Shown piece by piece: positions 1 to 43,861 of a DNA stretch of 43,861 nucleotides. Below the pieces are notes generated by a model. The model saw only the letters and a list, made by a program, of their open reading frames with translations, was not told where the DNA came from and searched no databases. How positions within the stretch are numbered: the stretch's first letter is position 1; each line of letters opens with the position of its first letter. The stretch spans positions 1 through 43,861 of the forward strand of contig CANRDL010000006.1 in assembly GCA_947629405.1 (NCBI GenBank). The letters run 5' to 3'. The position numbers were made by a program, and so were the translations under genes. This DNA comes from an uncultured Bacilli bacterium. Lineage in GTDB: Bacteria; Bacillota_I; Bacilli_A; RF39; UBA660.

Positions 1-75
1 GTAGCGACGGAGGGGATCGAACCCCCGACCTACCGGGTATGAACCGGTCGCTCTAGCCAGCTGAGCTACATCGCC
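1..75 (-). tRNA. tRNA-Met (CAT), elongator, cut at the 3' end by the window edge
   Basis: Read on the minus strand, the sequence folds as a full cloverleaf. The acceptor begins GGCGATG, the D-arm contains AGCTCAGCTGGC, the anticodon stem ACCGG/CCGGT encloses the loop TTCATAC with anticodon CAT, and the T-loop is TTCGATC. It closely follows the Bacillus elongator tRNA-Met as I remember it, and it begins with G rather than the unpaired C typical of initiator tRNA. The last two bases of CCA would lie outside the window. Confidence 0.93.
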
Positions 76-127
76 ATTTGCAAAATAAATTATAACAAAA
101 CATTTTATCATTTTCAATACTTTTTTG

Positions 128-156
128 TTGTTTTATATAATTTAAAGTGATAAAAT
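128..156 (+). promoter_or_regulatory. Promoter of the HExxH gene
   Basis: A -35-like TTGTTT at 128-133 is followed after 17 bases by TAAAAT at 151-156, preceded by the extended -10 element TGA. A second possible -10, TATAAT, lies at 136-141 with a poorer -35. Confidence 0.5.
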
Positions 157-183
157 AACATTTAAGTCAGGAGGTTTTCAATA

Positions 184-843
184 ATGAGTGATATTAAATA
201 CTTTAACGAAGCCTTAGCAATACTTAATAAAAAAAAGATAAAACAAGTAAACAATTTAGAATTTTTAGAATATCCAGACACATCTGTAGATTTAGAAATA
301 TTTTTAAATAATACTTTATATTTTAATTTAAGTCCAGATGAAATTGTACAAATTTATAATTATATTATAATAAGAAAAAATGCTAATTATGGTGTATTTA
401 TTAATAGTAATAAACAAATTAAAGCAATTTTACCGGAAGTAGAAACTAAAAGAGATACTTTAGTATCAATTCATGAAATAACTCATTTAATAAATTTAGT
501 ATGTAGTAAAAATCATATTTTCGCTACTATGTATACTGAAATTATTCCTATTTTTAACGAAGTATACTATCTTTACAAAAATAATTTTGATTATAAAGCT
601 TTTGTTCAAAAATCACTTAATGACTCCATTTTAAAATATAAAAATAATATATTTAATACTTTTAATATTTTAGCCCATTTATATGCTTACATAATTATTA
701 ATGATTTAATAAATAAAGCATCAATAGATTTAGATAAATATTTCAATTTTTTAAATGATATTAATTTAAATTCCGAAAATTTAAGCTATGATTTAGAAAG
801 TAATGGTCTCTTTTTATCAAAAAGAATGTTAAAAAATTTATAA
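184..843 (+). CDS. Hypothetical protein with a HExxH metallopeptidase-like motif
   Basis: This is a 219-residue soluble protein with no signal peptide or membrane segment. Residues 97-101 read HEITH, followed by a glutamate at about 119. HExxH plus a downstream Glu is the layout of gluzincin-type zinc peptidases, so a zinc-dependent peptidase fold is possible. The family itself is not recognised. The start is supported by AGGAGG about 9 bases upstream. It is one of few plus-strand genes and converges on the nuclease gene; the two coding regions overlap by six bases inside a palindromic terminator. The motif alone is weak evidence, because such five-residue matches can occur by chance. Confidence 0.75.
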   Translation: MSDIKYFNEALAILNKKKIKQVNNLEFLEYPDTSVDLEIFLNNTLYFNLSPDEIVQIYNYIIIRKNANYGVFINSNKQIKAILPEVETKRDTLVSIHEITHLINLVCSKNHIFATMYTEIIPIFNEVYYLYKNNFDYKAFVQKSLNDSILKYKNNIFNTFNILAHLYAYIIINDLINKASIDLDKYFNFLNDINLNSENLSYDLESNGLFLSKRMLKNL

Positions 844-864
844 TTTTTTTAACATTCTTTTAAA
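820..864. terminator. Bidirectional terminator shared by two convergent genes
   Basis: A long inverted repeat, AGAATGTTAAAAAA against TTTTTTTAACATTCT with a short AT loop, sits exactly where the two genes meet. Each strand has a T-run after the stem. The stem is also coding: both proteins end in KRMLK-x-L because each reads one arm of the same palindrome. Confidence 0.8.
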
Positions 865-1626
865 TTTCTTAGGAGATTTTATCAATAATATTCCTAAAAT
901 TATTATTAAAATTATTACACCATATTTTTTATTTTTTAAAAAATTAATTAAATTTATTTTTTCATATTTTGCTGTAAGTACAATATTTTTATTGACGGGA
1001 TTATCAAAATTATATTCCTTACCATTTAATGTCCAATATTTAAAAATATAACCATCTTTTTTATTAGCCGTAATTTCTTTAATTTTAGAATTAGCAGTAA
1101 CTGCTATTTTTTTTGTACTTTTATAACTTTTAAATGTTACTGTATATAAATTTTTATTATTGCTCCAAATACCAACTTTATTTAAGGAAGCTTCATTTTG
1201 GATTTGATATAATTCATCTACATAATCATAATCATTATAAATATAAGCTACCTTGGCTAAGCCATTTTGTAAAAGTTGTTTTTGAATCATTTGACCATCA
1301 GCATAAATCCAAACTAAATATCTTCCGTATTTATCAGTTTTATCACTTTTAGAGTCAAACTCTACTTGCAATACTTTAGCATTTTTTAACATATTACATG
1401 TGTATTCACTAGCTTCTTTACCAAATGCCTCAGTTTTTTTAGTAGGATGAACACTTTCAGGAGTATCAATGGCTAAAAATCTAAATTTTTCATCTTTCCC
1501 ATTGATATTTAACAAAGCCGTATCACCGTCAACACATTTACTGAAATATACAGTAACTTTATCTTCAGCATTTACATTTAATATACATAATATAAACACT
1601 ATAATACATAACCATATTTTCTTCAT
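838..1626 (-). CDS. Secreted or membrane-anchored thermonuclease-like (SNase) protein with a Listeria-Bacteroides-type repeat
   Basis: This is a staphylococcal-nuclease-type endonuclease of about 262 residues that should act outside the cell. It has an N-terminal signal peptide (MKKIWLCIIV... to about residue 20). An SNase domain of roughly residues 25-155 contains RFLAIDTPES, with the catalytic Arg and Glu, and later KYGRYLVW with the second Arg. A short domain follows (YIFKYWTLNGKEYNF ... LTAKYE) that resembles the InlB B / Listeria-Bacteroides repeat. A C-terminal hydrophobic segment precedes a basic tail. The ATG at 1626 is preferred over an upstream TTG at 1656, because the ATG puts the signal peptide at the start and lies just past the stop of the upstream gene. 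Likely in one transcript with that gene. Confidence 0.85.
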   Translation of the reverse strand: MKKIWLCIIVFILCILNVNAEDKVTVYFSKCVDGDTALLNINGKDEKFRFLAIDTPESVHPTKKTEAFGKEASEYTCNMLKNAKVLQVEFDSKSDKTDKYGRYLVWIYADGQMIQKQLLQNGLAKVAYIYNDYDYVDELYQIQNEASLNKVGIWSNNKNLYTVTFKSYKSTKKIAVTANSKIKEITANKKDGYIFKYWTLNGKEYNFDNPVNKNIVLTAKYEKINLINFLKNKKYGVIILIIILGILLIKSPKKFKRMLKKL

Positions 1627-1630
1627 ATTA

Positions 1631-2728
1631 CTAATAATTTGTACCAGCCCATTCAACTGCTACAAAACCTTTTCTATCAAATTTTTCTAATTTTTGTTCA
1701 GGAATATCTACTTTTTTAGTTACTTTTTTGACAATCATGTTAATTCTTAAAAGCGAATCAGGTTTAGGATATATTATTAATTCATTATTTTTTTGTCTCT
1801 CTTCAGTTAATTCAAAGTATATTAAATTCTTACCATTATTTTCTAGTACGGGTAACCAGTACATAATAAATTCATTTCTTTCTTTATCATTCAATCCTAT
1901 ATATTCTAATTTTTCTTCTAAAAATTTAAGGGAATTTTCTTTTTCTACATAAAAACCATTTTTTATTATTTTTTTATCATTTAAAGTTTCATCCCAATAT
2001 AAAGCATAGTAATATTTATTATTTTCATCATATAAATCACCATTTGGTAAAGCCGTTACTTTCCAACCATTTTCATATTTGGGATATGAAGTTATTATCT
2101 TTTGATCATTTTTTAATCTAACTAATACATCAGTTTTTTCTTTAGGATATAAATATAAAATTGGTTTTTTAGCAACTATTTTAGTTTTTTCAATTATATC
2201 ATCATCACTTAATGTTTCTTTATTTATTTTAATTTCCGGAAGTTTTTGATAATAATTTTTTGGCGTTTCAATTAAATAGGCATATGTATTATTTCCACAA
2301 GATCCTCCTCCCGTATATTCAACTGTTTTTAAAATTATTTGCTTCTTTTTATATTTAGCTTCTAACAAATAATTTTCTAAAGAGACACATTTATTAGATT
2401 TATAAAAATAAACAATATAGTCATTATTTTGGAAATTATTTTCTTTTAATTTAGAAGTACTAAAATCGTAACCACTATAATCATTCCAAAACTTTTTATA
2501 TTCTTCGTAATTTCTCAATATTTTATTATTAGGTAATTTATTTTCAGCATAATTAGTAACTATATTACTCGAATTTTTAGTTTCTTTATAATCACATTTT
2601 ATTAACAAAAAATAAATTAACAAAAATAAAAGAAGTAATAACATAACAAATGCTATAATTATAAATTGTTTTTTGTAATAAACTATAAAATTTTTTAGTC
2701 GCAATATTTTCATTTGTAATTTTTCCAT
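1631..2728 (-). CDS. Membrane-anchored extracytoplasmic protein with a KPILYLYP motif
   Basis: One N-terminal transmembrane segment (a Leu/Ile-rich stretch near residues 20-42) is followed by a large region that should lie outside the membrane. The middle contains KPILYLYPKEK, then YYYALYWDE, IMYWLPVLE and near the end GFVAVEWAG. Proteins with this KP[IV]LYLYP ... YWLP ... GF.AVEW series occur in clostridia and other Firmicutes as surface proteins of unknown function; I recall the pattern but no named activity. The ATG at 2728 has a very good ribosome site (AGGAGA, 6 bases away) and is preferred over a TTG at 2764. The downstream nuclease starts 4 bases after this stop, so the two are probably cotranscribed. 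Confidence 0.75.
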   Translation of the reverse strand: MEKLQMKILRLKNFIVYYKKQFIIIAFVMLLLLLFLLIYFLLIKCDYKETKNSSNIVTNYAENKLPNNKILRNYEEYKKFWNDYSGYDFSTSKLKENNFQNNDYIVYFYKSNKCVSLENYLLEAKYKKKQIILKTVEYTGGGSCGNNTYAYLIETPKNYYQKLPEIKINKETLSDDDIIEKTKIVAKKPILYLYPKEKTDVLVRLKNDQKIITSYPKYENGWKVTALPNGDLYDENNKYYYALYWDETLNDKKIIKNGFYVEKENSLKFLEEKLEYIGLNDKERNEFIMYWLPVLENNGKNLIYFELTEERQKNNELIIYPKPDSLLRINMIVKKVTKKVDIPEQKLEKFDRKGFVAVEWAGTNY

Positions 2729-2792
2729 AATATCTCCTACTCTATTTTTAACGGTTTTCTTCAATTTTTTCCTACCCTATTACTATAAAAAT

Positions 2793-2801
2793 ATTATATC
2801 A
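2793..2801 (-). promoter_or_regulatory. Extended -10 promoter for the KPILYLYP/nuclease pair
   Basis: On the minus strand TGA TATAAT lies directly at the end of the yolD-like gene; the TGA of the extended -10 is itself the yolD stop codon. No good -35 was seen. Confidence 0.5.
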
Positions 2802-3113
2802 TGAAGATGATACTTTTTCTATTTTTACTATATTTTTTAAATAAATTTTTAAATTATTGATGTATATTATTCTATTAATTTTATCAATATTTTTGATATA
2901 ACCTACCGTTGTAGTATAAAAACCTTGCTTATAATATGTTATTTTAAGCTTATATTCCTCGTGCATAAGAAAATAGTTTATCACTTTTTCTTGATCTTCC
3001 GATAATTTTTTTATTTTTTCTTTTTGTTTATTAAGAGATATTTCTTCGGTAATTTTTTTAAAATCACCCAGTGAACAAAATGGCTGCCACTTTTTCATTT
3101 TCCTATCTCTCAT
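2799..3113 (-). CDS. YolD-like protein, partner of the Y-family polymerase
   Basis: This is a 104-residue protein beginning MRDRKMKKWQPFCSLGDF, matching the YolD-like start (basic, then KW.PF.SL), followed by a small beta-rich C-terminal half. YolD-like genes typically sit directly after UvrX-type Y-family polymerases in Firmicutes, and their biochemical role is unsettled. Here the ATG overlaps the polymerase TGA stop by ATGA, so the genes are translationally coupled and share the LexA-like control upstream. It ends in TGA, which shows that TGA is a stop codon in this genome. Confidence 0.85.
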   Translation of the reverse strand: MRDRKMKKWQPFCSLGDFKKITEEISLNKQKEKIKKLSEDQEKVINYFLMHEEYKLKITYYKQGFYTTTVGYIKNIDKINRIIYINNLKIYLKNIVKIEKVSSS

Positions 3114-4351
3114 TTATGATGTCCTCCAATTTTTTCATTGCGAATTTTAATGGTAGAATCAGTAAGCAAAGATGATGCTTTTAAAATACTATTTTTCCCT
3201 AATTTATTTTTTATATTAGCGATAGTATTATTTAATTTGTCTTTTTTAATAATTGTATTATCAAAAAGATTAAGTTGAATTCCTCTATTTTCTGATAATT
3301 TTGATAAAGCAATACTTACTTTTCTAATGGGATAACCATTATAAAACGATTGAAAAATATTAAAACATACATCATAAATATCTTTTTCTAAATTTGTGGG
3401 AACATCTAATTTAACATTTTTAGAAAAACCGCCACCATAAGCCTTAGAATAATTAATAGAAAAATACACAGATGAAGTTAATTTATTATTTTCTCGAAGT
3501 CTTAATGTAATTAAGCTAACCATTTCTTTAATAATAAGTTTAACATTTTCACCATTATAATCTTTATACAAAATTTGACTTAAACTATATGATTTATTCT
3601 TAGGCGGAACTTTAAGTTCACTGATTTTTGCTAAATCTATACCATTAGCATGATTCCATAATTCTTCTCCTATAATACCAAATTTTTCTATTAATTTTGA
3701 TTTATCAAATAATGCTAAATCTTTTATTTTAAAAATTCCTAAAGCATTTAATTTTTTCTCCATTTTAGGACCAATGCCCCAAACTTTAGAAAGTGGAGTT
3801 ATTTGCCAAAGTTTATTTTTTACATCATGATAACTCCATTTAGCTATACACGATTCATTTAATTTTGCTTCTGTATCCATAGCAACTTTGGCCAAAAACA
3901 AATTAGGCCCAATTCCACAGGTCGCTGTTAAACCTGTTTTCTTTTTTATCATACTTAAAATTTCTTGGGCAATTTCTAAGTCAGTTTTTTGATACATTTT
4001 TAAATAATTAGTAATATCAATAAAAACTTCATCTATAGAATAAACATGTAAATCTTCACTACTGACATAATCTAAATAAATATTTACAACTTCTTTGCTT
4101 TTTTTAATATATAAACTCATTCTTGGAGATGCAACTATTATATTTTTGATATTTTTAGGTATTTCGTATACTCTTCCTCGTGATTTTACGCCTAATTTTT
4201 TTAAATAAGGTGTTACTGCTAAAGTAATAGAGCCCTTACCTCTCTTGGGATCAGCAACAATTAAAGGAGTCTTAAAAGGATTTAATTTTCTTTCTACACA
4301 CTCGCAGCTAGCAAAAAAACTCTTTAAATCAATGCAAATTATATTTCTCAT
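3110..4351 (-). CDS. Y-family (UvrX/UmuC-like) translesion DNA polymerase
   Basis: This 413-residue error-prone polymerase should copy past damaged bases. Residues 7-13 (IDLKSFF) carry the first catalytic Asp, and YSIDEVFID at 104-112 carries the second acidic pair of the palm. Helix-hairpin-helix motifs follow around residues 190-215, and a little-finger domain ends near 350. QLNLF at about 360-364 is a textbook sliding-clamp binding motif. Length and motifs fit the UvrX/YqjW branch of Bacillus. The start has AAAGGAG 7 bases upstream. It is followed by a coupled yolD-like gene. A variant SOS box lies between promoter and start, so damage induction through LexA is likely; lexA itself is not in the window. 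Confidence 0.93.
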   Translation of the reverse strand: MRNIICIDLKSFFASCECVERKLNPFKTPLIVADPKRGKGSITLAVTPYLKKLGVKSRGRVYEIPKNIKNIIVASPRMSLYIKKSKEVVNIYLDYVSSEDLHVYSIDEVFIDITNYLKMYQKTDLEIAQEILSMIKKKTGLTATCGIGPNLFLAKVAMDTEAKLNESCIAKWSYHDVKNKLWQITPLSKVWGIGPKMEKKLNALGIFKIKDLALFDKSKLIEKFGIIGEELWNHANGIDLAKISELKVPPKNKSYSLSQILYKDYNGENVKLIIKEMVSLITLRLRENNKLTSSVYFSINYSKAYGGGFSKNVKLDVPTNLEKDIYDVCFNIFQSFYNGYPIRKVSIALSKLSENRGIQLNLFDNTIIKKDKLNNTIANIKNKLGKNSILKASSLLTDSTIKIRNEKIGGHHK

Positions 4352-4364
4352 TTTCAGCTCCTTT

Positions 4365-4378
4365 CAAACATTTGTTTG
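4365..4378 (-). promoter_or_regulatory. Putative LexA (SOS) operator, variant form
   Basis: The sequence CAAAC-ATTT-GTTTG is a perfect 5-4-5 inverted repeat. The Bacillus LexA/DinR box is CGAAC-N4-GTTCG, so this is the same architecture with one symmetric substitution per arm. It lies just downstream of the -10 of the polymerase promoter and 14 bases before the start codon, where a repressor would block transcription. Confidence 0.7.
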
Positions 4379-4385
4379 TATTATT

Positions 4386-4414
4386 ATTGTATAAAAAATA
4401 TTAAGTTTTAGCAA
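4386..4414 (-). promoter_or_regulatory. Promoter of the translesion polymerase pair
   Basis: On the minus strand, TTGCTA (4409-4414) and TACAAT (4386-4391) are separated by exactly 17 bases. Together with the inverted repeat immediately downstream they form a compact damage-inducible promoter. Confidence 0.7.
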
Positions 4415-4440
4415 GAATTAATTAATGGTAAATTTAGGGA

Positions 4441-4464
4441 ATAAAAAAAGACCATTTAGGCCTT
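4441..4464 (-). terminator. Terminator of the tag end of the NAD cluster
   Basis: On the minus strand AAGGCC-TAAAT-GGTCTT forms a hairpin followed by a run of T. The left arm overlaps the last codons of the glycosylase gene. Confidence 0.8.
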
Positions 4465-4998
4465 AAAACAATTTTTTTCATGATCATCAATTATTCCAAT
4501 CGCTTGTAAATAAGAATAAATTATAGTGCTACCAATAAATTTCATACCTCTTTTTTTTAAATCATATGTTATTTTATCCGATAAGGGAGAATTAGCAACT
4601 TTTATACCATTCTGATTTTTAATAACTTTATTATTTGTAAATGACCAAATATAATTAGAAAAACTACCAAATTCTTTTTGAATTTTTATAAATACATTAG
4701 CATTATTTATTGCCGATGTTATTTTTAATTTATTTCTAATTATATTTTTATTATTAAGTAATTCTTCTATTTTTTTATCATCATAACTACTCACTTTTTT
4801 TACATCAAAATTATCAAATGCTAACCTAAAATCATTTCTTTTTTCTAAAACTGTTAAAAAAGAAAGACCAGCCTGAAACATTTCTAAAATCAACATTTCA
4901 AATAAATATCTATCATCAAATGATGAAACTCCCCACTCTTCATCGTGATATTTTATATAAATTTCGGAATTTAAATCTACCCAAGAACATCTATTCAC
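4456..4998 (-). CDS. tag: DNA-3-methyladenine glycosylase I
   Basis: This 180-residue base-excision repair enzyme removes 3-methyladenine from DNA. It starts MNRCSWVDLNSEIYIKYHDEEWG, and the C-terminus has DDHEKNC; Cys4, His18 and the terminal His/Cys pair match the zinc site of TAG proteins. LEMFQAGLSFLTVL is the conserved core helix region. The start codon is GTG at 4998 with only a weak ribosome site, but the conserved Cys4 requires it. It lies 18 bases behind the ATPase gene and ends in a terminator, so it is probably the last gene of that transcript. Confidence 0.95.
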   Translation of the reverse strand: MNRCSWVDLNSEIYIKYHDEEWGVSSFDDRYLFEMLILEMFQAGLSFLTVLEKRNDFRLAFDNFDVKKVSSYDDKKIEELLNNKNIIRNKLKITSAINNANVFIKIQKEFGSFSNYIWSFTNNKVIKNQNGIKVANSPLSDKITYDLKKRGMKFIGSTIIYSYLQAIGIIDDHEKNCFKA

Positions 4999-5016
4999 TA
5001 TTTATCACTTCATTTT

Positions 5017-5874
5017 CTAATTATTTTTAAATTCATTTTGATTGTCTTTAAAAAAATTATAATAAGTTTGAACTGATTTTATTTCTGTCCATTTTTTGAC
5101 ATTAACAGGATTAGAATCTAAATCATATATAATAGCATCATTAAGGGATAGTAAAAAAGGACTGTGAGTTGATATTATAAATTGACAATTATAAAAACGA
5201 GCCGAATCTTCTATAAATTTTTTAAGTTTTAATTGATTTTCGGCTGATAAACTATTTTCTGGTTCATCTAATATATAAATAGCACTTTCTTTTATTTCAT
5301 TTTCAAAAAATAACAATGAAGATTCTCCATTCGATTGTTCAATTATATTATTATTACCTAAATGTTGTCTTATATAATTAGACATTGTTTTATGTTTAGC
5401 ATCACTAACTTTTTTTAGTTCTTCATAATTTTCAATAGAATTACTTTCCTTATTAAATTTTAAATTTAACCATTCGTTAGTTAAATATTCTTTTCTATTA
5501 TTTACGCCACTATTAATGCTTCTTATATTTAAAAGATAATCAAAAATATCATCACTTGTTAATACTTTTATTTCTATCGGCTTTTCCATGCTCATCTCAA
5601 AATTACAGCTATTAACATATAAAGAAAAATAACTACCTTTATCAATTTTAGATTTTCTTGCTGCCCCAATTTTTTCGGCAATTATATTTAAAAGTGTAGA
5701 TTTTCCACTACCATTGGAGCCACTTATAATTGTTATTTTAGAAAATTCTAGTTCTTGAAGTCCTTTTCTCCAAAATATACTAAGGGGATAATAGCTATTA
5801 AATATTCTTCGACGATCTTCTATATTTTGTTCATCGTCTTCGCTTAATAATTTAAATTTTTTTAAATAAATCAT
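5017..5874 (-). CDS. AAA / ABC-like ATPase (predicted ATPase, COG3910-like)
   Basis: This is a soluble 285-residue P-loop ATPase without membrane segments. Walker A is GSNGSGKST (52-60), a signature-like SNGES lies near residue 180, and Walker B plus glutamate is YILDEPENSLS, followed by the switch histidine in STHSPFLL. This is the compact stand-alone ABC-ATPase form related to SMC/RecF-type ATPases, with a short insertion between A and B. The substrate is unknown. It starts 14 bases after the NrtR-like gene and precedes tag, so it is likely cotranscribed with both. Confidence 0.85.
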   Translation of the reverse strand: MIYLKKFKLLSEDDEQNIEDRRRIFNSYYPLSIFWRKGLQELEFSKITIISGSNGSGKSTLLNIIAEKIGAARKSKIDKGSYFSLYVNSCNFEMSMEKPIEIKVLTSDDIFDYLLNIRSINSGVNNRKEYLTNEWLNLKFNKESNSIENYEELKKVSDAKHKTMSNYIRQHLGNNNIIEQSNGESSLLFFENEIKESAIYILDEPENSLSAENQLKLKKFIEDSARFYNCQFIISTHSPFLLSLNDAIIYDLDSNPVNVKKWTEIKSVQTYYNFFKDNQNEFKNN

Positions 5875-5888
5875 TAAATTCCTCTTTT

Positions 5889-6719
5889 TTAATTATTTTT
5901 CTTATACTCATATAAAACAGATGGTCTATGTCCTTCACCAGTTTTATATTTTTCAGTTTTGGATACTTTACCCGCAATAATTCTTCTAAAAGCTGGGGCA
6001 AGTAATTTTTTTCCTAAAATAACTTCATATACTTGTTGAAGTTCTCCTAAAGTAAAATATCTAGGCATCATATTAAAGACTATATCAGTATATTCTAACT
6101 TATTTTTAAGTCTAGAAATTCCACTTACTATTACTTTAGGATGATCAAAAGCAAGAGAATCATTTTCTTCAATAATATAATCATATCTATCTGTTGATTT
6201 ATCTCGTAAAACTTTTTTTATGGCAAATTTAATAAGTTTATATCCATTATCCAAGGTAACATTAATTCTTTTTTCATCTTCGGTAAAATTAATATTAAAC
6301 CAAGAGGCATTTTTAGTTATTTTCTCATTTAATTTATTTTTGTCAATCAATGCCATATATGATGTAGAAACAACTCTCATTCGCGGATCTCTTTTAGGAT
6401 CGCCAAAAGTAAATAATTGTTCTAAATAAATATTCTGAAGATTAGTTTCATTTTTTAAAATTCTTTTAGCAGCATCTTCTAAACCTTCATCTATTTTAAT
6501 AAATCCTCCAGGTAAACACCATTTATCTTTGAATGGATAATTATCTCTTTTTACTAATAATACACTAAACTTTTTATCACTTAATTTACGATAGTTACCT
6601 GTTTCTTCATTAGATACACTTAAAATTAAAATATCAGTTGTAATAGATAATTTATCATATAAAGACGAATCATAATCTTTTAAAAATTCTTCTTCTGAAT
6701 TATAAATTTTTCCATCCAT
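5889..6719 (-). CDS. NrtR-like regulator: inactive Nudix domain fused to a winged helix
   Basis: About 276 residues. Residues 25-160 form a Nudix fold (WCLPGGFIKIDEG...), but the catalytic box is decayed: the RE and EE of REUxEExG appear as RI and NE, and the glycine is Asn. Residues 195-276 resemble the NrtR winged helix (PRYFTLGELQQVYEVILGK ... FRRII ... GHRPSVLYEY). NrtR proteins are repressors of NAD genes that sense ADP-ribose or NAD-related ligands and often lose hydrolase activity. Its place right behind nadK at the end of an NAD cluster strongly suggests it controls that cluster, possibly through the palindromes before pncA. ATG at 6719 has AGGTGAT upstream; a GTG three codons earlier is less likely. 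Confidence 0.87.
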   Translation of the reverse strand: MDGKIYNSEEEFLKDYDSSLYDKLSITTDILILSVSNEETGNYRKLSDKKFSVLLVKRDNYPFKDKWCLPGGFIKIDEGLEDAAKRILKNETNLQNIYLEQLFTFGDPKRDPRMRVVSTSYMALIDKNKLNEKITKNASWFNINFTEDEKRINVTLDNGYKLIKFAIKKVLRDKSTDRYDYIIEENDSLAFDHPKVIVSGISRLKNKLEYTDIVFNMMPRYFTLGELQQVYEVILGKKLLAPAFRRIIAGKVSKTEKYKTGEGHRPSVLYEYKKNN

Positions 6720-6739
6720 AAATATCACCTACTAAATAA

Positions 6740-6749
6740 ATTATACCAT
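6740..6749 (-). promoter_or_regulatory. Internal extended -10 promoter for the NrtR-like gene
   Basis: On the minus strand TGG TATAAT lies in the 32-base gap after nadK. It is flanked by the 8-base inverted repeat AAATAAAT ... ATTTATTT, a possible autoregulatory site, though the arms are pure A/T and may be fortuitous. Confidence 0.5.
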
Positions 6750-6751
6750 AT

Positions 6752-7552
6752 TTATTTCAAAAATTTCTCATTTATTTTTTTAGAAAAATCATAATCTTTT
6801 CTTCTCAGACATTTAATTCTTTTTTTATTAACATAAGTTTTTATTTCGGCAACATCATTATATATTTTATTTTCTCCATCAATTGTAATAAGTAAATTAT
6901 TTTTATCAGAGTTTGGTACTATTTTAATAATTTTTTCATCAGGTATAACTACAGAATTAATTAAAGAACGATAAGTTTTATTGTTAAGAGGCGCTACGGG
7001 AGTAATTTGTAAAGTATGAAAAGTATTATAAATTATACTTCCCCCAAATGAAAGATTATACGCTGTTGAGCCAAAAGATGTTGTAATTAAAATTCCATCG
7101 CCAACAAATTTTTCTAAAAATACATCTTCAATCATTATATTCAAAAAAACCGTATTTAAATCTTTTTCTCTAATGACAATTTCGTTTAAAGAATAAAATT
7201 TTGATACACCATCATTATTTTTAATTTCTGTTTCCTGAATTCCTATTTTATCAATTTTAAAATCGTCATTTTTTAGTTCTTTTATAAAATCATCTATATC
7301 TTCAATATTTACTTCTTGGGCAAAACCTAATGTTCCAGCATTTATGCCGATATAATATATATCACTATTAAAATTATTTTCTTTTACCATTCGTAGAAAT
7401 GAGCCATCTCCACCAATGGCAATAGCTAAATCATATCCCTCATCAACTATAAAAAAATTATTAGCAATTAGTTTTTTTTCAATAATTTTTAATGTTTCTT
7501 GCGCTTTTAAAGTATTATTAGAAAATAATTTTATTTTACTAATTTTTTTCAT
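6752..7552 (-). CDS. nadK: NAD kinase
   Basis: This 266-residue enzyme phosphorylates NAD to NADP. GGDG at residues 47-50 is the nucleotide and catalytic motif, followed by the conserved LNE segment and GDGILITTSFGSTAYNLS with the GSTAY signature. Length is normal for bacterial NadK. The ribosome site TAGGAGTG precedes the ATG. It is 10 bases behind pncC and supplies the last step of the pathway built by this cluster. Confidence 0.96.
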   Translation of the reverse strand: MKKISKIKLFSNNTLKAQETLKIIEKKLIANNFFIVDEGYDLAIAIGGDGSFLRMVKENNFNSDIYYIGINAGTLGFAQEVNIEDIDDFIKELKNDDFKIDKIGIQETEIKNNDGVSKFYSLNEIVIREKDLNTVFLNIMIEDVFLEKFVGDGILITTSFGSTAYNLSFGGSIIYNTFHTLQITPVAPLNNKTYRSLINSVVIPDEKIIKIVPNSDKNNLLITIDGENKIYNDVAEIKTYVNKKRIKCLRRKDYDFSKKINEKFLK

Positions 7553-7562
7553 AAGATCACTC

Positions 7563-8027
7563 CTATAATAATTCTAGCAACATCTCAGTTATTTTTGTAA
7601 CAATTACCTCTTTGTTTTCTTTTCGATTAGTTTTTGTGACATTAATTATTTCATTATAAAATTTATTGTTATATTGATCATAAATGCTTACAAAAACAGT
7701 ATTGTCATCACCATAAAGATTTTTTTTATCAACTCTATTTAATTTACCAGTTACTCCAACACCATAAGAAGAATTTGTAAACTTACTTATATTTTTACTC
7801 ATTTCTTCAGCCGTTTGAATACTATAAACTGAATATTTATCAATTATTTCTTTTTTTACCCCCATTTTTATTTTAAATTCATTAGAATAAGTAACACAAG
7901 AATATTTTAAAACTTCGGAAGCACCTTCATAATTAGTAATTTCATTAGCAACTGCACCGCCGGTACACGATTCCATAGTTGATATAGTTTTATTTTTTAT
8001 TGTTAACTTTTCTATTAATTCTTTCAT
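7563..8027 (-). CDS. pncC: NMN amidohydrolase (CinA C-terminal type)
   Basis: This stand-alone CinA C-domain protein of about 154 residues should deamidate NMN to nicotinate mononucleotide, returning it to the pathway. The active-site strand STMESCTGGAVANEIT and the later YSNEFK and GVGVTG match PncC, although the usual GIAGP loop after TG is replaced by KLNR. The ATG at 8027 with AAAGGAG upstream is preferred to a TTG at 8051. Its presence among NAD genes supports the NMN-recycling role over the competence role of full CinA. Confidence 0.9.
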   Translation of the reverse strand: MKELIEKLTIKNKTISTMESCTGGAVANEITNYEGASEVLKYSCVTYSNEFKIKMGVKKEIIDKYSVYSIQTAEEMSKNISKFTNSSYGVGVTGKLNRVDKKNLYGDDNTVFVSIYDQYNNKFYNEIINVTKTNRKENKEVIVTKITEMLLELL

Positions 8028-8061
8028 TATTATTCTCCTTTTATTCTTCAATTTGTAAATC

Positions 8062-8643
8062 TTAATATAAATTATTTTTATTTATATAATCTAAAACATC
8101 TTTATCAATTAAATTTAAAAATTCTCTATTTTTTTCTTTTAAACATTTTCTAATCTGAGTTGAAGAAATATCTTTTTCTTCAATATCTGATACAATTATA
8201 TTATCTTTAAATTTATTATATTTTATTAATATTTTATCAATATTATCTGTATTTCTTTTAATGACAATTATTTTATTATTTTTAAGAATATCTAGTCCAT
8301 TTTTCCACTTATCGATATAACTTAAATTATCAGTTCCACAAATAAAATATATTTTATCGTTAGGATATTTTTTCTTAAAATAATCTAAGGTTTCCCAAGT
8401 ATATACAACATGTTTTTTTAATTCATAATCACTGACGTCGATATTGGAATGTTTATTTGCAATGATTTTTAACATTTCATAACGATATTTATCTTGGACT
8501 AAATTATTTTTATATTTATATTGATTGCCTGTTGGTACATAAATAACTTTATCAACATATTTTTTATTTATTAAATTTAGGGCAATATCTATATGCATTT
8601 TATGGGGAGGATTAAAACTTCCACCAAATATTCCTATTTTCAT
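8062..8643 (-). CDS. nadD: Nicotinate-nucleotide adenylyltransferase
   Basis: This 193-residue enzyme joins nicotinate mononucleotide and ATP into deamido-NAD. It begins MKIGIFGGSFNPPHKMH with the nucleotidyltransferase GGSFNPPH..H signature at residues 7-17, and ends with the ISSTQIRKCL motif that binds the phosphate. Its ATG overlaps the TGA stop of prs, so it is translationally coupled to PRPP synthesis. Confidence 0.96.
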   Translation of the reverse strand: MKIGIFGGSFNPPHKMHIDIALNLINKKYVDKVIYVPTGNQYKYKNNLVQDKYRYEMLKIIANKHSNIDVSDYELKKHVVYTWETLDYFKKKYPNDKIYFICGTDNLSYIDKWKNGLDILKNNKIIVIKRNTDNIDKILIKYNKFKDNIIVSDIEEKDISSTQIRKCLKEKNREFLNLIDKDVLDYINKNNLY

Positions 8644-9713
8644 TTTATTTCCTTTTTTACTTTTTCTAACATATCTTTATTTAAAGCAAAGATAGATTTT
8701 AATGATTCTTGTTTATGCATTGTATCAATTATTTTACTAAGTCTTTCATAACAATCGACATCTTCATACCATTCTTCTTTTTTTATATTTTCAGGAACAT
8801 AAGTTAAATTAGTAGAATATAATTTATTAAATAACTTGGCTTCATAAGCTTTTTTAAATACTTCCACTCCTTCTGTAAATAAGGAAAAGGTTGAAACTAA
8901 AAATATTTTATTAGCTCCTCTTTCTTTCAAATCATAAGCGACCTCAAGCATGGAAGCACCAGAAGCGATCATGTCATCAACTACTATAATATCTTTTCCT
9001 TTTACATCTGCTCCTAAATAAACATGTTCAATTACAGGATTCTTTCCATTTACTACTACATTTAAATTTCTTCTTTTATAAAATACGCCAACATCACATC
9101 TTAAAATTTCCGCGTAATATCTTGCTCTTTCCATCGCTCCCATATCTGGACTTATAACAAAAATATTATTTGTATCTTCTTTTTCAATAATTTTATTTAA
9201 AATATCATGAGCGACATAAAAATTTTCAAAAGGAAGATTAGGAATAGCATTAGCAACATTTGGGTCATGGGCATCAAAAGTAACAATATGATTTACTCCT
9301 AAAGTTTCAAGTTCTCTTAAAGCAACAGCACAATCTAAAGATTCTCTTCCTTTTCTTTTATGTTGTCTTGATTCATATAATAAAGGCATTATTAAAGTAA
9401 CTTTTGAAGCATAGCCACTTATAGCGGATATTACTCTTTTTATATCCTGAAAATGTTCATCTGGAGACATATAAACAGTATGACCATGCATTTGATAAGT
9501 AGTATCATAATTTCCTACATCAGAAATTATATATATATCTTTATCGCGAACTGTACCATTAATTTTAACTTTTCCTTCTCCATTACTAAATCTATCGCGT
9601 GTAATTGGTAGAATATAATCTTCTTTTACTTTATTTATTCTTTTAAGCTCTTCATTTACTTTATTTCCTAATTCTTTTATATTATCGAGAATAATAATTT
9701 TTAAATTTTCCAT
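8640..9713 (-). CDS. prs: Ribose-phosphate pyrophosphokinase family protein (PRPP synthetase)
   Basis: This enzyme makes PRPP, the co-substrate of PncB. The PRPP loop VVDDMIASGASML and the upstream RKGRESLDC and HDP segments are those of the family. At about 357 residues it is longer than usual (around 315) and has a divergent N-terminal half, where SDGE-like sequence appears as FSNGEGKVKINGTVRDKD and is followed by a Tyr/His-rich insertion (YQMHGHTVYMSPDEHF). It may be a paralogue dedicated to this cluster. The ATG at 9713 is favoured because AAAGGA lies 8 bases before it; an ATG three codons earlier overlaps that site. Confidence 0.9.
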   Translation of the reverse strand: MENLKIIILDNIKELGNKVNEELKRINKVKEDYILPITRDRFSNGEGKVKINGTVRDKDIYIISDVGNYDTTYQMHGHTVYMSPDEHFQDIKRVISAISGYASKVTLIMPLLYESRQHKRKGRESLDCAVALRELETLGVNHIVTFDAHDPNVANAIPNLPFENFYVAHDILNKIIEKEDTNNIFVISPDMGAMERARYYAEILRCDVGVFYKRRNLNVVVNGKNPVIEHVYLGADVKGKDIIVVDDMIASGASMLEVAYDLKERGANKIFLVSTFSLFTEGVEVFKKAYEAKLFNKLYSTNLTYVPENIKKEEWYEDVDCYERLSKIIDTMHKQESLKSIFALNKDMLEKVKKEIK

Positions 9714-9811
9714 ACAATACATCCTTTACCCATTTGTTAATTTTTGGCCCTTAATATTCTCTTTTAAAGTAAATTTTAGCTATAACTTCATTTTTATCAC
9801 CACTATAATTT

Positions 9812-9840
9812 ATAGTAGCATAATTTTTTTTAATTATCAA
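9812..9840 (-). promoter_or_regulatory. Internal promoter with palindrome upstream of prs
   Basis: The nadE-prs gap of 142 bases contains, on the minus strand, TTGATA (9835-9840), 17 bases, and TACTAT (9812-9817) with TGC extension. The -10 lies in a perfect 15-base palindrome, ACTATAA-T-TTATAGT (9802-9816), which could be an operator. Confidence 0.45.
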
Positions 9841-9855
9841 AACAATTTACAATAA

Positions 9856-11793
9856 TTATTTATTATTATTTATGTTTTCCAATTCTTCCATCCAAACACT
9901 ATAAGATGCATCACTTGGAAGTCGTAAATCACCTCGTGGAGATAAAGTTATACTTCCTACTTTCACTCCATCAGGCATACAGCTTCTTTTAAATTGTTGA
10001 GTAAAAAATTTTTTAATAAATACTTTGAGCCATTTTAGAATTTCTTCATTTTCATATTCATCTTTAAAAGTATTTTTGGCAAGTTCAAATATTTTTTTAG
10101 GACTAGCTTTATATCTTAAAAAATGATATAGATAAAAGTCATGTAATATATATGGACCTACATTATCTTCGGTAATTTGTTTTATTTTTCCATTTTTAGT
10201 TGGTGGTAAAAGTTCTGGGGAGATTGGGGTATCTAAGATGTCATATAAAACTTTTTTGATATTTTCTTTTTGGGTATCGGCTACAAACTTTACTAAGTAT
10301 TTAACTAAAGTTTTAGGGATACTTGAATTTACGGCATACATACTCATATGATCACCATTATAAGTGCACCATCCAAGGGCCAATTCCGATAAATCTCCTG
10401 TTCCAATTACTAAAGCATTTTCTTTATTAGCCAAATCCATTAATATTTGCGTTCTTTCTCGAGCTTGAGAGTTTTCATAAGTTATATCAAGATTATTTAT
10501 ATCATGGCCAATATCTTTAAAATGGGTTATACATGCTTCTTTAATACTTATTTCTCTTAAAGTAGCCTTGTAACTTTTTATTAATTCAATAGCATTATTA
10601 TAAGTCCTGTCCGTAGTTCCAAAACCGGGAAGTGTTACAGCAATAATATTTTTATTATCTATTCCTAATTTTTCATATGCTTTTGTTATAACTAAGAAAG
10701 CTAAGGTTGAATCAAGTCCTCCTGATATCCCAATAACTGTTTTCGAAATTCCTGTATGTTTTAATCTTTTTGCTAGGGCACTACTTTGAATATTTAGTAT
10801 TTCTTCACATCTTTTTTGTCTTACTAATTCATTAGAAGGAATAAAGGGAGTTTTAGAGTAAATTCTTTTTAATTCTTGTTTTTTATTTGAACTTTCAAAA
10901 TAAATAGTTTGGTAAGAAGTATCTTTAACAATATCCATATAACTTATATTTTGAACTCGATCATTAGCCAATTTTTTAACATCTACATCAGCATATATTA
11001 AATTACTTTCAAAATCAAAACGATTATTTTCTTTAAGTAAACTACCATTTTCATAAATCATACTTGATCCAGAAAATAATATATCTGTACTACTTTCATT
11101 TATTCCACAAGATGAATATACATAAGCCGATATAGTTTTAGCTGATTGTATTTTAACAAGATCTTTACGATACTCATATTTACCAATAATTTCATTACTA
11201 GCTGATAAGTTAAATATAATATTTGCACCATTTAAAGCATGATTATTACTAGGTGGAAAGACACTCCATAAATCTTCACAAATTTCAATCGCAAATTTAT
11301 TTTCATTTATATTTTTATCAGCAAATATTATATTTGTGGTAAATGGAATATTTTCACCAAATAAATTAATTTCATTAGTTATTAATTTTTTAGAAGAAGC
11401 AAACCATCTTTTTTCATAAAATTCATTATAATTTGGAATATAAGTTTTAGGAATTATACCTAAAATTTTTCCTTTATTTATAACTACAGCTGTATTAAAA
11501 AGACAATTATCTTTTTTAATAGGTGCGCCAACAATAAAGACAATATTTTTTTCTTTTGAAAATTCTTTTAAATTTTTTAAAGATTTTAAAGTATTATCAA
11601 TTAATGTATTGTGTAAAAATAAATCATTACAAGTATATCCCGTAATAGAAAGTTCGGGAAAAGTCAATATATCTATATTTTTAGAGATAGCTAGATCAAC
11701 CTGTTTTTTTATTTCTTCGGTATTAAATATAGTATCTGCTACTTTTAATTTTGGTACCGATGCTCCCACTCTAATAAAACCAAATTCTTTCAT
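9856..11793 (-). CDS. nadE: Glutamine-dependent NAD synthetase
   Basis: This 645-residue two-domain enzyme converts deamido-NAD to NAD using glutamine as nitrogen donor. Residues 1-290 are a nitrilase-type glutaminase with the Glu (FPELSITGY), Lys (PKTYIPNYNEF) and Cys (EICEDLW) triad. Residues 320-645 are the synthetase with the P-loop ISGGLDSTLAFLV and the conserved GTGDLSELALGWCTYNGD. The ribosome site AAGGAGG is strong. It is 4 bases behind the Nudix gene in the cluster. Confidence 0.97.
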   Translation of the reverse strand: MKEFGFIRVGASVPKLKVADTIFNTEEIKKQVDLAISKNIDILTFPELSITGYTCNDLFLHNTLIDNTLKSLKNLKEFSKEKNIVFIVGAPIKKDNCLFNTAVVINKGKILGIIPKTYIPNYNEFYEKRWFASSKKLITNEINLFGENIPFTTNIIFADKNINENKFAIEICEDLWSVFPPSNNHALNGANIIFNLSASNEIIGKYEYRKDLVKIQSAKTISAYVYSSCGINESSTDILFSGSSMIYENGSLLKENNRFDFESNLIYADVDVKKLANDRVQNISYMDIVKDTSYQTIYFESSNKKQELKRIYSKTPFIPSNELVRQKRCEEILNIQSSALAKRLKHTGISKTVIGISGGLDSTLAFLVITKAYEKLGIDNKNIIAVTLPGFGTTDRTYNNAIELIKSYKATLREISIKEACITHFKDIGHDINNLDITYENSQARERTQILMDLANKENALVIGTGDLSELALGWCTYNGDHMSMYAVNSSIPKTLVKYLVKFVADTQKENIKKVLYDILDTPISPELLPPTKNGKIKQITEDNVGPYILHDFYLYHFLRYKASPKKIFELAKNTFKDEYENEEILKWLKVFIKKFFTQQFKRSCMPDGVKVGSITLSPRGDLRLPSDASYSVWMEELENINNNK

Positions 11794-11797
11794 AATT

Positions 11798-12403
11798 TTA
11801 CCTCCTTATCTTTTCTATTCTAACATATTTTTTAGCTCTTGCAAAAGTAGTTAAAGTATTTCCTCCTTCTATGTAGTTCATATCAATTAATTCTAATGCC
11901 TCTTCAAAAGAACATTCAAAATATTTTACAAATTCTCCGGGATCTAAATTTTGATTATATTTTTTTTCACAATCAAGGCCTAAAAATAATTGATTATAAG
12001 CAGAGCTACAACCTTCATCTTGATAAAATCCACCAAGCGAAATTATTTTAGATGGTACATAACCTATTTCTTCCTTTAATTCTCTTAAAGCAGCCTCTTT
12101 GCCACTTTCATTTTTTTCTATATAACCAGCAGGAATTCCTATTCCGACAGTATTTTTAGTAAAAACTCTAGGCTCAACAGTTAAAACCACATTATTTTCT
12201 CTGGTAAGAGGTAAGATTACCGCCGCACTTCCGTCATTTTCTCCTTTAATTAATTTTTCTCTTTTAATAGTTTTACCATTATTTAAAGTACAATTATATG
12301 TTTCAACTTTTAAAAAATTTGGCTTTTCAGTTGATTTTTTAAGGTCAACTATTTTTAAATTTTCAATTAAATTTTTAAGTTCTAATAATTTTTCACTCCG
12401 CAT
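11798..12403 (-). CDS. Nudix hydrolase, ADP-ribose pyrophosphatase type
   Basis: About 201 residues with an intact Nudix box: G-YIEKN-E-SGKEAAL-RELKEE-IG. An alpha/beta N-terminal strand region precedes it, as in ADP-ribose pyrophosphatases. It would split ADP-ribose to AMP and ribose-5-phosphate, which prs next door could turn back into PRPP; that link is inferred from context. ATG at 12403 (GAGGTG upstream) is preferred to a GTG at 12412. The start lies two bases upstream of the pncB stop codon, so the genes overlap. Confidence 0.88.
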   Translation of the reverse strand: MRSEKLLELKNLIENLKIVDLKKSTEKPNFLKVETYNCTLNNGKTIKREKLIKGENDGSAAVILPLTRENNVVLTVEPRVFTKNTVGIGIPAGYIEKNESGKEAALRELKEEIGYVPSKIISLGGFYQDEGCSSAYNQLFLGLDCEKKYNQNLDPGEFVKYFECSFEEALELIDMNYIEGGNTLTTFARAKKYVRIEKIRR

Positions 12404-12404
12404 A

Positions 12405-13877
12405 TTATTCACCTCGTGCTTGTTTCTTAGTTTTTATAATCATATCATTTTTAAAATCGACATAATCTTTTGTTCCATCAACATAATATATATGAGGATT
12501 TTCAATTCGTTTTACTTCTTCATAAATAGTAGCCATTTGATCATTACAATATTTTTGTTTTTTAAAAATATCTGGATCATCATAAACTAATTTGCCATTT
12601 ATAAATATTGGTTTTTGCAATTCCACAAGTTCAAAATCATTAATCATCGTTGATTTTAAGAAGTTACTTGGACTAATAATTATTAAATTGTCTTTTTTTA
12701 TTTTTTCATCTTGTCTTGTCATGATATCAGCAATTGCATATCCTGTTTTTTTATCATAAGCGCGGTATAATTTTTTGAAATCGGGATTAAGAACTTTTGC
12801 AACATCATTACTGATTTTAATTTTAGGAATCATTATGCCATTTTGTTTAAGCGCAACTTCTTTGTATACACAACCCATTCTTCCATCTGGTTTAGAAATA
12901 TTATCTCCAACACCTAATGAATCAAATTCGGCTCCTTGACTAATTAATGATTGAATAGTTTTATCAGTAAGACCATTACTTAAACAAATTTTTGCTTGAG
13001 GAAATCCATTTTCTATAAACATTTTTCTAGTTTGTTTTGAAAGATAAGCAAGATCTCCTGAATCAATTCTTACTCCAATATTATCTGTTAAAATATTTTT
13101 TTCTTTCATATATTTAAATGTTTTAATTGCATTTGGCACTCCACTTTTTAAAGTATCGTATGTATCTACTAATAGTGTACAATTATTCGGAAATGTTTGA
13201 GCATAATTTTTAAATGCTTCATATTCAGAATCAAATGATTCAATATAACTATGTGCCATTGTTCCCATAGGTTTAATATTAAGCATATTAGCTGCTTGAT
13301 TATTACTTGTTCCCACACATCCAGCCATAATTCCATAAATAGAGGCATCAATTGCTGCTTCACATCCATCGGCTCTTCTGGCTCCAAATTCCATTACACC
13401 TACTCCCTTTGGAGTCGCTTCTATAATTCTTCTAGCCCCTGTAGCATGTTCCATAGCACCATTTATTATTGCCAAAATTGCTGTTTCTAAAACTTGGGCT
13501 TCAATTAATGGAGCTTTTACAGTAAGAATTGGCTCATTTGGAAATACGGGAGTTCCATCAGGAATAGCATATATATCACCAGTAAATTTAAAATTTTTAA
13601 AATAATTTATGACATCTTCACTATAACCTTTATTTCTAAAAGTTTGTAAATCTATATCATTATATTTTAAATTTTGAATAAATGGTATTATTTTATCAAG
13701 TCCGGCCATAATAGCATATCCACCATTATTAGGTACTTCTCTAAAGAATACATCAAATACTGCTTCTTCTTCATTCTTTCTAACTTTAAAATAAACATTA
13801 GACATTGTATATTCATATTCATCAGTTAACATTGTATAATTTCTTGCTAATCTTTCATATCCATTATATATTTTCAT
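12405..13877 (-). CDS. pncB: Nicotinate phosphoribosyltransferase
   Basis: This 490-residue enzyme makes nicotinate mononucleotide from nicotinate and PRPP with ATP. MLTDEYEYTMSNVYF at the N-terminus, FGARRADG and the catalytic-histidine region GTMAHSYIESF, and then LVDTYDT and RIDSGDLAYLS are all family hallmarks. A strong AAAGGAG precedes the ATG. It is 14 bases behind pncA and overlaps the Nudix gene. Confidence 0.97.
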   Translation of the reverse strand: MKIYNGYERLARNYTMLTDEYEYTMSNVYFKVRKNEEEAVFDVFFREVPNNGGYAIMAGLDKIIPFIQNLKYNDIDLQTFRNKGYSEDVINYFKNFKFTGDIYAIPDGTPVFPNEPILTVKAPLIEAQVLETAILAIINGAMEHATGARRIIEATPKGVGVMEFGARRADGCEAAIDASIYGIMAGCVGTSNNQAANMLNIKPMGTMAHSYIESFDSEYEAFKNYAQTFPNNCTLLVDTYDTLKSGVPNAIKTFKYMKEKNILTDNIGVRIDSGDLAYLSKQTRKMFIENGFPQAKICLSNGLTDKTIQSLISQGAEFDSLGVGDNISKPDGRMGCVYKEVALKQNGIMIPKIKISNDVAKVLNPDFKKLYRAYDKKTGYAIADIMTRQDEKIKKDNLIIISPSNFLKSTMINDFELVELQKPIFINGKLVYDDPDIFKKQKYCNDQMATIYEEVKRIENPHIYYVDGTKDYVDFKNDMIIKTKKQARGE

Positions 13878-13891
13878 AATTACATCTCCTT

Positions 13892-14506
13892 TTACCTCTT
13901 ATTTTTTCTATAAATTTTTAAGCCATTTTCTTCCATATTTTGAAGGGCTCTTTTTGTTACTTCATCTGCTTCACGTCCAGGGGCACTATAAGTATCAATA
14001 GCATCAGCATGTACGCCAACTTCAATATTGCGATTAAATTGATCAAAATAATTTTTAGAAGTAATAGCACCATTTATTACACATTTATCTGATAAGCAAC
14101 CCATAAATTCCACACTTTGTAAATTGGTTAATTTTTCAAAAAAGGGAATAACTTGAGGCGCTATCATAAAGTTAGTTGAATTTTTTTCAAAATCAAAAGC
14201 ATTTTTATACCATTTTTCTAATTCTGGAATAATTAGCTCTTCCCCACTTCCTCTAACACAGTGTTCTCCAAATGTAAGAAATTCAGCTGAATCTTTATCA
14301 TGTACATCTCTAACAATTACATTTGCAGCATCTTCTCTTTTTTCAAATTCAGTTAATAATTCTTGTTGTCTTGGTACTACTCGCATAATTGATGGTTGCG
14401 CTAATGCTCCTTTTTTAACAAAGCCATTTACCATGTCAATAGTAATAAGTAGTTTTCTGATTTTTTCTAATTGTTCCTTTTTTTGTTCATTATTTTTTAT
14501 TTTCAT
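13892..14506 (-). CDS. pncA: Nicotinamidase
   Basis: This 204-residue isochorismatase-fold hydrolase turns nicotinamide into nicotinate. The catalytic Asp is in LITIDMVNGF, the Lys in FEKNSTNF, and the Cys in FMGCLSDKCV, and VRDVHDKDS carries the metal-binding region. It is the first gene of the NAD cluster, with AGAAGGAG before the ATG and a strong promoter covered by palindromes upstream, so its transcription is probably tightly repressed when NAD is plentiful. Confidence 0.95.
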   Translation of the reverse strand: MKIKNNEQKKEQLEKIRKLLITIDMVNGFVKKGALAQPSIMRVVPRQQELLTEFEKREDAANVIVRDVHDKDSAEFLTFGEHCVRGSGEELIIPELEKWYKNAFDFEKNSTNFMIAPQVIPFFEKLTNLQSVEFMGCLSDKCVINGAITSKNYFDQFNRNIEVGVHADAIDTYSAPGREADEVTKRALQNMEENGLKIYRKNKR

Positions 14507-14527
14507 ATAATCTCCTTCTTTCTCTTT

Positions 14528-14605
14528 TTAACATTTTGTTAATATCAATGATGTTAAAATTTAACAGATTTTTTCATTTCTGTTATTAACATTATATTAA
14601 TAACA
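14528..14605 (-). promoter_or_regulatory. Cluster of palindromic operator candidates before pncA
   Basis: Three inverted repeats built from TGTTAA / TTAACA half-sites lie between promoter and gene. They are TTAACA-TTT-TGTTAA (14528-14542), TGTTAAA-A-TTTAACA (14552-14566, a perfect 15-mer) and TGTTATTAA-7-TTAATAACA (14581-14605), the last covering the -10 box. This is the best candidate target for the NrtR-like regulator at the far end of the cluster. Confidence 0.7.
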
Positions 14606-14619
14606 TATTTATTTGTCAA
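14591..14619 (-). promoter_or_regulatory. Consensus promoter of the NAD cluster
   Basis: On the minus strand TTGACA (14614-14619), 17 bases, TATAAT (14591-14596): both boxes match the sigma-A consensus at every position. A promoter this strong generally needs a repressor, which fits the overlapping palindrome. Confidence 0.85.
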
Positions 14620-14722
14620 CCCTTTTTTTAAAATTTTTTTAATTTTTTTGTTTTAAGTTAAAATCTTTTTTAAGAATGGTATATTATTTAGGTAAATTAA
14701 TTTTCTTTAAAATAAAAACTTC

Positions 14723-14757
14723 TTAGGTATTTTGATAAGTATATCAAAATGACCTAA
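14723..14757 (-). terminator. Probable terminator after def
   Basis: The 318-base gap between pncA and def holds the pncA promoter at one side and, near the other, a long hairpin with arms TTAGGT ATTTTGATA and TATCAAAAT (G) ACCTAA around a 4-base loop. A T-rich run follows on the minus strand. The rest of the gap is A/T-rich with nothing else recognised. Confidence 0.65.
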
Positions 14758-14824
14758 AAAGTATTTTTTTCTATATTGTCATTGCTGCCTAAAAAAATAC
14801 AACAAGCCTCTAAATATTACTTTG

Positions 14825-15442
14825 TTAATTTTTTTCAGAATTATTTTGCAATAAATCTTGATATTTTCCAATTTTGGATACAATATTATACGGGTGTGTT
14901 TGTCTAAAAACTTTACGATCTTCTTCTGCCATTTCCAATACTTCATCTGCTATATCCATATGTAATATTCCATCTAGATGATCCATCTCATGTGATAAAA
15001 CAGTAGATTCAAGTCCTTCAAAAATATCTTTATGTTTTTTTCCATCAATATCAAGATATTCAACTATAATTTTATATGGCCTTTTTACATGTCCCATAAA
15101 GTCCAAACAACTGGCACATGCTTCCCAATAATCAGTGAGACCATATCTTTCAATAATAACTGGATTTATTAAAAGTCTTGATTCATTGTAATTTTCTTCA
15201 TCTTTTGTAGTTTCATTTTTTTGGATTTTATTAATAATATCTAAATTTGTATTTTTGATATATATAAGTCTTTTGGAAATTCCAAGTTGTACAGCAGCCA
15301 TTGCCATTACACCATTTTCTTTACAATATTCTGCTAATACATTAATATCATTCTTCAATTCCTTATCATTTAAATCAACTTTAGAAGAAACTTGTCTTAA
15401 ATATTTTTCATTATCTTTTATTGTTATTGCTGTTTTTTTCAT
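14825..15442 (-). CDS. def: Peptide deformylase, divergent
   Basis: This 205-residue metalloenzyme removes the formyl group from new proteins. Motif 3 is intact as LSHEMDHLDGILH (metal-binding HExxH). Motif 1 is GVMAMAAVQLG in place of GxGLAAxQ, and motif 2 is ACASCLDF in place of EGCLS, with the metal-ligand Cys kept. It is therefore probably active but belongs to a divergent branch. The ATG has AAAGGAAAA upstream. Its leader carries a copy of the short inverted repeat found before several accessory genes. Confidence 0.88.
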   Translation of the reverse strand: MKKTAITIKDNEKYLRQVSSKVDLNDKELKNDINVLAEYCKENGVMAMAAVQLGISKRLIYIKNTNLDIINKIQKNETTKDEENYNESRLLINPVIIERYGLTDYWEACASCLDFMGHVKRPYKIIVEYLDIDGKKHKDIFEGLESTVLSHEMDHLDGILHMDIADEVLEMAEEDRKVFRQTHPYNIVSKIGKYQDLLQNNSEKN

Positions 15443-15476
15443 ATTTAATTTTTCCTTTCAGAATATGATTTTCTTA

Positions 15477-15494
15477 ATTGAAAAATATATCAAT
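15477..15494 (-). promoter_or_regulatory. Leader inverted repeat, copy before def
   Basis: ATTGA-8-TCAAT with spacer AAAATATA. The surrounding minus-strand sequence (ATTGATATATTT..TCAATT then AAGAAAAT) matches the leaders near 16060, 18950 and 27610. A tRNA-end-like GGTACCATTGATA lies just upstream at about 15519-15531. Confidence 0.5.
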
Positions 15495-15533
15495 ATTCGA
15501 TAAAGTTTGAATAGAAATATCAATGGTACCACT

Positions 15534-16001
15534 TTATTTGGTTAGATTTTCAACAAAATGATATATTTTATTTGGATTAATTATTGCTTTCTTTATTTCA
15601 CTCGGAAAAATTTTATAATTATTAATTTTATCTACATCAATCCATTCAAAATTAATCCAATCACCTTCGAGTCCTTTAAATTTAATTTTATCGATATTAC
15701 CTTCAAAAATTCCTTGATATATCAAATTAATCTGCTGATTATAATACCCTTTATCTTCGACAAATTCTTCGCTAATAGCTAGGAATGAATATTTTAAGTT
15801 TTTATAACCAAGTTCTTCTTCTATTTCTCTTTTTAATGCCTGTAAACTTTCTTCTTTTTGTGTGGCTTTACCTCCAGGTAACAAATAAATATCTCGTCCT
15901 TCACAATTAAATAAAAGAACTTTATTTTTGTCTTTATTAAAAATAACACAAGATACACGATATAAGAATTGATAATCATTATTTATATATTTTATATCCA
16001 T
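15534..16001 (-). CDS. Nudix hydrolase
   Basis: About 155 residues with a complete Nudix box, GGKATQKEESLQALKREIEEELGY, preceded by YLLP. It hydrolyses some nucleoside-diphosphate derivative; the substrate cannot be read from sequence. ATG at 16001 with AGAGGAG upstream is clearly the start (a TTG at 16043 is not). It is a single-gene unit behind the conserved promoter-leader module, outside the NAD cluster. Confidence 0.88.
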   Translation of the reverse strand: MDIKYINNDYQFLYRVSCVIFNKDKNKVLLFNCEGRDIYLLPGGKATQKEESLQALKREIEEELGYKNLKYSFLAISEEFVEDKGYYNQQINLIYQGIFEGNIDKIKFKGLEGDWINFEWIDVDKINNYKIFPSEIKKAIINPNKIYHFVENLTK

Positions 16002-16020
16002 TTTTTTCTCCTCTTTCAGT

Positions 16021-16097
16021 AAATTGATTATGTCAATTTGCAAGTGTATTTTCTTTAATTGACAAATATATCAATTTAACCTATAAAAATTATAGCA
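16021..16097 (-). promoter_or_regulatory. Promoter-leader module before the Nudix gene
   Basis: Extended -10 TGC TATAAT (16089-16097) is followed by two inverted repeats: AATTGA-8-TCAATT (16057-16076) and AAATTGA-TTATG-TCAATTT (16021-16039), joined by ACTTGC-like sequence. Sister copies lie near 18.93, 27.6, 40.05 and 43.7 kb. Confidence 0.65.
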
Positions 16098-16114
16098 TAA
16101 ACTAAAAAATTTAA

Positions 16115-16141
16115 AAACTCAAACTATAAAAGTCTGAGTTT
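16115..16141 (-). terminator. Hairpin of the CTCGAACT family, part of the module
   Basis: AAACTCAAACT-5-AGTCTGAGTTT, followed by a T-run on the minus strand. The same hairpin follows tRNA-Thr (27659) and the gene at 39088 (39040-39078), always just upstream of a module promoter. Confidence 0.65.
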
Positions 16142-16219
16142 GATATTTATTTATTGCAGTTAAAAATTTTATTATTTACTGTATTCATTTAAACACCTTA
16201 TTATTTTTATATTAATTAA

Positions 16220-16262
16220 AAAACAAGTATTTTTAGTGTTCAAATTTTTTAATACTTGTTTT
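16220..16262 (-). terminator. Terminator of the secreted coiled-coil gene
   Basis: A perfect 12-base stem AAAACAAGTATT / AATACTTGTTTT with a 19-base loop; on the minus strand it ends in TTTTTTAATT. Confidence 0.8.
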
Positions 16263-16284
16263 TTAATTTTAGACTATTCAATAA

Positions 16285-17304
16285 TTAAGCTTTTTCATAT
16301 GTTGCTATATATTTACCTGAAAGAACACCTTCACCTAGCTCGTTTGAAACTGCTTTTCTTGAAGATATCAATTCCCAACCCATAAATTTATATCCATATT
16401 TTGCAGCTGGTGCAGTAAGTGTAATACTAGTTATATCAGCACGTCTTGCTATTAATAAAGTACCAACTTTTGAACCTGTTCTAGAATCTGTAAATCCTTC
16501 GCATTTATTTAAATCACATTCTACTTCAATAAACCAAATGTGTCCACTATCACCACAGAAGCTTTCTGTACAACGGATTGGTAATGTTTTGTTTGTACTA
16601 TAGAAGTGGAACTCAACTGTTTTCTTTTCAGCTTCTTTTCTTATTTCTTTTTCTTGTCTTTTAGTTTCTTCATTTATTTTATTTAATATATCTGGATAAT
16701 TACTAAGATCATATTTTGATCCTTGTTCTTCTTCCTCTTTTTGTTTTGTTGTTGTTTTATTATTATTTACATTTGAATTAGATGCAGATTTTTTGCTTGA
16801 AGTATTTTGGGTTGGTTTATTTTCATTTTCTTCTATGGCAGCAAGTTTTTCTTCAATATTTTGTTTATTTTGTTCTTTTTGTTCTACTGTTTTACTTGCT
16901 TCCTCTACTTTCTTTTCAGCTAATTTCTTTGTTTTCTTAGCTTGCTCTAGTTTTGATGTTGCAGCATCTATTTTTTCTTGTGCTATTTTTCTTTCTTCGG
17001 GTGTTTTTGCATTTTTTAGTTCAAGCATAGCTTCTTCTTTCTCTTTAGAAGCTTTATTAATTGTTTCTTCAGCATCTTTTACTTCTTTTTCGGCTTTTGC
17101 TTTAGCCTCTTTAGCTTCATTTAATTCTTTTTCTGCTTGTAATTTTTCTTGTTTTACATATTCTAAATAAGAATTCTTTTGGTCGGCTTTAGCAATATTA
17201 GTTAATTGGGCGTTATCAGTATAATTTTTGGTTAAAACACCTGCACCTGTTACAGCTCCAAGTGATAGAAAACCTATCATTGTTTTAATTAAAATATTAT
17301 TCAT
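16285..17304 (-). CDS. Secreted coiled-coil protein with a cysteine-containing C-terminal domain
   Basis: 339 residues. An N-terminal signal or anchor (ILIKTMIGFLSLGAVTGAGV) is followed by a long Lys/Glu/Ala-rich coiled coil (about residues 45-165) and a Ser/Asn/Thr-rich linker (165-195). A C-terminal domain with four Cys (CTESFC and CDLNKC) ends in GYKFMGWE ... YIATYEKA, the pattern of a Listeria-Bacteroides-type repeat. This looks like a surface protein holding a small disulfide-rich domain away from the membrane. No enzymatic motif was seen. AAGGAGG precedes the ATG. It has its own promoter and terminator. Confidence 0.8.
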   Translation of the reverse strand: MNNILIKTMIGFLSLGAVTGAGVLTKNYTDNAQLTNIAKADQKNSYLEYVKQEKLQAEKELNEAKEAKAKAEKEVKDAEETINKASKEKEEAMLELKNAKTPEERKIAQEKIDAATSKLEQAKKTKKLAEKKVEEASKTVEQKEQNKQNIEEKLAAIEENENKPTQNTSSKKSASNSNVNNNKTTTKQKEEEEQGSKYDLSNYPDILNKINEETKRQEKEIRKEAEKKTVEFHFYSTNKTLPIRCTESFCGDSGHIWFIEVECDLNKCEGFTDSRTGSKVGTLLIARRADITSITLTAPAAKYGYKFMGWELISSRKAVSNELGEGVLSGKYIATYEKA

Positions 17305-17365
17305 AAATAATCCTCCTTAATTATTATATGTTATAGTCAAAATGTTTCCCCTTGTTGTTGCATAT

Positions 17366-17394
17366 ATTATATAACATTTTTAGTAAAAAGTAAA
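17366..17394 (-). promoter_or_regulatory. Promoter of the secreted coiled-coil gene
   Basis: Minus strand TTTACT (17389-17394), 17 bases, TATAAT (17366-17371). Behind it, plus-strand TTTACA is repeated at 17414, 17427, 17438 and 17444. Confidence 0.65.
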
Positions 17395-17497
17395 GATATA
17401 ATCCTACACTATTTTTACACAATGTTTTTACATTATTTTTACATTTACAAAATAAAAACATAAATATTTAAATTTGTTTTACTACCTTTTATTTTTA

Positions 17498-18277
17498 TTA
17501 TTTTTTTAAAACTTTAGAGTAACCTTTATCTAATAAATTACTAAAATCATTGGGAAGTTTTTTCTTTGCTTCTTCTATTAATTCACTAGAAATTCCATAT
17601 AATGCCTCTGCCATTGAACCAACTATACAAGCATTTGTATCTGTATCTCCTCCATAAGAAATTACTTTTTTTAATGATTCATCAAATGAATTTGAATCAA
17701 ATAATGCATATAAACAATTATTAATAGTTTCCTTACAAGTAACATTAAATTTTGTGAAAGGTTTGTATTCATATTTTAAATTCAATTTTTTTATTATTTC
17801 TTCTTTTGTTAATCCTATTCGTGAATAATAGATTATTAACGAAACTATAACAGCACTATGTATAGCTTCAGGAGAATTGTGTGAAGGAATTGTAGCTTTG
17901 ACTGCATTTTCAATTATCTCTTCTTTAGTATTAAATAAATAACCAACTGGCGATATTCTCATCATAGCTCCATTGCCAACGCTATTGCCAATTTTATTAT
18001 TTTGCGACCAGTTTGCAAATCTAGGTGAAAAAGCACTTTTGAAATATGGACTAAAATTAGGTTTATAATTCATAAAATCTTTAGCATATTTTTTTAAATA
18101 AAAAGTATAATCTTTATTATTTAAAATACTATCAAGGATAGCAATTGTTAAGATGGTATCATCACTATAAAAACTCTTTTCACAGATAAGATTAACTGGT
18201 TTTAATTTTGTTATTTTTTTGGTTTGCTCATATTCATATACTGAGCCAGCCAAATCTCCAATAATTGCTCCCCACAT
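17498..18277 (-). CDS. ADP-ribosylglycohydrolase family protein
   Basis: A 259-residue DraG/ARH-type hydrolase that should remove ADP-ribose from a protein or small molecule. The N-terminus GAIIGDLAGSVYEY, the metal motif YSDDTILT, GNGAMMRISPVG, and near the C-terminus GGDTDTNACIVGSMAEA with the second metal-binding Asp pair make the assignment clear. GAGGTAAT precedes the ATG. It follows the GNAT gene by about 100 bases. No ADP-ribosyltransferase gene is visible nearby. Confidence 0.93.
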   Translation of the reverse strand: MWGAIIGDLAGSVYEYEQTKKITKLKPVNLICEKSFYSDDTILTIAILDSILNNKDYTFYLKKYAKDFMNYKPNFSPYFKSAFSPRFANWSQNNKIGNSVGNGAMMRISPVGYLFNTKEEIIENAVKATIPSHNSPEAIHSAVIVSLIIYYSRIGLTKEEIIKKLNLKYEYKPFTKFNVTCKETINNCLYALFDSNSFDESLKKVISYGGDTDTNACIVGSMAEALYGISSELIEEAKKKLPNDFSNLLDKGYSKVLKK

Positions 18278-18379
18278 AGTATTACCTCTTTTTTATTTAT
18301 TAAATTCATTTTTAATTTTTACTAGAAAAATTCGTATTTCCTATCAATCCAGTGGGAGTAAAAAAGTATATTTACAACT

Positions 18380-18871
18380 TTATAATTCAAATAAATAAAT
18401 ATTTTCAATATATTCTTCTCTAAATAAATGATTACCTATATACTTTCCACCAAGATGTTTATAAAAATCATTAGAAGGATTACCATCTAAACATCCAATT
18501 ATTAATTTTTTTATTCCTTTTTTCATAATATTTTTAACAGCATAATTATATAACAATCTGCCATAACCATTTCCCTGATATTCTTTTAAAATATATAAAG
18601 AATGTATTTCAGCTGCATTTTCATATTTGTCACTATCTAATGTATAATCAATCCAGCCAATTATTTTGTCTTGTAAAGTTAAAACATAATAATTTGATTG
18701 GTCATTTATATTATTTTTTAATCTTTCAGCATTTTTATTTTCATTATCTAATAACCCTTTTAAAAAATCATCATCAACAATTCCTTTGTATGTTGTATTC
18801 CAAACAAGTGCAATAGAATGCGCCAATTCATCTGAATCTTCTATTTTTCTTTTTCTAATTATAGGTTTCAT
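18380..18871 (-). CDS. GNAT-family N-acetyltransferase
   Basis: About 163 residues. The acetyl-CoA loop is YQGNGYGRLLYNY, after the strand IHSLYILKE, and the C-terminal strand FYKHLGGKYIG is typical. The substrate is unknown; protein, small-molecule or antibiotic acetylation are all possible. ATG at 18871 with AAGGAG upstream is the start; codons further upstream are leader. It is a single-gene unit behind a copy of the promoter-leader module. Confidence 0.88.
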   Translation of the reverse strand: MKPIIRKRKIEDSDELAHSIALVWNTTYKGIVDDDFLKGLLDNENKNAERLKNNINDQSNYYVLTLQDKIIGWIDYTLDSDKYENAAEIHSLYILKEYQGNGYGRLLYNYAVKNIMKKGIKKLIIGCLDGNPSNDFYKHLGGKYIGNHLFREEYIENIYLFEL

Positions 18872-18902
18872 AACTATCAGCTCCTTAGAAAAAATATCAA
18901 AT

Positions 18903-18979
18903 GCATGTTGTTTTTCAATATGCAAGTTTATTTTCTAAATTGACAAATATATCAATTACATTCTATAAATATTTTATCA
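18903..18979 (-). promoter_or_regulatory. Promoter-leader module before the GNAT gene
   Basis: Extended -10 TGA TAAAAT (18971-18979), then AAATTGA-8-TCAATT (18937-18957), then GCATGTTG-TTTTT-CAATATGC (18903-18923). It is nearly identical to the copy at 27567-27642. Confidence 0.65.
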
Positions 18980-19056
18980 TAAATTAAAATATTTTAAAGA
19001 TAAATTCTTTACATTCGAAATTATTATAATTTATAATAAACAACATTATTTTAATT

Positions 19057-19704
19057 TTATTCATCTATAAAATCTTTTAATTTTTTTGTGTTTCTAGGAT
19101 GTCTCATTTTAACTAATGCTTTTTGTTCTTGTTTAGCAATTTTATATCTAGAACATCCAAATATCTCTGCTACTTCTTCTTGTGTTTTTTTATGTACATC
19201 ATCAAGACCATATCGTAATAAAATTATTTGTTGTTCTCTAGATGTCAAACATTGCAAAGATTCTCGGACAATATCTATTTTCATTTCAGATATTACATCT
19301 TTTATTAATTGTTCAGCATCAGTACTAACAATATCTTCTATTTTCATTTCATCGCCATCTTTATTCTGACCTATTGGTTGTTCAAGGCTTAGTACTTGAC
19401 TATGTTTGTTATATTTTCTTAATTCATACCTTATTTGATTTTCAATTGCAATAGAAATATATGAACTAAATGCTTCTATTGCTTTTTCATTATAGTCAAA
19501 TTTATTGATTGCATTTATTAAACCAGCATTACCAGCAGATTGTAATTCATCAAAAGTTAGACCTTTATTTAAATATTTACCAGCAAAAAATCCAATTAAT
19601 CCGCCATTATAAATCACTAAAGCTTTTAATGCTTCTTTATCAGCATGTTCTCGCCATGCTATTAAATATTTTTTTGTTTCATCCAATGATAATACTTTAG
19701 CCAT
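19057..19704 (-). CDS. Small sigma-70 family RNA polymerase sigma factor
   Basis: About 215 residues. Region 2 is recognisable in LTFDELQSAGNAGLINAINKF followed by FSSYISIAIENQIRYELRKY (2.1-2.4), and region 4 in LTSREQQIILLRYGL ... TQEEVAEIFGCSRYKIAKQEQKAL, a helix-turn-helix for the -35 box. Region 1.1 is absent, as in alternative sigma factors. ATG at 19704 follows a GGTGG-like site; an ATG five codons upstream lacks a ribosome site. It lies directly downstream of the two tandem-SANT genes but has its own promoter and a leader of about 100 bases. Which genes it serves is unknown. Confidence 0.87.
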   Translation of the reverse strand: MAKVLSLDETKKYLIAWREHADKEALKALVIYNGGLIGFFAGKYLNKGLTFDELQSAGNAGLINAINKFDYNEKAIEAFSSYISIAIENQIRYELRKYNKHSQVLSLEQPIGQNKDGDEMKIEDIVSTDAEQLIKDVISEMKIDIVRESLQCLTSREQQIILLRYGLDDVHKKTQEEVAEIFGCSRYKIAKQEQKALVKMRHPRNTKKLKDFIDE

Positions 19705-19746
19705 TACTTTCACCACCATTTTTTTAATTTTATCATTTTCTTGTGA

Positions 19747-19839
19747 AAAGCTAAATCTTCAACTTTAGCACCGGTAGGTATTTCTAATCAATGTTTTTTC
19801 CTAATTGTTTATTATATATTGTATTTCCTTATCTGTAAA
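19747..19839 (-). promoter_or_regulatory. Promoter and structured leader of the sigma gene
   Basis: Minus strand TTTACA (19834-19839), 17 bases, TATAAT (19811-19816). The roughly 100-base leader carries the hairpin GCTAAA-8-TTTAGC followed by TTTT, which could be an attenuator. Confidence 0.6.
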
Positions 19840-19859
19840 CTTTTATTTTTTTATAGCAA

Positions 19860-22214
19860 TCACTTTTTTTTAATATCTTTTATATTAACTAATCTAGATT
19901 CAATTTCATTTTCACTATGTTCATTAGTTTCCTTTACCTGTTCTGAATCTAAAAAATATTGTTTAGCTAACAACAACTGTTGTTTTGTCAAACTTTCTAT
20001 TCCAAACTCACCCACTGGCAATAATCTATCCTTAATTCTCTTTTCCTTCAGCCAATCAGGTTCTACTCCTAAAATATTCTTTTCTAAATTTCTGCTATCC
20101 CATATATTTTGATTTTTTTCTAAAAATTCATATAAGTCTTTTATTTCTACATATCTATAACTTTTTAATTTTGATATTTTTTGAACTTTATATTTTAATC
20201 CTAACCCAATCCAACCAACACTAACTGTATTTATATTTACACCAAATAAATCACTAATATCTTTAATTGTTAAACCTTTATAATTATTTTCTATCGCAGA
20301 TCCTAAACCTAAAGAAGCTGCTTTATTTGTAATTGCTGATACAGTTCTATTTAATTTCTTTGCAATATTCTCTATTGATTCTAAACCCCATAAATCAGAT
20401 AATAAAGTTTCTTCTTCCTTTGTCCAATTTTTATGTTTTAAATCAATATTATATCCTAGCCTAATTGCCTTTACAATTATTACTTCTTCGCTTCTTTCTA
20501 ATATTTCGGCAACTTCAGATAAAGAATGGGAAGTTAGCAGTTCTAATAGTTTTAATTCCTCTTCTTTTGTCCATTTTTTGTTAGAATAATTTTTGGCTCT
20601 TATTCCTAATTGATATAATTTATTAACAATTGATTCATAAGACTTATTCATTTTTTCAGCAATCTCTTCTATCGAAAAATTATCTGATAACCTTTTTAAT
20701 TCGTTTTCCTTTTCTTTTGTCCAAAACTTCGAGCTTTGAACTGCTTGAATTCCAATATATTTTAATTTCGCATTAACTGATGAAGTTGTACGCCCTAGAA
20801 GATATGCAATTTCATTTATTGTATAATCTTTTGCATATTTTCTTAATAATTGTTCTTCAGCTGAAGACCAACTTTTTCTCTTTTCATATTTCAATTCTAA
20901 ACCTAAAGCTTTAGCTTTTTTACGAATAACAGATTCAGATTTTCCCATAACTTTTGAAATAAGATGAAGTTCATAACTATCATGTAAATTTATTAGTGTT
21001 TGGGTATCTTTTTCAGTCCATTTTTTTTGTTTATTTGTATTTATTTGAATTCCAAGTTTTACTGCTTTATTATATACTTGTCTTTCAGTTTTTTTAAGAA
21101 TTTCAGCTATTTCTTCAGTTGTATGTGTTTTAGATAAGTTAATTAATTTATTAACATCCTTATCAGTCCATCTCATACTTGAATTAGCAAGGTCACCTTT
21201 CATTTTTCTAATTTGATGTCTGATTGCATTTGCTTTCATATCCATTTCTTTTGAAATTTCTTTTATTTTTAATCCTTGGTCTATTAATTTTTCTAATTTG
21301 CTAACTAATTCATCAGTCCATACAACTTTTGAATCAATTAATTTAATATTATTTTTGCTAGCAATTTTAGAAATTTGAGTAGGTGATGTTTTATACTTCT
21401 TTGCTAGTTCATTCCTAGATTTCGTTTTAGCATCTTTTCTTAATTTACTTATTATATCTTCAGTCCACTTTTTTTGTTGTCCTGTATTGGGAAGATTTAA
21501 TTCTTTTTTATATCTATTTAAAATACCAATACTAATTTTTAAATTTCTTGCTATTTCTGTAGCAGAAATTTTCCCCCAATTATCTTTTATATATTTAATT
21601 TGTTTATCATCTAACTTTGTATTTGAAGATATTGTTTTAATTCCTAATTCATAAGCTTTTGCAGAAATAGCTCCAATTGTTCTATTTGGCAACACTTTTG
21701 TTAATTCAGTATAATGACACTTATCAGCATATTCTCTTAATATTTTAATTTCTTCTTCAGTCCAAAGATTATTGTTATATTCAATTCCCAATTCTTTACA
21801 TTTAGTTAATATTGAACGATAACTTAAACCAATCATTGATTCTATTTGTCCTATAGGTTGCTTATTAATATTATCTTTTAAGTAATCTATCATCCATTTT
21901 TTCCAAGGATCAGTGGTTGAATGTAATTCAATTCCTAATTTAACAGCTTTTTTTTGAACAGCTAAATAACTTCTTCCTAATTTTTTGGCTATTGTCTTTG
22001 TAACATATTTTTTTGAATATTCACGAAGAAGCTTTTCTTCCTCTTTTGTCCAACGATTACTTTTATATTCTTCTAAACCAATCTCACTTGCTTTTTCTCT
22101 TATAGTTTCTTCTGTTGTATGAAAATCAGAAGCAATCTTATACAATGATTTAGTATTCCATATATTTTTTAGTTCTTCTACTTTTTCTTCAGTCCAATAA
22201 AATTTCTGTTTCAT
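19860..22214 (-). CDS. Tandem Myb/SANT-like repeat protein, 13 repeats, with a C-terminal HTH domain
   Basis: 784 residues with no membrane segment. By eye it divides into 13 units of about 50 residues, each starting with W (WT.EE), an L..L core, then an EIA..L.RT..AI..KA..LGI helix. That is the Myb/SANT or small HTH pattern seen singly in phage and bacterial DNA-binding proteins. One unit starts KLDD instead of W. The C-terminal 130 residues have a different HTH (LTIKDISDLFGVNINTVSVGW) plus a tail with WDSRNLEKNILG and EPDWLKEKR. An array of this length suggests binding along an extended DNA site or a repeated target. The ATG overlaps the TGA of the upstream paralogue. Function is not known to me. 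Confidence 0.82.
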   Translation of the reverse strand: MKQKFYWTEEKVEELKNIWNTKSLYKIASDFHTTEETIREKASEIGLEEYKSNRWTKEEEKLLREYSKKYVTKTIAKKLGRSYLAVQKKAVKLGIELHSTTDPWKKWMIDYLKDNINKQPIGQIESMIGLSYRSILTKCKELGIEYNNNLWTEEEIKILREYADKCHYTELTKVLPNRTIGAISAKAYELGIKTISSNTKLDDKQIKYIKDNWGKISATEIARNLKISIGILNRYKKELNLPNTGQQKKWTEDIISKLRKDAKTKSRNELAKKYKTSPTQISKIASKNNIKLIDSKVVWTDELVSKLEKLIDQGLKIKEISKEMDMKANAIRHQIRKMKGDLANSSMRWTDKDVNKLINLSKTHTTEEIAEILKKTERQVYNKAVKLGIQINTNKQKKWTEKDTQTLINLHDSYELHLISKVMGKSESVIRKKAKALGLELKYEKRKSWSSAEEQLLRKYAKDYTINEIAYLLGRTTSSVNAKLKYIGIQAVQSSKFWTKEKENELKRLSDNFSIEEIAEKMNKSYESIVNKLYQLGIRAKNYSNKKWTKEEELKLLELLTSHSLSEVAEILERSEEVIIVKAIRLGYNIDLKHKNWTKEEETLLSDLWGLESIENIAKKLNRTVSAITNKAASLGLGSAIENNYKGLTIKDISDLFGVNINTVSVGWIGLGLKYKVQKISKLKSYRYVEIKDLYEFLEKNQNIWDSRNLEKNILGVEPDWLKEKRIKDRLLPVGEFGIESLTKQQLLLAKQYFLDSEQVKETNEHSENEIESRLVNIKDIKKK
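20045..20415 (-). repeat. Duplicated C-terminal segment (second copy near 22393-22765)
   Basis: The DNA for the last repeat, the HTH and the WDSRNLEKNILG tail is almost identical in the two SANT-repeat genes, while most upstream repeats have diverged. This marks the genes as recent duplicates or as exchanging sequence. Confidence 0.8.
21590..21785 (-). repeat. Duplicated repeat units 4-5 (second copy near 23663-23858)
   Basis: Repeat 4 (WTEEEIKILREYADKC.YTE) and the start of repeat 5 (KLDDKQIKYIK) are nearly identical in DNA between the paralogues, flanked by units that differ strongly. Confidence 0.8.
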
Positions 22215-24295
22215 TTTTTTATACCTCTTTTTAAAAATATCTGGGGATTTCTCTCGTCAATAGTTGATTCTTCTGATTCTTTTGGTTCCTCTTGTAATTC
22301 TAAAAAAAATTTTCTTGCCAGTATCAATTGTTGTTTTGTTAAATTTAATCTTTCCATATCTGGATTTTTTTCTTTATCTAACTTTCTTTTTTCTTTTAAC
22401 CAATCAGGTTCTACTCCTAAAATATTCTTTTCTAAATTTCTGCTATCCCATATATTTTGATTTTTTTCTAAAAATTCATATAAGTCTTTTATTTCTACAT
22501 ATCTATAACTTTTTGATTTTGATATTTTTTGAACTTTATATTTTAATCCTAACCCTATCCAACCAACACTAATTGTATTTATATTTATACCTAATAAATC
22601 ACTGATATCTTTAATTGTTAAACCATTATAATTATTTTCTATTGCTGCTCCTAAACCTAAAGAAGCTGCTTTATTTTTAATTGATGATACAGTTCTATTT
22701 AATTTCTTTGCAATTGTTTCAAACGATTCTGTCCCCCACAAATCAGATAATAAAGTTTCCTCTTCCTTTGTCCAAAATCTTTTGTTATTTGTTTGAATTT
22801 GTAATCCTCTTCTGTTTATTTTAATTATGATTGCATCTTCAGTTCTTCCAAGTATCTTCGCAATTTCTTTCGGAGTTTTCTTATCGACCATAGTTAGTTT
22901 TTCCAGTAGTTTATATTCTTCTTCTGTCCAACTTTTTCTATCTTGTATTAAAGTTATTCCTAATTGCTTAGCCATTGTTTTTATTGAACTACTTGTACGA
23001 TTTAACTCTTTAACTAATTCACTTATTTTTTTAGTGTGAGAAAGTTCTTTTAATCTATTCATTTCTTCGCTAGACCATCTTCTTCTTTGTTTTTCCTTTT
23101 TTATATCTAAATTTAATTCTCTAGCTTTTTTTAACACTGTGGTATCTTTTTTATTCATTAAACGGCAAATTTCTAACAAAGATTTACCCTCACCCACTAA
23201 CATTTGCAATTTCTTAGTATTTTCATCACTCCATACACTATCCATAAATTTTTTATCTGGTATTAACTTTATATTTTGTCTTCTGGCTTGCAAACGAATA
23301 GCATTAGTAGTTCTATTCATTTTTATGGCTAGTTCTGATAAATCTAAAGTTTTAGATAGTTCTCGTAAAAGGGCATTATCTTCCTCAGTCCAATGAATTT
23401 TATCATCGTTTAAACAAATGTTGTTTTTGTGTGATATGTATATAATTGCTTCATTAGTTGTATTAAAATACCTTGCTAATTCAGTTATAGATTTTTTGGG
23501 AGCTAATTGTCTTAATTTTATTATTTTTTCTTCTGTCCATTTTTTATATGGATTATTTCCTAATTTTGGAAGATTCATTTTATTAGCCTGAGATTGAATC
23601 ATTACTCTACTGACACCTAAGTTTCTTGCCATATCATTAACTGCAATAATACCCCAATTATTTTTTATATATTTGATTTGTTTATCATCTAATTTTGTAT
23701 TTGAAGATATTGTTTTAATTCCTAATTCTCTAGCTTTTTCAGAAATAGCTCCAATCGTTCTATTTGGCAACACTTTTGTTAATTCAGTATAATAACACTT
23801 ATCAGCATATTCTCTTAATATTTTAATTTCTTCTTCAGTCCAAAGATTATTGTTATATTCAAGACCAAGTTCTTCAATTTTTTCGATAATTTGAGAATAA
23901 TTTACTTCTAATTCTTTTTGAATTTTTAATAATGATAATTTATTGATATTTTCTTTTAAAAATTTTACTTTCCATTTTTTCCACACTGGCCTTTTAAAGA
24001 TTAATTTAATTCCTAATTCTCTAGCTTTTTTATTTATCTCATTGATAGAGCGATTAAGTTTTCTTGCTATAGTTTTATTTAAATATTTTGGAGCCATTAT
24101 TTTTAATAATTCTATTTCTTCATCACTCCATCTTCTTACTGTTTTCTTTTCTACTTCAAAGCCTAAAATTTTTGCTCTACGTTGAACTGTCTTTATTGCA
24201 CAACCAATATGTTTTGCCATTTCACTAAAAGTTTTATTTCCAAAATTATTTTTTATATATTCATCTTCTTTTTTTGTCCAAATTCTTTGAATCAT
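22211..24295 (-). CDS. Tandem Myb/SANT-like repeat protein, 11 repeats, with a C-terminal HTH domain
   Basis: 694 residues, the upstream paralogue of the previous protein. I count 11 units of about 50 residues from WTKKEDEYIKNNFGNKTFSEM onward, most with the W..EE and EIA..L.R...I..KA..LG pattern. The same C-terminal HTH (LTIKDISDLLGININTISVGW) and tail follow. The two proteins differ in repeat number and in the predicted recognition helices of most repeats. The start follows GGGGATG and an extended -10 promoter. It is translationally coupled (ATGA) to the second gene. The pair plus the nearby sigma factor form an unusual regulatory locus; the target is unknown. Confidence 0.82.
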   Translation of the reverse strand: MIQRIWTKKEDEYIKNNFGNKTFSEMAKHIGCAIKTVQRRAKILGFEVEKKTVRRWSDEEIELLKIMAPKYLNKTIARKLNRSINEINKKARELGIKLIFKRPVWKKWKVKFLKENINKLSLLKIQKELEVNYSQIIEKIEELGLEYNNNLWTEEEIKILREYADKCYYTELTKVLPNRTIGAISEKARELGIKTISSNTKLDDKQIKYIKNNWGIIAVNDMARNLGVSRVMIQSQANKMNLPKLGNNPYKKWTEEKIIKLRQLAPKKSITELARYFNTTNEAIIYISHKNNICLNDDKIHWTEEDNALLRELSKTLDLSELAIKMNRTTNAIRLQARRQNIKLIPDKKFMDSVWSDENTKKLQMLVGEGKSLLEICRLMNKKDTTVLKKARELNLDIKKEKQRRRWSSEEMNRLKELSHTKKISELVKELNRTSSSIKTMAKQLGITLIQDRKSWTEEEYKLLEKLTMVDKKTPKEIAKILGRTEDAIIIKINRRGLQIQTNNKRFWTKEEETLLSDLWGTESFETIAKKLNRTVSSIKNKAASLGLGAAIENNYNGLTIKDISDLLGININTISVGWIGLGLKYKVQKISKSKSYRYVEIKDLYEFLEKNQNIWDSRNLEKNILGVEPDWLKEKRKLDKEKNPDMERLNLTKQQLILARKFFLELQEEPKESEESTIDERNPQIFLKRGIKK

Positions 24296-24328
24296 ATATA
24301 TTCATCCCCAAAAAGTAATTTATTTAAT

Positions 24329-24337
24329 ATTATACCA
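24329..24337 (-). promoter_or_regulatory. Extended -10 promoter of the SANT-repeat pair
   Basis: Minus strand TGG TATAAT, about 33 bases before the start codon; no strong -35. Confidence 0.5.
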
Positions 24338-24394
24338 TATATTTTATCTTCATTGTTACTAAATTATTTCCCCCTCGATATATGTATTGTAAAG

Positions 24395-24403
24395 TGGTAT
24401 AAT
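24395..24403 (+). promoter_or_regulatory. Extended -10 promoter of the plus-strand PH-like genes
   Basis: TGG TATAAT on the plus strand, divergent from the SANT promoter. The leader from here to 24528 is about 120 bases and shows nothing else that I recognise. Confidence 0.5.
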
Positions 24404-24527
24404 TTAATTGTGAGCTAAAAGTAAAAACTAATAAATTGTACCTGCTGCTAATTTAAAATTTTTAAGAGCTACAAATAATAAACCTCATATAATGAAAATA
24501 AAATTTAAAAATATTTGGAGGAAATTA

Positions 24528-24839
24528 ATGAAAAATGAAATGGTATTTGGTCCTTTATCAAATAAGAGATTTTATGTAAAAATAATAGATAATTATATAA
24601 ATATTAAAACTGGTGGAATAGCTATATTAAATTCTAAAAGTACAACTAAAAATATTGATATTCAAATAAATGAAATAGCAAATATTGAAATAGATACACC
24701 AATATTGAAACCAAGAAACTGGAATCTTAAAATTACTCAAAATAGTGGTTCTGTTTTTACAATACCAATATTTTCTCCTAAACAGAAAAAATTAGCTTTT
24801 ATATTGAAAGATGAAATTAACAAAATTAAACAAAAATAA
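24528..24839 (+). CDS. Small hypothetical protein, possible PH-like fold
   Basis: About 103 residues, soluble, beta-rich with a final helix. ATG at 24528 is preceded by TGGAGG; an ATG at 24492 has no ribosome site. The order of strands (ERFYVKIIDNYINI-like start, then I.INEIANIEID) resembles the small bacterial PH domain of its neighbour, which suggests a related fold, but there is no motif to prove it. Confidence 0.65.
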   Translation: MKNEMVFGPLSNKRFYVKIIDNYINIKTGGIAILNSKSTTKNIDIQINEIANIEIDTPILKPRNWNLKITQNSGSVFTIPIFSPKQKKLAFILKDEINKIKQK

Positions 24840-24954
24840 TTTTCTTTCTATATAAATATGAAGATGAAGCTGATAAATATATTAAATTTTTGATAGAAAC
24901 TTGCTAGTATAGAAGTTTTTATATAAATTTATAAAAATTGTAAGGAGGTAAAAA

Positions 24955-25293
24955 ATGAGTTCAAGAACAAGTTGGTTAGCAATAATTCCTGATATTTTGT
25001 TAATGTGCGTACTTATAGGTTTTATTACTATTTGGAAAAAACTTATAATTATACTAACTACAAAATTAAATATTGATGATAAAATAGTATCTGCTAAAAC
25101 TGGTTTAATTAATATTCAAACATTAGATTCACCTATCAACAAAGTTACATCTGTAAAAGTTGAACAATCTATATTTGGCAAAATATTTAATTATGGAAAT
25201 ATATATATTAATACTGCATCAGGACAATTTATATTTAAATGTTTAAATAAACCAAATGATATAAAAAATTATTTAGTAGAAAAAATGAAATAA
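24955..25293 (+). CDS. Membrane-anchored bacterial PH-domain (YdbS-like) protein
   Basis: 112 residues. One N-terminal transmembrane helix (AIIPDILLMCVLIGFITIW) is followed by a bPH_2-type domain: KIVSAKTGLINIQT, then the loop and strands INKVTSVKVEQSIFGKIFNYGNIYINTASG. This run is the standard YdbS/YdbT signature. Such proteins sit at the membrane, and their role is mostly unknown. AAGGAGG precedes the ATG, and a strong terminator follows. Confidence 0.8.
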   Translation: MSSRTSWLAIIPDILLMCVLIGFITIWKKLIIILTTKLNIDDKIVSAKTGLINIQTLDSPINKVTSVKVEQSIFGKIFNYGNIYINTASGQFIFKCLNKPNDIKNYLVEKMK

Positions 25294-25299
25294 AAAATC

Positions 25300-25327
25300 C
25301 CCTACTTACTGTAATAAGTAGGGTTTT
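25300..25327 (+). terminator. Terminator of the PH-domain gene
   Basis: CCCTACTTA-6-TAAGTAGGG followed by TTTT: a perfect 9-base stem. Confidence 0.85.
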
Positions 25328-25402
25328 GAAATATAGAACTACTTATAGAAAAAATTTATAACACATTAGGACTTTTCTATGCTTTTATTATAGTACCAAA
25401 GA

Positions 25403-25434
25403 AAAAGTAAACACATCTTTTTGTGTTTACTTTT
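25403..25434 (-). terminator. Terminator of the XRE / DUF4097 operon
   Basis: AAAAGTAAACACA-6-TGTGTTTACTTTT, a perfect 13-base stem with T-runs usable on both strands. Confidence 0.8.
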
Positions 25435-25473
25435 ATCTTATAGTCTTAATAAAAAACTCACTATTTACTTTTT

Positions 25474-26361
25474 TTAATTATTTACTTCTATATCCCCACA
25501 ATCATTTTCTATTTTTAAGATAATATTAGATTTATTATAATTATTTTTAATATTTACTTTCCCTAAATCTGTTTTAGCATTAATAAACAATTCATTTGTA
25601 TTACCTATTTCTATATCACCATAATCATCTTTTATGTAAGAATCTTTTTTTAAATTAATATTATTAAGTTCTATATCCCCACAATCATTTTCAAGATGTA
25701 GGTAATTATCAACTGAATTAATTTTTATATCTCCATAACTATTTTTTACTGTCGCTTCATTTGTATTAGAAATTACAACATCACCACAATCTTCATTTAT
25801 ATTTGATACATTAGCTTTTCCTATTTCTATATCACCATAATTATTATCTATTTTAACGATATTACCACCAAGTATTTTAACATCTCCACAGTCTTCTTTA
25901 ATATCAATATTAGTATTTAAAAATTCATCAATAAAAATATCACCATAATCATTTTTTATATTAATATTTCCATCATATTCTTCTGGTAAATATATTTCTA
26001 TCTTGGTCGATTTCTGATTAAAACAAAATCCTATACAATTTTTTTCACTTGTTTTAATGTTTAAAGTATCATGATTAGTTTCTACAGCAGTATAAGCTTT
26101 TTCACCATAAATTATAGTTTTAATATTTTCCGTATCAGATCTTTTTATAAAAATTTCATTTACAGTAGCATCTATTATAATATTATTAAATTTTTCTTCA
26201 TAAATCTTATCTAATATTAATTCATTACTATTTTGTAATCCAAATCTAAAATCTTTAAATTTAAAACCATTTTGTAAAAGACCAACGAAAAATATTGAAA
26301 GGACTATCATAATGATAGATAATAAAATAATTAAAGTTATAATCCATTTTTTATTTTTCAT
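25474..26361 (-). CDS. DUF4097-like membrane-anchored repeat protein
   Basis: 295 residues: an N-terminal transmembrane helix (IITLIILLSIIMIVLSIFF), then a beta-solenoid type region. From about residue 130 a repeat of about 20 residues alternates between a YGDI and a CGDI/CGDV core (NDYGDIFI, EDCGDVKI, NNYGDIEI, EDCGDVVI, NSYGDIKI, NDCGDIEL, DDYGDIEI, a LGKV variant, NDCGDIEV). This is the pattern of DUF4097 / LiaG-type envelope proteins. The strict Tyr/Cys alternation is unusual. It overlaps the end of the XRE regulator gene, so both are one unit, and it is probably an envelope-stress factor. Confidence 0.82.
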   Translation of the reverse strand: MKNKKWIITLIILLSIIMIVLSIFFVGLLQNGFKFKDFRFGLQNSNELILDKIYEEKFNNIIIDATVNEIFIKRSDTENIKTIIYGEKAYTAVETNHDTLNIKTSEKNCIGFCFNQKSTKIEIYLPEEYDGNINIKNDYGDIFIDEFLNTNIDIKEDCGDVKILGGNIVKIDNNYGDIEIGKANVSNINEDCGDVVISNTNEATVKNSYGDIKINSVDNYLHLENDCGDIELNNINLKKDSYIKDDYGDIEIGNTNELFINAKTDLGKVNIKNNYNKSNIILKIENDCGDIEVNN

Positions 26362-26992
26362 CTTTATAGCTCCTTAACATAAATACTAATTTTAATATTT
26401 CTTCAAACAAGCCAAATATTACCCATATTATCCATGTTAAATGCCAAGCCATAGTCTTAAAACTAATAATTAAGTATATAATAGCAACTATTATTGCTAC
26501 TACATTTGAAATTTGATTTCTTAATTTATCAGCTTCTGTTTCTTTATTTTTTATTTTTTTATATTTAATACATACATAGATTATTATACCTGTTGCTATT
26601 CCACAAATAAGTAAAAATATAGCAGAAGCAACTATTGGATTCATATTCATAACCGGAATTGAAATCATTATCCATACAATTCCCAAAAAATATAATACAA
26701 TACTAACGGCTATTCCTTTTGCTTTTTTACTTGTCTTTAATTTTTCTGCTGAATCAATAACAAATTCCGTATTTTTAGAAGTTTCTTTTCTTTTTAATTC
26801 AATAAACAATTCATCTGTAGTTATACCATATAATTCACATAAAGGAACAACTTTATCAAAATCAGGCATACTTTGATTTGTTTCCCATTTAGAAATAGTT
26901 TGTCTAGTAACATTTAATTTTTCTGCTACTTCTTCTTGAGATAATTTTTTATCTCTTCTTAGTTTAAATAATCTTTCACCTAAATTATTCAC
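26351..26992 (-). CDS. Membrane-bound XRE-family transcription regulator
   Basis: About 213 residues. The N-terminal Cro/XRE helix-turn-helix (LGERLFKLRRDKKLSQEEVA ... VTRQTISKWE) is followed by a linker and about four hydrophobic segments, the layout of membrane-tethered XRE regulators that sense the envelope. The best start is GTG at 26992, 6 bases past GAGGTG; a GTG three codons earlier overlaps that ribosome site. The 3' end overlaps the DUF4097-like gene. A long inverted repeat upstream may be its own operator. Confidence 0.87.
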   Translation of the reverse strand: MNNLGERLFKLRRDKKLSQEEVAEKLNVTRQTISKWETNQSMPDFDKVVPLCELYGITTDELFIELKRKETSKNTEFVIDSAEKLKTSKKAKGIAVSIVLYFLGIVWIMISIPVMNMNPIVASAIFLLICGIATGIIIYVCIKYKKIKNKETEADKLRNQISNVVAIIVAIIYLIISFKTMAWHLTWIIWVIFGLFEEILKLVFMLRSYKDEK

Positions 26993-27012
26993 TTTCTTCA
27001 CCTCACACTAAA

Positions 27013-27073
27013 ATTATACATTTTATTTTAGTTGCAATCTACCTGTTTGAGTTAGAAATTTGTCAACTAAAAT
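27013..27073 (-). promoter_or_regulatory. Promoter and inverted-repeat operator of the XRE gene
   Basis: TATAAT at 27013-27018 lies close to an inverted repeat with arms ATTTTAGTTGCAA (27025-27037) and TTGTCAACTAAAAT (27060-27073), which match apart from one extra base, 22 bases apart. TTGACA in the far arm could serve as an upstream promoter box. Confidence 0.55.
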
Positions 27074-27162
27074 TAACATTTTAATAATTATACTACAAAA
27101 AAAGCAAACTATTTCTAATTTGCTCATATAAATTATAATTGAATTGAAGTCCAAATTCAGTT

Positions 27163-27543
27163 TTATTCATGTTTTTTTGTTAAAGAATAAATTCTTTTCA
27201 AAACAGCATTATTATCATAATTATCATATTTTGGTGCATTTTCAATTTCTGAAATTTGGAATAAATCCCAAAATTCTAGTTTAAAGTGATAAGTAGCGAT
27301 TCCTTCTGGTGTGTTAATCCCAGCAATAAAACATCCATTAAACATTGGATCATTTTTTTCATCAAAATGTTTTTTTGATTTCCAAGATATATCAGGATTA
27401 CTATTACATAAAGTGCAAAATAAAATCAATCTATTCTTATATAAATCTTCAAACGTATGATATCCATCACTTATTTGCTTTACTGAAATATTGCCATTCA
27501 TTTTTTCATTTTGTATTAAATTATTTAATTCGTTTATATTCAT
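27163..27543 (-). CDS. Small hypothetical protein
   Basis: 126 residues, soluble. I recognise only a general resemblance to phage-type proteins of unknown function carrying HTFEDLY.NR..LF near residue 30 and a WDLF ... APKYD stretch toward the C-terminus. It is a single gene with AGAAGG before its ATG and a full copy of the promoter-leader module, standing directly downstream of tRNA-Thr. Confidence 0.75.
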   Translation of the reverse strand: MNINELNNLIQNEKMNGNISVKQISDGYHTFEDLYKNRLILFCTLCNSNPDISWKSKKHFDEKNDPMFNGCFIAGINTPEGIATYHFKLEFWDLFQISEIENAPKYDNYDNNAVLKRIYSLTKKHE

Positions 27544-27566
27544 AATTTACCTTCTTTTTATTCAAT

Positions 27567-27642
27567 GTATATTGTTTTTCAATATGCAAGTTTATTTTTT
27601 AAATTGACAAATATATCAATTCAATCTATACATATTTTATCA
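27567..27642 (-). promoter_or_regulatory. Promoter-leader module before the 27163 gene
   Basis: Extended -10 TGA TAAAAT (27634-27642), inverted repeat AAATTGA-8-TCAATT (27601-27621), then GTATATTG-TTTTT-CAATATGC (27567-27587). It is the closest sister of the copy at 18903. Confidence 0.65.
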
Positions 27643-27658
27643 TAAATTATAGTATATT

Positions 27659-27687
27659 AAAACTCGAACTATAAAAGTCCGAGTTTT
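27659..27687 (-). terminator. Terminator of tRNA-Thr (CTCGAACT family)
   Basis: AAAACTCGAACT-5-AGTCCGAGTTTT with one mismatch, followed by T on the minus strand. Confidence 0.8.
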
Positions 27688-27696
27688 CTATCAATC

Positions 27697-27772
27697 TGGT
27701 GCCGAAGGTAGGAATCAAACCCACAACCTACTGATTACGATTCAGTTGCTCTATCGATTGAGCTACTTCGGC
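27697..27772 (-). tRNA. tRNA-Thr (CGT)
   Basis: Minus strand: acceptor GCCGAAG / CTTCGGC, anticodon stem ACTGA/TCAGT with loop ATCGTAA giving anticodon CGT (codon ACG), T-loop TTTGATT, and an encoded CCA end. Full length of 76 bases. Confidence 0.95.
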
Positions 27773-27782
27773 ATCTACTTAT

Positions 27783-27791
27783 ATTATATCA
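27783..27791 (-). promoter_or_regulatory. Extended -10 promoter of tRNA-Thr
   Basis: Minus strand TGA TATAAT, ending 10 bases before the mature 5' end. Confidence 0.6.
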
Positions 27792-27804
27792 TCTTTTTTT
27801 TATT

Positions 27805-28299
27805 TTATAAATATTTTAAAATAATTTTATATTTCTCCACTTTTTCAGCAATAGACATTTTTTGATATATAGGTGAAGATGATGGTAAATAAATAGCTTT
27901 AATACCTATTCTTTTTTCTAAATATTTTTGATATAAATTATAGGCTTTTTTCCCAGTTGTAAAAATAGTTGTAATATTACTTTTTTTAATTAAATCTTCT
28001 ATATTATTTACTTCAATATTTTTTATACTTGAATCATTTGAGCCTTCAATTGTACAAGATTTTACTACATCCCATAAAGCTATATTATGTTTATATAAAA
28101 AATCAATTTTATCATTTATTTTTTCATTAAAAACATTACTTAATATTTTAAAAAATTGATTTTGCGGATGAGCATAATAAAAATTTACTTCTCGGGATTT
28201 AACACTGGGAAAAGAACCTAAGATTAAAATTTTAGATTCTTCATTATAAATTGGTTTAATATTATGATATACTTTTTTCTTTAAATTTTGATTAGTCAT
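27805..28299 (-). CDS. Hypoxanthine (deoxyinosine)-DNA glycosylase-like protein
   Basis: A 164-residue member of the uracil-DNA-glycosylase superfamily. ILILGSFPSVKSRE at residues 25-38 followed by FYYAHPQNQFFK, and the C-terminal LPSSSPIY, match the HDG (family 6) proteins that remove hypoxanthine from DNA. It lies 21 bases behind the nucleotidyltransferase gene and is likely cotranscribed with it. Confidence 0.88.
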   Translation of the reverse strand: MTNQNLKKKVYHNIKPIYNEESKILILGSFPSVKSREVNFYYAHPQNQFFKILSNVFNEKINDKIDFLYKHNIALWDVVKSCTIEGSNDSSIKNIEVNNIEDLIKKSNITTIFTTGKKAYNLYQKYLEKRIGIKAIYLPSSSPIYQKMSIAEKVEKYKIILKYL

Positions 28300-28320
28300 A
28301 CCTTTTCCTTATTATAAAAA

Positions 28321-29088
28321 TTATTGTATTTCATTTTTAATTAAATATTCATGATAATTTTTAATTTCTATACTTTTCATTACAAATTCATAAAATGTTT
28401 TTATATTTTTATACATTAATTCTTTATTTAAAGTATTTATACATTCATTAAAATATTTTTGTAAACTTTTATTAATTTTTCCTTTATATTTGTAATTTTT
28501 TTGATATTTTTTATCATTAATAATTTTATTCATTTTTTCTTTTTGGATAGGTGCATATTTATTATAGACTTGATATAAATTAACTATTCTATTAAGTAAT
28601 TCAAAATATAAAATAGCAAAATCATCGTCATTATTTTGATAAGAATATTCCAATTCTAAAAATAAATCTTCGGCAAAACTAATCAACTTCTTCAATTCAT
28701 TAATTTCCTTTTTTTCATATTCTTTTTTATACCACTTTGAAGCTTCATTTTGTAATAATTTTACATTATTATTTTTATCAAATAAAATTTTACTATTAGC
28801 TATCATATTTGTATTGACAGGATTATAATTATTAAAATCTCTTTTAAAGGCATTTTTAAAATTATTTAAAGTATTTATAAAATATTCAATAGTTATTCCA
28901 TCGATTATTGTTGATCCTCTTCCATACCATTTAGCTTCATTATTTAAAATTATTAAAAAATCTAAATCACTAGTTGAATTGAAAAAACCATTAACATAAC
29001 TTCCAAAAATAATAATTCCTTCAATATTTTCTTCTTTTTGCCATTTTTGTACAAATTTATTTATTATTTTATTATATTTATTTTGCAT
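28321..29088 (-). CDS. Nucleotidyltransferase-domain protein
   Basis: 255 residues. Residues 23-47 carry the pol-beta-type core IIIFGSYVNGFFNSTSDLDFLII: GS, then two Asp separated by one residue. The C-terminal 140 residues are helical, as in aminoglycoside-type nucleotidyltransferases. It could transfer AMP to a small molecule, tRNA or protein; no separate HEPN antitoxin-type gene is adjacent. AGGAGG precedes the ATG. Confidence 0.8.
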   Translation of the reverse strand: MQNKYNKIINKFVQKWQKEENIEGIIIFGSYVNGFFNSTSDLDFLIILNNEAKWYGRGSTIIDGITIEYFINTLNNFKNAFKRDFNNYNPVNTNMIANSKILFDKNNNVKLLQNEASKWYKKEYEKKEINELKKLISFAEDLFLELEYSYQNNDDDFAILYFELLNRIVNLYQVYNKYAPIQKEKMNKIINDKKYQKNYKYKGKINKSLQKYFNECINTLNKELMYKNIKTFYEFVMKSIEIKNYHEYLIKNEIQ

Positions 29089-29109
29089 TCTGAAAGTCCT
29101 CCTAAAATA

Positions 29110-29118
29110 ATTATAGCA
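29110..29118 (-). promoter_or_regulatory. Extended -10 promoter of the nucleotidyltransferase gene
   Basis: Minus strand TGC TATAAT directly after the clpB terminator. Confidence 0.55.
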
Positions 29119-29120
29119 TA

Positions 29121-29147
29121 AAAAAAGAAATTAATTTTTTTAATTTC
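29121..29147 (-). terminator. Terminator of clpB
   Basis: GAAATTAA-5-TTAATTTC stem followed by a run of T on the minus strand; it overlaps the last codons of clpB. Confidence 0.8.
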
Positions 29148-31257
29148 CTTTTATTATTAAATTATTATCTTTTAAATCAAATATTATCTCTTCTCCAAAT
29201 TTGATTTCATCATTTAAAATGGCATTAGCAAGTAAATTTTCAATATTATTTGTTACAAATCTTTTTATTGGTCGAGCTCCATATTGTTCATTATATGAAG
29301 AGTCTACAATAAATTTTTTAGCTTTATCTGTTAAATTAATTTTTATATTTTTATCCTTTAAACGCTTTTCAATATCCCTTATTATTTTATCAAGTATTTC
29401 ATAAACTGTCTCTTTAGAAAGGGATTTAAAAATAATAATTTCATCAATTCTGTTAATAAATTCAGGTTTAAAAGTCATTTTTAATTCCTTATCAATTAGT
29501 TCTTTTGCATCATTTTTATTTTCTAAAATATATTCGCTACCTAAATTTGAAGTCATAATAATTATTGTGTTTTTAAAATCTACAGTTCTTCCTTGACCAT
29601 CAGTAATTCTACCATCATCTAATATTTGCAATAATATATTAAATACATCTTTATGAGCTTTTTCAATTTCATCAAATAAAATTATACTATAAGGATTTCT
29701 TCTAACTGCCTCCGTAAGTTGACCACCTTCATCATAACCGACATATCCCGGAGGAGCTCCAACTAAACGAGATACGGAATGTGCTTCCATATATTCGCTC
29801 ATATCAATTCTTACCATATGGCGTTCATCATCAAATAATTCATAGGCTAAACTTCTTGCCACTTCAGTTTTACCTACCCCAGTTGGGCCTAAAAATATAA
29901 ATGAACCAATAGGACGATTTGGATCTTTGATACCAGCTCTTGCTCTTTTTATTGCTTCACTTACTAAATCTAATACTTCATCTTGACCCTTAACTCTTTT
30001 TTGTAAATTTTCTTTTAAATTTAATAATTTTTCTTTTTCACTTCCAACAAGTTTAGCTATTGGAATATTAGTCCATTTGGAAATAATTAAAGCAATTGAT
30101 TCATCAGTTACTGTATCACTTAATATTTTATCATCATCTTCGGCACGCAAATTTTCTAAATCTTTTTCTAATTTAGGAATTATTCCATGTCTAAGTTTAG
30201 CGGCTTCATTTAAGTCGTAGTTATTTTCTGCTTGTTCTAATTTGAATTTTGCATCTTCTATTTCTTTTTTTAAATCTTTTATTTCATCATTTATTTGTTT
30301 TTCCTTTTGCCAATCATTACGCAATTTTTCTTCTTCAATTTTTAAATTTTCTAAAGTTTTATCTATTTCTTCTACTCTTCTTTTGGAAAGTTCATCTTTT
30401 TCTTTTTTTAAAGCTTGTTTTTCTATTTCTAATTGCATTATTTTTCTAGTTAAAGTATCAAGCTCAACTGGTACTGAGTCAATTTGCACTTTTATTGTCG
30501 CACAAGCTTCATCTACAAGATCGATTGCTTTATCTGGTAAAAAACGAGATGTAATGTATCTATCCGACAAAGTGGCTGCTGCAACTAAAGCATTATCCTT
30601 TATATTAACTCCATGAAAAACTTCAAATCGTTTTTTCAAACCTCTCAATATGGTTATTGTATCTAAAACAGTTGGTTCTTTAACTTGAATTTTTTGAAAA
30701 CGTCTTTCTAAAGCTCCATCTTTTTCAATATATTTTCGATATTCATTTAAAGTAGTTGCCCCAATACAATGTATTTCTCCACGAGCAAGCAAAGGTTTTA
30801 ACATATTAGAAGCATCCATTGCTCCTTCAAGAGCGCCAGCTCCAACTATCATATGAATTTCATCAATAAATAAAATAATTTCGCCATCAGAATCTTTTAT
30901 TTCTTTTAATACAGCTTTAAGTCTTTCTTCAAATTCACCACGATATTTAGCACCGGCAACTAGTGCTCCCATATCTAATTCCCAAATAGTTTTATTTTTT
31001 AAACTTTCTGGTACATCACCTTTGACTATTCTTTGAGCAAGACCTTCAACGATTGCTGTTTTACCAACACCTGGTTCACCAATTAAAACAGGATTATTTT
31101 TAGTCTTTCGAGATAAAATACGCGTAATACTTCTGACTTCATCATCTCTTCCAATTACCGGATCAACTTTACCATCTTTAACACTTTGTACAATATCTCT
31201 TCCGTACTTTTCTAATACATTTTCTAAATTTTCTTGATAAGGATTTTGTCCATTCAT
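29140..31257 (-). CDS. clpB: ClpB disaggregase lacking the N-terminal domain
   Basis: 705 residues instead of about 860. AAA-1 has Walker A GEPGVGKT and Walker B LFIDEIHM. The coiled-coil M-domain (about 265-385) is present and marks ClpB rather than ClpA/C. AAA-2 has [17 protein letters not shown] and the arginine-finger region. The Clp_N repeats are missing; only a short leader precedes AAA-1, as in the short ClpB of mycoplasmas. It should rescue aggregated protein together with DnaK. GGGAGG precedes the ATG. A CIRCE operator overlaps its promoter, so HrcA control is expected. Confidence 0.96.
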
Positions 31258-31289
31258 ACTATTACCTCCCTTACAAACTACTAATATGC

Positions 31290-31330
31290 ATTATATCATA
31301 TTTTTAGCACTTGTCAAGTATGAGTGCTAA
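31290..31330 (-). promoter_or_regulatory. CIRCE operator with the clpB promoter
   Basis: TTAGCACTT-9-GAGTGCTAA (31304-31330) matches CIRCE (TTAGCACTC-N9-GAGTGCTAA) with one mismatch. On the minus strand TTGACA (31312-31317) lies inside it, with TGA TATAAT (31290-31298) 16 bases on. The outer CIRCE arm overlaps the TAG stop of the superoxide dismutase gene. Confidence 0.93.
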
Positions 31331-31932
31331 ATCAAATTGTTGAATATATTATTCGCATTATTAAAATCAGCAATATTTATAAAATTATCCACATATTTTT
31401 CTTTTTCATTTTTATAATTTAAATAATAAGCATGTTCCCACATATCAATATTAAAAAGCGGAATATAGCCAAAAGATAAAGGAGTCTCTTGATTAGATAA
31501 ATTAATAATATCAAGCATTCCATTATTTTTTAAAATTAAAAAAGTATAACCTGATCCTTTTAATTTAAGAGCACTTTCTTTAAATAAAGTAAAAAAATTT
31601 TCTAATGAACTATATTGTTTTATAATTTGTTCTTTTAATTTTCCTTTAGGCTCTTCATGATTGGGATTTATACTTTTCCAATATAAATCGTGATTTAAAA
31701 CTCCACCTAAATTAAATAAAATATCTTCTCTGTCTTTTTCTTTAAATTCATTAATATGATATAAAAGTTCATATATATTATAACGATAATCATAATTGTT
31801 ATTTTGAAGTAATAAATTTAATTTATTTAAATAATTTTGATGGTGTTTATGATAATGAACACCAATTGTATGCGTATCAATATATGGTTCTAAATCTTGA
31901 TATAAAAATGGTAAAGAATTTAATTTATACAT
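31327..31932 (-). CDS. Superoxide dismutase, Fe/Mn type
   Basis: 201 residues. Metal ligands are His26 in VHYHKHHQNYL, His in LNHDLYW, and the Asp/His of DMWEHAYY. Length and order fit the Fe/Mn family; the metal cannot be decided. The usual GGHxNH reads GGVLNH, and the segment HHxKHH reads HYHKHH, so this is a somewhat divergent branch. AGGAGG precedes the ATG. The stop codon lies inside the CIRCE element of clpB. Confidence 0.93.
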   Translation of the reverse strand: MYKLNSLPFLYQDLEPYIDTHTIGVHYHKHHQNYLNKLNLLLQNNNYDYRYNIYELLYHINEFKEKDREDILFNLGGVLNHDLYWKSINPNHEEPKGKLKEQIIKQYSSLENFFTLFKESALKLKGSGYTFLILKNNGMLDIINLSNQETPLSFGYIPLFNIDMWEHAYYLNYKNEKEKYVDNFINIADFNNANNIFNNLI

Positions 31933-31978
31933 AAAATATCCTCCTAAAATATTTTATGCTAAATATTTTGAGCTATTT

Positions 31979-32001
31979 AAAAAGTAAGAATAAATCTTAC
32001 C
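31979..32001 (-). terminator. Terminator after the 32003 gene
   Basis: GTAAGA-5-TCTTAC stem followed by TTTTTAAA on the minus strand. Confidence 0.65.
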
Positions 32002-32002
32002 T

Positions 32003-32440
32003 TTATAAAAATGTTTTTAATTTTTCTACTGCTTCTTCTTGCATATCAACATATGCTTGAACAAGTTCATTTACTTTTTCGTCAGTACTTTTATGATTAA
32101 GTAATTTCCTTCCTTCAATAATACCCATATTAGTTCCCTGAAGTAATAATTCTGCTATTTTAGAATTACTTTTATCATTTAAAGTTTTCATTTGAATACC
32201 ATACCAAGTCATCGCTTTATTAATTGCATTAGTTTCATGTGGTTCTTTTTTACTGTATTCTGGGTATAATGAAGAAATTTCATTTGATATTTTTTCATAA
32301 TCTTTATATTGTTCTTTTAAAACTTGTTTTAACTTTTGATCTTCTACTTTATCCATAATGAAATTAATTGCATCAATTCCCATGCATGCTCCTTTGTTAA
32401 GTTCATCTAATACATTTACATCGTTTTCTTTTTTTTCCAT
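32003..32440 (-). CDS. Helical protein, possibly ferritin-like (DUF2383/DUF305-type), unknown function
   Basis: About 145 residues, nearly all alpha-helical, in roughly four helices, with no signal peptide. The start region DELNKGACMGIDAINFIMDKV and the later LLLQGTNMGIIEGRKLLNH resemble small four-helix bundles found in Clostridia, but no metal-binding E..H pattern is clear. ATG at 32440 with GGAGG upstream is the start. It precedes superoxide dismutase, so a stress role is possible but not shown. Confidence 0.75.
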   Translation of the reverse strand: MEKKENDVNVLDELNKGACMGIDAINFIMDKVEDQKLKQVLKEQYKDYEKISNEISSLYPEYSKKEPHETNAINKAMTWYGIQMKTLNDKSNSKIAELLLQGTNMGIIEGRKLLNHKSTDEKVNELVQAYVDMQEEAVEKLKTFL

Positions 32441-32573
32441 ATAATTTCCTCCATTATTATTATGAAAAAAAGAAAAATTTATATGCATGATTTTTTTAAT
32501 TTTGTTTTATACTTAACATAACGATATACCAATTAGAAAAAAATATAAAAAATTATGAAAATTTTTGAAAATA

Positions 32574-32596
32574 AAAAACCATCTTTCGATTGGTTC
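32574..32596 (-). terminator. Terminator of the 32610 gene
   Basis: AACCAATC-GAAA-GATGGTT followed by a T-run on the minus strand. Confidence 0.8.
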
Positions 32597-32609
32597 TTAT
32601 ATTTAAATA

Positions 32610-33356
32610 TTAGTTTTTTTCCGCTTTTGTTTTTCTAATTACATATGGATTTCCTTTTGAATCATCTTGTGCATCAAGTTTCTGTTCTAATAAATCATCT
32701 AACATTTGATTCATTTCACTATTTCTTGTCATTTTTAATTTATCAATTTTCTTATATAAATCGTTTATTATAGTTTTTTTATCATTAATTTCCTTTGATA
32801 AACATTGTAATTTATTATCTAACTCATCTACTTTTTCGATTTTTTTGCTTTTTTCTAAATTAATAGAATTTTGTTTATTTTCATCTCTTTCTATTTTTCT
32901 TAAACCTTCTGCATATTCTTCAATTTTATTATCTCTATTTAAATAAAAGATAGGATTTGCAACTATTCCAAGCAAACTGATTGATGTAAGAAATGATGGA
33001 ATTCCTCCAAAAACATCTCCATTATCTACCACATTTAAACCAGTTATTAGAGGATAAATGACTAGAAAAAATATTTCAGCTGAAGCAAAAACTGCTCCTC
33101 TAATTATTGAAAATATTTTATTTCTTTTTTTCAAATCTTTTGGTTCAAAATAAATATCGTCGCCGTGTTTATCCTTTATTTTATTAATGTCCTTGTCTAA
33201 ATCATTAGCTTGACAAATAAATTCATCTATTTCTTTTTCGGCTTCTTTTTTTTCATTTTTAAATAATGAATAATTTTCTTCTAATTCTTTTTCTTCTTTT
33301 TCTAAATCTTTAACATTTTCATAAATTTCATTAATTAAAGTTAAATATTTATCCAT
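32610..33356 (-). CDS. Hypothetical coiled-coil membrane protein
   Basis: 248 residues: an N-terminal coiled coil (about 10-75), two hydrophobic segments (about 90-110 and 122-138), then a second coiled coil to the C-terminus. This arrangement places both coiled coils on the same side of the membrane. No enzymatic motif was seen, and the family is not recognised. The promoter lies at 33382-33411. Confidence 0.78.
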   Translation of the reverse strand: MDKYLTLINEIYENVKDLEKEEKELEENYSLFKNEKKEAEKEIDEFICQANDLDKDINKIKDKHGDDIYFEPKDLKKRNKIFSIIRGAVFASAEIFFLVIYPLITGLNVVDNGDVFGGIPSFLTSISLLGIVANPIFYLNRDNKIEEYAEGLRKIERDENKQNSINLEKSKKIEKVDELDNKLQCLSKEINDKKTIINDLYKKIDKLKMTRNSEMNQMLDDLLEQKLDAQDDSKGNPYVIRKTKAEKN

Positions 33357-33381
33357 AACAAACCACCCTACTTACAAAAAT

Positions 33382-33411
33382 ATTATATCATAAAGTTTAT
33401 TTCTTTGTAAA
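33382..33411 (-). promoter_or_regulatory. Promoter of the 32610 gene
   Basis: Minus strand TTTACA (33406-33411), 18 bases, TATAAT (33382-33387) with TGA extension. Confidence 0.65.
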
Positions 33412-33416
33412 ATATT

Positions 33417-33863
33417 TTAAATTATATTTTTTTTCATCTTAATATGTTTAACATTAGCTTCTATAAATATTTTAGAATTTTTTTTGTATCCACATTTTTC
33501 ATAAAATTTTGAAACATTATATTTAGAATTTAATGTAATATATTTTATGTTTTTCATCTTATAATAATTCTCAATATAATTAAGAGCTTTTCTACCTATT
33601 CCTAAATTTCTAAATTCTTTAATTAAACAAAATCTTTGAAGTTTAATAGTATCATCGTCTTCATAAACACAACGAAATGTTCCAATATTTTTATTTTGGT
33701 ATTCAATTAAAAAGTGGTTACAAATTTTACTTAAAATATCATAATTATCAACTTCAATTTCTTTTGGAACATTCTTTTCTTTTATAAATACTTCATCTCT
33801 TATTTTTAAACATTCTTTAAGATCATTTTCATTTTCAACACATATAATTTCTAAACTTTTCAT
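33417..33863 (-). CDS. GNAT-family N-acetyltransferase
   Basis: 148 residues. The acetyl-CoA loop is FRNLGIGRKALNY, the preceding strand IKLQRFCLIKE is typical, and FYEKCGYKK ends the fold. The N-terminal RDEVFIKEKNVP resembles ElaA-type acetyltransferases. The substrate is unknown. It follows the 33882 gene by 18 bases and may share its transcript. Confidence 0.9.
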   Translation of the reverse strand: MKSLEIICVENENDLKECLKIRDEVFIKEKNVPKEIEVDNYDILSKICNHFLIEYQNKNIGTFRCVYEDDDTIKLQRFCLIKEFRNLGIGRKALNYIENYYKMKNIKYITLNSKYNVSKFYEKCGYKKNSKIFIEANVKHIKMKKNII

Positions 33864-33881
33864 TTTGACCCTTCAATTTAC

Positions 33882-35336
33882 TTATTCTAAATTTCTATTT
33901 TTTTTCTTTAATTTATTTTTATTTAATGGTTTTTCAAAGTCATTATAATAACCGCCAAAAATTGCTTTACATACTTTAAAATAATTAGCAGAATTTTTAT
34001 AACTATTTATAAGTTCAAAAATTGTTTTATCTTTAGTTAAATTATAATAATTAGCTACAAATAATATTTTTCTTAAATTTAATTCATCATCAACATATTC
34101 CTTTAAAATATCAATCAAAAATAATTTTGACATTACACAAAAATCGTTAAAATCATTTTTTAGATCAATACCTTTTATGGAAATATTTGCTATTAGTGTT
34201 TCCAAATTTTGTTGTTCATATAAATTATAACCATAAGCATCCAATAAGAAAAGTAATCTAGCTTTGCATTTTTCTAAATCATCTTTTAAACCAAATTCGT
34301 TTTGATAATTATCTACAATTTTAATATAATTCAAATAAAATATTAAATTTATTTTTATTATTTTTTGATGATTTTCTATTAAAATTGAATTTTTAGAATT
34401 ATCACTTTCATCTTCATACACTTCTTCAATATATTCATAATCTTCTTCATATTCTTCTTCGTCATCAATCAATAATTCTTCATCATCAATTAATAATTCT
34501 TCATCAAAATCAATTTCATAATCATCAAATTTTCTATATGTCCATAGTGCATCATTATATTCTTTTAATTGATCTAAAGCAAGACTATCATTACCAAAAA
34601 TTGCTCTTTGAAATTTATTTTCTAATTCAAAATCAATTGCCAAATTACCTAAATAAACTTCATTTGATTGAACTGCTTCACTTATTATTTCGTTATCTTC
34701 TGAAATACTACAATTGTCTATAATTTTATCATAACATAAAGATTTTTCACGAGACATTTTACTTATTTGTAAAAATTTATTAATAACAAAACACATTCCA
34801 ATTCTAATTTTATTCTTAGCATCCAAGTCATTATAATTTTGATATTCTCTTTCAATATTTTTTTCTACTTCTATTAATTTTTTTATATCATTTGTTATTG
34901 TCGAAATATTTAATAAACTTAAACATTCTAAATCATCAAAAAAGGAAAGAAGATCTCCACAAATTAATTGACCATAAGTATCATCTGTAGAAATTAATCC
35001 AAACTTTAAAAGGTGAATTTCTTTATATGAAATTTCTTCATTCAAAGTAATTATATTTTTTTCAAGTGTAAATAGTTCATCATTATTTTCTATAAATTTT
35101 TTTAGATATTTTTTTTCATATTTATTACTCATATTTTTATTTATTATTATAAAATATTTTAAATATTTAACTAATTCTTTATCTTCAATTATCTTATCAC
35201 TATAAAAATCTGCTATTATTTCACATAATTTCAATCTATAATTATGTAATTCTTCAATAGTTAAAGATCTTTTATTTTCATAATTCAATAAAACTTCAAA
35301 AGCTAAATATATTATAAAATCAAAATACTTTTCCAT
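33882..35336 (-). CDS. Large hypothetical protein with an acidic tract
   Basis: 484 residues, soluble and mainly helical; not recognised. Around residues 278-317 lies a highly acidic stretch with a tandem seven-residue repeat (ELLIDDE, twice), seen in DNA as two 21-base copies near 34466-34507. On either side are helical regions without catalytic motifs. It starts 30 bases after the 371-residue gene, with GAGG before the ATG, so the two are probably cotranscribed and may work together. Confidence 0.75.
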   Translation of the reverse strand: MEKYFDFIIYLAFEVLLNYENKRSLTIEELHNYRLKLCEIIADFYSDKIIEDKELVKYLKYFIIINKNMSNKYEKKYLKKFIENNDELFTLEKNIITLNEEISYKEIHLLKFGLISTDDTYGQLICGDLLSFFDDLECLSLLNISTITNDIKKLIEVEKNIEREYQNYNDLDAKNKIRIGMCFVINKFLQISKMSREKSLCYDKIIDNCSISEDNEIISEAVQSNEVYLGNLAIDFELENKFQRAIFGNDSLALDQLKEYNDALWTYRKFDDYEIDFDEELLIDDEELLIDDEEEYEEDYEYIEEVYEDESDNSKNSILIENHQKIIKINLIFYLNYIKIVDNYQNEFGLKDDLEKCKARLLFLLDAYGYNLYEQQNLETLIANISIKGIDLKNDFNDFCVMSKLFLIDILKEYVDDELNLRKILFVANYYNLTKDKTIFELINSYKNSANYFKVCKAIFGGYYNDFEKPLNKNKLKKKNRNLE

Positions 35337-35366
35337 AACTTACCTCTTTACCAAAAAAGTATTTTT

Positions 35367-36449
35367 TTATTTATTATTTTTATTATTAAAATGTAATTGT
35401 TTTTCTTTTCGAATTAATTCTTTTGTTATATCTTCATAAGAAATAATTGTTTGATCTTCCAAATTTGTACCAAATATCTGCAATTGTTTTAATTTATTTT
35501 GAATTTGACTTAATAGTTCAAGTAATTCTGGATAATTTTCCGTCTTTTTATTTTCTCGAATAAATTGAGTTAAGTTTTCAAAACAAGTGTTTAAATCATC
35601 TATATTCATACTTAAATTTATAGAATATCGTAAATTTTCATGTTCTTTCATTTTATTTTCGTATAGGTCATAAATTGCCCCTAAAGTAGAATATTCTGTT
35701 ATTTCATTTGGTAATCTCTTTGGATCAAATACTAAACTTTTTAGTTTTATATTTTTAAAATTATTACTTATTTCTATACTTCTTATATCCGATTTTGATG
35801 TTCCTAAACATAAATCAGTATATTCTAAATCCATACAATAACAAGAATCATTTGTTTTATATTTAATTGAATTATTTGAATATGTAGGAATAATTTTCAT
35901 ATTTTCTAAAAAAGAAAATCTTTCTTTACAAAAAAATTTGCCTTTTGATATATTAACTTCGTATTCTTTTTTAGAAAAATCAAATTCCTCATTAAGATTA
36001 ATTTCATCAAATCCAAGATTTTTAATTTTTAATAATACATCTTTTATCATCTCAATATCTTCCTTATGGTTTTGAAGATATTGATAAAAATAATCTTCAC
36101 TTAAATTTTTTTCACGATTACCTTTTTGATCATAACATAAAACAGTTAGTTGATATAAACAATCATACTTATTCATTATTGCTATAACATCTTGATATTT
36201 TTCAATAAATTTTTTGATCATTAAAATTTTTAATACTATAGTTGATTTTCCTTCCATAGCATTATATAGTTTTCTTACTAAATTTGAATTATTTTTGGAT
36301 TTAATTAACCTTTCTAAATCATAACAAAATAATTGATAATTTTCACCAAGTTCACATAAAGCAAGCAATTTATCAATATCAATTGTTTTAAAATTTTCCT
36401 CTCTTAATTTATTTTTATATCTTTCATCAATTTCTAATACCATTGCCAT
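35367..36449 (-). CDS. Large hypothetical protein
   Basis: About 360 residues, soluble; not recognised. The N-terminal part is helical. The middle carries a Cys-containing beta region (SIKYKTNDSCYCMDLEYTDL), and the C-terminal part is helical again. No P-loop, nuclease or protease motif is visible. The ATG at 36449 lies 10 bases past GGGAGG. The gene behind it (33882) is unknown too; the pair may be a two-component accessory unit. Confidence 0.75.
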   Translation of the reverse strand: MAMVLEIDERYKNKLREENFKTIDIDKLLALCELGENYQLFCYDLERLIKSKNNSNLVRKLYNAMEGKSTIVLKILMIKKFIEKYQDVIAIMNKYDCLYQLTVLCYDQKGNREKNLSEDYFYQYLQNHKEDIEMIKDVLLKIKNLGFDEINLNEEFDFSKKEYEVNISKGKFFCKERFSFLENMKIIPTYSNNSIKYKTNDSCYCMDLEYTDLCLGTSKSDIRSIEISNNFKNIKLKSLVFDPKRLPNEITEYSTLGAIYDLYENKMKEHENLRYSINLSMNIDDLNTCFENLTQFIRENKKTENYPELLELLSQIQNKLKQLQIFGTNLEDQTIISYEDITKELIRKEKQLHFNNKNNK

Positions 36450-36609
36450 AATTTTTAAACCTCCCAATTTATATTTTAACACACATATATTTTTTATTCT
36501 ATAATATTACAATGATTAAGCACATCCTTTAATTGTATTTTTTTCATTTTTAATGATACTTTTTAACATTCGATTATAAAAAAGTTGTATAAAAATATTT
36601 ATATTCATT

Positions 36610-37197
36610 TTAATGATTTTTGGCAATAGAAAATTTATTATTTTTTGGTCGATAAACTTTTGATTTAAATAATTGTATTATATCAACTTGATTGTGTGGT
36701 TTTATTTCAATTTCTAAATTCCCATTATCCATGAAAATTTTGCCTAATATATCATTATTAAATACAATATCATATAATTCTTTATAATTTTCATCAGATA
36801 CTAAATTACCTTTTAAAAAGTAATTTATATTGCGATTAAACCAATAATTACGCCAACATTTTCTTTTTATATGATTAACATCAAATTTTAATCTATCTAA
36901 AATTTGTAGAGTAAATAAATTAACACCTATATTTTGTAATAAATCATACGCAATCTCTTTTTGAATTTTTTCTTCTTGATTCTTATTATAATACTTTTGT
37001 ATTTTTCTATTTTCCTTATATGAGTACCCTTTAAAAATTATATTACCATTGTATATAAGATAATCTGCATCAAAGTCACCATTTTTTTCATTCGAGTAAC
37101 GACTTATTACAAACCAATTTAAGTCTTCCGGAATCCTTAATTCATATGCATATGAATTTTCGATAGCACCATTATATTTTATTTTAAGTTTATCCAT
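36610..37197 (-). CDS. Hypothetical protein
   Basis: 195 residues, soluble and rich in Asn, Lys and aromatic residues; not recognised. Notable segments are YAYELRIPEDLNWFVIS at the start and RKCWRNYWFNRNINYFL in the middle. Strong AAGGAGG ribosome site. The flanking gaps (128 bases before the 35367 unit, 78 bases to the HD gene) show nothing clear. Confidence 0.7.
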   Translation of the reverse strand: MDKLKIKYNGAIENSYAYELRIPEDLNWFVISRYSNEKNGDFDADYLIYNGNIIFKGYSYKENRKIQKYYNKNQEEKIQKEIAYDLLQNIGVNLFTLQILDRLKFDVNHIKRKCWRNYWFNRNINYFLKGNLVSDENYKELYDIVFNNDILGKIFMDNGNLEIEIKPHNQVDIIQLFKSKVYRPKNNKFSIAKNH

Positions 37198-37275
37198 AAA
37201 AATAGGCCTCCTTGCTACTTAATTTTTTACTTCCTCATAGTCTTACCTTTACGGCAATATTTAATGGAGATTAAT

Positions 37276-37839
37276 TTAAAATTTAAATATCTCTGAATAT
37301 AAAAGTCTTATTAAATTAACAATATCTCTATCATATATTTTTCTAGATTCATCAAAATAAAGAATTTCTTGTCTTAATTTTGGAAGCAATTCGATTAATG
37401 AATCTAATTTCTGTTTATTTTTGATACAAGAAAACCATCTACCCTTACCTAGGTAAGCTAATTTATCAGCATCTTTTACTAATAATCCTTCTTTCGTTTT
37501 GGGAGACATATTCCATTTATGATACTCAATTGCTTGACAACATTTGTCTATAAAAGTATCACTATAAAATGTTTTTTTTAATTCCTCTTTTAGCATTTTA
37601 GCAGATAGTTGTTCATGACCACTATTAGTCTTTATTCTTCCAACATCATGCCAATATGCACTTACAATACATACTTCTTTATCAATATTATCGTCTATAT
37701 TATTTAAAAGTTCTTTTGTATAGTTGACCACATCATTCATATGATTTATATCATGTTCATTGTCCTTAATCATATTCATATAGTTCTTAGCAACATCTAT
37801 AATCTTTTTATGTTTTTTTTCTATATCTTTATATATCAT
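37276..37839 (-). CDS. HD-domain phosphohydrolase
   Basis: 187 residues with the HD metal site: His33 (HDINHMNDV), HD in SAYWHDVGRIK (64-65), a later His in EYHKWN and Asp in VKDADKLAYLG. Proteins of this size act on nucleotides or other phosphate esters; the substrate is unknown. AAAGGTG precedes the ATG. Confidence 0.87.
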   Translation of the reverse strand: MIYKDIEKKHKKIIDVAKNYMNMIKDNEHDINHMNDVVNYTKELLNNIDDNIDKEVCIVSAYWHDVGRIKTNSGHEQLSAKMLKEELKKTFYSDTFIDKCCQAIEYHKWNMSPKTKEGLLVKDADKLAYLGKGRWFSCIKNKQKLDSLIELLPKLRQEILYFDESRKIYDRDIVNLIRLLYSEIFKF

Positions 37840-38017
37840 AATTACACCTTTTATTTTTCATCACTAATAGTTTTTAAGCTATCGTTGGAAGTTTTTTGCC
37901 TGTATTTTAACATGTAGATATTTTTTAAATTTTTCATTAACTAGTTCTAACCATTCATCTATAAGTTTCTTCACAAGAATTTCTACAGCGATATGACTAA
38001 ATTATAACTATCAACCT

Positions 38018-38938
38018 CTAATGAGCTAAAGTTTTTTGTGTTGAAAATGTTAGTTCCCATTGTTGTGGTCTTAACTTATGCATCTGTTTACAAAATTGTA
38101 TTTCATTCCAAATTCTATCAGTAGTTTTTTTATTACCATAAAATTTTAATAAGCTTTCATAAGAATACTCATACATTTCAGATTTATCAAATTGTGATAT
38201 TTCTTCCTCTTTATAGTTAGCTCCATCATTTACTATCCCCCATTCCCATTGTTCTAAAACTTCATCATACATATCATCATCAGCCCAGAAATCCATAATT
38301 AACTTTTGTTTCTCATCTAAGGCCCAGTTTGAATTTCTAAGTATCCAATATCTTATATCAAAATCACCATTTCCATGAACTTGAGTATCACTTAATGAAG
38401 TTAAAGTTGCCTTACCTGTTTTGGCACTGAAAGGATTATTAGATTCTCCAAATTCTGTATATATAGTTTGTTTATCTGAAATTTCTTTTTCATCAATCTT
38501 TTGAGAGTAATTATTCATATTGTTTTCATATCTAATAGTTCCAATTTTATTCATTGCTTCATCAACAGCAAAAGCTTTTTGTTTTTCAGTTAATTTTATA
38601 TTATCGTTCCATAAACTCATTAATAAGTAAGAATTTCCAACATTACTTGCGCCATTTATAACAATCCGAGCAATATCCTTACTTGTATAAATATTCTTAA
38701 TTAATTCATTGTATGCTACTTGATCAACATTGCAGTAATCAGTTAACATCACATCACAAATTGTTATTCCATTTACTAAATATCCATTATCCCATTTATT
38801 TCTTTTAATTTTAACGGCTTCTCTTAATATTTTGGGGTTACTTTTAATTTTTCCCCATATTGTACCAACATCACCTATTTTTGGCAGTCCATACAACGCA
38901 TTATATAATTCATTATCTAACTTTTCAATTTCTAACAT
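38018..38938 (-). CDS. Hypothetical protein
   Basis: 306 residues, soluble, not recognised. It has a Gly/Asn-rich stretch (VINGASNVGNSYLLMSLW) that is not a true P-loop, then a Trp-rich acidic C-terminal half (FDIRYWILRNSNWALDE, LEQWEWGIVND). AAGGGAGG precedes the ATG, and the extended -10 at 39014-39022 is nearly the same sequence as the promoter of the 39088 gene. The 178 bases downstream (37840-38017) hold no gene. Confidence 0.72.
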   Translation of the reverse strand: MLEIEKLDNELYNALYGLPKIGDVGTIWGKIKSNPKILREAVKIKRNKWDNGYLVNGITICDVMLTDYCNVDQVAYNELIKNIYTSKDIARIVINGASNVGNSYLLMSLWNDNIKLTEKQKAFAVDEAMNKIGTIRYENNMNNYSQKIDEKEISDKQTIYTEFGESNNPFSAKTGKATLTSLSDTQVHGNGDFDIRYWILRNSNWALDEKQKLIMDFWADDDMYDEVLEQWEWGIVNDGANYKEEEISQFDKSEMYEYSYESLLKFYGNKKTTDRIWNEIQFCKQMHKLRPQQWELTFSTQKTLAH

Positions 38939-39013
38939 TATAAAACCTCCCTTAAATATGTATTATAATTACATTTCTTAAACAATTGTAATAACCGTAT
39001 ACATACTAAAATG

Positions 39014-39022
39014 ATTATAGCA
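39014..39022 (-). promoter_or_regulatory. Extended -10 promoter of the 38018 gene
   Basis: TGC TATAAT; the 20 bases before it match the promoter near 40074 almost base for base. Confidence 0.6.
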
Positions 39023-39039
39023 TAAATTCAAACATTTTA

Positions 39040-39078
39040 AAACTCGAACTAATCAAACAAATTGAAAAGTTCGAGTTT
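39040..39078 (-). terminator. Terminator of the 39088 gene (CTCGAACT family)
   Basis: Perfect 11-base stem AAACTCGAACT / AGTTCGAGTTT, then TTTTAAAAT. Confidence 0.8.
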
Positions 39079-39087
39079 GATGTAGAA

Positions 39088-39969
39088 TTAGTGAATTTTA
39101 ACTTTTTTTTCTTCATATAAATCTTGTTCAAGCCAAGATTGTAAATTAATCTTTTCCATATTAAAAGCTAGCTTATTTTCACCAATTTTATCTTTAGTAA
39201 CTTCAAGTATTTTTAATAAATTTGATGATAAATTTTCTAAATTTATTTCGTACTTATCAATAGTTTCAATATCTTTATAATGCTCAAAACCACCTTCTAC
39301 TTTGAAACCTTTTTCATTAAGTAATAATTTAATAATTTCATATAATTCTGTACTCCATTTTTCTACATTATTTTTATCTTGTCCAAGATATTCAATAATA
39401 TCAATGGGAAATGGTCTAGTTTTTTTATCTATATGCATATTAATACATTCATCAATATTTACCATTATACTTTTCAAATAAGAATGAACTTCTGGATACT
39501 CAAAACCCAATATTTTCATTTGATATGCGTTTAAAAAATATTGTTCAATCTGCATTGCTAAAAATTTAATATACGCTAATAAAGATATATAAATATTATC
39601 ATGATCATCAAGTACATATTTACCATTGACAATTACATGATTATTATAAAAATCAACTCTGCTAGCTAAATCTACTATTTGCTTTAAACTAAAGTTTTGA
39701 AAGTGATATGGTTTATTATTATAATCAACATAGTTATATAAATCTCGATATTTTGTTGCATATTCTTCAATACTTTTCATTTGATTATTATATTCAAGTT
39801 TATGAATGCCAATTGTATTATAGTTAGCATCTAATAAAACAAAAATATCTTTTTTCGGAGAATTTAATATAATAATATCTTTATATACATTAAATTCACT
39901 CCAGTCCAATCCATAAGATACACATTTACTTCGGAAAGCAAAATCATCTCTTATTTTATTTTTATCCAT
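39088..39969 (-). CDS. Hypothetical protein
   Basis: 293 residues, soluble, not recognised. The first 90 residues form strands (DIFVLLDANYNTIGIHKLEY), then helices dominate. A helical segment, ISLLAYIKFLAMQIEQYFL, is amphipathic rather than a membrane anchor. AAAGGAG precedes the ATG. It stands behind a variant of the promoter-leader module and ends in a member of the CTCGAACT terminator family. Confidence 0.72.
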   Translation of the reverse strand: MDKNKIRDDFAFRSKCVSYGLDWSEFNVYKDIIILNSPKKDIFVLLDANYNTIGIHKLEYNNQMKSIEEYATKYRDLYNYVDYNNKPYHFQNFSLKQIVDLASRVDFYNNHVIVNGKYVLDDHDNIYISLLAYIKFLAMQIEQYFLNAYQMKILGFEYPEVHSYLKSIMVNIDECINMHIDKKTRPFPIDIIEYLGQDKNNVEKWSTELYEIIKLLLNEKGFKVEGGFEHYKDIETIDKYEINLENLSSNLLKILEVTKDKIGENKLAFNMEKINLQSWLEQDLYEEKKVKIH

Positions 39970-40015
39970 AATTGAATACTCCTTTCAACTTACAGTAAAT
40001 TTAATAAACACCCAC

Positions 40016-40082
40016 ATTGACAAAATCAATATTAAAGTATGTTTTAAATTGACAAAAATTCAATTTACAAAATATTTTAACA
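40016..40082 (-). promoter_or_regulatory. Promoter-leader module before the 39088 gene
   Basis: Extended -10 TGT TAAAAT (40074-40082), inverted repeat AAATTGA-7-TCAATTT (40046-40066), second repeat ATTGA-CAAAA-TCAAT (40016-40030). The 230-base gap holds this module and the tRNA-end-like remnant at about 40137-40175. Confidence 0.6.
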
Positions 40083-40136
40083 TAAATTCAAATATTTTAA
40101 AACAAAAATTGTACTAATTCATGTTTTGATATCCAT

Positions 40137-40175
40137 TTGGTGCCCTAATGGAAGAAGTACAACAACCTTACTATC
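40137..40175 (-). repeat. tRNA-3'-end-like remnant, copy 1
   Basis: Minus strand AGGTTGT ... TTCC ... GGGCACCA, closely matching 43181-43208 and colinear with the 3' third of the tRNA-Thr at 27697. No 5' half is present, so it is not a functional tRNA. Confidence 0.5.
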
Positions 40176-40199
40176 TATATTTAGAACATAAACAAATCA

Positions 40200-40943
40200 T
40201 TAATTTATAATAAAATTAATAGTTTCTTTCAGTGCCAAGTTCATACTATTTTCATCATGAAATCCATGATCAGCATTTTTAATCAATACTAACTTAGAAT
40301 TCTTACATTTTTTAGAAACTTTTATAGAAGATTTATAATTTACATAAGGATCATTAGTACCATGAATAAACAATTTCGGAACTTCCCATTTATATAAATT
40401 TTTATAGGCAAAATATTTTCTTTCATCGACAAAATAATTGTAACTTAATTTTATACCTTTTTCTATACAATAATATCCTTGCTTTTTAGCTATTTTTTCC
40501 TTTTTTGAAGGTAAATTAAAGATTGTTCTAAAATAGTCTAAGGCACCATACCATAGAACTATTTTTTTATGTTAAATTGATTGTAATTAACAAGAGATAT
40601 AATTCTTGCACCCATACTACATCCGATTAATATATAATCTTTAAACCCATAGTCTACTTTCATTTTATATAATGTATCATTTAAATTATAAACCATATTT
40701 GTAACTATTTGTAACTGTATAATCTGATATATTTCCAGAAGATTCTCCACACGCAATAAAATCAAATCTGAAACTATTAATATTAGACTTTGATAACATA
40801 TTAGTTAATAGTGTTGTTGGTCTGGAATCCTTACTACTAGTTCGTGCATGACAAATGATAACTAATTCATTCGTGTTATTAACTTTATTTAGTATTCCAC
40901 ACAACTTTGTCTTACCTGAAAAATAAAATAGCTTTTCATTCAT
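40200..40943 (-). pseudogene. Alpha/beta hydrolase, broken by two frameshifts
   Basis: The pieces add up to one S33-type alpha/beta hydrolase. The N-terminal part (KTKLCGILNKVNNT, FDFIACGESSG) is in one frame, the nucleophile region YILIGCSMGARI in a second, and the end with LFIHGTNDPYV (Asp) and NADHGFHDE (His) back in the first. The first shift is a 10-base tandem duplication, ATTTGTAACT twice at 40697-40716; removing one copy joins DYTVTN to MVYNLNDTL. The second is a T7 (A7) run at 40562-40568 that needs one more base to continue NIKKIVLWYGALDYF. An early stop follows the first shift, so the full protein cannot be made. GGAG precedes the ATG. Confidence 0.85.
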
Positions 40944-40945
40944 AT

Positions 40946-41686
40946 TTATTCTCCAATCCTATTTTTATTTTTAATATCAATATACTCTTTTTTAAATATA
41001 ATTAAAGATAAACCAATTAATATAAAAGGAACACACATTATTTGATTAAATGATATTAAATTTTTCATATGTGTAAATCTTAAAAAATCTAATAAAAACT
41101 TACATACAAAAATCATCATAGTAAGAATTCCAATACTCTTATTATTTACTTTGTCTTTTATTACTATATTGAAAGATATTATAAATATTATAAAAAACAC
41201 AATAGATTCAAGTAACTGTACTGGAAATAAACTAATTCCATTTATATTAGTTTGAGAATATAAATATGTAATACTAAATGGTCCACTATACTCTATTCCA
41301 TAACAACATCCTGTTAAAAAACAAGCTATTTTACCTATTGAATAAATAAGAGGAATACTACAAATAAATGTCTCTATAATCATTTTAATATTTGATTTAA
41401 ACAATTTTATATAAATAATTGACATTATAATTATACCTATAACAGCACCAACAGACGAAAACCCAATTTTAAATATATCAAATTGATAATCATATTTTGC
41501 TGGATTCGAAAAAAAAGAATACAATTTAGCACCAACTATCATACCTATATGTTCAAATATTAGCAAATAGATAAGATCATAATTAAATCTATTTTTTTTA
41601 TAAGAAATATAACATATAACAACAATGTTAATTAAAAATGCTATTAGTATTATTAATGAATAAATTGGTAAATCGGTATTAATCAT
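40946..41686 (-). CDS. Lgt-like membrane protein (prolipoprotein diacylglyceryl transferase family)
   Basis: About 246 residues with roughly seven transmembrane segments. GKIACFLTGCCYG corresponds to the Lgt signature GRxGNFxNGE.xG, with Lys for the key Arg and a Cys pair, so this is the divergent GCCYG branch rather than the housekeeping Lgt. FPVQLLESIVFFIIF also fits. It may transfer a lipid group to a special substrate, or have another role. ATG at 41686 with AGGAG upstream overlaps the end of the zinc-ribbon gene. It is followed by the broken hydrolase. Confidence 0.78.
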   Translation of the reverse strand: MINTDLPIYSLIILIAFLINIVVICYISYKKNRFNYDLIYLLIFEHIGMIVGAKLYSFFSNPAKYDYQFDIFKIGFSSVGAVIGIIIMSIIYIKLFKSNIKMIIETFICSIPLIYSIGKIACFLTGCCYGIEYSGPFSITYLYSQTNINGISLFPVQLLESIVFFIIFIISFNIVIKDKVNNKSIGILTMMIFVCKFLLDFLRFTHMKNLISFNQIMCVPFILIGLSLIIFKKEYIDIKNKNRIGE

Positions 41687-42485
41687 TATAATAATACTCC
41701 TCGTTTGATGAATTAAATGCGTCATCAGCTCGGTTATATATATTTTCTACATCACTTAAATTAGGATTTAATAGTCGAATATTATAATCAAATTCCCATT
41801 CAAATGTAGACTTATTATTTGTATTATTATTTGATATATCAATATGTTTACCGTAATCGTCACCATAAATTGAAATATTTAAAGAATTTCTATTATCTTT
41901 TTTATAAATATCAATTATTTCATTAACCATTTTGTATATTTTAATAATATTATTACTATTTATATTATCAACTTCAATATCCAAATAAGATCTCTTTTCT
42001 GTTTGATACTTATCCTCTTCTTCATCTTTGTCTTCATTAAATCCATATTTTTTAATTATACTTGAATAAGAGTCTATTGAAATATCACCTTTATTAGAAA
42101 AAACAACTATATCTGGATTTACAATATTAGGATTTGATTTATAATAATACTTAAAACAACCAACTATTTTAGGAGAATTTATACATGAATCATCACATGA
42201 ACCTTCACATGCATGACAAGAATCATATTTAACATATTGGGCCTCTTTAAAATCAGCTTTTAAATATTTCTCATATATAGATTTATTTAAATTTTTATAA
42301 TATAAATTATAGCAGGTAATAGTCGCAATTATTCCTAATATCAAAATAATTATAATTATACTTACAATCCGAAATATTTTTTTCTTATTTGTAACTTTTA
42401 AATCAACTACATATGTATTACATTGATCACATTTAATTGCATTGGTTTCTAATTTTTTACCACAATTTGTACAAAAATTATTCAT
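41679..42485 (-). CDS. Zinc-ribbon membrane protein with a cysteine-rich extracytoplasmic region
   Basis: 268 residues. The N-terminal zinc ribbon has two Cys pairs (FCTNCG and KCDQCN), then one transmembrane helix (IVSIIIIILILGIIATITCY) and a long outer domain. That domain holds a dense cysteine patch, YDSCHACEGSCDDSC, and a Ser/Asn-rich, acidic end. The family is not recognised. It is 9 bases behind the small zinc-ribbon protein and overlaps the Lgt-like gene, suggesting a four-gene membrane operon. Confidence 0.78.
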   Translation of the reverse strand: MNNFCTNCGKKLETNAIKCDQCNTYVVDLKVTNKKKIFRIVSIIIIILILGIIATITCYNLYYKNLNKSIYEKYLKADFKEAQYVKYDSCHACEGSCDDSCINSPKIVGCFKYYYKSNPNIVNPDIVVFSNKGDISIDSYSSIIKKYGFNEDKDEEEDKYQTEKRSYLDIEVDNINSNNIIKIYKMVNEIIDIYKKDNRNSLNISIYGDDYGKHIDISNNNTNNKSTFEWEFDYNIRLLNPNLSDVENIYNRADDAFNSSNEEYYYND

Positions 42486-42494
42486 ATTTTCCTC

Positions 42495-42887
42495 CTAAAA
42501 TTTATACTCACAAGATAATAGTGTAAACAGTATAAATAATATAAATAATATTATTAATAATAACATTATCCAAAACACTATATTAAAAAATTTACTATAC
42601 TTAAGTTTTTTCTTAGCAAAAATAACAAAAATAATTAAAGCTATTGGTAAAAAATTAATTATTGGTGATACTACTAAAGCGTATAAAACATATTCATCTG
42701 GTAACATAAAAATAATAACAAAACTTATAAAATATACGATAAGCATTATAAAAAATATCCATATATATTGTTTTGCTAGTACTTTATCCAGTTCTCCAAC
42801 TCTATTCGTTATTACTTTTGTGCCGCATTTTTCACAAATGTTGGAATTAATAAGCTTTTCACCACAATTTCTACAATAATTATTCAT
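42495..42887 (-). CDS. Small zinc-ribbon membrane protein
   Basis: 130 residues. The zinc ribbon YCRNCG ... ICEKCG at the N-terminus is followed by three transmembrane helices. It is the first gene of the unit 42887-40200. A TATAAT lies close upstream near 42916. Function unknown; soluble-ribbon plus membrane proteins of this kind are common in Bacilli. Confidence 0.8.
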   Translation of the reverse strand: MNNYCRNCGEKLINSNICEKCGTKVITNRVGELDKVLAKQYIWIFFIMLIVYFISFVIIFMLPDEYVLYALVVSPIINFLPIALIIFVIFAKKKLKYSKFFNIVFWIMLLLIILFILFILFTLLSCEYKF

Positions 42888-43103
42888 TTACAAATACCAC
42901 CTTACCATTATACTATACAAATTGTACCAAATTTCTGACGAAAAGTCTTTAGTTTTCAAAAACTTTTTAAACTTTCTTTGCATGCCGTTATACTTAAATT
43001 ACCTAAACAGCCTTCATTTTTATTTTTTTCTTAAATTCACAGGGAAATCTTATAGTTTCTATGGTTATTTTCAAATAAATTTACTTCCAAACAATGAAAA
43101 ACC

Positions 43104-43122
43104 CATAATATCAAATATTATG
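43104..43122 (-). terminator. Terminator of the GNAT gene at 43211
   Basis: CATAATAT-CAA-ATATTATG, with GGGTTTTT following on the minus strand. The 323-base gap 42888-43210 also holds the tRNA-like remnant and the promoter of the zinc-ribbon gene; the rest is A/T-rich with no gene recognised. Confidence 0.65.
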
Positions 43123-43180
43123 AGCTTTTTATAATTATAAGAAAAAGCGTCTTTTATTAAAAGTGCGTGTATTAACCTCA

Positions 43181-43208
43181 ATGGTGCCCTAAAGGAAGAG
43201 TACAACAA
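43181..43208 (-). repeat. tRNA-3'-end-like remnant, copy 2
   Basis: Minus strand AGTTGTTGTAC ... TTCC ... GGGCACCA, directly after the GNAT stop codon. It is near-identical to the copy at 40137-40175. Confidence 0.5.
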
Positions 43209-43210
43209 CT

Positions 43211-43660
43211 TTATAAATTAATAGTTAATGTTTCACTTTTTGTTTTGAAATTGCTTTTTTCATATAAGCGTTTAGCTTTGATATTATTACTCCATACGTT
43301 TACTTCTATTTTATGGACATTTTTGGATTTAGCCCACTTTTTAAAATGTTCTATTAAAGATGTAGCAATTCCATTATTACGATAATTATTATCAATGTAT
43401 AATGCATCTAATTTGGCAATTATATATTTATATGTATCATCATTTGGTTTAATAATTCCATATAAATAACCTACAATTTGACTATTTTCTTCAGCAACAA
43501 TAAGCAATTTATTAGAATCTTCAATATAATTTTCATACATATTAGTGACAATAAAGTTTTCATCAATTCCTGAGTCATATTGTCTTTCATCTCTTATTAA
43601 AAGTGTTAAAAAATTATTTAATATTTTTACATCACCATAATCTGCTTTTCTAATTATCAT
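43211..43660 (-). CDS. GNAT-family N-acetyltransferase
   Basis: 149 residues. The acetyl-CoA loop is YRNNGIATSLIEHF, the preceding strand is LDALYID, and the C-terminal strand RLYEKSNFKTKSETL closes the fold. The substrate is unknown. GTGGAGG precedes the ATG. It lies behind a partial copy of the promoter-leader module, and a tRNA-end-like remnant follows it directly. Confidence 0.9.
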   Translation of the reverse strand: MIIRKADYGDVKILNNFLTLLIRDERQYDSGIDENFIVTNMYENYIEDSNKLLIVAEENSQIVGYLYGIIKPNDDTYKYIIAKLDALYIDNNYRNNGIATSLIEHFKKWAKSKNVHKIEVNVWSNNIKAKRLYEKSNFKTKSETLTINL

Positions 43661-43685
43661 TTATATACCTCCACTAATAAATACT

Positions 43686-43757
43686 CATATTGTCTATGAC
43701 AATATGCAAGTGTGTTTTCTAAATTGTCCTAATTTCTTTATAAAACATATTGTACCA
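43686..43757 (-). promoter_or_regulatory. Promoter-leader module before the GNAT gene (partial copy)
   Basis: Extended -10 TGG TACAAT (43749-43757), the conserved CAATTTAGAAAA and ACTTGC segments, and a perfect 9-base inverted repeat CATATTGTC-TAT-GACAATATG (43686-43706). The first inverted repeat is degenerate here. Confidence 0.6.
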
Positions 43758-43778
43758 AGAACAAAAGTTTGATATAAT
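43750..43778 (+). promoter_or_regulatory. Promoter of the gene at the right edge
   Basis: TTGTAC (43750-43755), 17 bases, TATAAT (43773-43778) with TGA extension. Its -35 overlaps the -10 of the divergent GNAT promoter. Confidence 0.65.
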
Positions 43779-43842
43779 TTTTGCAGGGAAACTTAATTGT
43801 TGAGTGCTTGCCAACTTTCTTTTAGAAAGGAGGCTTGATATT

Positions 43843-43861
43843 ATGAAGAAAAAAGATTTAT
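43843..43861 (+). CDS. Start of a gene cut by the window edge
   Basis: ATG followed by codons for KKKDL after a strong ribosome site (AGAAAGGAGG at 43824-43833). The ribosome site lies beside a short hairpin, CTTTCT-TTT-AGAAAG, which could partly shield it. The product cannot be told from six codons. Confidence 0.6.

Follow-up and report, generated by a model that had tools for sequence, protein, structure and literature searches.

Two bacterial proteins built of 11 and 13 tandem Myb-like helix-turn-helix (HTH) units are encoded, together with an extra sigma factor, in one compact operon of an uncultured Bacilli bacterium, and we consider it probable (roughly 0.58) that these arrays are regulators of transcription that bind double-stranded DNA and serve as DNA-bound partners of RNA polymerase loaded with the sigma factor that is encoded beside them. 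The operon lies on a stretch of 43,861 nucleotides that was analysed at its full length (hereafter the window), which corresponds to contig C6 of a genome of 1.13 Mb that is 89% complete.

The first gene of the operon (positions 22211-24295 of the window; minus strand, as are all operon features given below) encodes the 694-residue protein P0002, in which 11 three-helix tandem units (approximately residues 3-551; 22643-24289) are followed by a winged-HTH domain of MerR/HTH_17-like character (approximately residues 556-612; 22460-22630), whose HTH_17 match falls below the Pfam cut-off and which is homologous to the domain modelled in P0001. The second gene (19860-22214), whose start codon is joined to the stop codon of P0002 by an ATGA overlap, encodes the 784-residue protein P0001, comprising 13 such units (approximately residues 4-641; 20292-22205), a winged-HTH domain after unit 13 in the AlphaFold2 model (20115-20282; helices at residues 650-657 and 661-670, strands at 676-679 and 685-689, and a helix at 691-700), and a C-terminal helix (residues 739-766; 19917-20000) that is conserved, is missing from the short relatives described below, and is a candidate protein-contact segment. 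The units, cut by hand, are 46-53 residues in length (approximately 49 being typical) and follow the pattern W(T/S)xEE...L...eIA..L.R(S/T)xxxIxxKAxxLGI. A profile of the P0002 units matches 13 of 13 P0001 units at 20.9-59.8 bits, and the reciprocal profile of the P0001 units matches 11 of 11 P0002 units at 21.6-59.4 bits; against 2000 shuffles of P0001, the top scores of the two profiles were only 9.9 and 12.4 bits. An earlier sequence-only reading of this DNA had described 13 and 11 tandem units, each array closing in a different HTH, and both descriptions were confirmed by the reciprocal profiles, the shuffles, and the AlphaFold2 model.

The same reading had assigned the unit to the Myb/HTH type, an assignment that structure prediction upholds with three helices per unit. 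When P0001 was modelled by AlphaFold2 with six orthologues, 13 successive helix triplets were obtained, followed by the helix-helix-strand-strand-helix succession of a winged HTH; the model of the whole protein has a mean pLDDT of 68 and a pTM of 0.23, such that it describes the single units rather than their overall arrangement, and a three-unit model (units 9-11) reaches a mean pLDDT of 90.9. Searched against the PDB, the sequence profile of the triplet matches Cbp1 (2lvs; 1.2e-7), c-Myb (6e-7), and RcsB (approximately 1e-4), and among the better Foldseek matches, none of which falls below an E-value of 0.001, are Reb1-DNA, SNAPc, c-Myb-DNA, Cbp1, and DUX4-DNA. The Pfam Myb models are exceeded by both proteins (PF13921, cut-off 22.9: 49.8 bits for P0001 and 31.2 for P0002; PF00249, cut-off 24.4: 45.5 and 41.1 bits, respectively). 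As most units retain only the first of the three tryptophans of canonical Myb, the name Myb-like is preferred over canonical Myb. The third helix carries a net charge of at least +1 in 20 of the 24 units, which appears to fit the DNA-binding Myb type better than the acidic SANT type; together with the Cbp1 and c-Myb profile matches, this charge supports the DNA binding that had been presumed for the units, and the array proteins are presumably binders of double-stranded DNA. Pfam GcrA (PF07750, cut-off 26.9) matches P0001 at 35.8 bits, the best stretch covering profile positions 3-44 of 155 and thus the DNA-binding part only; the best matches to this profile stop short of the part that represents the C-terminal sigma-interacting domain of GcrA, and no sigma-binding domain was recognised in the array proteins. 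Finally, the phage family phrog_323 (PHROG 323, "transcriptional regulator, D5-like") matches P0001 at 6.4e-113 and P0002 at 1.2e-86, over several stretches each, with E-values that are partly inflated by the repeated hits.

The last gene of the operon (19057-19719) encodes an extra sigma-70-family factor of 220 residues with regions 2 and 4. In the intact operon, found at loci L040, L048 (genome G252), and L049 (genome G021), the genes for the 11-unit array, the 13-unit array, a short protein, and the 220-residue sigma factor follow one another with frames that overlap or abut, and at L040 and L048 the four frames overlap end to end; the short protein is a relative of approximately 350 residues that consists of three units, a winged domain, and two further units. 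In the window, this third gene has been deleted down to a remnant (19701-19863) between the 13-unit gene and the sigma gene, of which the first ~75 nucleotides, 24 internal nucleotides, and the last ~74 nucleotides remain, with in-frame stops. A -10-like TATAAT hexamer (24329-24334, within TATGGTATAAT) located 33 nucleotides before the first ATG is a putative promoter element of the operon; a similar hexamer is present at L048 and L050, and the remaining upstream DNA is not conserved.

Of the ten loci that have long arrays and complete flanks, nine (all but G296) have a sigma gene immediately downstream, seven of these factors being of the ~220-residue type and two being RpoD-like paralogues. 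The latter, which end the array operons of G031 (372 residues; L052, 8533-9651) and G289 (375 residues; L053, 7837-8964), are additional to the housekeeping RpoD of the same genomes, to which they are 48% and 34% identical, respectively; because these two genera carry a different, replacement sigma factor, it can be argued that the sigma factor is functionally required. The 220-residue type itself is present in 10 of the family's 386 genomes (E 1e-45), and seven of these ten are among the 16 genomes with strong array or short-form matches (Fisher p = 5e-9, a significance that is overstated since the species are related). In G400, G328, and G275, the 220-residue sigma factor is present and no array was found nearby. 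As candidate identities for the factor at 19057-19719, SigK (137.8 bits against an NCBIfam cut-off of 252) and SigE (124 bits against 339) were both rejected, and in the tree the factor forms a clade separate from either.

Array genes come and go, and some sigma factor stays with nearly all long arrays. The 11-unit gene of G285 has been lost by an internal deletion that left its first ~174 and last ~60 nucleotides; G371 holds the 11-unit gene, the short gene, and the sigma gene; G181 encodes one 13-unit protein with an 11-unit-like first unit, followed by a short gene and a sigma gene, as well as a second short-sigma pair; G033 is limited to the short and sigma genes; G296 has an 8-unit array and no adjacent sigma gene; and the short gene stands alone at seven loci, with no sigma gene nearby. 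One lone short-form gene (L064, in G148:C92; 7820-8749) sits between genes whose starts resemble GAPDH and phosphoglycerate kinase, and solo short genes of other genera have unrelated genes on either side; these scattered places suggest movement without a recognised mobile element. All of the genomes are draft assemblies (the named ones being metagenome-assembled), and some of the operon variants could be assembly gaps; the pseudogene remnants, and the order of the repeats in several independent assemblies, argue that the main features of the operon are real.

Of 386 genomes in the family, 19 contain relatives of the 13-unit protein, a count that may fall short where genomes are incomplete. 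In a sample of 392 genomes of the phylum, relatives of the 13-unit protein were present in this genome and G021 only; among viral contigs, no relative was found with the 13-unit protein and five weak relatives were found with the short form. Those sequence relatives that have names are metagenome-assembled Bacilli, and several bear gut sample names. Each genome has other genes around the operon, and among the listed gene starts next to it none was recognised as an integrase. In the window, the operon is held by a 13-kb segment (14633-27643) that is missing from G001, a genome of the same genus, in which the DNA of both flanks is 92-94% identical; the right edge of the segment is approximately 54 bp from the 3' end of a tRNA-Thr gene (27697-27772). 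As the tRNA-Thr gene of G001 is closely followed by a homologue of window positions 43174-43840, the region around this tRNA gene has been rearranged. Other genes of the neighbourhood include one for a 339-residue protein (16285-17304) that has no Pfam or PHROG match and is weakly similar to the mycoplasma MG_279/MG_280 family (E 5e-4), and one for a DraG-type ADP-ribosylglycohydrolase (17498-18277), located two genes downstream of the sigma gene with a GNAT acetyltransferase between.

The 13-unit gene is maintained by selection, and the two arrays exchange segments with one another. For the four closest orthologues of the 13-unit gene, dN/dS lies at 0.18-0.33, which indicates purifying selection along the whole gene. 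The slowest part of the 13-unit protein is the block of units 2-5 (21477-22058; pN 0.02-0.07, with units 2 and 3 at approximately 0.03), in which the predicted reading positions are 80-100% identical among those four orthologues, and units 7-11 are among the fastest (0.11-0.15). Two tracts bear the mark of gene conversion. In the 11-unit protein, unit 4 and the beginning of unit 5 (23657-23857) form a tract that is 63-92% identical to 13-unit proteins as opposed to 42-51% to its own orthologues. In the 13-unit protein, the tract covering unit 13 and the winged domain (19937-20427) is 11-unit-like, the winged domain being 77-84% identical to that of every 11-unit protein except the most distant of the five (68%) and just 48-68% identical to that of its own orthologues. 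Because each tract resembles the other array more than its own kin, exchange has taken place in both directions within one operon. An assembly chimera was rejected as the source of the exchanged segments, given that the tracts are 75-87% identical in DNA rather than identical, as a chimera would predict, and that the array layout recurs in independent assemblies.

Whether the units read DNA one after another was approached through c-Myb repeat 3, the base contacts of which we take to be N179, K182, N183, N186, and S187, corresponding to columns 37, 40, 41, 44, and 45 of the unit alignment. These predicted reading columns are among the most variable between units and also among the fastest-evolving across species (mean pN 0.22 versus 0.12 for all non-core columns; permutation p 0.001, which is indicative, the column set having been chosen after the variability table was made, on the c-Myb alignment and not on rates). 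Their dN/dS is approximately 0.4-0.6, compared with 0.05-0.09 for the core and 0.2-0.3 for other surface positions. The predicted reading positions are well kept in units 2 (100%), 4 (90%), 3 (83%), and 5 (80%) of the 13-unit protein and in units 10 (100%), 8 (80%), and 11 (73%) of the 11-unit protein, and those of the short protein are conserved like its other surface positions (0.73 versus 0.70). The sequence-only reading had taken the differences in the presumed recognition helix from repeat to repeat to suggest modular reading of one long or repeated site. Such an inference is not borne out: between orthologues, it is the predicted reading residues that change fastest, and they are kept in some units only. 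The same reading had passed over the sigma factor of the operon, the loss of the short gene, and the exchange between the arrays. Judging from these rates, either the target would shift with the species or many units may read no bases at all, the reading being loose. Footprinting of the upstream regions of approximately 20 operon loci revealed, by eye, shared promoter- or RBS-like sequence only and no long motif, and a search for the target as tandem repeats within the window yielded short AT-rich repeats only, one of which (28314-28421) has a period of 39 and approximately 2.8 copies.

In the explanation that we favour, a single Myb/HTH unit would have expanded into arrays of 11 and 13, each closed by a winged HTH, and the arrays would be made, along with a dedicated alternative sigma factor, from one translationally coupled operon, which in most relatives would also supply the short protein of three units, winged domain, and two units. 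The arrays would cover tens of base pairs within target promoters or upstream of them, and would hold or recruit RNA polymerase bearing the co-encoded sigma factor, such that a small set of promoters would be served. A common footing would be provided by the constrained parts, namely units 2-5 in the 13-unit protein and, in the 11-unit protein, the winged domain and units 8, 10, and 11, and the remaining units would drift or become retargeted via point changes and exchange between the arrays. The arrays are cast as partners of sigma-loaded polymerase because their near-constant companion is a sigma factor, because this factor is replaced in two genera, and because the operon is coupled; from these observations we infer both activation and a partnership of arrays and sigma factor at the level of the proteins. 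Precedents are offered by GcrA, in which a related DNA-binding unit brings sigma-loaded polymerase to promoters, by T5 D5, a related multi-unit protein with an annotated part in late transcription, and by Cbp1, whose tandem HTH units follow a long DNA element. Points against this explanation are that no target DNA was found, that no sigma-binding domain was recognised, that short forms occur solo, that G296 has an array and no adjacent sigma factor, that G400, G328, and G275 have the sigma factor and no array nearby, and that the predicted reading residues are unconserved between species in most units. A bolder version, according to which each Myb unit reads a few base pairs, point changes and segment exchange retarget the array, and the sigma factor delivers RNA polymerase to the new site, is regarded as unlikely.

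The rate at which the predicted reading residues evolve (pN 0.22 versus 0.12) is also what would be expected if nothing were read, and it supports an account in which the arrays are chromatin-like or architectural proteins that coat long DNA cooperatively with little sequence preference and affect transcription indirectly. That account, which we hold to be possible although rather improbable, draws further on the annotation of T5 D5 as a DNA-binding protein with general roles and on the ability of Cbp1, the best PDB profile match, to make chromatin-like structures with Cren7 (PMC10883916); it sits poorly with the stable pairing with an extra sigma factor, with individual units that are strongly conserved (pN approximately 0.03 in units 2-3 of the 13-unit protein) yet unlike each other, and with a patchy distribution (19 of 386 genomes) that is unlike that of a general nucleoid protein.

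The patchiness and the fast-changing predicted reading residues may also speak for a system of defence, or one directed against mobile elements, that would detect incoming DNA through rapidly evolving readers, to which the position of the operon in a 13-kb segment that G001 lacks and that ends near tRNA-Thr, and the local similarity of the sigma factor to MzaA of the MZA system, may be added. We give very little credence to this possibility: effector domains (nuclease, TIR, etc.) are absent, the PADLOC matches (MZA, mads) are local and confined to generic HTH and sigma regions with no whole-protein match, and dN/dS at the reading positions stays below 1. Slightly less doubtful, albeit still quite improbable, is a role of the arrays as maintenance factors of a replicon or mobile element (partition, copy control, or replication) that were captured by the chromosome, since on Priestia megaterium plasmids the genes for replication and stabilisation are closely followed by short relatives of the same architecture and further relatives occur in phages; however, the surroundings of every copy from gut Bacilli look chromosomal and vary from genome to genome, and the operon is devoid of replication, partition, and integrase genes.

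The unit and its general kind are already known, as attested by phrog_323, which groups smaller relatives, and by Pfam Myb models that are matched above cut-off; the open-access literature searched gave no description of arrays of 11 and 13 units, of the operon with sigma factor, of the pattern of loss, or of segments exchanged between arrays. Elsewhere in this analysis, bacterial Myb/HTH units occur singly or in short runs only, and runs of 11 and 13 with a dedicated sigma factor would allow array length, per-unit specificity, and sigma recruitment to be separated. If the units do read DNA serially, the orthologues, with their common frame and differing reading residues, would constitute a data set for a Myb code; if they do not, the arrays would represent an unusual sigma-linked, chromatin-like protein.

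Among known systems, T5 D5, whose annotation is that of a DNA-binding protein needed in DNA replication and late transcription, matches the same phrog_323 profile (1e-71) and gives weak hits to the units, but it has 255 residues and approximately 4-5 degenerate units rather than 11-13 clear ones, no winged domain of this type was recognised in it, and no sigma gene is beside it in the stretch seen. The relatives on Priestia megaterium plasmids (L080, 5598-8894; L081, 5568-8867) and phage KLEB27-3 gp98 share the unit type and a middle winged/HTH_17-like domain and differ in having three to five units and no adjacent sigma gene in the stretches seen; some of the Priestia megaterium copies bear the label "sigma-70 family RNA polymerase sigma factor", which seems to have been given in error on account of their HTH units. 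Cbp1, the CRISPR-repeat-binding protein of the Sulfolobales (PDB 2lvs) and the best PDB sequence-profile match, lays tandem HTH units along a long DNA element (PMC10883916), although it is archaeal and has three units, a Cren7 partner, and a CRISPR-repeat target. GcrA, which has a small DNA-binding and a sigma-binding domain and recruits sigma-A polymerase to promoters (PMC7403470), possesses an HTH-type DNA-binding domain related to the array units (PDB 5yiu, E 0.015); it has a single unit, however, its partner is the housekeeping sigma factor, and its sigma-interacting domain is unmatched in the arrays. Eukaryotic Myb proteins (c-Myb R1-R3, Reb1, and SNAP190) are built of the same three-helix unit, whereas they have two to approximately five units and three spaced tryptophans. 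Lastly, TAL-effector-type readers are likewise long arrays with residues variable at set positions, but they have another fold; in the Myb-like arrays, from which no code, target, or one-unit-one-base relation emerged, the variable positions coincide with the c-Myb base contacts and are not kept between orthologues in most units.
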